Source: Lentisphaerota bacterium
Lineage (GTDB): Bacteria; Verrucomicrobiota; Kiritimatiellia; RFP12; JAAYNR01
Assembly: GCA_016873675.1 (NCBI GenBank)
Contig: VGWG01000017.1
Span: 1 to 40,068 of the forward strand
Direction of reading: 5' to 3'
DNA length: 40,068 nucleotides
Shown: piece by piece, positions 1 to 40,068 of the stretch
How positions within the stretch are numbered: position 1 is the first letter of the stretch
How the letters are laid out: each line of letters opens with the position of its first letter
The notes under the pieces: generated by a model
Databases searched by the model: none
What the model saw: only the letters and a program-made list of their open reading frames with translations
Told to the model about the DNA's origin: nothing
Translations under genes and position numbers: made by a program

Positions 1-464
1 CAATAGATGAAGACCGCCGCGCCCTCAAAGGTGTTGTCTGAATCGGGCCGGCTGCCGCGTGCGCGGCGGAAGCGGTCGGCGATGGCGTCCTTGGCCTTGA
101 GCGCAGGCATGCGGGTGTCTCGGATGCTGGGCACGTCCAGCACGTACGCGCCGACGGAGAATCGGCCGTCAACGTCCAGAATGTCCTCCCACGCGATCTC
201 GCCCACCGCCTCGTACAGGTGGAGCAGCGTGTGCGCGCGGACCGAGCGGAGCGGCCAGAGGACGCGCTGGGCAGAGCGGAGCCAGAGATTCAGGCGCATG
301 GCGTCGATCATCGTGCCGCGGGTGATGACGGTGGTCTCGCCGTGATCGTTGACCGGGTACCCGAGCGCGCGGACCTCGGTTTCCACGTGGGCGGCCATGC
401 CCGAGGCACAGGCGATGACGAGGGTGTTGCTGGAATTCCACAGATTGACGGGGATGGGGTTCAT
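1..464 (-). CDS. THUMP-domain class I RNA methyltransferase (RlmL/YpsC type), N-terminal part
   Basis: The gene runs off the left edge; about 154 N-terminal residues are visible. I translated it by hand from the ATG at 464, which overlaps the stop of the upstream gene (ATGA). The protein reads MNPIPVNLWNSSNTL, then LNLWLRSAQRVLW, LHLYEAVGEIAWEDIL and LKAKDAIADRFR. This is the pattern of the N-terminal ferredoxin-like and THUMP region of the RlmL/YpsC family (often annotated as N6-adenine DNA methylase), which methylates a guanine of 23S rRNA. The Rossmann SAM-binding domain and its NPPYG motif would lie outside the window, so the catalytic part cannot be checked. It is the third gene of a unit with the HisI-like and zinc-ribbon proteins. 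Family assignment is fairly sure; the exact target nucleotide is inference. Confidence 0.75.
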   Translation of the reverse strand, partial: MNPIPVNLWNSSNTLVIACASGMAAHVETEVRALGYPVNDHGETTVITRGTMIDAMRLNLWLRSAQRVLWPLRSVRAHTLLHLYEAVGEIAWEDILDVDGRFSVGAYVLDVPSIRDTRMPALKAKDAIADRFRRARGSRPDSDNTFEGAAVFIY

Positions 465-1159
465 GGTGAGACGGTTTCCCGGGGCGGCGAGTAGATGCGG
501 ACGCCGGGAAGCCGGTCGATGGCCGGAACCCAGTTGTTGGTCCATTCGGTGCCGATATCGAAAGCCGCTGGATCGGGACGGAGATCGTCGGCTGTGTCGG
601 CGACACCGTCAGGCCCCAGGGAGAACACCCGCACGGAGTCATCCGCCTGGACGACATACTGGTAGGGGTTCTGCCACGGATCATTGCGCAGGTGACTGAT
701 ATAGGGGCCGATCCAGCCGGATTCGCGGTAGTCGTTGCACAGGCTGAGCAGGCCGTGAGCCTGCGGATCGGGCCAGCGGCCGACATGAAAGCGGTAGCGC
801 CCCAGCGCCGTTGCGAGGACGTCCAGTTCGCGCAGGGCCCGGCGGTGCGGGATGCCGGGTTCAGGCTCGCGGGCCCGGCGGTTGACCAGCCCGACCAGCA
901 GGGAGCCGATGCAGGCCATGAGCAGGACCACGCCCGCCAGCGCCCGCGGACTGTAGAAGGCGCGCGGATTCGGCGCCGTGCGGATTTCGGCGAGCTTTGC
1001 CTGGACGTCGCGGTCGATTCGATACAGCGCCCTCTGGCGCTTCCGCCGTTCTTCGGGTGTGCGCGGGACGGCCATCCGCATCCGCTTGTGACACGATGGG
1101 CACGCGGAGACGGGCTGCTCGCCGAGATTCGCCTTGCAGTATGGACAGCGGTAAGACAT
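461..1159 (-). CDS. Zinc-ribbon membrane protein with C-terminal GspG (type II secretion) like domain
   Basis: This protein has 232 residues. The N-terminus holds a zinc ribbon with two CxxC knuckles (C5/C8 and C20/C23), followed by a basic, probably helical stretch and one membrane segment at about residues 73-92. The C-terminal half carries the signature of the major pseudopilin GspG: DPWQNPYQYVV and then FSLGPDGVADTADDL, which in GspG forms the calcium-binding loop. There is no prepilin peptidase site at the N-terminus, so it is not a pseudopilin itself; the pseudopilin fold sits behind a cytoplasmic zinc ribbon and a TM anchor. I chose the ATG at 1159, which overlaps the hisI-like stop (TGATG), rather than a start 19 codons upstream. 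No type II secretion genes are nearby. The function is unknown. Confidence 0.7.
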   Translation of the reverse strand: MSYRCPYCKANLGEQPVSACPSCHKRMRMAVPRTPEERRKRQRALYRIDRDVQAKLAEIRTAPNPRAFYSPRALAGVVLLMACIGSLLVGLVNRRAREPEPGIPHRRALRELDVLATALGRYRFHVGRWPDPQAHGLLSLCNDYRESGWIGPYISHLRNDPWQNPYQYVVQADDSVRVFSLGPDGVADTADDLRPDPAAFDIGTEWTNNWVPAIDRLPGVRIYSPPRETVSP

Positions 1160-1569
1160 CAGGGGTCGATATTCTCCAGCGCCAAAGTGTCGAGATTGAT
1201 CCGGCGGTAGTAGCAATTGCGGGGCTCGCCCTGACGGTTGCGGGTGTGACAGATGCCGCCGCGCCGGGGGCGGACGATGTAAAGGAGCGAATTCTGCTCG
1301 CAGTTCACACGCGCTTCGACGAGATCAAAGGTCTCTCCAGAGGTCTTGCCTTTCTCCCAGAGCTCGTTGCGCGAGGTTGACCACAGGATCAGCGTCCGCT
1401 CCTTGAAGGCCTGCCGCATGGCCCGCTCGTTGGTGTAAGCGACGAGGATCACCTCGTGCGTGTCAACATGTTGCACAGCCACCGGAATGGCGTCTGAACA
1501 TTTCCCGGTAAGCTTCATCAACTTGCCGAAATCCAGAGTCAGCGCAGCACTCTCTTCGAGCTCCTTCAT
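1159..1569 (-). CDS. Phosphoribosyl-AMP cyclohydrolase-like protein (HisI family)
   Basis: This protein has 136 residues, the usual size of single-domain HisI, which opens the adenine ring of PR-AMP in histidine synthesis. Family landmarks are ILVAYTNERAM (41-51), LWSTSRNELWEKGKTSG (62-78) and the zinc cysteines C90, C107 (GGICHT) and C119 (RNCYYRR). The magnesium-binding D-C-D-x-D motif reads N89-C90-E91-Q92-N93, so all three Asp are substituted, and a short insertion separates the last two cysteines. Start choice: the ATG at 1569 has AAAGGA nine bases upstream; an upstream TTG at 1578 is too close to that site. No other his gene is visible. It may be a divergent but active cyclohydrolase or a repurposed paralogue, so I give no gene symbol. 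Confidence 0.8.
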   Translation of the reverse strand: MKELEESAALTLDFGKLMKLTGKCSDAIPVAVQHVDTHEVILVAYTNERAMRQAFKERTLILWSTSRNELWEKGKTSGETFDLVEARVNCEQNSLLYIVRPRRGGICHTRNRQGEPRNCYYRRINLDTLALENIDP

Positions 1570-1771
1570 GGGATTCAATCCTTTCTGATGACGGCCCGGA
1601 CACCCCCGAGCCCCACACCTTCCGGCGCATGCTTGGAGACTATATCACAGATCTACCGCTGACCCAAGGAGAGAAAGCGGGATCTGCATTGCTAATCTCA
1701 TCTTTACTTTGGGCGGTTGGGGCGGTACCATCACCGCCAATTCGTTTTGTGTCACTGTATGAGGGTGTGCC

Positions 1772-3139
1772 ATGTCTGTGCGTGTCCGTTTCGCCCCGAG
1801 TCCGACGGGGAACGTCCATATCGGCAATATTCGCGCGGCCATTTTTAACTGGCTCTTCGCCCGCCATTCCGGGGGCCGATTCCTGCTCCGCGTGGAGGAT
1901 ACCGACCGCGAGCGCTCGACCGACGCGGCGATCCGCACGCTGCTGGATTGCCTGGGATGGCTGGGGCTAGACTACGACGAGGAACCGGTCTATCAGAGCC
2001 GTCAGACCGCCCGCCATCTCGCCGTGGCCGACGCGCTGCTCAGCAGCGGCGCGGCTTACCGCGAGGCCAAGGGCGGCGGCGATCCGTGCACGATTTTCCG
2101 CATGCCCAAAGAGGGTCGGCTGGAGGTCGCCGATCAGGTCAAGGGGGTGATTCGCAAGAAGGCCGAGGACACCCAGGATTTCGTGATCGTCCGCTCCGAC
2201 GGCACACCGGTCTTCCACCTGGCCAACGTGGTGGACGATATCGACATGCAGATCACCCACGTCATCCGCGGTGATGATCACCTGGAAAACACCTTCAAGC
2301 ACATCGAGCTGTTCAAGGCGATCGGTGCCGCCGTGCCGCAATACGCGCACCTGCCCATGATCGTCAACAACCAGGGAAAACCCTACAGCAAGCGCGACGG
2401 CGCGGCGTTTGTCGGCGAATTCCGTGACCAGGGCTACCTGCCCCAGGTCCTCTTCAACTTCCTCGCGCTGCTCGGCTGGGCGCCCGGCGAGGACCGCGAG
2501 GTGATGACGCGCGACGAGCTGGTGGCGTCTTTCACACTGGAACGATGCAAGTCGAGCGCGGCGCGATTCGACCTGAAAAAGCTCACCTGGATGAATGGCG
2601 AATACATCCGCATGGCCCCGCGGACGGAGTATGCGGGACGCTTCACCGCGCGGCTGCGCGAAGCGGGGCTGTTGCGCGAGGATTTTCCGCGGGCGACGCT
2701 AGACGGGATCATCGAGCAGATGCAGGTGCGAACCAAGTTTTATTCGGAGATCCCCTCCACCTGCGCCTATTTCTTCACCGAGGACTATCCGTTTGACGCC
2801 AAGGCCGTTGAAAAACGGCTCCGGGTGCCGGGCGTGGCCGAGGTCCTGGAGTCCGTCGCGGCGGCTTTTGAGAAGCTGCCCGTGTTTGACGTGCAAAGCC
2901 CCCACGACGCGCTCATGGCCCTGGGCGAGGCCAGCGGGACGGGCTTGGGCGCATTCGTGCACCCGGTGCGGGTCGCCGTCTCGGGACTCTCCGAGGGCCC
3001 GGGGCTTTTTGAGATGCTGGCGCTGCTCGGCCGCGACACCGTGTGCGCCCGGCTGCGACGGGTGGCGGAACGCGTGCGGGCGGGCGCCTGTTGCGGATCA
3101 TTGCCAAAGCGGAGCCACTGTGCTACCCTCACGGAATGA
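1772..3139 (+). CDS. gltX: Glutamate--tRNA ligase
   Basis: This class I aminoacyl-tRNA synthetase charges tRNA-Glu in the cytoplasm. The 455 residues match bacterial GluRS. The N-terminus reads FAPSPTGNVHIGN, with the HIGH-type signature at residues 16-19. VEDTDRERS (41-49), HVIRGDDHLENT (163-174) and the second signature PYSKR (204-208, Lys207 being the KMSKS lysine) follow. The anticodon-binding region ends in LALLGRDTVCARL near the C-terminus. The first residue of KMSKS is Pro rather than Lys, and no zinc-binding CYC motif is seen. A purine-rich GAGGGTG lies just before the ATG. The TGA stop overlaps the ATG of der, implying translational coupling. The last 20 or so residues are not family-typical. 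Confidence 0.95.
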   Translation: MSVRVRFAPSPTGNVHIGNIRAAIFNWLFARHSGGRFLLRVEDTDRERSTDAAIRTLLDCLGWLGLDYDEEPVYQSRQTARHLAVADALLSSGAAYREAKGGGDPCTIFRMPKEGRLEVADQVKGVIRKKAEDTQDFVIVRSDGTPVFHLANVVDDIDMQITHVIRGDDHLENTFKHIELFKAIGAAVPQYAHLPMIVNNQGKPYSKRDGAAFVGEFRDQGYLPQVLFNFLALLGWAPGEDREVMTRDELVASFTLERCKSSAARFDLKKLTWMNGEYIRMAPRTEYAGRFTARLREAGLLREDFPRATLDGIIEQMQVRTKFYSEIPSTCAYFFTEDYPFDAKAVEKRLRVPGVAEVLESVAAAFEKLPVFDVQSPHDALMALGEASGTGLGAFVHPVRVAVSGLSEGPGLFEMLALLGRDTVCARLRRVAERVRAGACCGSLPKRSHCATLTE

Positions 3140-4605
3140 AGCCATCTGAGTGTTGCGAAGAGATCCAACCTGTCATCAAGCGCCGTGTGGTGGCGATCAT
3201 CGGGCGGCCCAATGTGGGCAAGTCGGCCGTTTTCAACCGGATTGCCGGGCGCCGCGTGGCGATCGTGCATGATGAGCGCGGCGTGACCCGCGACCGCCTG
3301 ATGCGCGAGGTGACGTGGAATGGCGAGCGGTTCACGCTCGTCGACACGGGCGGCGTGAGCATTCCGGATGCGCGCCAGGCGACGGACGCAATCGCCGCGG
3401 GGACGCGGCTCCAGGTCGACTCCGCGCTGCAGGACGCCGCCGTGGCGATTCTCGTGACCGACGTGCAGTCGGGACTGAATCCGATGGACGAAGCGGTCGC
3501 GCGAATCGTCCGCAAGAGCGGCGTCCCGTGCTTTGTCGCTGTCAACAAGGCCGACGAGCCGCAGCACGAAGTCGGCGCCGCCGACTTCGCCCGCCTCGGG
3601 TTCCCGCTGTTCGCGGTTTCCGCAGCGCACGACCGGGGCTTTGTCGATCTGGTGGATCGGGTGGCCTCGCTGCTGCCGAAGGAAACGAACGAAACCACCG
3701 TCACCCCCCTCCGAATCGCCGTGGTCGGCCGCCCCAATGCGGGCAAATCGTCGTATATCAATCGCCTGCTCAAAAGCGACCGGGTGATCGTCTCGGATGT
3801 GCCTGGAACCACGCGCGACAGCATCGAGATTCCCTTCGCCATCGGTACGGGCCCCCAGGCCAGGCACTACACGCTGATCGACACCGCCGGGATGCGCCAT
3901 GTGCATGCCATCGACAACTCGGTCGAACGATTCAGCCATTTCCGCTCCGAACAGAGCTTGCAGGAAGCCGATATCGTGGTGCTCATGATGGACGCGGAGG
4001 CGGGCCCGACGATGCAGGACAAGCACATCGCGGCCAAGGTGATCGAAGCGCGCAAGGGGTGCGTGCTGATCGTCAACAAGTGGGACCTCTCGCAGGCTAA
4101 GGGGATCTCTCAAACACAGGCCGAGCCGGCGCTGTTCGAGTCCATGCAGTTTATGTCCTATTGTCCGCTGGTCTTCATCTCGGCAAAGGACGGATATAAC
4201 GTTCGGAAAAGCATCGATGTGATCGATGCCGTCGCGGCGCAGACGCGGTCCACGCTTCCGACCGGCATGCTCAACCGGGCGATCGAAGAAGCGTGCGAAC
4301 GCATCCAGATGCCGACCTGCGGACGCAAGCACCTCAACGTGTTTTATGCCACGCAGACCGGTGTGGCACCGATCCGTATCCGGGTGTTCGTGAACGACAT
4401 CAAGCTGGTGAAGAAATCCTTCATCGACTATCTGGAGCGGAAATTACGTGATCGGTTCGGACTCGAGGGGGCGCCGGTGGTGCTCGCTTTCCGCGAACGG
4501 ACCCGCCCCGACCGCGAGGGGGGCAAGGCAGCCGCCGCGCCAGACCGCACCTCATCCAATTACCATATCGCCCGAAAGGCGCGAAACCGCCACAGCGGCG
4601 GTTAG
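3136..4605 (+). CDS. der: Ribosome biogenesis GTPase Der (EngA)
   Basis: This essential double-GTPase acts in late 50S subunit assembly. It has 489 residues with two G domains in tandem: the P-loops GRPNVGKS (23-30) and GRPNAGKS (198-205), the G3 motifs DTGG (70-73) and DTAG (249-252), and the G4 motifs NKAD (137-140) and NKWD (314-317). A KH-like C-terminal domain ends near LEGAPVVLAFRER. I placed the start at the ATG overlapping the gltX stop, which leaves a short N-terminal lead before the first P-loop; an in-frame start 93 bases upstream would lie inside gltX. A basic C-terminal tail (RKARNRHSGG) is present. A 7-bp inverted repeat spans the stop codon (4585-4603), but it has no T-run. Confidence 0.96.
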   Translation: MKPSECCEEIQPVIKRRVVAIIGRPNVGKSAVFNRIAGRRVAIVHDERGVTRDRLMREVTWNGERFTLVDTGGVSIPDARQATDAIAAGTRLQVDSALQDAAVAILVTDVQSGLNPMDEAVARIVRKSGVPCFVAVNKADEPQHEVGAADFARLGFPLFAVSAAHDRGFVDLVDRVASLLPKETNETTVTPLRIAVVGRPNAGKSSYINRLLKSDRVIVSDVPGTTRDSIEIPFAIGTGPQARHYTLIDTAGMRHVHAIDNSVERFSHFRSEQSLQEADIVVLMMDAEAGPTMQDKHIAAKVIEARKGCVLIVNKWDLSQAKGISQTQAEPALFESMQFMSYCPLVFISAKDGYNVRKSIDVIDAVAAQTRSTLPTGMLNRAIEEACERIQMPTCGRKHLNVFYATQTGVAPIRIRVFVNDIKLVKKSFIDYLERKLRDRFGLEGAPVVLAFRERTRPDREGGKAAAAPDRTSSNYHIARKARNRHSGG

Positions 4606-4650
4606 CCGGCACCCGCACGGTTCACTGGGCGGGCGAAGCGGGCCGTGCAG

Positions 4651-5520
4651 TCACGCATGGCCTGCGCCCGGCATGATCGTACGCAAGATGCACGGCGTCA
4701 CGTCGGTGAGGCTGCGTACGCCAACCTGAAAGGCCTCCGCCTCGGGGCCAAACACCACGAGCGGCACGGGGTTGGTTGTGTGCGAATGAACGGACATGTC
4801 CTCAATGTTGCCGTGGTCGCTGGTGAGGATGAACAGCAGGTTGGCCTGGCGCGCCATGGCCGCCAGCGGACCGATAAAGGCGTCGAGGGTTTGCAGGCAG
4901 GCGACCGCCTCTTCGAGGCTGCTCGAATGCCCGGCCAGATCACTCTGGAAAAATTCGAACAGGGTGAAGTCGTAGGTGATGGCAAGCTGGATCAGGTGTT
5001 CAGCGGCCTTGGCCGGGGTGACCACCGGACCGCTGTAGCCCTTGGCGAGCAGGCTTTCGCGCGTGATGTCGTGAAAGACGGCCTGATTGGCGAGCATGTC
5101 TTCGCGAAAGCTGAACACCTGCGGACAGGTCAGGCCCATGACCGTGGTGACCGACTTAAAGCGCCGGGCTTCGATCTCCTCGACGCGATCAGCCATGTAG
5201 GCATCGGCAAATTTAACGCGCAGCCCCCGGCGCTGGAGTTTCAAAAACAGGTTGTCCTCCCTGATCAGGCTGCGGAGCGTCGGGCCGGGAAAGCCCTCCA
5301 TGTGACGCCCGACCTGGCGGGCGGCGTTGAGACCGGTGTACAGCGACGCCTGGCCGGTCGCGCTCTGCGGCAGCCCCGGCATGTCGAGACACGCATCAAT
5401 CAGACACCCACTCGCCTCGACCAACTCGCACAGATTCGGACACACCGCCTTGTTGACGGGATTGTCTGCCGAGGGTCCCCGTATCCCGAGCCCGTCAACA
5501 AAAATATAAAGCACTTTCAT
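4651..5520 (-). CDS. Alkaline-phosphatase-superfamily metalloenzyme (phosphoglycerate mutase / phosphopentomutase like)
   Basis: This protein has 289 residues from the ATG at 5520 (MKVLYIFVDGLG). The order of metal-binding elements is that of the superfamily: an N-terminal Asp in FVDGLG, a catalytic Ser/Thr region in LPQSATGQASLYTG (compare the nucleophile loop of co-factor-independent phosphoglycerate mutase), DLAGHSSS, then TSDHGNIED and a final His in VHSHTTNPVP. The large insertion domain of iPGM is missing, so this is the short form often labelled as a metalloenzyme-domain protein. It probably transfers or hydrolyses a phosphate on a small metabolite; the substrate cannot be read from sequence. 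It is convergent with der, separated by 45 bases. Upstream starts at 5532 and 5538 exist, but residue alignment favours 5520. Confidence 0.8.
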   Translation of the reverse strand: MKVLYIFVDGLGIRGPSADNPVNKAVCPNLCELVEASGCLIDACLDMPGLPQSATGQASLYTGLNAARQVGRHMEGFPGPTLRSLIREDNLFLKLQRRGLRVKFADAYMADRVEEIEARRFKSVTTVMGLTCPQVFSFREDMLANQAVFHDITRESLLAKGYSGPVVTPAKAAEHLIQLAITYDFTLFEFFQSDLAGHSSSLEEAVACLQTLDAFIGPLAAMARQANLLFILTSDHGNIEDMSVHSHTTNPVPLVVFGPEAEAFQVGVRSLTDVTPCILRTIMPGAGHA

Positions 5521-5648
5521 CCGCCGCCACATCCCCAAAGGATCTGCTATCGCCGACCGCAGCCACGAAGCGTATTCTACCCCTCCCCGGAACGCAAGCG
5601 AAAGAATGTTTCTTTAGGCCGGCGACCCGCACCCGGTACGGCACGCGC

Positions 5649-6698
5649 TTACTTCAGCATGACCTGGCCGCCGGTGACGGGGAGGGCCTGCCCGGTCTCG
5701 TAGAGCTGATCAACGAGGTAATAGACGGCCCGCATCACGTCGGGGGTGGTGCAGCCGCGGCCCATCGGGACCTTGGCCTCGTAGAACGCCCGAACGTCGG
5801 CGACGGTCTTGGCGCCGGGGACTTTGCCCGTGGCGAGGTATTGGACGAAGAGTCCGGTCTTGGGGTTGGACCACAAGGGGCCGTCGAAGAAATTGCCGGG
5901 GCAGATGGCGTTGACCTTGACGTGATCCTCCACCAGTTCCATGGCAAAGCTCTGCGTGAGGCCGATCCCGCCGAACTTGCTGCCGGCGTAGGAGCCGTTT
6001 TTGTTCGAACCCTGGAGGCCCGACTTGGAATTGATCTGGATAATGTCGAACCATGCGCCGGGGCAGGCGGCATGTTGCAGCGCCATGACCCGTGAAACGG
6101 CCTGGACGGAGAGAAAATAGCCCTTGTAGTTGACATTGGTGACGAAGTCGAGGTCAGCGACGGTTTGGGTCTTGACGCTTGCGGCCTTGAGCACGCCCGC
6201 GTTGGAGACGAAGAGGTCGATCCCCCCGAAAGCGGCGACAACGGCGCGCACGGCCGCCGACACTGATTCGGCGTCGGCCACGTTCATCGCGACGCCGATC
6301 GCGACTGGCATTCCGATGTCGGCATTCAATTGCGCGGCTGCGGCCTCGACGCCCGCCACGTTGATGTCGGCCAGCGCGACCCACGCCCCCTGAGCGGCAA
6401 GATCGCGGGCGATTTCAAAGCCGAAGCCCTGCGCCGCTCCGGTGACCAGCGCAATCTTATCCGCCGCGCGGCCGGCGCGGCCGGAGAAAGTAGCGGCGAC
6501 TCGGCCCACGCCGGGGATGTCCGCCTCGGCCGTGCCAGCCGTGATGAGCGGACGGAGGGCTTCGACGATCTGGCCCGGGCTGGCGTCGGCCGACACCCCC
6601 GAAAAACCGCTGCTGGCGGCGGCAACGACCTGCAGACGGGGCAGCCGCGTTCCTGCGGCCATAAGGCCGCGGACGGCCGGAAACAAATCAACACGCAT
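5649..6698 (-). CDS. Short-chain dehydrogenase, sorbitol-6-phosphate 2-dehydrogenase like
   Basis: This protein has 349 residues. The classical SDR domain starts near residue 80: the NAD(P)-binding TGAAQGFG (86-93), the acidic end of beta-2 at ALADIN (109-113), NAG (167-169), the catalytic Ser region INSKSG (222-227), then Y237-AGS-K241. The segment after the YxxxK (AICPGNFFDGPLW and PVTGGQVMLK) resembles the sorbitol-6-phosphate dehydrogenase subgroup and the dehydrogenase half of rhamnulose-phosphate aldolase/dehydrogenase fusions. About 78 residues precede the Rossmann fold. This extension is rich in Ala and Gly, and I do not recognise it. AAGGAG lies before the ATG. The gene is divergent from the oxidoreductase at 6872. 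The substrate is probably a sugar phosphate or polyol, by inference only. Confidence 0.8.
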   Translation of the reverse strand: MRVDLFPAVRGLMAAGTRLPRLQVVAAASSGFSGVSADASPGQIVEALRPLITAGTAEADIPGVGRVAATFSGRAGRAADKIALVTGAAQGFGFEIARDLAAQGAWVALADINVAGVEAAAAQLNADIGMPVAIGVAMNVADAESVSAAVRAVVAAFGGIDLFVSNAGVLKAASVKTQTVADLDFVTNVNYKGYFLSVQAVSRVMALQHAACPGAWFDIIQINSKSGLQGSNKNGSYAGSKFGGIGLTQSFAMELVEDHVKVNAICPGNFFDGPLWSNPKTGLFVQYLATGKVPGAKTVADVRAFYEAKVPMGRGCTTPDVMRAVYYLVDQLYETGQALPVTGGQVMLK

Positions 6699-6773
6699 AA
6701 GCTCCTTCCCTGTTCTGTGTTTTTAGGCCGACAAGCATACCCTGATGCGGCCCATTTGAAAAGCGGCAAAAGA

Positions 6774-6802
6774 TTGTTCAGGCACAGAAAATCTGCTACA
6801 CT
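6774..6802 (+). promoter_or_regulatory. Putative sigma-70 type promoter for the 6872 oxidoreductase gene
   Basis: TTGTTC (6774-6779) and TACACT (6797-6802) are separated by 17 bases, in the divergent intergenic region between the SDR and the oxidoreductase. The predicted start of transcription is about 60 bases ahead of the ATG at 6872. The prediction rests on consensus match only. Confidence 0.45.
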
Positions 6803-6871
6803 GTCGCCAAAACTTGAGCTCTGGTCACCGGCCGTCCGGTGGCCCTTCGGCTCACACGATGCGAGTCTTCT

Positions 6872-8017
6872 ATGGCCCGAACGTTTCGAATCGGCATGAT
6901 TGGCGGAGGGATCGAATCTGCGACCGGGGAACGGCATCGCCAAGCGATCCGTCTGACCGGCAGGATTGAATGGACCTGCGGCGCGTTTGGCAGCACGCGC
7001 CACCGATCCTTTCAGGCTGGCGCCGCGTGGAAGATGCCCGCCGCGCGCGTCTTCGGCACCTATCGCGACCTGTTCCGGCGCGTGCCGCGGATGTCGGCTG
7101 ACGAACGGCTGGACTTCGTCACCGTCATCGCGCCCAACTACCTGCACTACCCCATCGCCATGGCAGCCTTCGATGTGGGCCTTCCTGTCTTCTGTTGCGC
7201 GCCCATGACCACCAACATGGATGAGTCGCTGAATCTGGAACGGAAACGGATTGATCGCGGCTTGGCCTACGGGCTCGCCCTGCCCTACACCGCGTTTCCC
7301 CTCGTGATCCAGGCCCGCGCGCTCGTCCAGGCCGGCGCGCTCGGCACGGTGCGTAAAATCGTGACTGTCTTCCCGCAGGGGTGGCTGGCCACGCGGCTGG
7401 AGACTGCGGGCAACAAGCAGGCCGGCTGGCGGACCGACCCCCGCCGAGCGGGGCCGAGTTGCTGCATGACCGACCTCGGAATCCCATGCGCCAGTCTGGC
7501 CGAGTTCGTCTCTGGCCAGGCCATCACGGAGGTGTGCGCCGACCTCCGCACGTTCGTCGCGGGCCGCCCGCTGGACGACGACGGCTCGGTGCTCCTCCAC
7601 TTCGACAAGGGCGCACATGGGGCGATCTTGGCCAGCCAAGTCTGCATCGGGCGCGACGACTCCCTGCGCCTCTGGGTCTGGGGCGACAAGGGCGGTCTCG
7701 ACTGGCGGCTCAGCCGGCCGGATGAGCTTCGCTTCATGCCCCTCAACGGCGTGGCGCGGACCCTCTCGACCGAATCGCCCGATCTGTCCCGCGACGCGCA
7801 AGCGGCGCTCCGTTTCCCGTCAGACCCTTCGGATCCTCTGGTTGCGCCGCTGGCCTTACAGTACGATGCGTTTGCCGACCGTGTCGCCAACGCCCCGAAC
7901 CCCGCAGAGCCCCCCTGCCCGACCAGCGCCGATGGCATCCGCGCCATGTCCTTCCTCGATGCCGTCCTGCGCAACACCGACCCGGAAAACACAGAAAAGT
8001 GGACGCGCCTGATCTGA
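6872..8017 (+). CDS. Gfo/Idh/MocA-family protein, catalytic residues apparently lost
   Basis: This protein has 381 residues with the Gfo/Idh/MocA architecture: a Rossmann domain starting RIGMIGGGIES (6-16), IAPNYLHYPIA (86-96), then the alpha/beta domain with GWRTDPRRAG (185-194). The Lys of the usual EKP motif is replaced (CCAPM, Ala110). The DxGxH motif reads D201-L-G-I-P205, so the conserved His is Pro. The nucleotide-binding glycines look intact. It may bind NAD(P) and a sugar without performing standard hydride transfer, or catalyse something else. I chose the ATG at 6872; a GTG 33 bases upstream is possible. It is divergent from the SDR, perhaps sharing control. Confidence 0.8.
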   Translation: MARTFRIGMIGGGIESATGERHRQAIRLTGRIEWTCGAFGSTRHRSFQAGAAWKMPAARVFGTYRDLFRRVPRMSADERLDFVTVIAPNYLHYPIAMAAFDVGLPVFCCAPMTTNMDESLNLERKRIDRGLAYGLALPYTAFPLVIQARALVQAGALGTVRKIVTVFPQGWLATRLETAGNKQAGWRTDPRRAGPSCCMTDLGIPCASLAEFVSGQAITEVCADLRTFVAGRPLDDDGSVLLHFDKGAHGAILASQVCIGRDDSLRLWVWGDKGGLDWRLSRPDELRFMPLNGVARTLSTESPDLSRDAQAALRFPSDPSDPLVAPLALQYDAFADRVANAPNPAEPPCPTSADGIRAMSFLDAVLRNTDPENTEKWTRLI

Positions 8018-8036
8018 CGCATTCACCGCAGCCATC

Positions 8037-8052
8037 CAAGACATCCGTCTTG
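8037..8052. other. Small stem-loop between convergent genes
   Basis: CAAGAC and GTCTTG form a 6-bp stem with a 4-base loop in the 51-base gap between two converging genes. It has no T-run on either strand. It could assist termination, but support is weak. Confidence 0.25.
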
Positions 8053-8068
8053 CGGGCCAGCCACCGAT

Positions 8069-11000
8069 CTACCGCTTCTCCAGCCCTGCGATCAGCTCCT
8101 GCAGCAGACCCAATTCGTATTCCGGAAGCTCGTCCTGCCGCCGGCGGATGATCCCGACCAGCTCGCGCGCACGGGCGACATTCCCCTTGCGCATCTGCAA
8201 CCGGGCCATGCTCACATGGGTGCGCATGTCGGTCTCATTGAGTGCCAATGATTTGTCGAGCGCCACCTCGGCCTCATCCAGCCGGTCCGTGTCCATAAGG
8301 ACGCTCGCGAGCGTCTCCCACACGATGTACAGGTTCGGGTTCTTCGTGATCGCCTCCCGCGCAGCTCGCTCGGCATCGTCGTAACGCTTCATCCGGCGCA
8401 GGCATTCGGCGTAGTCGTTGAGCGAGGCGAGCGTCGAACCCGCCTCGACACTCCGGCGCAGATAGTCCTCCGCCTCCCCGTATTGGCGCATGCTGAGCCG
8501 CAGATGCCCCATCACGTAATTGGCCAGCGCGTGGTTGCGGTTGATCCGCAACACCTGACGGGCGTGGATCTCGGCACGCTCCTTGTCGTTCAGCCAGATG
8601 TCCAGTTGCAGGATCATGTCCTTGACGCCCGCCACGTCGGGGCGAAGTGTGGCGGCTCGGAGGAAGGCGTCCCGCGCCTCGCGGTAGAAGTTCTTCCCCT
8701 TTTTCATCGCGACCTGGGCGCGGGTCACCTGCACGAAATAGTTGTCCACCGTTCCGCTCGTCTTGATCATGCGCGGCAGGATCACCCGCTCCACGTCATC
8801 CAGTTCGTTCTGTTGGATCTGCACCACGCAGAGCATGGCCCAGGCCTGCAGGTTCTGGGGCTGATTGTCGGTGACCTGCTGCAACAGCAGGCGCGCGTCG
8901 TTCAGATTGCCCGACGCCAGATGCAGCGCGGCGAATTCCATCCCCATCGACATCCCGCTCGACACGCCGAGCGCGTTCGCCTTGTCCATCCAGTTCCGGG
9001 CCTCATCTAACTGCCCCTCCTGAATCGCCATGCGGGCCAGAGACAACATCGCCTGGCGGTTGGTCGGGTCTTTCTTGAGCAGCTCCTCATAGATCTCGAC
9101 CGATTTCTCGCGGTTGTCGCTCATCGCGTACATCGAAGCCAGCGTCGCCATCAGCGCGTCCCGCTCCGTGTCCTTGAGGAGATCCATCGCCCGCCGGATG
9201 CCGGCCAACCCCGCGCCCATCTGCCCCGACATGGCCCAGCTCCATCCCAAACGCGAAAACAGCTCGGGCGACCGCACATAGCCGTAATACCGTGACAGCG
9301 ACCACAGCGAATACCGCTGCTTCAGGTTGCCGATCATTTCCTTCATCTCTTTTTCCACCATTTCGCGGTCCTCGGGATGCTTGCCGCGGCGGACCATTTC
9401 GAAACGGTTGAAGAGGACGCTCACGTTCTCGGGGTCAAACCGTCGCATCCGGGTGTAGACCGCGTAGGCCTCTTCATCGGCGCCCACTTCCTCGAACAGC
9501 ACCCCCAGATTGTTGCCCAGAAAGCCGACATGGCGGCGCAGATAGGCGGAGTAGCGCTCAATCTGATCGCGGTCCTCCTCTTTGGCGCTCACCCGCGGCA
9601 GAAGCCGGTCGGCCTCGTCCCAGAACGCCTCGTATTTCGGCAGCAGCTCGGCCGGCTTGATCTCATCGACCACTTTCTTGCCACCAAAGAAGAGGTATTC
9701 CGAAATCGGATTGAGACCTGCACCATACCACAAGTCTGGAACGCCGAAGACCGCGACTTTCGATCCGATGTCGGGATCGGTCATGAACCAATCCTGAATG
9801 AACGGCAGGATGCCGAGGTCAATCGTGTTGCGGATGCGCGTCATGTCCGCTGCGGCAAACAGATGCCGCTTCTCGACCTGATTCTTGAGCGCCTGCTGGA
9901 ACGCCTTGTTGATATCCTTCTGCAGGCCGATCAGGAACAGTTGCTTGCCGCGCGCGCGCGCCTCGACCAGCAAATGCGGGTCAAACGAGCCGTCCGTGAT
10001 CATCCACTCGCGGTCGCCGAGCCGGTCGAGAATCATGCCGGCGAACCGGTCCGCAAACAGGCCGCGGCGGCCGTGCGCCTCGGCGGCGTTGATCGCGGCA
10101 GCGGCCACGACCGCGGCCAGGATCGGCCAGATCAGCAGCTTGCCCAGCCACCGGCCCACTGTGAGCGAGAGCGCTGACGGCGTGCCCCGGCGCGCCGATG
10201 GCCGCGCCCGCCACTGCAACCGCCAGATGGCGCACACCATCGCAGCCAGCACGCCAACCATAGCGGCCGATACCACAGGCAGCCCGCCGCGCGTGCGGTA
10301 CAGGCTCCACGGCGCCATCGGCACATTCAGGAGCGAGCAAATCACCAGCACCGTCATGACCACATAAAAGATGTAGAGGCTCCAGTTGCGCTCGTTGTTG
10401 AGCGCCGTCGGCGCCGCCAGCACGGTGGCCAGCCAGGGAACCGTACCCAGCAGCAGCATCAGAATCCAGCCCTCGCCCGGCAGGAGGCTGCGCAACTGCT
10501 GGTACTGCTGCTTCCAGATGGAGACCACCACGTGAAACACCCGCTTGTACCCCTCCGCCTGTCCCGACACGCTCTCGATGTAGCCGCTCCCGGCGGCCCA
10601 ATAGACCAAGGACATGCCAACCGCAGCCCACACCACCATCCAGCCGATCGCGGCGACCGACAACCGGTCGCTCTTCCAGAGCGTCATCACGCCAGCCAGC
10701 ACAAAGATCGGCGCAAAGGTAATGAAGATCGCCGACTCGGGGATGCACAGGCCATAGAGCAGGGCGGCCACATAGGGGAGGATGCGGATCCCCGTTTTGG
10801 CGTACGCCATCAGCACCGATCCGCACAGCAGGAGCAGCAGCAGGACGAAGCCCTCATGACGCAGACGGGTCGCCGCCTGCCACACCGGAACACTGGTCAT
10901 GGTGGCGACCACCGCCAAGACGCCGGTGGTCCAAGACAGCGACTCGGCGTGATCAACCGCCTGGTCGTCATAAATCACTTCGTAAACAAAGAATGCGGTC

Positions 11001-11302
11001 AGGCGGTACAGCAACACGGCGGCACCGGTGACGCAGACCGCGCTGAACAGGTTCATCCGTAGCGCCAGGCTGAATAGAGGAAGCGAGGCCCAGGCGCGGG
11101 TCAGCCAGGTGAACAGCGGCCGCACCGGCAGTCCGCCCTCTTCCAAGCCGTAGCTCTGCGCCACAAGATAGCCCGACTCGCCGGGAAATACACCCGGTGA
11201 CAGCGTCACCAGATAAAAGAGAAACACGCCGACGCCGACGGCAAACGAGACACGGGTATCGAACCGACGCCGATCAGGCGTGCAAGACTTAAACGGCAAC
11301 AT
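8069..11302 (-). CDS. DUF2723 multi-pass membrane protein with C-terminal TPR repeats
   Basis: This protein has 1077 residues. The N-terminal half is a polytopic membrane domain beginning near residue 15, with the DUF2723 hallmark TLSPGVFPGESGYLVAQSYGL (residues about 33-53). In this family an acidic pair follows the first helix, and the fold is related to protein O-mannosyltransferases of the GT-C class. Several helices follow up to about residue 420. A soluble stretch comes next, then a long run of TPR-like helical hairpins from about residue 600 to the C-terminus. The start at 11302 is supported by GGGAGGT six bases upstream; an in-frame start 60 bases further up lacks this. The likely role is transfer of a lipid-linked sugar to exported proteins, with the TPR part as scaffold. 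That role is inferred from family. Confidence 0.8.
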   Translation of the reverse strand: MLPFKSCTPDRRRFDTRVSFAVGVGVFLFYLVTLSPGVFPGESGYLVAQSYGLEEGGLPVRPLFTWLTRAWASLPLFSLALRMNLFSAVCVTGAAVLLYRLTAFFVYEVIYDDQAVDHAESLSWTTGVLAVVATMTSVPVWQAATRLRHEGFVLLLLLLCGSVLMAYAKTGIRILPYVAALLYGLCIPESAIFITFAPIFVLAGVMTLWKSDRLSVAAIGWMVVWAAVGMSLVYWAAGSGYIESVSGQAEGYKRVFHVVVSIWKQQYQQLRSLLPGEGWILMLLLGTVPWLATVLAAPTALNNERNWSLYIFYVVMTVLVICSLLNVPMAPWSLYRTRGGLPVVSAAMVGVLAAMVCAIWRLQWRARPSARRGTPSALSLTVGRWLGKLLIWPILAAVVAAAAINAAEAHGRRGLFADRFAGMILDRLGDREWMITDGSFDPHLLVEARARGKQLFLIGLQKDINKAFQQALKNQVEKRHLFAAADMTRIRNTIDLGILPFIQDWFMTDPDIGSKVAVFGVPDLWYGAGLNPISEYLFFGGKKVVDEIKPAELLPKYEAFWDEADRLLPRVSAKEEDRDQIERYSAYLRRHVGFLGNNLGVLFEEVGADEEAYAVYTRMRRFDPENVSVLFNRFEMVRRGKHPEDREMVEKEMKEMIGNLKQRYSLWSLSRYYGYVRSPELFSRLGWSWAMSGQMGAGLAGIRRAMDLLKDTERDALMATLASMYAMSDNREKSVEIYEELLKKDPTNRQAMLSLARMAIQEGQLDEARNWMDKANALGVSSGMSMGMEFAALHLASGNLNDARLLLQQVTDNQPQNLQAWAMLCVVQIQQNELDDVERVILPRMIKTSGTVDNYFVQVTRAQVAMKKGKNFYREARDAFLRAATLRPDVAGVKDMILQLDIWLNDKERAEIHARQVLRINRNHALANYVMGHLRLSMRQYGEAEDYLRRSVEAGSTLASLNDYAECLRRMKRYDDAERAAREAITKNPNLYIVWETLASVLMDTDRLDEAEVALDKSLALNETDMRTHVSMARLQMRKGNVARARELVGIIRRRQDELPEYELGLLQELIAGLEKR

Positions 11303-11497
11303 GTAGACCTCCCGTAAGCACCACCGCATGCCAGCCACAGGCAGTGGAAATAAAAATAACACATGTACTCATGTACTGAATAGTTAGTTTACCCGATTTA
11401 CGGCAATCTTGGCAAGCACGCAGGGACAGTTTTTCTGTAACGATTGCCCAATCGAATCCTATTGCTTCACGTGGGACGCGCCTCGCCAGCCATGAAT

Positions 11498-11554
11498 CGT
11501 GCAAACCCCCTCGGACGCAAGCCGTCAGATACAGCGTCCGAGGGGGTTTGCACG
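11498..11554. repeat. Perfect 21-bp inverted repeat
   Basis: The left arm 11498-11518 and right arm 11534-11554 are exact reverse complements, separated by 15 bases. The outer end of the right arm plus flank (GGGTTTGCACGAGCCTCCC) closely resembles the right end of the palindromic element at 15212-15333 (GGGTTTTGCATGAGCCTCTC). This suggests both belong to one family of mobile or dispersed palindromic repeats. No T-run follows directly, so it is not a standard terminator. Confidence 0.8.
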
Positions 11555-11564
11555 AGCCTCCCTT

Positions 11565-11603
11565 AAAAAAGCAAGAGGCGGCACTGATCCGTGCCGCCTC
11601 TTG
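11565..11603 (-). terminator. Rho-independent terminator of the secreted-protein operon
   Basis: A 13-bp perfect stem (11572-11584 with 11591-11603, GC-rich) has a 6-base loop. On the minus strand it is followed by six T (11565-11570). It lies 21 bases past the stop codon of the PEP-CTERM gene. Confidence 0.88.
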
Positions 11604-11624
11604 TTTGATTATCGGTTCAGCCGA

Positions 11625-12155
11625 TTACAGCTTCCTGCGCCGTCGCGCGGCCAAAGCCGCCGCACCTAGCGCGAGGAGCGCAAAGGTGTTGGGTTCAGGA
11701 ACAAGACGCCATCCCGAGTCCCCGGTCTGCTCAGGCCACACCGCGCCACCCGTCGGCATAAAGAGCCCGGTAGCCGGAGCCATGCCATCTTCGGCAAACG
11801 CATTGTATCCGGTGTCGTTCCACGCCAAGGACTGAATGCTCCGATACGTGGGCGTAACGCCGTCAAACAATACGACGAAGTAGGCGCCTTGGGTACGGTC
11901 GACGTCTGTAGCAATGTTGTCATAAACAATGCCACTGCCGACGCCAAAACCGCTGGCCGTGTCAACCGACGTATAGGCATTACCGGTATACTCTTCATAA
12001 TTCCACGTGCCATCCGGCACCCAGAACAACTGCGCAGTTGTAAAGGATCCCACAAGAGGACCCGTCGTCTCCGCAGCCCACGTGATGATCACGGCCTGTG
12101 AAGCTGAAACCCAGCCCATGCCGATCAAAACCGCCAACAACAATTTGTTTTTCAT
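11625..12155 (-). CDS. PEP-CTERM sorting domain protein
   Basis: This protein has 176 residues. It has a Sec signal peptide (MKNKLLLAVLIGMGWVSASQA, about 21 residues), a Thr/Gly-rich beta-type body and a classical C-terminal PEP-CTERM signal from residue 152: VPEP, a hydrophobic helix FALLALGAAALAA and a basic RRRRKL tail. Such proteins are exported, then cleaved and anchored or released by an exosortase (EpsH/XrtA type), often in organisms making exopolysaccharide. No exosortase gene is in the window. The function of the body is unknown. A GGGGAGG site precedes the ATG. It is the last gene of a four-gene minus-strand unit that ends at a strong terminator. Confidence 0.88.
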   Translation of the reverse strand: MKNKLLLAVLIGMGWVSASQAVIITWAAETTGPLVGSFTTAQLFWVPDGTWNYEEYTGNAYTSVDTASGFGVGSGIVYDNIATDVDRTQGAYFVVLFDGVTPTYRSIQSLAWNDTGYNAFAEDGMAPATGLFMPTGGAVWPEQTGDSGWRLVPEPNTFALLALGAAALAARRRRKL

Positions 12156-12172
12156 AATTCTTGGTCCTCCCC

Positions 12173-12979
12173 TTATTCTGACACCACTGGCGTAAATTCC
12201 AGATCAGCAACCGCGCGCCGCTGGTACCAGAACCCTTCACCGGGTTGGATCGCGACCTGTGGTTCTCCATCAGGCTGATTCACGTCAATCCACTTGCCGA
12301 GAGACTGCCTGTAGATGTATTGAACGTATGATCCGTTGGCGTTTGTGACGACCAGCAGCTTATCCATATTGCCCGCCCCACCGCCGTCATAACGACTTCC
12401 CCAGTTGGCAGCAGACACCTGGTTGAGGTTCGTGGTGGTGAGCGCACCCAAGCCGATCAGCGTGAAGTTCGTTCCGCCATCCAGCATAACGGGGACACTT
12501 ACGGTCGCAAGCTGACCCTGCATGTAGAGCTCGGTGCCCGTGGCATCACTCGCACGCTTGAGCCAGAAGCCCAACCCGCGAGCCACCTTAAAGGTGGAAG
12601 CCGGTTCAGGGCTCTCCACTTCTGGGGTGTCCTCGCCCAGTCTGATCGTGTTGTTCGTCTCCCAGCCGTATCCCGCCTTATGCCAGTAGTAGTAATAGAC
12701 GGACTGACCGGCTTCATTGGTGGTGAGCACCACGAGCTGATCGGCATCGGCCGGACTGCTCGCCCCCTTCATGCCGTTGGTCGAAACCAAGTCGCTCAGC
12801 ACGCCTGCTTCACCTGAGCCCAGGCATGCCTCGAAGGGTACGCTGAGCACCTTGAGTCCCGTCGTGGGCACGGGTACCGAAATAAAGCCAACGTCATTGT
12901 CGCCGTCGATCGGCGTTACCTGGGCACGAACCGCAATCGCCGTAGCGATCACCGCCGTGAGCATCAAAAGTTTTTTCAT
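12173..12979 (-). CDS. Exported protein of unknown function
   Basis: This protein has 268 residues with a signal peptide (MKKLLMLTAVIATAIAVRAQ). The mature part is rich in Val, Gly and aromatic residues and shows two similar halves. The first contains ADADQLVVLTTNEAGQSVYYYYWHKAGYGWE followed later by ARGLGFWLKR. The second contains NMDKLLVVTNANGSYVQYIYRQSLGKWID followed by PGEGFWYQRR. In each half a segment of the form D-x-L-x-V-x-x-N plus a Y-rich strand is followed by a GFW motif, so an internal duplication is likely. I know the pattern from predicted surface proteins of the Verrucomicrobia/Kiritimatiellota type but cannot name a function. It is 17 bases upstream of the PEP-CTERM gene, in the same operon. 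Confidence 0.75.
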   Translation of the reverse strand: MKKLLMLTAVIATAIAVRAQVTPIDGDNDVGFISVPVPTTGLKVLSVPFEACLGSGEAGVLSDLVSTNGMKGASSPADADQLVVLTTNEAGQSVYYYYWHKAGYGWETNNTIRLGEDTPEVESPEPASTFKVARGLGFWLKRASDATGTELYMQGQLATVSVPVMLDGGTNFTLIGLGALTTTNLNQVSAANWGSRYDGGGAGNMDKLLVVTNANGSYVQYIYRQSLGKWIDVNQPDGEPQVAIQPGEGFWYQRRAVADLEFTPVVSE

Positions 12980-13000
12980 GATTAAGTTTCCTTTCCGTTA

Positions 13001-13765
13001 TTAGTTGGCTTTATCGGCCGGTATGACGACCCGGAAGAACTTGGCGCTACCATCGGTCTGGACCGTGGCTTCGAGTTCGCTGCCACCAGCGACGCCGTGC
13101 GACTCGACCTGCAGTCTTTGGCCGCCCTCCGGCACCGTCCACGAGTTGGAGGCCAAGTCGGCGGTGCTCTCCACCTGGTAGGGAGCGCCAGCCGAAATGT
13201 CCTTGATGCGGATGGTGGCCTCATCGCCCTTCGGATCGAGGGACGCGATCACCGGCGTCGGTGTATCCTTCGCAACCTTCGACACGACGCTTGCCGTCAA
13301 GACACTGCCCGACACGTCCATCGCCTCGGGACCCATGGTGTTCTCGACGGTGCTCAGATTGACGCCTTTCGTCACCACACTCTGGTTAACCACGAGACCA
13401 CCAACGCCTTTTGCGTTCCGCGTGTCGAGGAGCACCAGCGCCCATGACCCATCAGCTCCATATTGGGCGGCCTCGTACATGATCGCCTGGAACCCGCAAC
13501 GTCCACCGGCCGGATCGGCTGGGCATTCCAGCGCGATGCGGTTGTCTTGCGCATTGACCAGACTCTTGTCGGCCAGAACGCCGTCAAAGGTCTTGTCCTT
13601 GTTGATGTAGACCAAGAGATAGGTCTCGCCGGGCAGCACCTGCGACCCATCGGCGTAGAGATCCGGTCCATCGGTGGAGACCGTCATCGTCAGTTGTTTC
13701 AGCGAGTCACCAAAGGCCGTTGCGGCCAGTGCGACCCCGAGCAAAATCGATAGTGTCTGTTTCAT
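13001..13765 (-). CDS. Exported protein of unknown function
   Basis: This protein has 254 residues, starting with a clear signal peptide (MKQTLSILLGVALAATAFG). The mature part is beta-rich. Its first half contains GETYLLVYINKDKTFDGVL and a pair of cysteines (CPADPAGGRCGF) that could form a disulphide in the periplasm or outside. The C-terminal 90 residues (from about PTPVIASLDPKGDEATIRIKD to AKFFRVVIPADKAN) resemble the repeated module in which a Gly/Asn-rich linker leads to a terminal KFFR(V/A) strand. The last protein of the upstream gene ends similarly (KFFKAQIVE), so the two share a C-terminal domain. It is 21 bases from the next gene of the operon. No enzyme motif is seen. Confidence 0.75.
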   Translation of the reverse strand: MKQTLSILLGVALAATAFGDSLKQLTMTVSTDGPDLYADGSQVLPGETYLLVYINKDKTFDGVLADKSLVNAQDNRIALECPADPAGGRCGFQAIMYEAAQYGADGSWALVLLDTRNAKGVGGLVVNQSVVTKGVNLSTVENTMGPEAMDVSGSVLTASVVSKVAKDTPTPVIASLDPKGDEATIRIKDISAGAPYQVESTADLASNSWTVPEGGQRLQVESHGVAGGSELEATVQTDGSAKFFRVVIPADKAN

Positions 13766-13777
13766 AGTGTGTTCCCC

Positions 13778-14935
13778 TTATTCAACGATCTGGGCTTTGA
13801 AGAACTTCATACCGGACTCGACCGTGAAGTCGTAGGTCGCCTCTCCGCCGGTGAAGTCAGCAGACTGCGGCGTCACTGCATCAGGCGTCATCGTGTCAAA
13901 GTCGCCTCCGACCGTGGTTTTCCCCAACAGCCGCAACTTTCCGTTGATGGGTTCATCCCGATCCGTGCCGTTCACCGTAAGCTTGCAGGTGACCTTCACG
14001 AGGGTCGGCGTGACCATATCAATGTCCGAAACACCGAAGGTCGTGCTGCTAACCGGATCCGTTGGCGCGTTGACTGGCCCCATATTGAGCAGATAAGCGC
14101 GACCCAGTTGGATTCCCGTCAGGTCGGCGTTGGCGGCGAGCCTGCCATCGTTGAAGTAGTTGGCCAGCCAGTTGGTGACGGAGCCCGCGGTTTCGGACGG
14201 GACGCCCGACACCCCGGACGGAATGGCGCCCGGTGTCGCGGCGGGATAATTCGGGTTGCCGTGGCTGACGTAGAGATCGTCCGCATAACCACCGCCCGTG
14301 AAGACCAGCGAGGTCAATTCCGTGGCTCCGCCGACGGGCGTCAGGTTGTTCGTCACGAGGGTGTCGTCAATGTACACCACGCATTTCCCGTTCTTCTCCA
14401 TCCGCACGGTCAACTGGTGCCAGGCGGAAAGCAGATCGGCGTTCGCCCACATATTGGTGGTAGTGCCGGTATCATGGACGACGTGAATCTTGTCCGCCGC
14501 GCTCACGAAAACCGCCAGCTTGGCGTCGCCGATGGACGGCGCGCCTTCGTAGGCCGTGAACTGGACGCGCATGTCAACAAACACGGGGTTGGTGGCGAAC
14601 GAGACATTCGCACTGCCGCCGGTGTACTTCAGCGTGTTCGTATAGCTCGCGTTACCCGGCAGCGTCAGCGCCTTGGTTGTTGCGCCTGGGAACCACGTCG
14701 CCCCGAGCGAGCGCCGCTCCACGGTCACGCGTGAATTCGTGGATGCCGTGTCCACGAGCCGGTCCCACGTGGGGGCCGTCTCGAACGTCTCACGGTAGGC
14801 GCCGCCCGTTATGGGTGACACATTCCAGTTAACGGGAACCTCGCTGTCCGCCGCAAACGCGTAGCCAGCGAGTCCGACTGCCATGCCCGCCATTAAGAGG
14901 GCGGCGGTTTGACCCAACCGTTTCTTGTTGCACAT
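13778..14935 (-). CDS. Exported LamG-like (concanavalin-type) domain protein
   Basis: This protein has 385 residues from the ATG at 14935, which has GGAGGATC upstream. The signal peptide MCNKKRLGQTAALLMAGMAVGLAGYAFA ends near residue 28. Residues about 35-215 look like a LamG/concanavalin-type sandwich, with FETAPTWDRLVDT, DMRVQFTAYEG, WHQLTVRMEKNGKCVVYIDD and a ligand-type loop GGGYADDLYVSHGN. A Pro/Gly linker is followed by a C-terminal beta domain that ends KFFKAQIVE, like the end of the next protein. It is probably a surface or extracellular glycan-binding protein and is the first gene of the four-gene exported unit. The substrate is unknown; the role is inferred from fold only. Confidence 0.75.
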   Translation of the reverse strand: MCNKKRLGQTAALLMAGMAVGLAGYAFAADSEVPVNWNVSPITGGAYRETFETAPTWDRLVDTASTNSRVTVERRSLGATWFPGATTKALTLPGNASYTNTLKYTGGSANVSFATNPVFVDMRVQFTAYEGAPSIGDAKLAVFVSAADKIHVVHDTGTTTNMWANADLLSAWHQLTVRMEKNGKCVVYIDDTLVTNNLTPVGGATELTSLVFTGGGYADDLYVSHGNPNYPAATPGAIPSGVSGVPSETAGSVTNWLANYFNDGRLAANADLTGIQLGRAYLLNMGPVNAPTDPVSSTTFGVSDIDMVTPTLVKVTCKLTVNGTDRDEPINGKLRLLGKTTVGGDFDTMTPDAVTPQSADFTGGEATYDFTVESGMKFFKAQIVE

Positions 14936-15008
14936 AATGATCCTCCGCTGTTCAATTTCTACAATCCTTGCTCTCACACGAGAGAGGACTTCCATTTCGT
15001 GCAGCCAC

Positions 15009-15036
15009 TTTATCACAGATGGTGGGAATTGCGCAA
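15009..15036 (-). promoter_or_regulatory. Putative promoter of the exported-protein operon
   Basis: On the minus strand TTGCGC (15031-15036) and GATAAA (15009-15014) are 16 bases apart, about 75 bases upstream of the ATG at 14935. A short stem CTCTC/GAGAG sits in the leader. The call is from consensus match only. Confidence 0.4.
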
Positions 15037-15073
15037 TAGAGAAATTGGGAAGACCGAATAAAGTTATTAACAG

Positions 15074-15103
15074 GCTGCCGGGCGTCGCCCGGCCCGGCAG
15101 CCC
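15074..15103. other. GC-rich hairpin with alternative fold in divergent intergenic region
   Basis: GGCTGCCGGG (15074-15083) pairs perfectly with CCCGGCAGCC (15094-15103). A competing 7-bp stem GCCGGGC/GCCCGGC lies inside. On the plus strand it is followed by CCTTAAAAAAA, not a T-run. It sits between two divergent genes, so it is not an end-of-gene terminator. It may be part of a leader or another dispersed repeat. Confidence 0.5.
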
Positions 15104-15191
15104 TTAAAAAAATGGGGCTTCATTTTAGACGCCGGTGCGTGTACACTATTCGGCCTGTTTGCCAACCCTCAACCACCCATCCGAGCGCCCC

Positions 15192-18100
15192 ATGAAAATA
15201 ATCCAGCGCCTGAGGCTCTTGCAAAACCCTGAACAGGCTGGCAGTGGTGCGGGCGTCCCGCCTGCATTCCCACGGCTTTTTCGTAATTCTGGCAGGCGAG
15301 ACGCCTGCACCACAAGGGTTTTGCATGAGCCTCTCCTGTTTAGCCTGATCGCCGGGCTTCTCTTCGCGGCCGCGGCGGGCCGCGCCCAGCCCGCCCTGCG
15401 CGACCCGGCGGCGGTGATCGCCGAGGCCCAGGCCGTGACGCGCGAGCGGTTTCCCGACGCGGACACGGTGCTGACCTACAATCTCGTTTACGAGCGCTAC
15501 AACCCCGACGGCACCGCCGAGGCGTGGGACGACGAGTCTGTCACAATCCTGACCGAGAAGGGCCGCCGCGAAGTGGGCACGCGCGCGATCAGTTTCAATG
15601 TCTCTTACGGCACGACCTCGGTCGTCCGGGTCGAAATCTATAAACCCGATGGCCGCGTGATCACCGTCGATGTCGCCCGGCAGAGCCGCGTGATGATCGA
15701 TTCCGGTCAGATGGGATCCAACATCTTCGATCCCAACAACAAGGTCCTCTCCCTCTCGATCCCCGGTCTGGAGATCGGCGACACCTGCCGCATCCTCACC
15801 CGCAGCACGACTCACAAGGCCCGCGTGCCCAATGCCTGGTCGGACTATTCGGTCTTCGAATACACGTCGCCCATTGTCGCGCTCGATTACGAGGTCGTGG
15901 CCCCACCCGAATTGCCGCTCGTCCACCAGGTGCTTCGGTCGTCCGTCTCCAACACCGTCGCCGCCACGACCGAAAACCTTGCCGACGGACGCATCCGGCA
16001 TCGCTGGGCCGTCCGCAACGTTCCCCGCATGTTCGATGAGCCCGACATGCCCCCGATGCACACCCAGGTGCAACGCCTCCTCCTCAGCACCCAGCCCGAC
16101 TGGCCCTCTGTTTCCCGCTGGTACTGGAATCTTTCCAAGCCGCGCCTCGATTCTACCGTCCCAGAAATGGTCGAAACCGTCGACCGCCTCACCGCAGGTG
16201 CCGACTCTCGCACGGAGCGAATCCGCCGCCTCTTTACCTTTGTCTCGCAGCAGATCCGCTACATGGGCATCACCGACGAGGCCGTGGCCCCTGGCTATGA
16301 GCCGCACGACGTCTCGATGACCTTCACCAACCGCTACGGCGTCTGCCGCGACAAGGCCGCCTTGCTTGTCGCTCTGCTGCGCCTGAACGGCATTGAGGCT
16401 TTCCCCGTTCTGATCCAAGCTGGCGCCAAGCTCGATCCCGACGTCCCGCTCCCCTTCTTTAATCATGCCATCGTTGCCGCCGCGCGCGAACCGGCCGACC
16501 CCGCTAATCCCTATATCTTGATGGACCCCACCGACGAAAACACGCGGGACATGCTCCCCTCCTACCTCTGCAACCGCAGCTACCTCGTGGCCACGCCCGA
16601 CGGCGACCCCCTGCGCGTCTCGCCCATCGTCCCCGCAACCAGCAATCTGCTGCACATCGCCTCGGAGGGCGAGGCCGACGCTGCGGGCACCCTCACCCTC
16701 CGCTCTGAACTTCGCTTCGACGGCATCAACGATACCCTGTACCGCAACCACCTTGTCCGCCTGCCGCCCAACGAACGCCGCACGTTTTTCGAAGGCATTC
16801 TGAAAACCCGCCTCTCCGGCGCGGAGCTCCTCGACTGCGCCATCCTCCCCGAGGATCTCCGTGACACGGCGCAACCTCTGACCGTCCGCCTCACCTGCCG
16901 CGTCATCGACTGGCCCGTTCGCGGCGATGGCATCGACCTCGCCAGCCTGCCGTGGCTCGGTGCCTCCCTCGGCTACGTGAATTTCGTCGTCGGCCAGACG
17001 GGGCTCCCGACGCGCAGGTACACCCTCGAAACCGGCATCGCCTGCGGCGTCGAAGAGACGATCTCGATCCGCGTTCGCGACGCCCTTGGCGCACCGCTGC
17101 GCGTCCCCGAACCGACCCGCCTCGACCGCCCGGGCGTCCGCTTCAGCCTCGTCACAACCGCCGGTGACGGCCGTCTCGGCGGCGCGCTGGATTACCGCAT
17201 CGAGCAACCCGAATTCACCCCCGCCGAGTACGGGGGCCTCCGCGCGTCGCTCCAGGAGATGGAGGTGGCCTCGCGCCGGCGCCCGGCCTTCGCAGCCACC
17301 GGCGGCGCCGTCCGGCCCGACGTGCGCGTGCTGGACGTCCTCACCCGTTATGACCTCGCCGACAGCCGCGCGTGGACCCGCACCGAGACGCGCGTCACCC
17401 AGGTGCTCACCTATGCGGGCAAGAAGCGATGCTCCGAGCTGATGATCGGCTACACCCCCGCCTGGCAGACCGCCGAGCTGGTGAGCGCGACCGTCTCCAA
17501 CGCCAACGGCGCGGTGTTCAGCGTGCACGGCAAGGAGATCAACCACATGGACGCCCCGTGGGTCGGCGGGGCCCCCCGCTATCCCGCCGCAAAGACCCTC
17601 GTCGTCAATCTGCCGGGGGTCGAAACCGGCAGCGTCATCACCGCCGTGACCCGCATCACGCAGCGCGACGCCCCCCGCTTCTCGGTCCAGGCCGTGTTCG
17701 GCGGCTTCGACCCCGTCACCCGCGAGACGATCGAGATCGCCACGCCCGCCAGCCTCGCCCTCGACACCCGCGCCTTCCACGCCGAATCGCTCGTTGCAAC
17801 GACCGCCGAGGAAGCCGACCGCACGGTGCGGCGCTGGGTCGCAGGTCCTCAGGCCGCCACCGTCCGCGAACCAGCCCTGCCGCCCGGCTGGACGTTCAAG
17901 CCAACCCTACTCGCCGCAGCTGGCGACCCCGACGCGGGACTCGCGGAAACCCGCGCCGCCTTCGCCCGCGCCATGCGTGGCCAGACCGCCGCCGCCGCCC
18001 GGGCCCGCGCCCTCGCCCGCGAGGCGGGCTCGTCCGACGCCGCCCTGCTCGCCATCCGCGACTTCGTGCTGCGGACCATCCGGCCCGGCGGCCCCGCGTT

Positions 18101-19154
18101 CACGACCCTGCCAGCCGGGCGCGCCGTGACCCCCGCCGACCAGACGCTGGCTGAAGGCTATGGACACAGCGCCGACCGCTGCATCCTCCTCGCAACCATG
18201 CTCCGCGCCGCCGGGTTTGACGCCGAGCCCGTCCTGGTGAATCCGCAGCGCCAGCGTCCCCTCTCCCTCTACGCCGCCGCGCGCCCGTTTGAAGGCCTCG
18301 CCGGCTTCAGCGAAGCGCTGGTCCGGGTCAACCGCCGGCCGGACCTGCTCACCCGCCTGTTCGGCGGCCGTACCGATGCCGCGCCGCTCTACCTGGGCGA
18401 TGGCGACCACTACAGCGTCCCGGGGACAACCGCCTTTGATGATCATCCGTTGCTGATGCTGGACGGCCGCGAGACGCGCGTCGAGATCGCCCCCGCATTC
18501 CGCAACCGCTCGCGCACCGACTGGCATCTGGCGCTGGACGCCAACGGCACCGCCGTGATCACCGTCACCAACTGGTATTTCGGCCCCGACTGCGGCCTCT
18601 TCCGCCGGCAATACGCCGAGATGCCGCCCGAAGAGCGGCGGCGCCACCACCTCGAACTCGTGGGCGGGATTTCCCGTTCGGCCGAGGCGGCCGGCGACCT
18701 CATGACCGACCTCGACGCCTATCCCGGCTTCCGCGCCTTCACCGTGCGGGCCGCGCGTTACGCCGTGCGCGACGGCACCGCCCTGACCCTCCTCCTCCCC
18801 GACGTCCCGTCGGCGGCGGTCCCCCTGCGCGCCGACCGCCGGTTCAGTCCGATGCTCCTCGGTGCCGATGGGGAACACCTCTGGACCTGCACCGTCGCCC
18901 TACCGGCCGGCCTCATGGCCCGCGTCCCCGTGACGCCCCCCGCCGTCTCGCTGACGCTCCCCGGCGACGCCGGATCGGTTGTCGGCGCCAGCCGCCTTGA
19001 GACGGCCGCCGACGGCGCCCTCACCCTTCGCTACGACCGCCGCATCCGGACCACGCCCGCGCTCCTGCCACCCGAGCTCTATCCCGCCCTGCTCGAAGTC
19101 AACCGGACGCTCCTCAACCCCGCCCTGCGCACGGTGGTGATCGAGCTGGAGTGA
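15192..19154 (+). CDS. Large exported protein with two DUF3857/transglutaminase-like modules
   Basis: This protein has 1320 residues from the ATG at 15192. A signal-peptide core (LFSLIAGLLFAAAAGRAQ) appears only near residues 50-68. The codons before it contain the palindromic element at 15212-15333. Module 1 is a DUF3857-type beta domain and then a transglutaminase-like core with Cys385 (YGVCRDKAALL), His425 (FNHAIV) and Asp445 (MDPTDE), a complete triad. Module 2 repeats the layout: beta domain, then GYGHSADRCILLATMLRAAGFDAEPVLV, where Ser993 takes the place of the Cys. Such proteins are periplasmic or outer-membrane associated and usually stand alone; their substrates are unknown. The true start could lie after the repeat, but no good ATG/ribosome-site pair is seen there except the ATG in GTTTTGCATGAG. 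Confidence 0.8.
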   Translation: MKIIQRLRLLQNPEQAGSGAGVPPAFPRLFRNSGRRDACTTRVLHEPLLFSLIAGLLFAAAAGRAQPALRDPAAVIAEAQAVTRERFPDADTVLTYNLVYERYNPDGTAEAWDDESVTILTEKGRREVGTRAISFNVSYGTTSVVRVEIYKPDGRVITVDVARQSRVMIDSGQMGSNIFDPNNKVLSLSIPGLEIGDTCRILTRSTTHKARVPNAWSDYSVFEYTSPIVALDYEVVAPPELPLVHQVLRSSVSNTVAATTENLADGRIRHRWAVRNVPRMFDEPDMPPMHTQVQRLLLSTQPDWPSVSRWYWNLSKPRLDSTVPEMVETVDRLTAGADSRTERIRRLFTFVSQQIRYMGITDEAVAPGYEPHDVSMTFTNRYGVCRDKAALLVALLRLNGIEAFPVLIQAGAKLDPDVPLPFFNHAIVAAAREPADPANPYILMDPTDENTRDMLPSYLCNRSYLVATPDGDPLRVSPIVPATSNLLHIASEGEADAAGTLTLRSELRFDGINDTLYRNHLVRLPPNERRTFFEGILKTRLSGAELLDCAILPEDLRDTAQPLTVRLTCRVIDWPVRGDGIDLASLPWLGASLGYVNFVVGQTGLPTRRYTLETGIACGVEETISIRVRDALGAPLRVPEPTRLDRPGVRFSLVTTAGDGRLGGALDYRIEQPEFTPAEYGGLRASLQEMEVASRRRPAFAATGGAVRPDVRVLDVLTRYDLADSRAWTRTETRVTQVLTYAGKKRCSELMIGYTPAWQTAELVSATVSNANGAVFSVHGKEINHMDAPWVGGAPRYPAAKTLVVNLPGVETGSVITAVTRITQRDAPRFSVQAVFGGFDPVTRETIEIATPASLALDTRAFHAESLVATTAEEADRTVRRWVAGPQAATVREPALPPGWTFKPTLLAAAGDPDAGLAETRAAFARAMRGQTAAAARARALAREAGSSDAALLAIRDFVLRTIRPGGPAFTTLPAGRAVTPADQTLAEGYGHSADRCILLATMLRAAGFDAEPVLVNPQRQRPLSLYAAARPFEGLAGFSEALVRVNRRPDLLTRLFGGRTDAAPLYLGDGDHYSVPGTTAFDDHPLLMLDGRETRVEIAPAFRNRSRTDWHLALDANGTAVITVTNWYFGPDCGLFRRQYAEMPPEERRRHHLELVGGISRSAEAAGDLMTDLDAYPGFRAFTVRAARYAVRDGTALTLLLPDVPSAAVPLRADRRFSPMLLGADGEHLWTCTVALPAGLMARVPVTPPAVSLTLPGDAGSVVGASRLETAADGALTLRYDRRIRTTPALLPPELYPALLEVNRTLLNPALRTVVIELE
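15212..15333. repeat. 122-bp palindromic element inside the 5' end of a coding region
   Basis: The outer arms 15212-15230 and 15315-15333 are complementary at 18 of 19 positions. The inner arms 15244-15265 and 15292-15313 match at 20 of 22, and each inner arm is itself a small hairpin (GCAGGCG-AGA-CGCCTGC). Its right end resembles that of the inverted repeat at 11498-11554. It keeps an open frame and so adds about 40 residues ahead of the signal-peptide core. Confidence 0.8.
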
Positions 19155-19161
19155 CGTCAGG

Positions 19162-21192
19162 CTACGGAGCCAGCTTGACCAGCTCGAGCACGTTCACCGC
19201 ATTGTACGCCATGCCGGTCACACGGGTGGTGTCTTCGCCGGTGACCGGGTTCATGTTCTCCGGGATCGCCTTGCCCGGGGCGCAGCAGATGGCCTTCACC
19301 AGCAAGCGCACGGCGGCCTTGCGCCGGCCGCAGGCCGCCAGCGACCGGGCGATGTAGACCATCTCGCGCGGCCAATGACCGCCGCTCCAGTAGCCGTGCG
19401 GACGGAAACCCGCCTCGTTCTTCGCCAGCGTCGGCGTGTACAGCAGCGCGAACTCCTCCGGATTGTCCAGATGCTCGAAGAGTCTTCCGGCGCGCACCGG
19501 ATTGTCGAGGAAGTACGGCAGGTAGAAGGCGTCCTGATTCTTGACGCGGATCAGCGCCTGGGCCGTCGTGTCCCAGTCGTAGTAGAACCCATCCGCCTCA
19601 TGCCAGTGGCGTTTCTCCACCAACTCGCAGGTCTGCGCGAAGCGCTCGCTCGCATAGCGGGCGGTGGCCTCGTCACGCACCAGCCTGGCCAGCCGCTCCA
19701 GCGCCCGCAGCGCGCTCAGGAAGAAACTCGCCTCGTAGAAATTCGTCTGCGGCCGCTGGTTCTTCCGGTAGAAATCCGCCACCGCCTCGGGCTCCTGCGT
19801 GGTCACGGCGTGGATCCACGCTTTCAGGTTGGCCTGGCTGAAGAAGCAGCCGACCTTGTCGTCCGCCCCTCCCTCCCACAGATTGCGCCACTCGACAACG
19901 CCGTCGTGGTCGAGATCCCGGTGGTCATAGACGCTGCGCATGTAGCGGCGGACCTTCTCCCAGACCGTGCCTCCCTCCCCGGCCGGCGCGTGCAGGATGG
20001 ACCGGTCGCCGGTCTGCTCCACGTATTCCGCCAGCGCCGTGACGAACGCCGGCACGCCATGCGAGAAGAAACCGGAATCGCCCGGATTTCCCAAACACCG
20101 GACACCCGTGGCGTGCAGGTACCAGCACAAGGCGCCGTCCGCGCCCACGGCCGTGCGGACATACTCGACCAGGCACTTGCGCGCCAGGGCGTGCCGATTG
20201 GTATGCGCCAGCGCAAAGAGGGCCTCGCCCCCGTCATTGCTCCAGACGCCGAACCAGATGGTCTTGTCCGGCGCCAGGTAGGCCGTGAGGTCGTTGAACG
20301 GCAGGTCATACACGTTCACCAGCGTCACGCACCACTGCCAGTATTGCCGCCGTACGATCTCGTCCGCGGCGTACGCAACGACCGTGCCGTCGGGCTTCTT
20401 CCAGGTGTAGCCGCCCGGGAAACGCGCCACGGGGCACGAGGCCAGGTAGTCCTCCCAAGACGCCCGGCTCTCGCTCCGCGCGCGCGCGGGATCGGCGAAC
20501 AGCGCATCGGCCTCGGCCAGCGCCAGCGCCCGGTCCGCATGGAATGCCACCGCCAGCCGCAGGGTCCCATCCGCCGTCGCGGCCAGGTCAAAGCCCCCGC
20601 CCTCGCGCGGCAGCGCCGACCCTGCGTAGCGGAAGACCAGCGTGTAGGCGCCGTCGTTCCAGACGATCCGGCCGGACGACTGCTCCACGCTGAGGCGGAT
20701 CCCGGGCGCGGCGTAGCGCCCGGTCTCGGCCCGCGACAGGATCGCGATCCTGGCGCCTGCCGTCAGGGTTCCTTCCATGACCGCGCCATAACGCGCGTAC
20801 GGCAAGAAGAGCGAGAACGCGCCTGCCGCTCCTGCCATCTCGACCCCGTCCGGCCGGTAGGCGCAGGTTTGCGGCTGGCCCAAGCCCTCCAGTTTCAGGC
20901 CGAAGAACGTCCGGATCGCGGCCGGCGGCTCCTTGTTCGCCTCCGGCGCGCCGGACTTCTTCTTGTCATCGGCAAGCTCAATATCGCTGAACGCTCCCGC
21001 ATCCAGCAGCGCGACCTTCCACTGGTCACATTCGCTGGGAGCGATCGGGGCGGTCCGGAAGACAAAGCACCCCGCCGCATCCACCTCTTCAGCCACCCAG
21101 CGGAGATTACCCAGCCAGTGGCGGGGGCCGATGAAATGACCGCGCGGATCAATGAGTTGGTCGTAGATCGCCGTCTGAGTATCGTGGATCAT
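19162..21192 (-). CDS. MGH1-like (alpha/alpha)6-barrel glycoside hydrolase
   Basis: This protein has 676 residues with no signal peptide, so it is probably cytoplasmic. The N-terminal 250 residues form a beta-sandwich-like part; the catalytic (alpha/alpha)6 barrel follows from about residue 270. Landmarks are IWFGVWSNDGGEALFALAHTNR, VVEWRNLWEGGADD, then near the C-terminus GYWSGGHWPREMVYIARSL and NPVTGED. These resemble the MGH1/GH63-type and amylo-alpha-1,6-glucosidase-type barrels, whose acid and base are an Asp and a Glu in these loops. The substrate is not readable. The gene starts three bases after the stop of the AraC regulator, with AGGAG inside the regulator's 3' end, so the two are co-transcribed and the glycosidase is a likely target of that regulator's locus. 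Confidence 0.75.
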   Translation of the reverse strand: MIHDTQTAIYDQLIDPRGHFIGPRHWLGNLRWVAEEVDAAGCFVFRTAPIAPSECDQWKVALLDAGAFSDIELADDKKKSGAPEANKEPPAAIRTFFGLKLEGLGQPQTCAYRPDGVEMAGAAGAFSLFLPYARYGAVMEGTLTAGARIAILSRAETGRYAAPGIRLSVEQSSGRIVWNDGAYTLVFRYAGSALPREGGGFDLAATADGTLRLAVAFHADRALALAEADALFADPARARSESRASWEDYLASCPVARFPGGYTWKKPDGTVVAYAADEIVRRQYWQWCVTLVNVYDLPFNDLTAYLAPDKTIWFGVWSNDGGEALFALAHTNRHALARKCLVEYVRTAVGADGALCWYLHATGVRCLGNPGDSGFFSHGVPAFVTALAEYVEQTGDRSILHAPAGEGGTVWEKVRRYMRSVYDHRDLDHDGVVEWRNLWEGGADDKVGCFFSQANLKAWIHAVTTQEPEAVADFYRKNQRPQTNFYEASFFLSALRALERLARLVRDEATARYASERFAQTCELVEKRHWHEADGFYYDWDTTAQALIRVKNQDAFYLPYFLDNPVRAGRLFEHLDNPEEFALLYTPTLAKNEAGFRPHGYWSGGHWPREMVYIARSLAACGRRKAAVRLLVKAICCAPGKAIPENMNPVTGEDTTRVTGMAYNAVNVLELVKLAP

Positions 21193-21195
21193 GGG

Positions 21196-22137
21196 TCATG
21201 CTCCTGTTTCCAGGAGAACTTCGGCCTTCCGAAATTCCCGTGGGGATGAACCGGTCTGTTGGGTGAAGATGCGCGAGAAATAGCCGGCGTCCGCATAGCC
21301 GCAGCGCACGGCGACCTCCTTGACGCTCCAAGGCGTGGTGCGCAAGAGGTGGCGGGCCAGGTGACAGCGCTCGTGGTTGATATGCGCGGTCAGCCGCACG
21401 CCGCAGTCGCGGCGAAAGCGGGTGGAGAGATAGTCCGGCGTGCAGCGCAACTGGCCCGCCAGGCGCCGCACGGATAGGCGTGTGTCCGTCAATTGTTCCT
21501 GGACCAGACGACGGCAGCGAGCCACCAGGGCCGATTCCGTACTCCGGGTGTGCCGCACGGTTTGTTCGACGAGGGTCTGCAGCAACCCCAGATGGGTCAG
21601 CAGCAGTCCCTGCACCACCGGATGCCGCACCGGATGACCCGCAGCCACAAAATCGGCCGCCTCGTTCAGATAGCCATAGAGCCGGCTGCCGTGGCCATGC
21701 GTGGTGTTACAGGATCCTCCGACCCTGACCGGCGCGATGCATCCCTGCGCCTTCCCGCGGGGCAGTCCCGCGTGGTAACTGAAATGACCGGCCCCATGCA
21801 TGAAGACCAGGTTGCAAAACGGGGACGCGGTGGAGTCGGCCGACTCGTGGTGCGCCACACCCCGGGGCATCAGCAGGAGACCGGGCGCTGCGCATGAAAT
21901 CACACCAGTCGTCAGTCGCATCCGCGACGCGCCGCTGACCTGCAGAAACAGCTCGGGACGGGAATGGTAATGGCTCCCCCGGACCGAGTCGCAGAACAAC
22001 GGCGCGGCGAGCGGAATGTGCACGCCGCTCAGGTCGCCGGAGGCGATCCGGCGACTGAGCGCGCCCAGCGTCCGCCGCGTCAATTCCCGGACATCCGCCG
22101 CTGACTCGGCTTGCGGGAGAGTACAGGTTTTGTCCAT
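21196..22137 (-). CDS. AraC-family transcriptional regulator
   Basis: This protein has 313 residues. The N-terminal cupin-like sensor part contains HYHSRPELFLQVSG and LLLMPRGVAHHE, as in sugar-responsive AraC proteins. The C-terminal 100 residues hold the two helix-turn-helix motifs: LSVRRLAGQLRCTPDYLSTRFRRDCG and VKEVAVRCGYADAGYFSRIFTQQTGSSPREFR, the second matching the AraC signature. It is divergent from the dehydrogenase/ThuA pair and co-directional with the MGH1-like glycosidase, so it probably controls both sides from the 134-base region 22138-22271 on binding a mono- or disaccharide. The inducer is unknown. A good promoter lies 38 bases upstream of the start. Confidence 0.92.
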   Translation of the reverse strand: MDKTCTLPQAESAADVRELTRRTLGALSRRIASGDLSGVHIPLAAPLFCDSVRGSHYHSRPELFLQVSGASRMRLTTGVISCAAPGLLLMPRGVAHHESADSTASPFCNLVFMHGAGHFSYHAGLPRGKAQGCIAPVRVGGSCNTTHGHGSRLYGYLNEAADFVAAGHPVRHPVVQGLLLTHLGLLQTLVEQTVRHTRSTESALVARCRRLVQEQLTDTRLSVRRLAGQLRCTPDYLSTRFRRDCGVRLTAHINHERCHLARHLLRTTPWSVKEVAVRCGYADAGYFSRIFTQQTGSSPREFRKAEVLLETGA

Positions 22138-22181
22138 CTATTTCCGGTTCCATCCCTGTTTTTACGTTTGAACCGGGCCGC

Positions 22182-22209
22182 ATTATACATAATGATCTCC
22201 CCCGTGCAA
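22182..22209 (-). promoter_or_regulatory. Promoter of the AraC-type regulator with overlapping inverted repeat
   Basis: On the minus strand TTGCAC (22204-22209) and a consensus TATAAT (22182-22187) are 16 bases apart. The -10 region lies inside the inverted repeat CATTAT-AC-ATAATG (22181-22194), which could be an operator. The predicted leader is about 38 bases. No equally clear promoter is seen for the divergent plus-strand genes. Confidence 0.6.
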
Positions 22210-22271
22210 GGGATATGATTGCAGGTTTTGTCTGTTTCGGGTCCGGCAGCAAACGAAAAGGAGAATCCAGT

Positions 22272-23330
22272 ATGCGCAAGGAGGCGAATCGGAAGTTGCG
22301 TTGCGGCGTGATTGGTCTCGGCATGGGGCGCGGGCATGTGCAGGGTTACCAGAGCCATCCCGCGTGCGAGGTGGTGGCGGTGGCGGACATGGACGAGAAG
22401 CGGCTGGCCGGCGCGCAGACCGAATTCAAGGTGCCGCAGACCTATACTGACGCGATGGAGATGCTGAAGCGCGCCGATCTGGACGTGGTCAGCGTGGCCA
22501 CGCCGAACAAATTCCATGCCCCGCTCACCATCGCGGCGCTAAAAGCCGGTTGCCACGTGCTGTGCGAAAAGCCCATGGCCATGACGCTGCCCGAGGCGCT
22601 GGCCATGCAGCGAACGGCTGTGGCGTGCCGCAAGACGCTGGCCATCAATTTCTCCTACCGCTTCAGCGCCATGAGCTTTGCGCTCAAGCAACAGGTGGAT
22701 TCCGGCCTCATCGGCAACATCTACTTCGGCCGCACGGTATGGCATCGTCGGCGCGGCATGCCGGGGTTTGGCGGCTGGTTCGGCAACAAGGAGCTGGCCG
22801 GAGGCGGTCCGTTGATTGACCTGGGGGTGCACCGGATCGATCTGGCCCTCTGGTTGATGGGGCATCCCCGTCCGGTTTCGGTCAGCGGCAGCACGTACAA
22901 TGTCATCGCCGCGCGCAAGGCCCACGAAGAGAAGAAGCATTACTCGGTGGAGGACCTCGCCGCCGGCATCGTGAAGTTCGACAACGGCGCCACGCTGATC
23001 GTCGAAGCCTCGTGGGCGCTCAACAATAACGAGAATGAGCAGATGATAACCTCGCTCTACGGCGACAAGGGCGGTCTCGTGCAGAAAAACCGAAACGGCA
23101 CGTACGACTTCACGGCCGAAATCTACACCGAGGAAGGCGGCAACCTCTACACCAAGGCGCTGGATCAGGCCGTGACGCAACCCCCCACCGCCTACCACGA
23201 CTTCATCGACAGCATCCTGCAGAAACGCGAACCGCTGGCCACGGCCGAGCACGGTGTCCGGGTGCAGATGATCCTCGACGGCCTCTACCGCAGCGCGGCC
23301 GAGGGGCGCGAAATCCGTTTCAAGAAGTAA
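22272..23330 (+). CDS. Gfo/Idh/MocA-family sugar dehydrogenase
   Basis: This protein has 352 residues from the ATG at 22272, with AAAGGAGA upstream. The NAD(P)-binding N-terminus reads [16 protein letters not shown]. The catalytic Lys is present in VLCEKPMAM, and the [21 protein letters not shown] motif supplies the Asp and His that complete the active site. This gives a useful contrast with the degenerate relative at 6872. The enzyme probably oxidises or reduces a sugar or inositol hydroxyl in the cytoplasm, with NAD(P). It is followed 26 bases later by a ThuA-like gene; this pairing is common in oxidoreductive (keto-sugar) pathways of trehalose and other glycosides. The exact substrate is inference. 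Confidence 0.92.
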
Positions 23331-23356
23331 CCGACATCCCATCAGGAGAAACCACC

Positions 23357-24106
23357 ATGTCCACGGCCAGCAAGATCCGCGTAACCTTGTGGAACGAATT
23401 CCGCCACGAGCGGAAACACGAGCACATCCAAAAGATCTACCCCGACGGCATGCACAAGACCCTTGCCGATGCGCTGCAGCAGCAGGGGTTCACCACCCGG
23501 CTGGCCGCGCTGGACGACGCCGAGCACGGGCTGACCGAGGATGTGCTGGCCAACACCGATGTCCTGACCTGGTGGGGACATTGCGCCCACGGGGAGGTGC
23601 GCGACGAGATCGTGGAGCGGGTGCACCGGCACGTGGTGGAGCGGGGCATGGGACTGATCGTGCTGCATTCCGGCCATCACTCCAAAATCTTCCGCAAGCT
23701 GATGGGGACCACGGGCAACCTGCGCTGGCGCGAGGCGGGCGAGAAGGAACGCCTGTGGGTGATCACCCCCGGACACCCAATTGCCGAAGGGATCGGCGAC
23801 TTCATCGAGCTGGAACACACGGAAATGTATGGTGAGTTCTTCGACATCCCCATGCCGGACGAATTGGTCTTCATCAGTTGGTTTGCGGGCGGCGAAGTCT
23901 TTCGCAGCGGATGCTGCTGGCGACGCGGCAAGGGAAAGGTCTTCTACTTCCGGCCGGGGCACGAGACCTACCCGATCTACCACAACCAGCAGGTGCAGCA
24001 GGTGATCGGCAACGCGGCACGTTGGGCCCGCTACGCGGGCAATGCGACGCCGAACATCTGCATCCACGCGAAAGACCCGCTGGAAAAGCTCAACACCGGC
24101 GCGTGA
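23357..24106 (+). CDS. ThuA-like domain protein
   Basis: This protein has 249 residues of the ThuA fold, which is related to class I glutamine amidotransferases. Landmarks are [10 protein letters not shown] at the N-terminus, [14 protein letters not shown] (68-81), [14 protein letters not shown] (98-111), HPIAEGI and [15 protein letters not shown]. There is no signal peptide. In rhizobia ThuA acts with the dehydrogenase ThuB on 3-keto derivatives of trehalose, and related proteins sit beside Gfo/Idh/MocA dehydrogenases as here. An AGGAG site (23344-23348) precedes the start. It is convergent with the rhamnose mutarotase gene, separated by 18 bases. The substrate is unknown. Confidence 0.88.
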
Positions 24107-24124
24107 GGTCGGCCAACCTCAGCC

Positions 24125-24454
24125 CTACGCAGGCTGAAGACTACTTTCGGACATGCGATAGATCTCCTCGAAATCCAGCTTCGTAAATTCCGGGTCCGAC
24201 ATCGGCTTCATCAGCGCCTGCCACTTGACCTGCACCTCGTTTGTGTCGAGCCACGCGCTGGAGGCGGGATAGCGCGCGTTGTCGTATTCGAGGAAGATCA
24301 CCAGCAAATTGTCGTTCAGGAAGCAGCTCAACTCGGTGAAGCCCGCCTTCCGGTAGACCGCTTCTAACTCCGGCCAGACCTGCCGGTGGTATTCCTTGTA
24401 GGCGTCCAGACACTCGGACTTGATCCGGGCCATGTGGATGGTGCGTTTGGTCAT
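24125..24454 (-). CDS. L-rhamnose mutarotase family protein
   Basis: This protein has 109 residues, matching the single-domain family (RhaM, about 104 residues) that interconverts alpha and beta anomers of L-rhamnose and related 6-deoxy sugars in the cytoplasm. Motifs are an early MARIKSECLDAYKEYHRQVWPEL with the catalytic-type His, FLNDNLLVIFLEY, and a C-terminal block WQALMKPM. Fucose mutarotases are a different family, so rhamnose or a rhamnose-like sugar is favoured. GGAG lies about ten bases ahead of the ATG. It is a single-gene unit, divergent from the GH29-like gene. No rhamnose isomerase, kinase or aldolase is in the window. Confidence 0.88.
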   Translation of the reverse strand: MTKRTIHMARIKSECLDAYKEYHRQVWPELEAVYRKAGFTELSCFLNDNLLVIFLEYDNARYPASSAWLDTNEVQVKWQALMKPMSDPEFTKLDFEEIYRMSESSLQPA

Positions 24455-24577
24455 GTGCTGTCATCTCCGTTTCTTCAAATGCTGCGGGCCTCTCCCCGCC
24501 AGGCAGAGACCCGCGCGTTCACGGGCTAGAACAGTACCGGATGCATGAACGTAAGACAACAAAATTTCGTGCCGATC

Positions 24578-24606
24578 TTGACCTTCCCGGTCAGGCGGTG
24601 TATCGT
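24578..24606 (+). promoter_or_regulatory. Putative promoter of the first GH29-like gene
   Basis: TTGACC (24578-24583) and TATCGT (24601-24606) are 17 bases apart, with a start of transcription about 35 bases before the ATG at 24648. A small inverted repeat TGACC/GGTCA overlaps the -35 box and could be an operator. The rest of the intergenic stretch 24455-24647 shows no gene. Confidence 0.5.
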
Positions 24607-24647
24607 CATCGAGTTTTCAAGAACACCTAACTGGAAGAGACTCGATC

Positions 24648-25706
24648 ATGAAAGATTCGCGGGCGTCATGGATGAAGCAGGGGAAGTTCGGCGTGATGGT
24701 CCACTGGTGCGTGCCGAAGACGCCGCCGCAATACGGCAAACGCATCGAGGATATCAACCAGGCTGCGGACCGGTTCGATGTGGACCGCTTTATCAAGGAT
24801 TTCCGCCGGACTAAGGCAGATTGGCTCATCTTCACGATTGGACAAGACAAGGGGTTTGCCAGCCCGAACAGCGTCATGGATCGTCTGGCAGGTCCGGGAC
24901 ATTGCACGCGGCGCGACCTGATTTTGGAGGTTGCTAAGGAGGTAAAAAAACTCGGCCGCAGGTTTGTGGCCTACTTGCCGACGATGTCCAACCGGAAGCG
25001 TTTTCCTTTTGGTCCAGTCCGCATGTCGGAACAGGCCTACCTGCGACTGTACACGGATCTGATCGAAGAATATGCGCGGCGTTTTGGAAAGAATCTGGAT
25101 GGCTGGTGGTTTGACGGCGGCTCCGTGGATCCGGATCTGCGCGACGTACTTGTCAACCGCCTGCGTGCCGCAAGAGCTGGCAACCCGGATGCGGTCGTAA
25201 CGTTCAATGACGGGTCCATCTGTCTCGGCCTGTCCCAGCCGGCAGTTCTTGGCCAGGACTACCTTGCTGGCGAATCCGAATTTTTGTTGAAGGGCAAGAT
25301 CCGTTACGGGCGCGGGACAGATGTCCTGACGCCGATGCCAGGCGGAGTGTCTTCGCGTAAGCCTGTCATGGGTCGTGGTGTCACGGATTGCCTGGGATAT
25401 GTTCGCACCCTGCCGTTGCCGCAACCGCCAGCGACGTGCCTCTGGCACGCATTGCTGCCGATTGATTGCATGTGGGAAACGGGCATTTCGTTTAACCCCG
25501 ACTGGCAGAATCCGGCCTTTCCGTGGGTTGCCCCCAAGCCGCACAAGATGGAGAAGCCGCTTTACACCCTGGACGACCTCGAGACCGTGGTGCGGGACTT
25601 CAAGTCCGTCGGCGGCGGCGTCACGTTCAACATCGGCATCTTTCAGGAGGGCGGTCTCGGCCCGGACACGGTGGATCAACTGGCCAAACTGGCGCGGCGT
25701 ATCTAG
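24648..25706 (+). CDS. GH29-like alpha-L-fucosidase (paralogue 1)
   Basis: This protein has 352 residues with no signal peptide. The N-terminus MKDSRASWMKQGKFGVMVHW matches the start of the GH29 (beta/alpha)8 barrel. RFDVDRFIKDFRRTKADWLIFT follows, and LDGWWFDGGS (near residues 148-157) holds the Asp that serves as nucleophile in GH29. The C-terminus VGGGVTFNIGIFQEGGLG is typical. It lacks the usual C-terminal beta domain. A near-relative lies at 29219-30274 on the other strand, and many stretches are identical. It ends overlapping the stop of the GH2 gene (TCTAGA palindrome). GGAAGAG precedes the start. Fucosidase activity is probable but not proven; another 6-deoxyhexosidase is possible. 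Confidence 0.75.
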   Translation: MKDSRASWMKQGKFGVMVHWCVPKTPPQYGKRIEDINQAADRFDVDRFIKDFRRTKADWLIFTIGQDKGFASPNSVMDRLAGPGHCTRRDLILEVAKEVKKLGRRFVAYLPTMSNRKRFPFGPVRMSEQAYLRLYTDLIEEYARRFGKNLDGWWFDGGSVDPDLRDVLVNRLRAARAGNPDAVVTFNDGSICLGLSQPAVLGQDYLAGESEFLLKGKIRYGRGTDVLTPMPGGVSSRKPVMGRGVTDCLGYVRTLPLPQPPATCLWHALLPIDCMWETGISFNPDWQNPAFPWVAPKPHKMEKPLYTLDDLETVVRDFKSVGGGVTFNIGIFQEGGLGPDTVDQLAKLARRI

Positions 25707-28066
25707 AAACCAGTTGTCCTGAGTGCAAGGGTGGTGGTGCCCGTGCGCAAACCCTTCGCCTCCGCCTGCAGTTTGAGTTTTCTGGTTTTTCTGCCAGCCT
25801 GCACGATGATCTGGGCCAGACCGTTGAACACGCTGCGCTTCCATGGATCCCCATCCGAGCCCTTGTCCGGCTCGTGGCAGGAAGGGTCGCCATTGCCCAC
25901 GCCGATGATTTTGCCGGGACCGGAAAGTGTAAAGCGCACCTCGTTGTCGGCCACGGGCACAAGTCTTCCTTGTCTGTCGAGAACGGCAACCGTGATGATT
26001 GACACGTCCATTCCGTCCGCCGCAATGACGGCCCGGTCAGGCGTCAGTTGAATGGCTGCTGGCGCGCCGGTGGTCTCCACGCGTTTCTCCGCGATCAGCT
26101 TGCGCCGTTTGTACCCCTTGGCCTGCAAGGCACCGGGGGCATACGGAACCATCCAGGAGAGATAGCCAAGCTGCGGCATGGCCTTCCGGCCCAGACTCCG
26201 GTCGTTCAAGAACAGCTCGACCTCGTCACAGTTGCTATAGCACCAGACGTCAATCTCCTGCCCCTCCCTGCCCGGCCAGTTCCAGTGCGGCAGGAAATGG
26301 AGCACGGTCCTGGACGTCCACCAGGATTGAAAGTAGTAGAAACTGTCCTTGGGAAAACCGCAGGTGTCGAGAATCCCGAAATTTGAACTGACGCACGGCC
26401 ACTTGTCATGTGGCGCCGGTTCACCCCGGTAGTCGAATCCGGTCCAGGCAAAGGTGCCAGCCAGGAATGGACGATTCTCGAAGAAAGGGACCCATTCACG
26501 GGACGACTTACCCCATTGCGAGGGGAATTCCAGGTCGTAAGCCGTCACATATCCTTTGGCCGCATCCTTCTCGTAGATCCCTCGTGTGGTCAGTACACTG
26601 CCTTCCTCGCTGCCCACGATCGGCAGCGTTGGATTGTCGGCGTGCAGCTTGTCCATGTCGCCCAGGAAAATGTAGTTTACGCCCATCACGTCCACCACGC
26701 CGAAGTACCCCTTCTCCCCCCACGCTCCGGCAGTGACCGGACGAGTCGGGTCCAGGCGCTTGACCAGCCGTTTCATGGGTGCGGCCACGCGGTTCCCCAT
26801 CTCCGTCCACTGAATCGGCTCCTCGTTGAGGATGGACCAAAGAATGACACTGGGGTGGTTTCGGTCGCGGCGGACCAGACACTCCAACTGGCCAAGGATC
26901 TCGCGGCTGCTCCCCATCATGCGATGCTCATCCATGATCAGCATCCCCAACCGGTCGCAGGCGTCCAGGAGTTCCGGGGTTGGTGGATTGTGCGACGTGC
27001 GAATGGCGTTGCACCCCATCTCCTTGAGTCGTTCGACGCGGAAGGACTGGATCCGATCCGGCAGGGCCACCCCTACCCCGGCGTGGTCTTGGTGGTTGCA
27101 GGTGCCGCGGATCTTCACGGGCTTGTTGTTGAGGAAGAACCCTTTGTCCGGATCGAAGCGAATGGAACGGATGCCGAACGGCGTATCCAGACGGTCCACC
27201 TCGCGCCCGTTCTGCAGAATGGTCGTCCGCCAGGTGTAGAGATTGGGCGATTCCAACGACCAGAGCGCGGGGTTCTTGAGCGTTATTTTAAGCGTCACGT
27301 TCCGCTGTCCCCATGGCGGCAGCGCAATCCCCCGCTTCAGGCATTTCTGAACCACGTTGCCTTCCGCATCGATTACTTCGCCCCGGATCTCTACGGTGGC
27401 GGCCTGTTCGCCCTCATTGACCACCGCGACATCCGTGCGGATGGCGGCCTGGGCGCGACCCGGGCGCGTCTGGACGAAGGCCCCCCAATGCCCAACGTGC
27501 ACGGGCGCTGTTTTGGTCAGCCACACATGGCGGTAGATGCCGGCACCTTCATAAAACCACCCCTCGAAGTGTGTGGCGTCCACCCGCACGACTAGAACAT
27601 TCTTCTCGCCGAACAAAGTGTAATCCGTGCAATCGTACTGGAAACTGCTGTAGCCACTCTCGTTCCTTCCCAGATAATGACCGTTCAGCCAGGCGGAACA
27701 ATCCCGGAATACACCGTCGAACTCCAAGGTGATACGGCGGCTGGCGTCGGATGCCGGAATTTCAATAGTTTTCCGGTATCAGCCGATCGTGGTCGCGGGG
27801 GAACCGCGGCCTACCGGCTTGAAGCCGTGATGAAAAATGGCCGACTCGTCGAACGGCAGTTCCACGGCCCAGTCGTGCGGCAGATCGAGCAAACGCCACG
27901 CGGTGTCGTCGAACTTTGGGCTGAGCACGCCGTTGGAGTTGCCGGTCTTGCTGAAAATCTGGTGATCACTGCCGAAGGCGAAGTCCAATGTCGGGTCGGC
28001 CGCGTGCCCGAAAGCAAAGCGCCAGCCTTCATCCAGCGACAGCCGTTGCCTGTAATCTTGTGACAT
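25703..28066 (-). pseudogene. GH2-family glycoside hydrolase (beta-galactosidase type), interrupted by one in-frame TGA
   Basis: The unit encodes 787 codons from the ATG at 28066 (AGGAG six bases upstream; an ATG at 28084 overlaps the previous stop). The domains are those of GH2: N-terminal sandwich (LDLPHDWAVELPF, then LEFDGVFRDCSAWLNG, YEGAGIYRHVW), immunoglobulin-like part, TIM barrel with NAIRTSHNPPTPELLD, the acid/base SILNEEP and the nucleophile region VGSEEG, and C-terminal beta domains. Codon 96 (27781-27779) is TGA within TTIG-stop-YRKTIEIP, where the family has Trp (GWYRK). The frame is unbroken on both sides, so a single substitution TGG to TGA explains it. If not read through, only about 95 residues are made, and an internal TTG near 27727 might start the rest. 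Confidence 0.85.
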
Positions 28067-28080
28067 CGTCTCTCCTGCTT

Positions 28081-29193
28081 TCATGTCTTCATTCCGAACA
28101 TCCGTTCCTTTAGATCCAGATAGTAAAGGTAATCGTTCTCATTCACATCCGGCGGACAGCGGTGATCGCAGAACGGGATGTAGCCGCCGCGCGCCACCAG
28201 CGGCGCGACGGATTCCAGATACGCCTTGATCGCCTCGCGCCCCTTGATCAGCGCCATCTTGTCGATGCCTCCCATGATGCGCAGATCCTTGCCGTACTCG
28301 TCCAACAAGATCTTCGGGTGCACGCAACTGTTGACTTCGTAGGGGAACAGGCAGTTGATGCCGGCTTCCAGAAACCCGGGCAGAAGCGGCCGCACATCGC
28401 CGTCACAGTCGGTGTACCAAATGTCGATGCCGACGGCCTTGAGTTTCTTGCCGATCCGCTTGTAGCGCGGGACTACGATCTGGGTGAAGAAGTCGAGCGA
28501 GACGATCGGCCCGTTCTTGAAGCAGATGTCTTCCCAGCCGGTCGCGAAATCAAATTCCACGTGCGGCAGAAGCTGGTCCAGCATGTCTTCCACTAGGACG
28601 CAGGACGTCTCGACCATGTCGGGATAGTCGTAGCAGGCGTACGCGAGCCCTTCGAAGGTGAGCATGTTCCGGATGGTTCCGATCATGGATCCGCACGGGA
28701 TGCCCTGCGGCCTGTCCCGTTCGGCGGGATGCCGTTGTTTCTCGACTTCGACGTTCAACGTGCGGGCCGGATCGTCGCGACGGAGGCGCTCTTCCTTGCA
28801 CCTTTTCCAGTCGTCCGGCGTGACGATGCTGGCCTTGATGTAGTGAGGGATGGTGCCATGCCCATCCTTCGGGACCTCGGCCAGCAGGCCGTCGCCGTTC
28901 ATGAGCGTCCGGGTGGTCTCGGTTTCCGAGACCACCGTTTGCGGGAAAGATGGATTCATCCACGTGTTTGGCCAAACCGAATCAAGCGAGTCGAAGGCAA
29001 ACATCTCATTGGCTTGTCACTCGTGCTTGATCCCGTTCTTCTTGAAGATGGACCAAGCTTCGTAGTTCTCTTCCCAGTAGCCGAACTCCATGTTAAAGGA
29101 TCGGTCCACCGACTGATAATGCATCTGCCGGTTGAACCGTTCCCTCCCGGTCATGGTTCCCTTCCAGGGTTTGCGATACGGTGTGATGGCCAT
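28081..29193 (-). pseudogene. URO-D-family protein (uroporphyrinogen decarboxylase like), interrupted by one in-frame TGA
   Basis: The unit encodes 370 codons from the ATG at 29193 (AAGGAAG upstream). The protein belongs to the uroporphyrinogen decarboxylase/methyltransferase superfamily often found in sugar-utilisation clusters of this phylum group, not the haem enzyme itself. Landmarks are TGRERFNRQMHYQSVDR near the start, EVPKDGHGTIPHYIKASIVTPDDWKRC, VEFDFATGWEDICFKNGPIVS, GIDIWYTDCDGDVR and IPFCDHRCPPDV. Codon 59 (29019-29017) is TGA in KNGIKHE-stop-QANEMFAFD, with the frame intact on both sides; Trp is the simplest lost residue. The gene's own natural stop is also TGA. It sits between the second GH29 and GH2 genes. 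The function is unknown. Confidence 0.8.
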
Positions 29194-29218
29194 AATGATG
29201 CTTCCTTGCTTTCGAGAC

Positions 29219-30274
29219 CTATTTTCCGCTTTTGACCGCACTCTGGACAGCCTGCTTGTCCAGACGTTCCGCCAGTTCCGCAAGTTGATCCACCGTCTTC
29301 GGGCCCACCACGCCTTCCTGGAAGATCCCGACATTGAACGTCACGCCACCGCCCACGGCTTTGAATTCCCGCACGAGTTTTTCGAGATCATTCACCGTGT
29401 AAAGCGGGTCCTCCATCTGGTGCGGTTTCGGCGGGACACAGGGAAACGGCGCATTCATCCAATCCGGGTAGTTACCGCCATGCCCCCACATGCAGTCAAT
29501 GGGAACCAGGGCATGCCACAGGCAGGCGCGCGGGGGTTGCAGCTTGTGCGTCGCCGGTGTCAGCAGCCTCTTCTTGCGCCCGTACCGAACCCTGCCATTG
29601 ATCAGGAACTCGACTTCTCCGGACAGGTAGTCCTGCCCGCGAACCACAGGGGCGCTGAGGCCGCAACAGAATGAACCGTCGTTGAACGCGACGGCCGCAT
29701 CCGGATTGCCCGCCCGCGCGGCGTTCATGTAGAGCTTGGTGTTGATCTTGGAGCTGTGGAAGACCGGCCAGGTATAGGCGCCGTCAAACCACCACCCGTC
29801 CAGCCGTTTCCCGAGCCGCCGGGAGTACTCCGCGAAGAACGCCGTATAGCGGCGCTGGAAATCCTCCTGACCGGTGCCGTCCGTCGTCGTCCAGGCGAAC
29901 GCCTGGCGTACGGCTTCCGATTGCCCCTTCACTTCGCAGGGGAGATAGGCAATAAATCGCGCGCCTGTTTTTTTGACACCGTCGGCCATTTCGAGCACCA
30001 GATCGCGACGCGAACAACGCCCGGGACCGGCCAGATGGTCGAGCACGCTGTTGGGACTGGAGTAGTAGCCGCTGTTCTGGCCGATCGTAAAGATCAGCCA
30101 GTCCGCCCCGCTGCGCCGGAATTCCGCCAGAAAACGATCCACGTCGAAACGGTCAACGGCCTGGTTGATATCCTTCAGGTGCCGCCCGTACTGGGGCGGG
30201 GGCCCCGGCGGAATCCAATGCACCATCACGCCGAACTTTCCGTGCCCCATCCATGCTGCCCGCGAGTTCTTCAT
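29219..30274 (-). CDS. GH29-like alpha-L-fucosidase (paralogue 2)
   Basis: This protein has 351 residues from the ATG at 30274, with AAAGGGG upstream; that start matches paralogue 1 (MKNSRAAW against MKDSRASW). The same GH29 landmarks occur: GKFGVMVHWIPPGPPPQYG, RFDVDRFLAEF, ADWLIFTIGQ and the nucleophile region LDGWWFDGAY. AFNDGSFCCGLSAPVVRGQDYLSGE and VGGGVTFNVGIFQEGVVG follow. The middle differs: paralogue 2 has an insertion before the nucleophile strand (SEAVRQAFAWTTTDGTG). It has no signal peptide. It lies in the minus-strand run, 25 bases before the URO-D gene. It is probably cytoplasmic and acts on imported fucosylated oligosaccharides; specificity is inferred. Confidence 0.75.
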   Translation of the reverse strand: MKNSRAAWMGHGKFGVMVHWIPPGPPPQYGRHLKDINQAVDRFDVDRFLAEFRRSGADWLIFTIGQNSGYYSSPNSVLDHLAGPGRCSRRDLVLEMADGVKKTGARFIAYLPCEVKGQSEAVRQAFAWTTTDGTGQEDFQRRYTAFFAEYSRRLGKRLDGWWFDGAYTWPVFHSSKINTKLYMNAARAGNPDAAVAFNDGSFCCGLSAPVVRGQDYLSGEVEFLINGRVRYGRKKRLLTPATHKLQPPRACLWHALVPIDCMWGHGGNYPDWMNAPFPCVPPKPHQMEDPLYTVNDLEKLVREFKAVGGGVTFNVGIFQEGVVGPKTVDQLAELAERLDKQAVQSAVKSGK

Positions 30275-30297
30275 TGTGCCCCTTTCTGACAATCATG

Positions 30298-31053
30298 CTA
30301 GCTTTGGTCTATTCTGAACAACAAGCCATCGGCTGCGGCAGCTGGCCGGCCGCAAACGTGCAGCGCGGCCTTGGCCGCGTCCCACGTCCAAGTGCCAGGC
30401 GAAGCGTCACCGTCAGCGCGCGTCAGCGCCTCCGTGCCCAACAACACCCGCTTGAACGGTACGGCCACACCACGCACCTGCAGATCCCACGTTCGCTGTG
30501 CTGGCACGCCACGATACGTGCCGGTCGTCGGGCCGTAGATGAAGAACTGGTCGTGGATCTCGTTGTTGCGATGCTCCGAGGTCTCGGGCGACGGCGCCAG
30601 ATAGGTGTCGCAGTAGCGGCCGGTCTCCGGATTGTAGAACCAGTGCCCGTTGCGGTCGTTCAGGTTCTCCTCGCCGAACGCGCTGGCGGAGTCGAAGAGT
30701 GTGTACCCATCCTTGAACATGCCGTACACCGGCCCGCCCGAGGGACAGATCCGCCGGCTGCCGTCGGCCGTCCAGACCGTGAAGCGGAAGTCGAACTTGG
30801 CGATTCGGATGCGCAGGGCTGCGGTGGTGACGACGACTTCCCCGTCATTCTCGGTGCGGGTGAACGGCACAGGCGCCCAGTTCGTGTGCTTCCCCACGGC
30901 AAAGGGGATCTCATAGGCGGGCGGGAAGGGGTCGTTCCCCTGCAGGCGCGACAGGCGGATGCGGAAGGCGCGCGCCGTGAACAAATCCAGACGCAGGCGC
31001 GCCACCACCGGCACGTGGGTGCAATACGAATTCAAATCCAAGGCTGTGTTCAT
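30298..31053 (-). CDS. GH31-like N-terminal and C-terminal beta-domain protein without catalytic barrel
   Basis: This protein has 251 residues from the ATG at 31053; an in-frame start 36 bases upstream is possible. The first 130 residues look like the N-terminal beta-sandwich of GH31 alpha-glycosidases: LFTARAFRIRLSRLQG, then GEVVVTTAALRIRIAKFDFRFTVW and DGSRRICPSGG. A QFFIYG segment, which in GH31 leads into the (beta/alpha)8 barrel, is followed directly by a short beta domain (RVLLGTEALTR to ADGLLFRIDQ) like the C-terminal part of GH31. No barrel and no catalytic Asp motifs are seen. It may be a barrel-deleted remnant or a stand-alone sugar-binding protein. Weak ribosome-binding site. The assignment is tentative. 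Confidence 0.5.
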   Translation of the reverse strand: MNTALDLNSYCTHVPVVARLRLDLFTARAFRIRLSRLQGNDPFPPAYEIPFAVGKHTNWAPVPFTRTENDGEVVVTTAALRIRIAKFDFRFTVWTADGSRRICPSGGPVYGMFKDGYTLFDSASAFGEENLNDRNGHWFYNPETGRYCDTYLAPSPETSEHRNNEIHDQFFIYGPTTGTYRGVPAQRTWDLQVRGVAVPFKRVLLGTEALTRADGDASPGTWTWDAAKAALHVCGRPAAAADGLLFRIDQS

Positions 31054-31135
31054 CCCACGTTCATGGTTGTTTTTCGACTCAGGACCCAAGACTCAGGGTA
31101 GTGGGTCCGAAGTCCTGCAGCCTGCGTCCACTCTC

Positions 31136-32419
31136 TTAAGCCCGTTTCATCAGCCGCCGCAACCGCGCCTGGCATTCGCACATGGAGCGGCCCGAGTGAT
31201 AGGAGACCTTCCAGTCGTTGCCGATGTTCGCGTCGAGCGGTTTGCCCTGGCGGTCGAGCAGCGTGCGCCACTCACCCACCCCGACAATGATCATGTGCGT
31301 GCTGATGAAGTCCCACAGGCACTCGAAGGCATCGAGGCAGCGCGGATCATGGAAGGCCTCATAGGCATCGAGGAAGCCGACGAGCGCTTCCGCGTGCTGC
31401 CAGAACTCCTTCTCCAGCACCAGGGCACCGCCTTTGCGCAGGCCGTCGCGGTAGATGCCGCCGAACGTCCAGTCCACGCCGTACTTCAAGGCATTGTCCA
31501 CCAGCTTGCGGAGCAGCGGCTCATACGGCTTCGGGTCGGCATCGGCGATCGCGAGCGCGCGGTGCATCAACCAGACGAGTTCCAGATTGTGACCGTAAGA
31601 CGTTGTCTCGGTCGGCTGCGCCGGCCGCTCCCCGAACCGCTCGGCGTTCCACGTGCGCTTGACGGCGATGGCCGGGATCGGGTTCCAGGCCAGGTCGAAC
31701 TGGTTCAACCCGCAGCCGCGCCGGGTATCGATCATGTGCGCGCAGATCAGGTCTACGACCTCCATCAGCTTGCGCCGGTGGAGGGGGGCGCGGGACGCCT
31801 CGTAGAGCGTGGTAAAGGACTCCATCAGGTGCATATGCGTATCCAGCCCCTTGCGGTCGCCGCCCGAGAAACCAGGCTCCTCGGGCAACCAATCGCGGCA
31901 GAGGTTCTCGTAGTAGCCGCCGTACCGCGTGTCGGCGGCGAACTTCTGCAGGAGGTCGAACGTGCGGGAGGCAGTCTCCACGCCGCGCTTGTCGCCGGTC
32001 CCCAGCGTGTATTCGGCCATGGCGTAGATCGCGAAGCTTTCGCCGTAGACGATCTTGCCTGTGTCGCTGCGGTTGCCGTTGGGCTTCGTCTTCCAGTACC
32101 AGCCGCCATGCTTCGGGTCCCAGAAATGCGTGAGCAGAAATTCCGCGCCGCCGCGCGCCAGCGCCGCGCTCCCCTTGACCTTGGGCTGCTGCCGGCACAG
32201 GTTCGAGAACCACCAGACCAGCCGCGCCTGGGTGTTGACGTACTTCTCCTTGAGCGGCGTGGCGTTGCCCTGCTCATCGAAGCGGACCCGATACCCGCCG
32301 TGCTTCGCGTCGCGGGCGCGGGCATGCCAGAACGGAATGAGGCCGGTGGTCAGGTGCTTCGTGATCTCGGCTTCGAGGCGTTGCAGACGCTGGGTTGTCT
32401 TCTTGGATGTTTTGTTCAT
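31136..32419 (-). CDS. AGE-family (N-acylglucosamine 2-epimerase / cellobiose 2-epimerase type) protein
   Basis: This protein has 427 residues forming an (alpha/alpha)6 barrel. The N-terminal half has LIPFWHARARDAKHGGYRVRFD and WDPKHGGWYWKTKPNG; the middle has KGLDTHMHLMESFTTLYEAS and TTSYGHNLELVWLMHRA; the C-terminus has KEFWQHAEALVGFLDAYE. The His residues in HMHLMES, SYGHN and WQHAE are those used by cellobiose 2-epimerase and acylglucosamine epimerase for proton transfer at C2. It is cytoplasmic. The pattern of GYR and GWYW near the N-terminus favours a disaccharide or mannose-type epimerase rather than an amino-sugar one, by inference only. AAAGGAG lies just upstream. It sits in the run of glycosidases and is consistent with sugar epimerisation after import. 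Confidence 0.88.
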   Translation of the reverse strand: MNKTSKKTTQRLQRLEAEITKHLTTGLIPFWHARARDAKHGGYRVRFDEQGNATPLKEKYVNTQARLVWWFSNLCRQQPKVKGSAALARGGAEFLLTHFWDPKHGGWYWKTKPNGNRSDTGKIVYGESFAIYAMAEYTLGTGDKRGVETASRTFDLLQKFAADTRYGGYYENLCRDWLPEEPGFSGGDRKGLDTHMHLMESFTTLYEASRAPLHRRKLMEVVDLICAHMIDTRRGCGLNQFDLAWNPIPAIAVKRTWNAERFGERPAQPTETTSYGHNLELVWLMHRALAIADADPKPYEPLLRKLVDNALKYGVDWTFGGIYRDGLRKGGALVLEKEFWQHAEALVGFLDAYEAFHDPRCLDAFECLWDFISTHMIIVGVGEWRTLLDRQGKPLDANIGNDWKVSYHSGRSMCECQARLRRLMKRA

Positions 32420-32487
32420 CGTGTTCTCCTTTTATTCCTTACAAAGCCGGGTGCGGTCGTTAGCTGTCGGGAACTGCCGATTGCAAC

Positions 32488-32516
32488 CGGTAGCTTGCGA
32501 CACTTTTTCGCTACCG
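32488..32516. other. Stem-loop in intergenic spacer, possible dispersed repeat
   Basis: CGGTAGC (32488-32494) and GCTACCG (32510-32516) form a 7-bp stem with a 15-base loop, immediately after the stop of the GH42-like gene. T residues on the plus strand lie in the loop, so it is not a clean terminator. The spacer text looks like a repeat of the phylum, but only one copy is in the window. Confidence 0.35.
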
Positions 32517-32520
32517 CGCC

Positions 32521-34548
32521 CTACCCCAACTCCACCACCGTGTAGATGCCCAGGTTCTCGACGGTCAGGATATTTCCTTTCAGGTGCGCTTGTGCGCCTG
32601 ATGCCGGGAATGCGTGCACCCTCGCGTGCTTCGGTGTCCAGCCCAGCGTGAACGACGCGCGTGGAATCGGCGCGATCTGGCGTGTGCCGGAATTCAGGCG
32701 GTAGTTCACCAGGTGCAGCGCGTACCCCTTCCGCTGCTTGTGCAGTGAAAGGCCCAGATCACGCACGTTCCGGGTCTCGACCCATGAGGGTGTCTTCCGC
32801 AACAGGTGGGCAAGGTCTCGCGACGTGTCGAACGTGAATCGCGTGTCGGCCAGGCGCGGGTCAACCTTGCCGGCGGCCACGAGGCGGCCGCCCTTCTTCT
32901 GCCACGCCCGCAGCAACCGGATCTCGCGCTCCGGCAGGCTGTACACATCCGGCAGCACGAGTTGCTTGTAGGCGGCCAGACGTTTGGCCGTCAGCGGCTC
33001 GTCGGGGCTGACGTACAGGACGTTGTAGAGCATGCGCGCGTCGCAGAGCGACTGGCACAGCTCGTGAAAGAGCGGAAAGCCGACGTCCAGATGCCGGCGG
33101 TTGAGCCCCTGCGTCAATTCGCAATCCAGCGCGCTGCGCTGATCGTAGAGCACGGCGGTTTCGGCGACAAGCCGGTTCGTGAACAGCCCTTCGTGCTCCT
33201 TCAGCCAGGCCCCCAGCCGGCGTTCGGCTTCCGCCGGCGGGTAGAACGAATCCTGCCTCTGGTTCTGCAGCCACGCGCCGTACGGGATCGCGATGTTGAA
33301 GCCATGGGCCAGCGGTTCGAGCATGAAGAGAATATAGGAATCGTTCTTCCCGGCGTCGAGGTCGCGCATGATCGCGTGGACATAGGGGCCCGGATCCTCG
33401 ATGAACGACCCCTCCTTGCCGCCAAAAAACGCGTGCCCGAAGCGATAATAGCCGTCCTGACGGAGTTTGATGTCGGCTTTTTCGCCGATGATCAGGTCGC
33501 AATGCTTGCGCACCGCCTCGCCGTGCGGATCGCAGTGGTAGAGGTTGGCGGTCACCTGGGCCCGCTTGCCGGTCTTCTTGAGCGAATAGGCGCGGACGTG
33601 ATCGGCAATGTCGATGACCCCGGGCTCGATACAGGCGATGTGGAAGCGGACAAACGACAGCCAGAGCGGGATGGCCAGCCGCTTGGCGATATCGGGATCG
33701 GTCAACTCCGCGTCGGTATAGCCCTTCTTCTTCAGGAACGCGCGGTAGTCGAACCGGTCGAGGTCGAGGTCCTCCGTCTCCGCCGATGGATGCTGTTTCA
33801 GATACTCCCGGAACAGCCGCAGGCAGTCCGTGCAGAAGCACCCGCCGCTCATGGCGGCGAGAAGCTGGGCGTCGAACTCATCGATGTGCACCACCGGCGC
33901 GCCCGCGTCGATCATGATCTCGATTTCCTTCCGTAGATACTGCCGGAAGGCCGGCTTGTTGCCGCAGGGGCTGTAGCAGGTGTGATCGTGCCCGGGCACC
34001 ATGAGCCATTTCGAGAAGATGGGGTTCCCTTCGAGCGTCTCAGCCATGAACCCCTTCAGGAAATCCGTGACCGGCTTGCCATCGGAGTCTTTCAGCCCGT
34101 TGGGGAAGAACTTCTTGATCGAAGGGAATATTTTCGGATAGCGGTCGGTGGAGAGCTCGCGCATGCCGATCCATCCCTTTTTCCCGACGCCGCGCAGCTT
34201 GTTCAGCGCCAGCAGTTCCGACTCGTCCTCGCTGAATTCGGCGGGGAATTCCCACAACTGCGCCTTCCAGATCACGGCGGAGGCGGTGATCCCGCGCGCG
34301 GCGCATTCTGCGATGAACTCCTTGTCATTCAGATAGCCGTAGAAACGCAGCCTCGCCGGAATGGCCTCGTTGGCCTCCTGGTCGAGGTACTGGATGCCGA
34401 TCGCGGCGCTGCCCAGGCAGGACCACAGCAGCAGGTTGCCGCTCATATCCACGGCATCCTGCACTTGTTGCAGCCGCTTCATCGGCATGCTGGGGTGATA
34501 GTTCCAATCCTGCCGATACCAGCACATGTAATGTAGTCCGCGAATCAT
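32521..34548 (-). CDS. GH42-like putative glycoside hydrolase (barrel plus trimerisation-like domain)
   Basis: This protein has 675 residues with no signal peptide. AAGGAG is six bases before the ATG. The first 430 residues form a probable (beta/alpha)8 barrel. A metal-site-like cluster of cysteines occurs at GGCFCTDCLRLFREYL, and HIDEFDAQ lies just ahead, where the acid/base residue is expected. The C-terminal part (from about LVAETAVLYDQRSALD, through LAAYKQLVLPDVYSLPEREIRLLRAWQKKGGRLVAAG) matches the GATase-like beta-galactosidase trimerisation domain of GH42. A beta-sandwich tail follows. The family is often annotated as a hypothetical glycoside hydrolase. It leads the minus-strand glycan run. 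The catalytic residues are not certain. Confidence 0.7.
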   Translation of the reverse strand: MIRGLHYMCWYRQDWNYHPSMPMKRLQQVQDAVDMSGNLLLWSCLGSAAIGIQYLDQEANEAIPARLRFYGYLNDKEFIAECAARGITASAVIWKAQLWEFPAEFSEDESELLALNKLRGVGKKGWIGMRELSTDRYPKIFPSIKKFFPNGLKDSDGKPVTDFLKGFMAETLEGNPIFSKWLMVPGHDHTCYSPCGNKPAFRQYLRKEIEIMIDAGAPVVHIDEFDAQLLAAMSGGCFCTDCLRLFREYLKQHPSAETEDLDLDRFDYRAFLKKKGYTDAELTDPDIAKRLAIPLWLSFVRFHIACIEPGVIDIADHVRAYSLKKTGKRAQVTANLYHCDPHGEAVRKHCDLIIGEKADIKLRQDGYYRFGHAFFGGKEGSFIEDPGPYVHAIMRDLDAGKNDSYILFMLEPLAHGFNIAIPYGAWLQNQRQDSFYPPAEAERRLGAWLKEHEGLFTNRLVAETAVLYDQRSALDCELTQGLNRRHLDVGFPLFHELCQSLCDARMLYNVLYVSPDEPLTAKRLAAYKQLVLPDVYSLPEREIRLLRAWQKKGGRLVAAGKVDPRLADTRFTFDTSRDLAHLLRKTPSWVETRNVRDLGLSLHKQRKGYALHLVNYRLNSGTRQIAPIPRASFTLGWTPKHARVHAFPASGAQAHLKGNILTVENLGIYTVVELG

Positions 34549-34593
34549 CGTATGCTCCTTGTGTTTGTGAGTCTTGGCGGCCGCCGGCGAACG

Positions 34594-35820
34594 CTAAGCC
34601 CGCCGCAGAGCGACCACGGGATCCATCTTGGCGGCGCGGCGGGCGGGGATGAAGCTCGCCAGGGTGCAGAATGCGATGACCAGCCCGGCGACCTCGGCCA
34701 CCTCGCGGGGGACGACCCGATGGGGGATGCCGTCCAGCCCGTACACGCCCTTGGGGAACACCTCCAGCCCAAAGAGGGCCAGGCCGTCCACCAGATGCTG
34801 CAAATTCGCCAGCACCAGAAAGGCCAGCGCGATGCCGAGCGCCACGCCCGCCAGACACTGGATCCATCCATGCAGCACAAAAGCCAGCATCACCTGCCGC
34901 GAACTGAACCCCAGCGCCTTGAGCAGGCCGATCTCGTCGGTCTTCTGCACGGTGATCACGATGAGGGTGTTCGTCACGCAGAAGATCGCCACGACGGTGA
35001 TAAACATCAGCAGGATCGCCATCATGTTCTTCTCGACGGCCAGCGCGTTGAAGAGCTGGCGGTCGACCTCGTGCCACGTCCGCACGCGATAGTCCGGACC
35101 CGCCGCGCGCGACACCTCGCCGACCAGGCGCCGGAACACCTCGCGCTTTTGCGGCTCATCCGTCTTGACATGCACCGAATACGCGCCGCCGCGCAAGCCC
35201 ATGAGGTCGCGTCCCACCGCGAGGGAGGTGATCAGGAACCCGCTGTCGAAATCGCGCTGCCCGGCATTAAAGATGCCGCGGACTTCGAGCTCCTCGGGAA
35301 AATAGACCTCGTCGGGCCTCACCAGATTCAGCGGCGAATAGACTAGCAGCGTATCGCCCACGCCGACCTGCAGGTCGGCGGCGAGGTCGACGCCCAGCAC
35401 CACGGCATCGCCCGTCAGATCAAAGGTCCCGTCGACCATGTTGGTCACCTGCAGCATTTTTCCGGCGCGCGCGGGGTCGATCCCGACGATCAGCGGGGCG
35501 ACCACCCGGCGCTGGTATTCGGCCAGCACCCGCGTTTCAATGCTCGGCGAAACGGCGGCGACCCCGGGCACCGCCTCAATCCGCCGGCACAGCGCCTCTT
35601 CATGCTCGATCACGCCGCCGGGCGCGGACACGGTCAGGTGCGGCTTGAAGGCGAGGATCTTCTCCTGCCACATGTCGCCGAACCCCGTCATCACCGCGCG
35701 CACGATAATGATGATCGCCACGCCCAGCACCACGCCGAGGATCGAGATGAGCGTCACCACCGACGTGAAGGACCGTTTGGGGCGCAGATACTTTAACGCC
35801 AGGAACAGCGAAAACCGCAT
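34594..35820 (-). CDS. LolC/LolE-family ABC transporter permease
   Basis: This protein has 408 residues from the ATG at 35820, with GAGGT eight bases upstream. It opens with RFSLFLALKYLRPKRSFTSVVTLISILGVVLGVAIIIIVRAVMTGF, the LolC/E start and first membrane helix. It then has a large periplasmic MacB-PCD-type domain, and three helices towards the C-terminus (KNMMAILLMFITVVAIFCVTNTLIVI, QVMLAFVLHGWIQCLAGVALGIALAF, VAEVAGLVIAFCTLASFIPARRAAKMDP). Lol transporters release lipoproteins from the inner membrane with the ATPase LolD. No ATPase gene is next to it here, which is unusual. It starts 14 bases after xylB and reads into the glycan run. The partner is unknown. Confidence 0.85.
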   Translation of the reverse strand: MRFSLFLALKYLRPKRSFTSVVTLISILGVVLGVAIIIIVRAVMTGFGDMWQEKILAFKPHLTVSAPGGVIEHEEALCRRIEAVPGVAAVSPSIETRVLAEYQRRVVAPLIVGIDPARAGKMLQVTNMVDGTFDLTGDAVVLGVDLAADLQVGVGDTLLVYSPLNLVRPDEVYFPEELEVRGIFNAGQRDFDSGFLITSLAVGRDLMGLRGGAYSVHVKTDEPQKREVFRRLVGEVSRAAGPDYRVRTWHEVDRQLFNALAVEKNMMAILLMFITVVAIFCVTNTLIVITVQKTDEIGLLKALGFSSRQVMLAFVLHGWIQCLAGVALGIALAFLVLANLQHLVDGLALFGLEVFPKGVYGLDGIPHRVVPREVAEVAGLVIAFCTLASFIPARRAAKMDPVVALRRA

Positions 35821-35834
35821 GGGCAACCTCAGGT

Positions 35835-37340
35835 TCAGGTGTGCAGCGGCGCGAGCGCGCCGTTGAGCGCCAGGTAGTCCCCATAGACCGCGTCGTAGCG
35901 GGCCGTGTCGGCGCCGGGCTCGGTGCGGGACGCGGGGTCGAGGCGGATGACCTGCCCGGCCAGGTCGGTGATCGACGCGCGGACGCCCGCCAGCTTGTCG
36001 GCGCACCACATCGCCTGCACCACGCAGCCCATGGCGCCGGCTTCGGCGCTGACGGGGCAGATCACCGGGCAGCCGAACACATCCGCGGCGATCCGCCGCC
36101 AGATGCGGCTTTTGGCGCCGCCGCCGACCAGGCGGATCTCACGCGGCGAGACGCCGAGCCGGCGCAGGATGTCGAGGCCATAGCGCAGCCCGAGCGTCGC
36201 GCCCTCCATGGCGGCACGGGCGAGGTTCTCGCGGGTAAAGTTGGTGCTCGACAGACCGCTGAACGTCGCGCGGGCCCGGGGCAGGGGCGGCGTCCGCTCG
36301 CCATTAAAGTAGGGCAGGAGCCGGACGCCGTCGGCACCGGCAGGCGCCCGGGCCACGAGGGCATCGAACGCCTGGACGTCCAGCCCGAGCAGCGCCCGCG
36401 TCTGCTCGGTCGCCACGGTCACGTTCATCGTGCAGATCAGCGGCATCCAGCCCCCCGAGCTCGAGCAGAACGCGGCCAGCTCGCCCTCCGGGTCGATCAC
36501 CGGCTGATCGCTAAAGGCAAAGATTGTCCCCGAGGTGCCGAGGCTTGCCGTCACCGTGCCGGGCGCGACGTTACCGGTGCCGATGGCGGCCATCATGTTG
36601 TCGCCGCCGCCCGACGAGACGATCACGCGCTCGCTCAGGCCGAACGCTTGGGCGATTTCGGGACGGATCGTGCCGACCGGTTCGTCCGACGCCACAAGCT
36701 CCGGAAGGCATGCGGCCAAGCGGCCAGACGGGTCGATCGCGCGGAGGAGCGTCGGCGACCATATCCGCTTGCGCACATCAAAATAAGCCGTCCCCGATGC
36801 GTCGCCGCATTCGGTCTTCCGTTCGCCCGTGAGCCAGAAGTTGAGATAGTCGTGGGGCAGGAGCACAGTCGCGAGCCGGTCATACAGCGCCGGCTCCTGT
36901 TCCAGGAGCCAGCGGACCTTGGATGCGGTGAAGCCCGCAGCGACGGCGTTGCCCACGGCGGCAATCACCGCAGCCTTGCCCCCGGCCGCCGCAGTGATGC
37001 GTTCGCATTGCGGCACCGTCTCGGTGTCGCACCACAATTTGGCGGGACGGAGGACGCGGCCCTCGCGATCCAGCGGCACGCAGCCGTGCTGCTGGCCCGA
37101 GACGCCGATCGCCACGACAGCCTTCGGATCAACCCCCGGCGCGGCCAGGACCTCCCGCAGGGTCCGGGTTGCGGCGTCCACCCACCACTGCGGTTCCTGC
37201 TCCCGCCGCCCCTGATTATTTTCGATCAGGTCGTGCGGCGCATAGGCCGAGGCGAGGAGCTTTCCCTGTCCGCGGCTGTACACCACGCATTTCGTCCCCT
37301 GCGTGCCATTGTCAATCCCCACCACCAATTGATCGGCCAT
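35835..37340 (-). CDS. xylB: Xylulokinase (FGGY family)
   Basis: This protein has 501 residues, the usual size of xylulokinase, which phosphorylates D-xylulose to its 5-phosphate for the pentose phosphate pathway. N-terminal FGGY lobe: VVGIDNGTQGTKCVVYS (phosphate 1 region) and IGVSGQQHGCVPLD, then LLPHDYLNFWLTGE. Catalytic-domain motifs: GGGDNMMAAIGTGN and the ATP-binding LVGGGAKSRIWRRIAADV. The C-terminal lobe ends normally. The gene has a GGGGGTGAG site before the ATG. It is followed after 14 bases by the LolC-type permease. No xylose isomerase is seen here, so the donor pathway of xylulose is not shown. Arabinitol or ribulose kinase activity is possible. Confidence 0.88.
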   Translation of the reverse strand: MADQLVVGIDNGTQGTKCVVYSRGQGKLLASAYAPHDLIENNQGRREQEPQWWVDAATRTLREVLAAPGVDPKAVVAIGVSGQQHGCVPLDREGRVLRPAKLWCDTETVPQCERITAAAGGKAAVIAAVGNAVAAGFTASKVRWLLEQEPALYDRLATVLLPHDYLNFWLTGERKTECGDASGTAYFDVRKRIWSPTLLRAIDPSGRLAACLPELVASDEPVGTIRPEIAQAFGLSERVIVSSGGGDNMMAAIGTGNVAPGTVTASLGTSGTIFAFSDQPVIDPEGELAAFCSSSGGWMPLICTMNVTVATEQTRALLGLDVQAFDALVARAPAGADGVRLLPYFNGERTPPLPRARATFSGLSSTNFTRENLARAAMEGATLGLRYGLDILRRLGVSPREIRLVGGGAKSRIWRRIAADVFGCPVICPVSAEAGAMGCVVQAMWCADKLAGVRASITDLAGQVIRLDPASRTEPGADTARYDAVYGDYLALNGALAPLHT

Positions 37341-37363
37341 GCCTCACCCCCGATTAAAAAGCT

Positions 37364-37404
37364 GAAAGCTGAACACTGAAAGCTGAACACTGAAAGCTGA
37401 ACAC
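37364..37404. repeat. 14-bp tandem repeat, about three copies
   Basis: The unit GAAAGCTGAACACT occurs at 37364-37377, 37378-37391 and, lacking its last base, 37392-37404. It lies in the 79-base gap between the EIIA fusion and xylB. The function is unknown. It may be a slippage tract. Confidence 0.85.
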
Positions 37405-37419
37405 GGCCCGCGCGCACCG

Positions 37420-38253
37420 TCACTTGATCGAATACCGCGTCGCCTTCACGACCGCCTTCCACAACTGCTCGGGCGTCTCGGCCAGGAGGAGCGCCTCGCG
37501 GTTCTGTTCCTTCAGGAACGTCTCGGTCAGGCCGGCCATGAGGCGCATGTAGAATGCGCTGACTGCGGTCGGGATGGTGATGAGAAAGATGATGTGGCTG
37601 AGCACGCCGTCCTCGCCGAACAGAACGCCCTTCTTGCTGGTGCCCAGCGCCAGCGTCAGGCCGCCGCCCTCGACGCCGCGCACGTGCGGAAAGGCCAGTC
37701 CGTTGTCCATGGCGGTGCTGAGGACGCCCTCGCGCTCCAGCGCGCCGATCACCATCTTTTCGGCGCTGTCGATAAAGTGCGCGTCTTCCATCACCTGCGC
37801 CAGCGATTGGATCGCCTCCTCCTTGGTGCTCGCCTGCAGATTGGGCGTCATCAGGCTTTCGGCCGAGAAGCGGGCGAGCCCCGCCTTCCGCGGCTCGGTC
37901 CGGCTGGGCAGCTCGCCGACCCAGCGGGGGGCATCCGGCTCCTCGTACAGGATGCGCGCGCAGCTCGGGCAGTTCTGAATCGTCTTGCAGACGCGCACCG
38001 ACTGGACCTGGCTGATCGGCATCCGCATGCCGCAGATCGCGCAGCACCCGTTATGCATGGGCGACAGGACGATGTGGTCTTTCTTGTACAGCCGCTGATA
38101 GAGCGACTTGACGTCGGCCGGCAATTTATCGGTGAGCTCGGCGATCGCGTCGTTCAGCCGGTTCAGATGCGAGCCATCGCCCGTGACCCGGTGTTCATCG
38201 CGAATCAGGACCAATTCCTGCAATTGATTCAGATGGTTAATCAGACTTTGCAT
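37420..38253 (-). CDS. Zinc-ribbon protein fused to a PTS EIIA (fructose/nitrogen type) domain
   Basis: This protein has 277 residues. The first 60 are a helical, coiled-coil-like segment (SLINHLNQLQELVLIRDEHRV). A C4 zinc ribbon follows (C71/C74 and C95/C98, with C70 and C89 also present), similar to the zf-RING_7 part of CT398/DUF164 proteins. From about residue 132 to the end it is a PTS EIIA type-2 domain: SAESLMTP, KEEAIQSLAQVM, VIGALEREGVLSTAMDNGLAFPHVRG with the phospho-accepting His190, and IIFLITIPT. No other PTS components or sigma-54 genes are in the window. It could be a regulatory sensor that couples carbon flux to another partner. The fusion is unusual in my knowledge. Confidence 0.75.
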   Translation of the reverse strand: MQSLINHLNQLQELVLIRDEHRVTGDGSHLNRLNDAIAELTDKLPADVKSLYQRLYKKDHIVLSPMHNGCCAICGMRMPISQVQSVRVCKTIQNCPSCARILYEEPDAPRWVGELPSRTEPRKAGLARFSAESLMTPNLQASTKEEAIQSLAQVMEDAHFIDSAEKMVIGALEREGVLSTAMDNGLAFPHVRGVEGGGLTLALGTSKKGVLFGEDGVLSHIIFLITIPTAVSAFYMRLMAGLTETFLKEQNREALLLAETPEQLWKAVVKATRYSIK

Positions 38254-38316
38254 ACGGTTGTCTGGCGCTCCCCACGCGTCGGCGGCCGACGGGTTGACGG
38301 TTTGAATGACCGGGTT

Positions 38317-38345
38317 ACGTTAGCATAAAGCGATGTCCTGCGCAA
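38317..38345 (-). promoter_or_regulatory. Putative promoter of the zinc-ribbon/EIIA gene
   Basis: TTGCGC (38340-38345, minus strand) and TAACGT (38317-38322) are 17 bases apart. They lie about 65 bases ahead of the start, just after the HU terminator. Only a consensus-based call. Confidence 0.35.
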
Positions 38346-38351
38346 ACCCAC

Positions 38352-38389
38352 AAAAACAAAAAGGTTGCGGCGCGCGACACGCCGCAACC
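38352..38389 (-). terminator. Rho-independent terminator of the HU gene
   Basis: On the minus strand a perfect 10-bp stem (38380-38389 with 38363-38372, GGTTGCGGCG) and a 7-base loop are followed by a T-rich run (TTTTTGTTTTTG). It is placed 24 bases after the HU stop. Confidence 0.88.
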
Positions 38390-38412
38390 CGATCAGAAGC
38401 ATCACGGTGCGA

Positions 38413-38760
38413 TTACTTCAGGATCATGTCCTTGGCGGCCTTGGCCACGCGGAACTTGACGACCGTCTTGGCCGGGATCTTGATCGTTGCGCCTGTGGCC
38501 GGGTTGCGACCCATGCGGGCGGGACGCTTCACCTTGATCAGCTTGCCCAAGCCGGGGAGGACAATACCCTTGGGCTGTTTCGCGCCGACATAGGCGATTG
38601 CCAACAGGACATCATACACGGTGGATGCCTGCTTCTTGCTGATTTCACCATTGGCGGCGAGCGCAGCCAGAATCTGGCTCTTCGTCGTTATTGCGGAGAC
38701 CTTCTTGGGCGCAGCCTTCTTGGCCACAACCTTCTTCGCAGGGGCGGCTTTACTAGCCAT
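38413..38760 (-). CDS. HU/IHF-family DNA-binding protein with Ala/Lys-rich N-terminal tail
   Basis: This protein has 115 residues from the ATG at 38760 (AAGGAG nine bases upstream). A 25-residue tail (MASKAAPAKKVVAKKAAPKK) is rich in Lys, Ala and Pro, as in the histone H1-like tails of some HU proteins. The HU fold follows: TTKSQILAALAANGEISKKQASTVYDVLL, then the beta arm region KPARMGRNPATGATIKIPAKTVVKFRVAKAAKDMI, with the conserved GRNPxTG. It binds and bends DNA in the nucleoid. It is a stand-alone unit with its own promoter and a strong terminator. Its leader carries an 8-bp hairpin. Confidence 0.93.
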   Translation of the reverse strand: MASKAAPAKKVVAKKAAPKKVSAITTKSQILAALAANGEISKKQASTVYDVLLAIAYVGAKQPKGIVLPGLGKLIKVKRPARMGRNPATGATIKIPAKTVVKFRVAKAAKDMILK

Positions 38761-38779
38761 GATGTGAACTCCTTGTTGC

Positions 38780-38799
38780 GGTTTTATGGGGATAAAACC
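38780..38799. promoter_or_regulatory. Hairpin in the HU gene leader
   Basis: GGTTTTAT (38780-38787) and ATAAAACC (38792-38799) pair perfectly around GGGG, 20 bases ahead of the start codon and near the ribosome-binding site. A fold in the HU messenger could affect translation or stability. This is inference. Confidence 0.45.
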
Positions 38800-38814
38800 C
38801 CACGTGTTGATAAG

Positions 38815-38842
38815 AATGTAACGCATTCCGCCGGAGAATCAA
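38815..38842 (-). promoter_or_regulatory. Putative promoter of the HU gene
   Basis: On the minus strand TTGATT (38837-38842) and TACATT (38815-38820) are 16 bases apart, giving a leader of about 50 bases that contains the hairpin at 38780-38799. Confidence 0.5.
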
Positions 38843-38894
38843 CACAAATCGTCAACAAAATGAAAGATTTTTTCAGGCCGGTCCAGCCACCGGC

Positions 38895-39809
38895 TCATGC
38901 GCGCGGATGAAAATCGCGATGAATCTGGAGCAAACGACTGCTGTCGACATGCGCATAAAGCTGCGTGGTCGCGATGTCGGCATGGCCGAGCAGCTCTTGA
39001 ATGACCCGTAAATCGGCCCCATGCTGCAGCAGGTGGCTGGCAAAGCAGTGGCGCAGGGTGTGCGGCGTCACCCGGCCGCGAATGCCCGCAGCGCGGGCGC
39101 GCTGGACGATCAGCCGCCAGAGGCCCTGTCGCGTAAATCGGCCGCCCCGTCCGTTGACGAACAGCGCGCCGTCCGCCGGGCACCCCGAGGCCAGCATCGG
39201 CCGGGCCTGATCCAGATAGATCCCCAGCGCGGTCAGCGCCGCCTCCCCAACCGGAATCACCCGCTGCTTGGACCCCTTGCCCGTGCAGCGGATCTGGGCC
39301 GTGTCGCGATCCACATCGCCAACCTGCAGCGACGCCAGCTCGGACACCCGGAGCCCGCACGCATAAAACAGCTCAACGACCGCCCGGTCGCGCGCCTCGC
39401 GCGCCGCAGCCTGCGGGGAACCCCGATGCCCGTCGAGCAGGCGCCCGTCAATCAGGCGGGCCACGTCCCCCTCGCCCGGAATGCCGGGCAGGCGCCTGCC
39501 GGACCTCGGCGCGGCCATCGTCCCGGTCACATCGGCGGGGACGCGGCCCTCGTCCGCCAGAAACCGGAAAAACACCTTGATGGCGACCAGCCGCCGGGCC
39601 ACCGTCGCGGCGGCGCGGCCCTCCTGCCGCTGATCCTGCAGAAAGGCGGTGATCGCATCCCGCGTCACCGCAGCCGCCGTCGTGACGCCGATCCGGCTGA
39701 GCCAGGCGGCGAGCGCCTCCAGGTCACGCCGGTAGGCGGCCTGCGTGTTGACGCTGAGACCCCGCTCATAGCCGATCGCGTCGAGAAACGCCTGGATGTC
39801 TGCGGTCAT
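38895..39809 (-). CDS. Tyrosine recombinase XerC/XerD family
   Basis: This protein has 304 residues, the typical Xer size. The N-terminal SAM-like DNA-binding domain (SVNTQAAYRRDLEALAAWL) is followed by a complete catalytic domain: Arg154 (CGLRVSEL), Lys178 (CTGKGSKQR), His250 and Arg253 (TPHTLRHCFASHL), His276 (LGHADI) and nucleophile Tyr285 (TTQLYAHV). Xer proteins resolve chromosome dimers at dif. I cannot tell XerC from XerD without alignment, although HGADLRVIQELLGHADIATTQLY is closer to XerD. I chose the ATG at 39809; a start at 39827 would overlap the upstream gene. No mobile-element genes are near, so a housekeeping role is favoured. Confidence 0.9.
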   Translation of the reverse strand: MTADIQAFLDAIGYERGLSVNTQAAYRRDLEALAAWLSRIGVTTAAAVTRDAITAFLQDQRQEGRAAATVARRLVAIKVFFRFLADEGRVPADVTGTMAAPRSGRRLPGIPGEGDVARLIDGRLLDGHRGSPQAAAREARDRAVVELFYACGLRVSELASLQVGDVDRDTAQIRCTGKGSKQRVIPVGEAALTALGIYLDQARPMLASGCPADGALFVNGRGGRFTRQGLWRLIVQRARAAGIRGRVTPHTLRHCFASHLLQHGADLRVIQELLGHADIATTQLYAHVDSSRLLQIHRDFHPRA

Positions 39810-39817
39810 GCCGCGCC

Positions 39818-40068
39818 TCAGCGGCACGCCTCGGGCAGCGCCGCCTTCGCCGCATCGGAGGCGGGGATGCCGTTGGCATCAAAACCCGCATGGGCGATCG
39901 CGTGCTCGATGTTCTTCCGGCCCAGCTTCATGGATTCATAGCGGACCGTGATCGTGCCGGTCCGCCCGTCAACCCTGAGCGTCGACAGGTCAACCCCGTC
40001 AAGCGCCGCGAGCGCCCGCGCCACGCGCTGCGCGCACGCCTCATTTTTGACTGCGGGGGCGTGCACCG
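39818..40068 (-). CDS. Heavy-metal-associated (HMA) domain protein, probably truncated by the window edge
   Basis: At least 82 residues are visible. The protein reads as a ferredoxin-like HMA fold: KNEACAQRVARALAALDGVDLSTLRVD, then TGTITVRYESMKLGRKNIEHAIAHAGFDANGIPASD, the order seen in copper chaperones. In the metal loop the first Cys of MxCxxC is Asn (KNEAC), leaving only one loop Cys. A further Cys occurs near the C-terminus (LPEAC). The first visible start would be a GTG at 40066, but the gene may begin beyond the right edge with a signal peptide. The stop is eight bases before the Xer start, so the two may be co-transcribed. Metal binding is doubtful as the sequence stands. Confidence 0.7.
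   Translation of the reverse strand, partial: VHAPAVKNEACAQRVARALAALDGVDLSTLRVDGRTGTITVRYESMKLGRKNIEHAIAHAGFDANGIPASDAAKAALPEACR

Follow-up and report, generated by a model that had tools for sequence, protein, structure and literature searches.

In the lineages that use NCBI genetic code 4, UGA is read as tryptophan. The locus described here resembles them in carrying TGA where close relatives have tryptophan, but TGA is the main terminator in this genome, RF2 is intact, a tRNA with a UCA anticodon was not found in the 70% of the genome covered, and only two sites are concerned, one of which is not a conserved tryptophan. A second precedent comes from Shigella, in which decayed genes gather in certain operons, genes for carbon utilisation tend to be inactivated and the loss of one gene weakens selection on the rest of its operon (PMC3218036). 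The present locus shares with Shigella the apparently independent breakage of several genes of a putative catabolic operon while most of the genome is intact, and in both cases the genes that tend to be lost include some for carbon utilisation; it differs in belonging to an uncultured bacterium with PVC-group relatives, represented by one assembled genome, and in having Ka/Ks ratios similar to those of the flanking genes. We consider it probable that the lesions reported below, in genes encoding GH2, URO-D-like and GH31-family proteins, mark a sugar-catabolism operon early in being lost, through ordinary gene decay and not through a local change of the code.

The gene cluster and its lesions

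The window, that is, the whole 40,068-nt stretch of DNA analysed, is contig C17 (VGWG01000017.1) of the Lentisphaerota bacterium assembly GCA_016873675.1 (3.17 Mb, 218 contigs; G000), which was compared in particular with a genome of the same genus (G001) and one of the same order (G008). On the minus strand the cluster runs from an N-acylglucosamine 2-epimerase (AGE) family gene (31136-32419), apparently intact and 88% identical to G001, through a GH31-family remnant, an alpha-L-fucosidase-family-like gene (29219-30292) in which no interruption was seen and a URO-D-like gene to a GH2 gene; judged only by their shared strand and close spacing, these five genes would form one operon. The stretch at 25703-30290 stands out in that its URO-D-like and fucosidase-like genes show 66-76% DNA identity to G001, as against 77-89% in the flanks, and in that the GH2 gene is without a counterpart at the G001 locus; because of this lower similarity and the absence of GH2 there, the stretch may have been horizontally acquired or rearranged. 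A search of the genome for other matches to the GH2/URO-D region returned a single 85-bp piece of 74% identity. Elsewhere in the window, positions 11625-12155 encode a short protein that carries a PEP-CTERM sorting motif, and at 38416-38826 conservation in G001 reaches upstream of a MASKAAPAKK start and through an in-frame TAA; since the conservation spans this TAA, the open reading frame is probably over-extended and the internal Met its likely start.

Measured against the 751-residue G001 protein, the GH31-family gene (30298-31053, minus strand) retains residues 1-175 and 676-750, joined directly in the same reading frame, and residues 176-675 (500 codons, in frame) are missing. In the full-length G001 protein, residues 299-509 form the GH31 TIM barrel and residues 518-607 the GH31 C-terminal domain, and the remnant is left without either of these and without most of DUF5110; the catalytic core is thus gone, since the absent residues contain the TIM barrel. 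The orthologue is full length in both G001 and G008, the two proteins being 90% identical to each other, and the deletion junction (30523-30534, minus strand) shows short G/C-rich similarity at both breakpoints.

The URO-D-like gene (28081-29193, minus strand) spans 370 codons with one interrupting TGA and has homologues of 60-77% identity across many phyla. Its TGA lies at residue 59 (29017-29019, minus strand), where G001 and G008 both have tryptophan, and the reading frame continues uninterrupted to either side. The same gene carries a second lesion, the contraction of a tandem 12-bp repeat, GACATGGTCGAG, of which a single copy is left (28609-28620, minus strand), removing four residues. 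Two tandem copies are kept in nearly all of 84 URO-D relatives, and two of the four lost residues are present in 99% of them.

The GH2 gene (25703-28066, minus strand; 787 codons with one interrupting TGA) encodes a GalA-like beta-galactosidase in which Pfam recognises GH2 N-terminal, middle and TIM-barrel domains, DUF4982 and C5. It resembles GalA-type enzymes in domain order, in catalytic motifs and in its approximately 54% identity to an annotated galA product, and differs from them in the in-frame TGA at residue 96 (27779-27781, minus strand), the tryptophan of a GWYRK motif, with the frame again open on both sides. An uninterrupted orthologue occurs in G008 (80% identity over the first half of the gene, the part compared). 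The catalytic motifs are kept, and only 1 of 97 invariant columns deviates.

The initial annotation had reported one in-frame TGA in each of the GH2 and URO-D genes with intact frames on either side, and this is borne out (27781-27779 and 29019-29017). Its picture of two damaged genes held for the TGA pair but overlooked the 500-codon GH31 deletion and the 12-bp contraction in URO-D. Likewise, its assignment of both TGA codons to conserved tryptophan positions stands for GH2, where eight of nine homologues have Trp and the ninth Tyr, but not for URO-D, whose residue 59 is not a conserved tryptophan, because only 15 of 88 homologues have Trp there (25 have Ala, 10 Glu, 8 Arg and the rest other residues), although the closest relatives do.

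The stops might instead divide each gene into shorter functional proteins by re-initiation downstream. An ATG lies 5 codons past the URO-D stop, leaving 307 residues, and a TTG about 18 codons past the GH2 stop, leaving 674. On the other hand, the genes are uninterrupted in close relatives and the GH2 product would miss part of its sugar-binding domain, and we regard such splitting as extremely improbable.

Internal stops and deletions across the genome

The census covered 2.21 Mb (70%) of the genome together with 0.4 Mb of G001. When G001 proteins were aligned to 2.2 Mb of G000 at a threshold of at least 45% identity (65,495 residues, about 170 alignments), a single internal stop, the URO-D TGA, was flanked on either side by conserved sequence, other stops falling at protein ends, and no large internal deletion was met apart from that in GH31. 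When the 22,967 same-frame stops, each with open frame before and after it, were tested by homology, convincing read-through matches were obtained only for the GH2 TGA and the URO-D TGA. The earlier suggestion that the two stops exceed what chance would produce is upheld by these counts. A second URO-D gene (contig C59), considered as a further TGA-interrupted case, was rejected, its TGA being its own C-terminal terminator.

A scan for other interrupted genes based on coding signal, the route by which genes lacking homologues were covered, gave 150 candidates, of which 40 were tested with Pfam; the scan is not exhaustive, because it missed the GH2 site itself. In 2 of these 40 a domain crossed the stop, the remainder being same-frame neighbouring genes or without Pfam evidence. 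The first is a WbsX-family gene (contig C43, L142:4670-5686) whose domain is interrupted by an in-frame TAG at L142:5354; it looks decayed, since its upstream part fails to align with most relatives. The second is an RlaP-family fragment (contig C4, L077:13959-14456) in which an in-frame TAA (L077:14286) lies close to the end and the body is apparently shortened. Gene breakage in this genome is therefore not specific to TGA, the other broken genes having TAG and TAA. At L130:13297-14045 we also observed what looks like a frameshift when compared with a G001 protein, pieces of 61% and 58% identity lying in different frames.

These counts bear on the reading in which both stops, and possibly also the deletion, are consensus errors or products of a strain-mixed assembly of a metagenome-type genome. 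The fragmentation of the genome into 218 contigs is compatible with such errors, and nearly all of the named relatives, G001 included, are metagenome-assembled; yet a noisy consensus would scatter stops over the whole genome, whereas one internal stop was met in 65,495 aligned residues, and three adjoining genes with four lesions of three kinds would be an odd place for errors to collect. We therefore consider an assembly artefact unlikely.

Termination machinery and the reading of UGA

A codon-pair gene model applied to the fetched 70% of the genome yielded 1,779 genes, of which 1,711 had their stop inside the stretch; these end in TGA 1,015 times (approximately 59%), in TAA 392 times and in TAG 304 times. 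Global reassignment of TGA, which the initial annotation had already excluded, is accordingly rejected, TGA being the main terminator. RF2 is present and intact; its loss was considered and dismissed, the TAG counted in the RF2 match lying at the extreme 5' end, ahead of the conserved region. The sole tRNA-Trp found has a CCA anticodon and an ordinary D-arm, and no UCA, CUA or UUA anticodon occurs among the 37 tRNAs in the same 70% of the genome. Selenocysteine was also rejected as the meaning of UGA, since Cys occurs at neither site in the 88 URO-D and 9 GH2 homologues. The proposed scan for further conserved-tryptophan TGA codons was run on this 70% as well: the many such codons that UGA-to-Trp recoding would entail genome-wide were not seen, and homology returned only the GH2 and URO-D sites, the latter at a variable position.

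Local suppression, or a high level of natural readthrough, would have UGA inserted as tryptophan at both sites and full-length proteins made. The nearest relatives do have Trp at both positions, and GH2 and URO-D are otherwise well conserved. However, termination of 1,015 of 1,711 genes by TGA in the presence of RF2, the normal tRNA-Trp, the lack of suppressor-type anticodons among the 37 tRNAs and the dispensability of Trp at URO-D residue 59 all argue against it; moreover, readthrough leaves the GH31 deletion unexplained and cannot restore the lost barrel. UGA suppression, one of the options raised initially, thus has little in its favour, and we hold it to be very unlikely. Still less credible is a variant in which Trp is inserted at both TGA codons with partial efficiency, at this locus only, giving low-level, condition-dependent GH2 and URO-D while the operon is otherwise being lost. 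As for the shared identity of the stops, the chance that two random nonsense changes in GH2 and URO-D would both be TGA is approximately 4-9%, and that both would arise from TGG approximately 0.6-5%, depending on transition bias, so that the codon coincidence is modest.

Probable gene decay at the level of the operon

Recent paired decay, also among the options first listed, is strongly favoured by the loss of the GH31 core, the contraction of the URO-D repeat and the TAG and TAA interruptions in genes elsewhere. Relative to intact homologues, the cluster contains disabling lesions in more than one gene, above genome-wide expectation: four lesions of three kinds (two TGA codons, a 500-codon deletion and a 4-residue deletion) fall in three genes of one cluster. 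From these observations we infer loss of function, a common cause in relaxed selection and a possible order of events. The operon would have lost its usefulness, or a first gene would have broken, relaxing selection on the remaining genes, after which independent lesions would have built up in GH31, URO-D and GH2: an in-frame deletion of approximately 1.5 kb removing the GH31 catalytic core, slippage dropping one 12-bp copy of the repeat from URO-D, and point changes creating TGA in URO-D and in GH2.

Two features speak against decay, namely that, lesions aside, GH2 and URO-D are well preserved (the single deviating invariant column in GH2 and a rate little raised in URO-D) and that each stop is a TGA where the ancestor probably had Trp. 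The dN/dS of URO-D (0.126-0.135, the upper value against G001) and that of the first half of GH2 against its G008 orthologue (0.156) lie within the range of the flanking genes (0.08-0.23); the C-terminal piece of GH31 gives 0.24. Relative-rate counts for URO-D are approximately 30 on the G000 lineage against 23, a slightly raised amino-acid rate. The unraised dN/dS of URO-D and GH2 may mean that decay is too recent to have left a mark there. Because these ratios (0.13-0.16) are close to those of flanking genes and the catalytic motifs are intact, the sequences indicate that the damage is probably recent and followed long constraint, selection having acted on the genes until a short time ago.

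Operon-level decay is a known process, and the pattern seen here fits it. The apparent local recoding dissolves once the neighbouring genes and the relatives are compared, the same putative operon containing a gene without its catalytic core. The locus offers a clear example of an operon in an uncultured bacterium that is probably at an early stage of decay, and a warning not to infer recoding from two stop codons.
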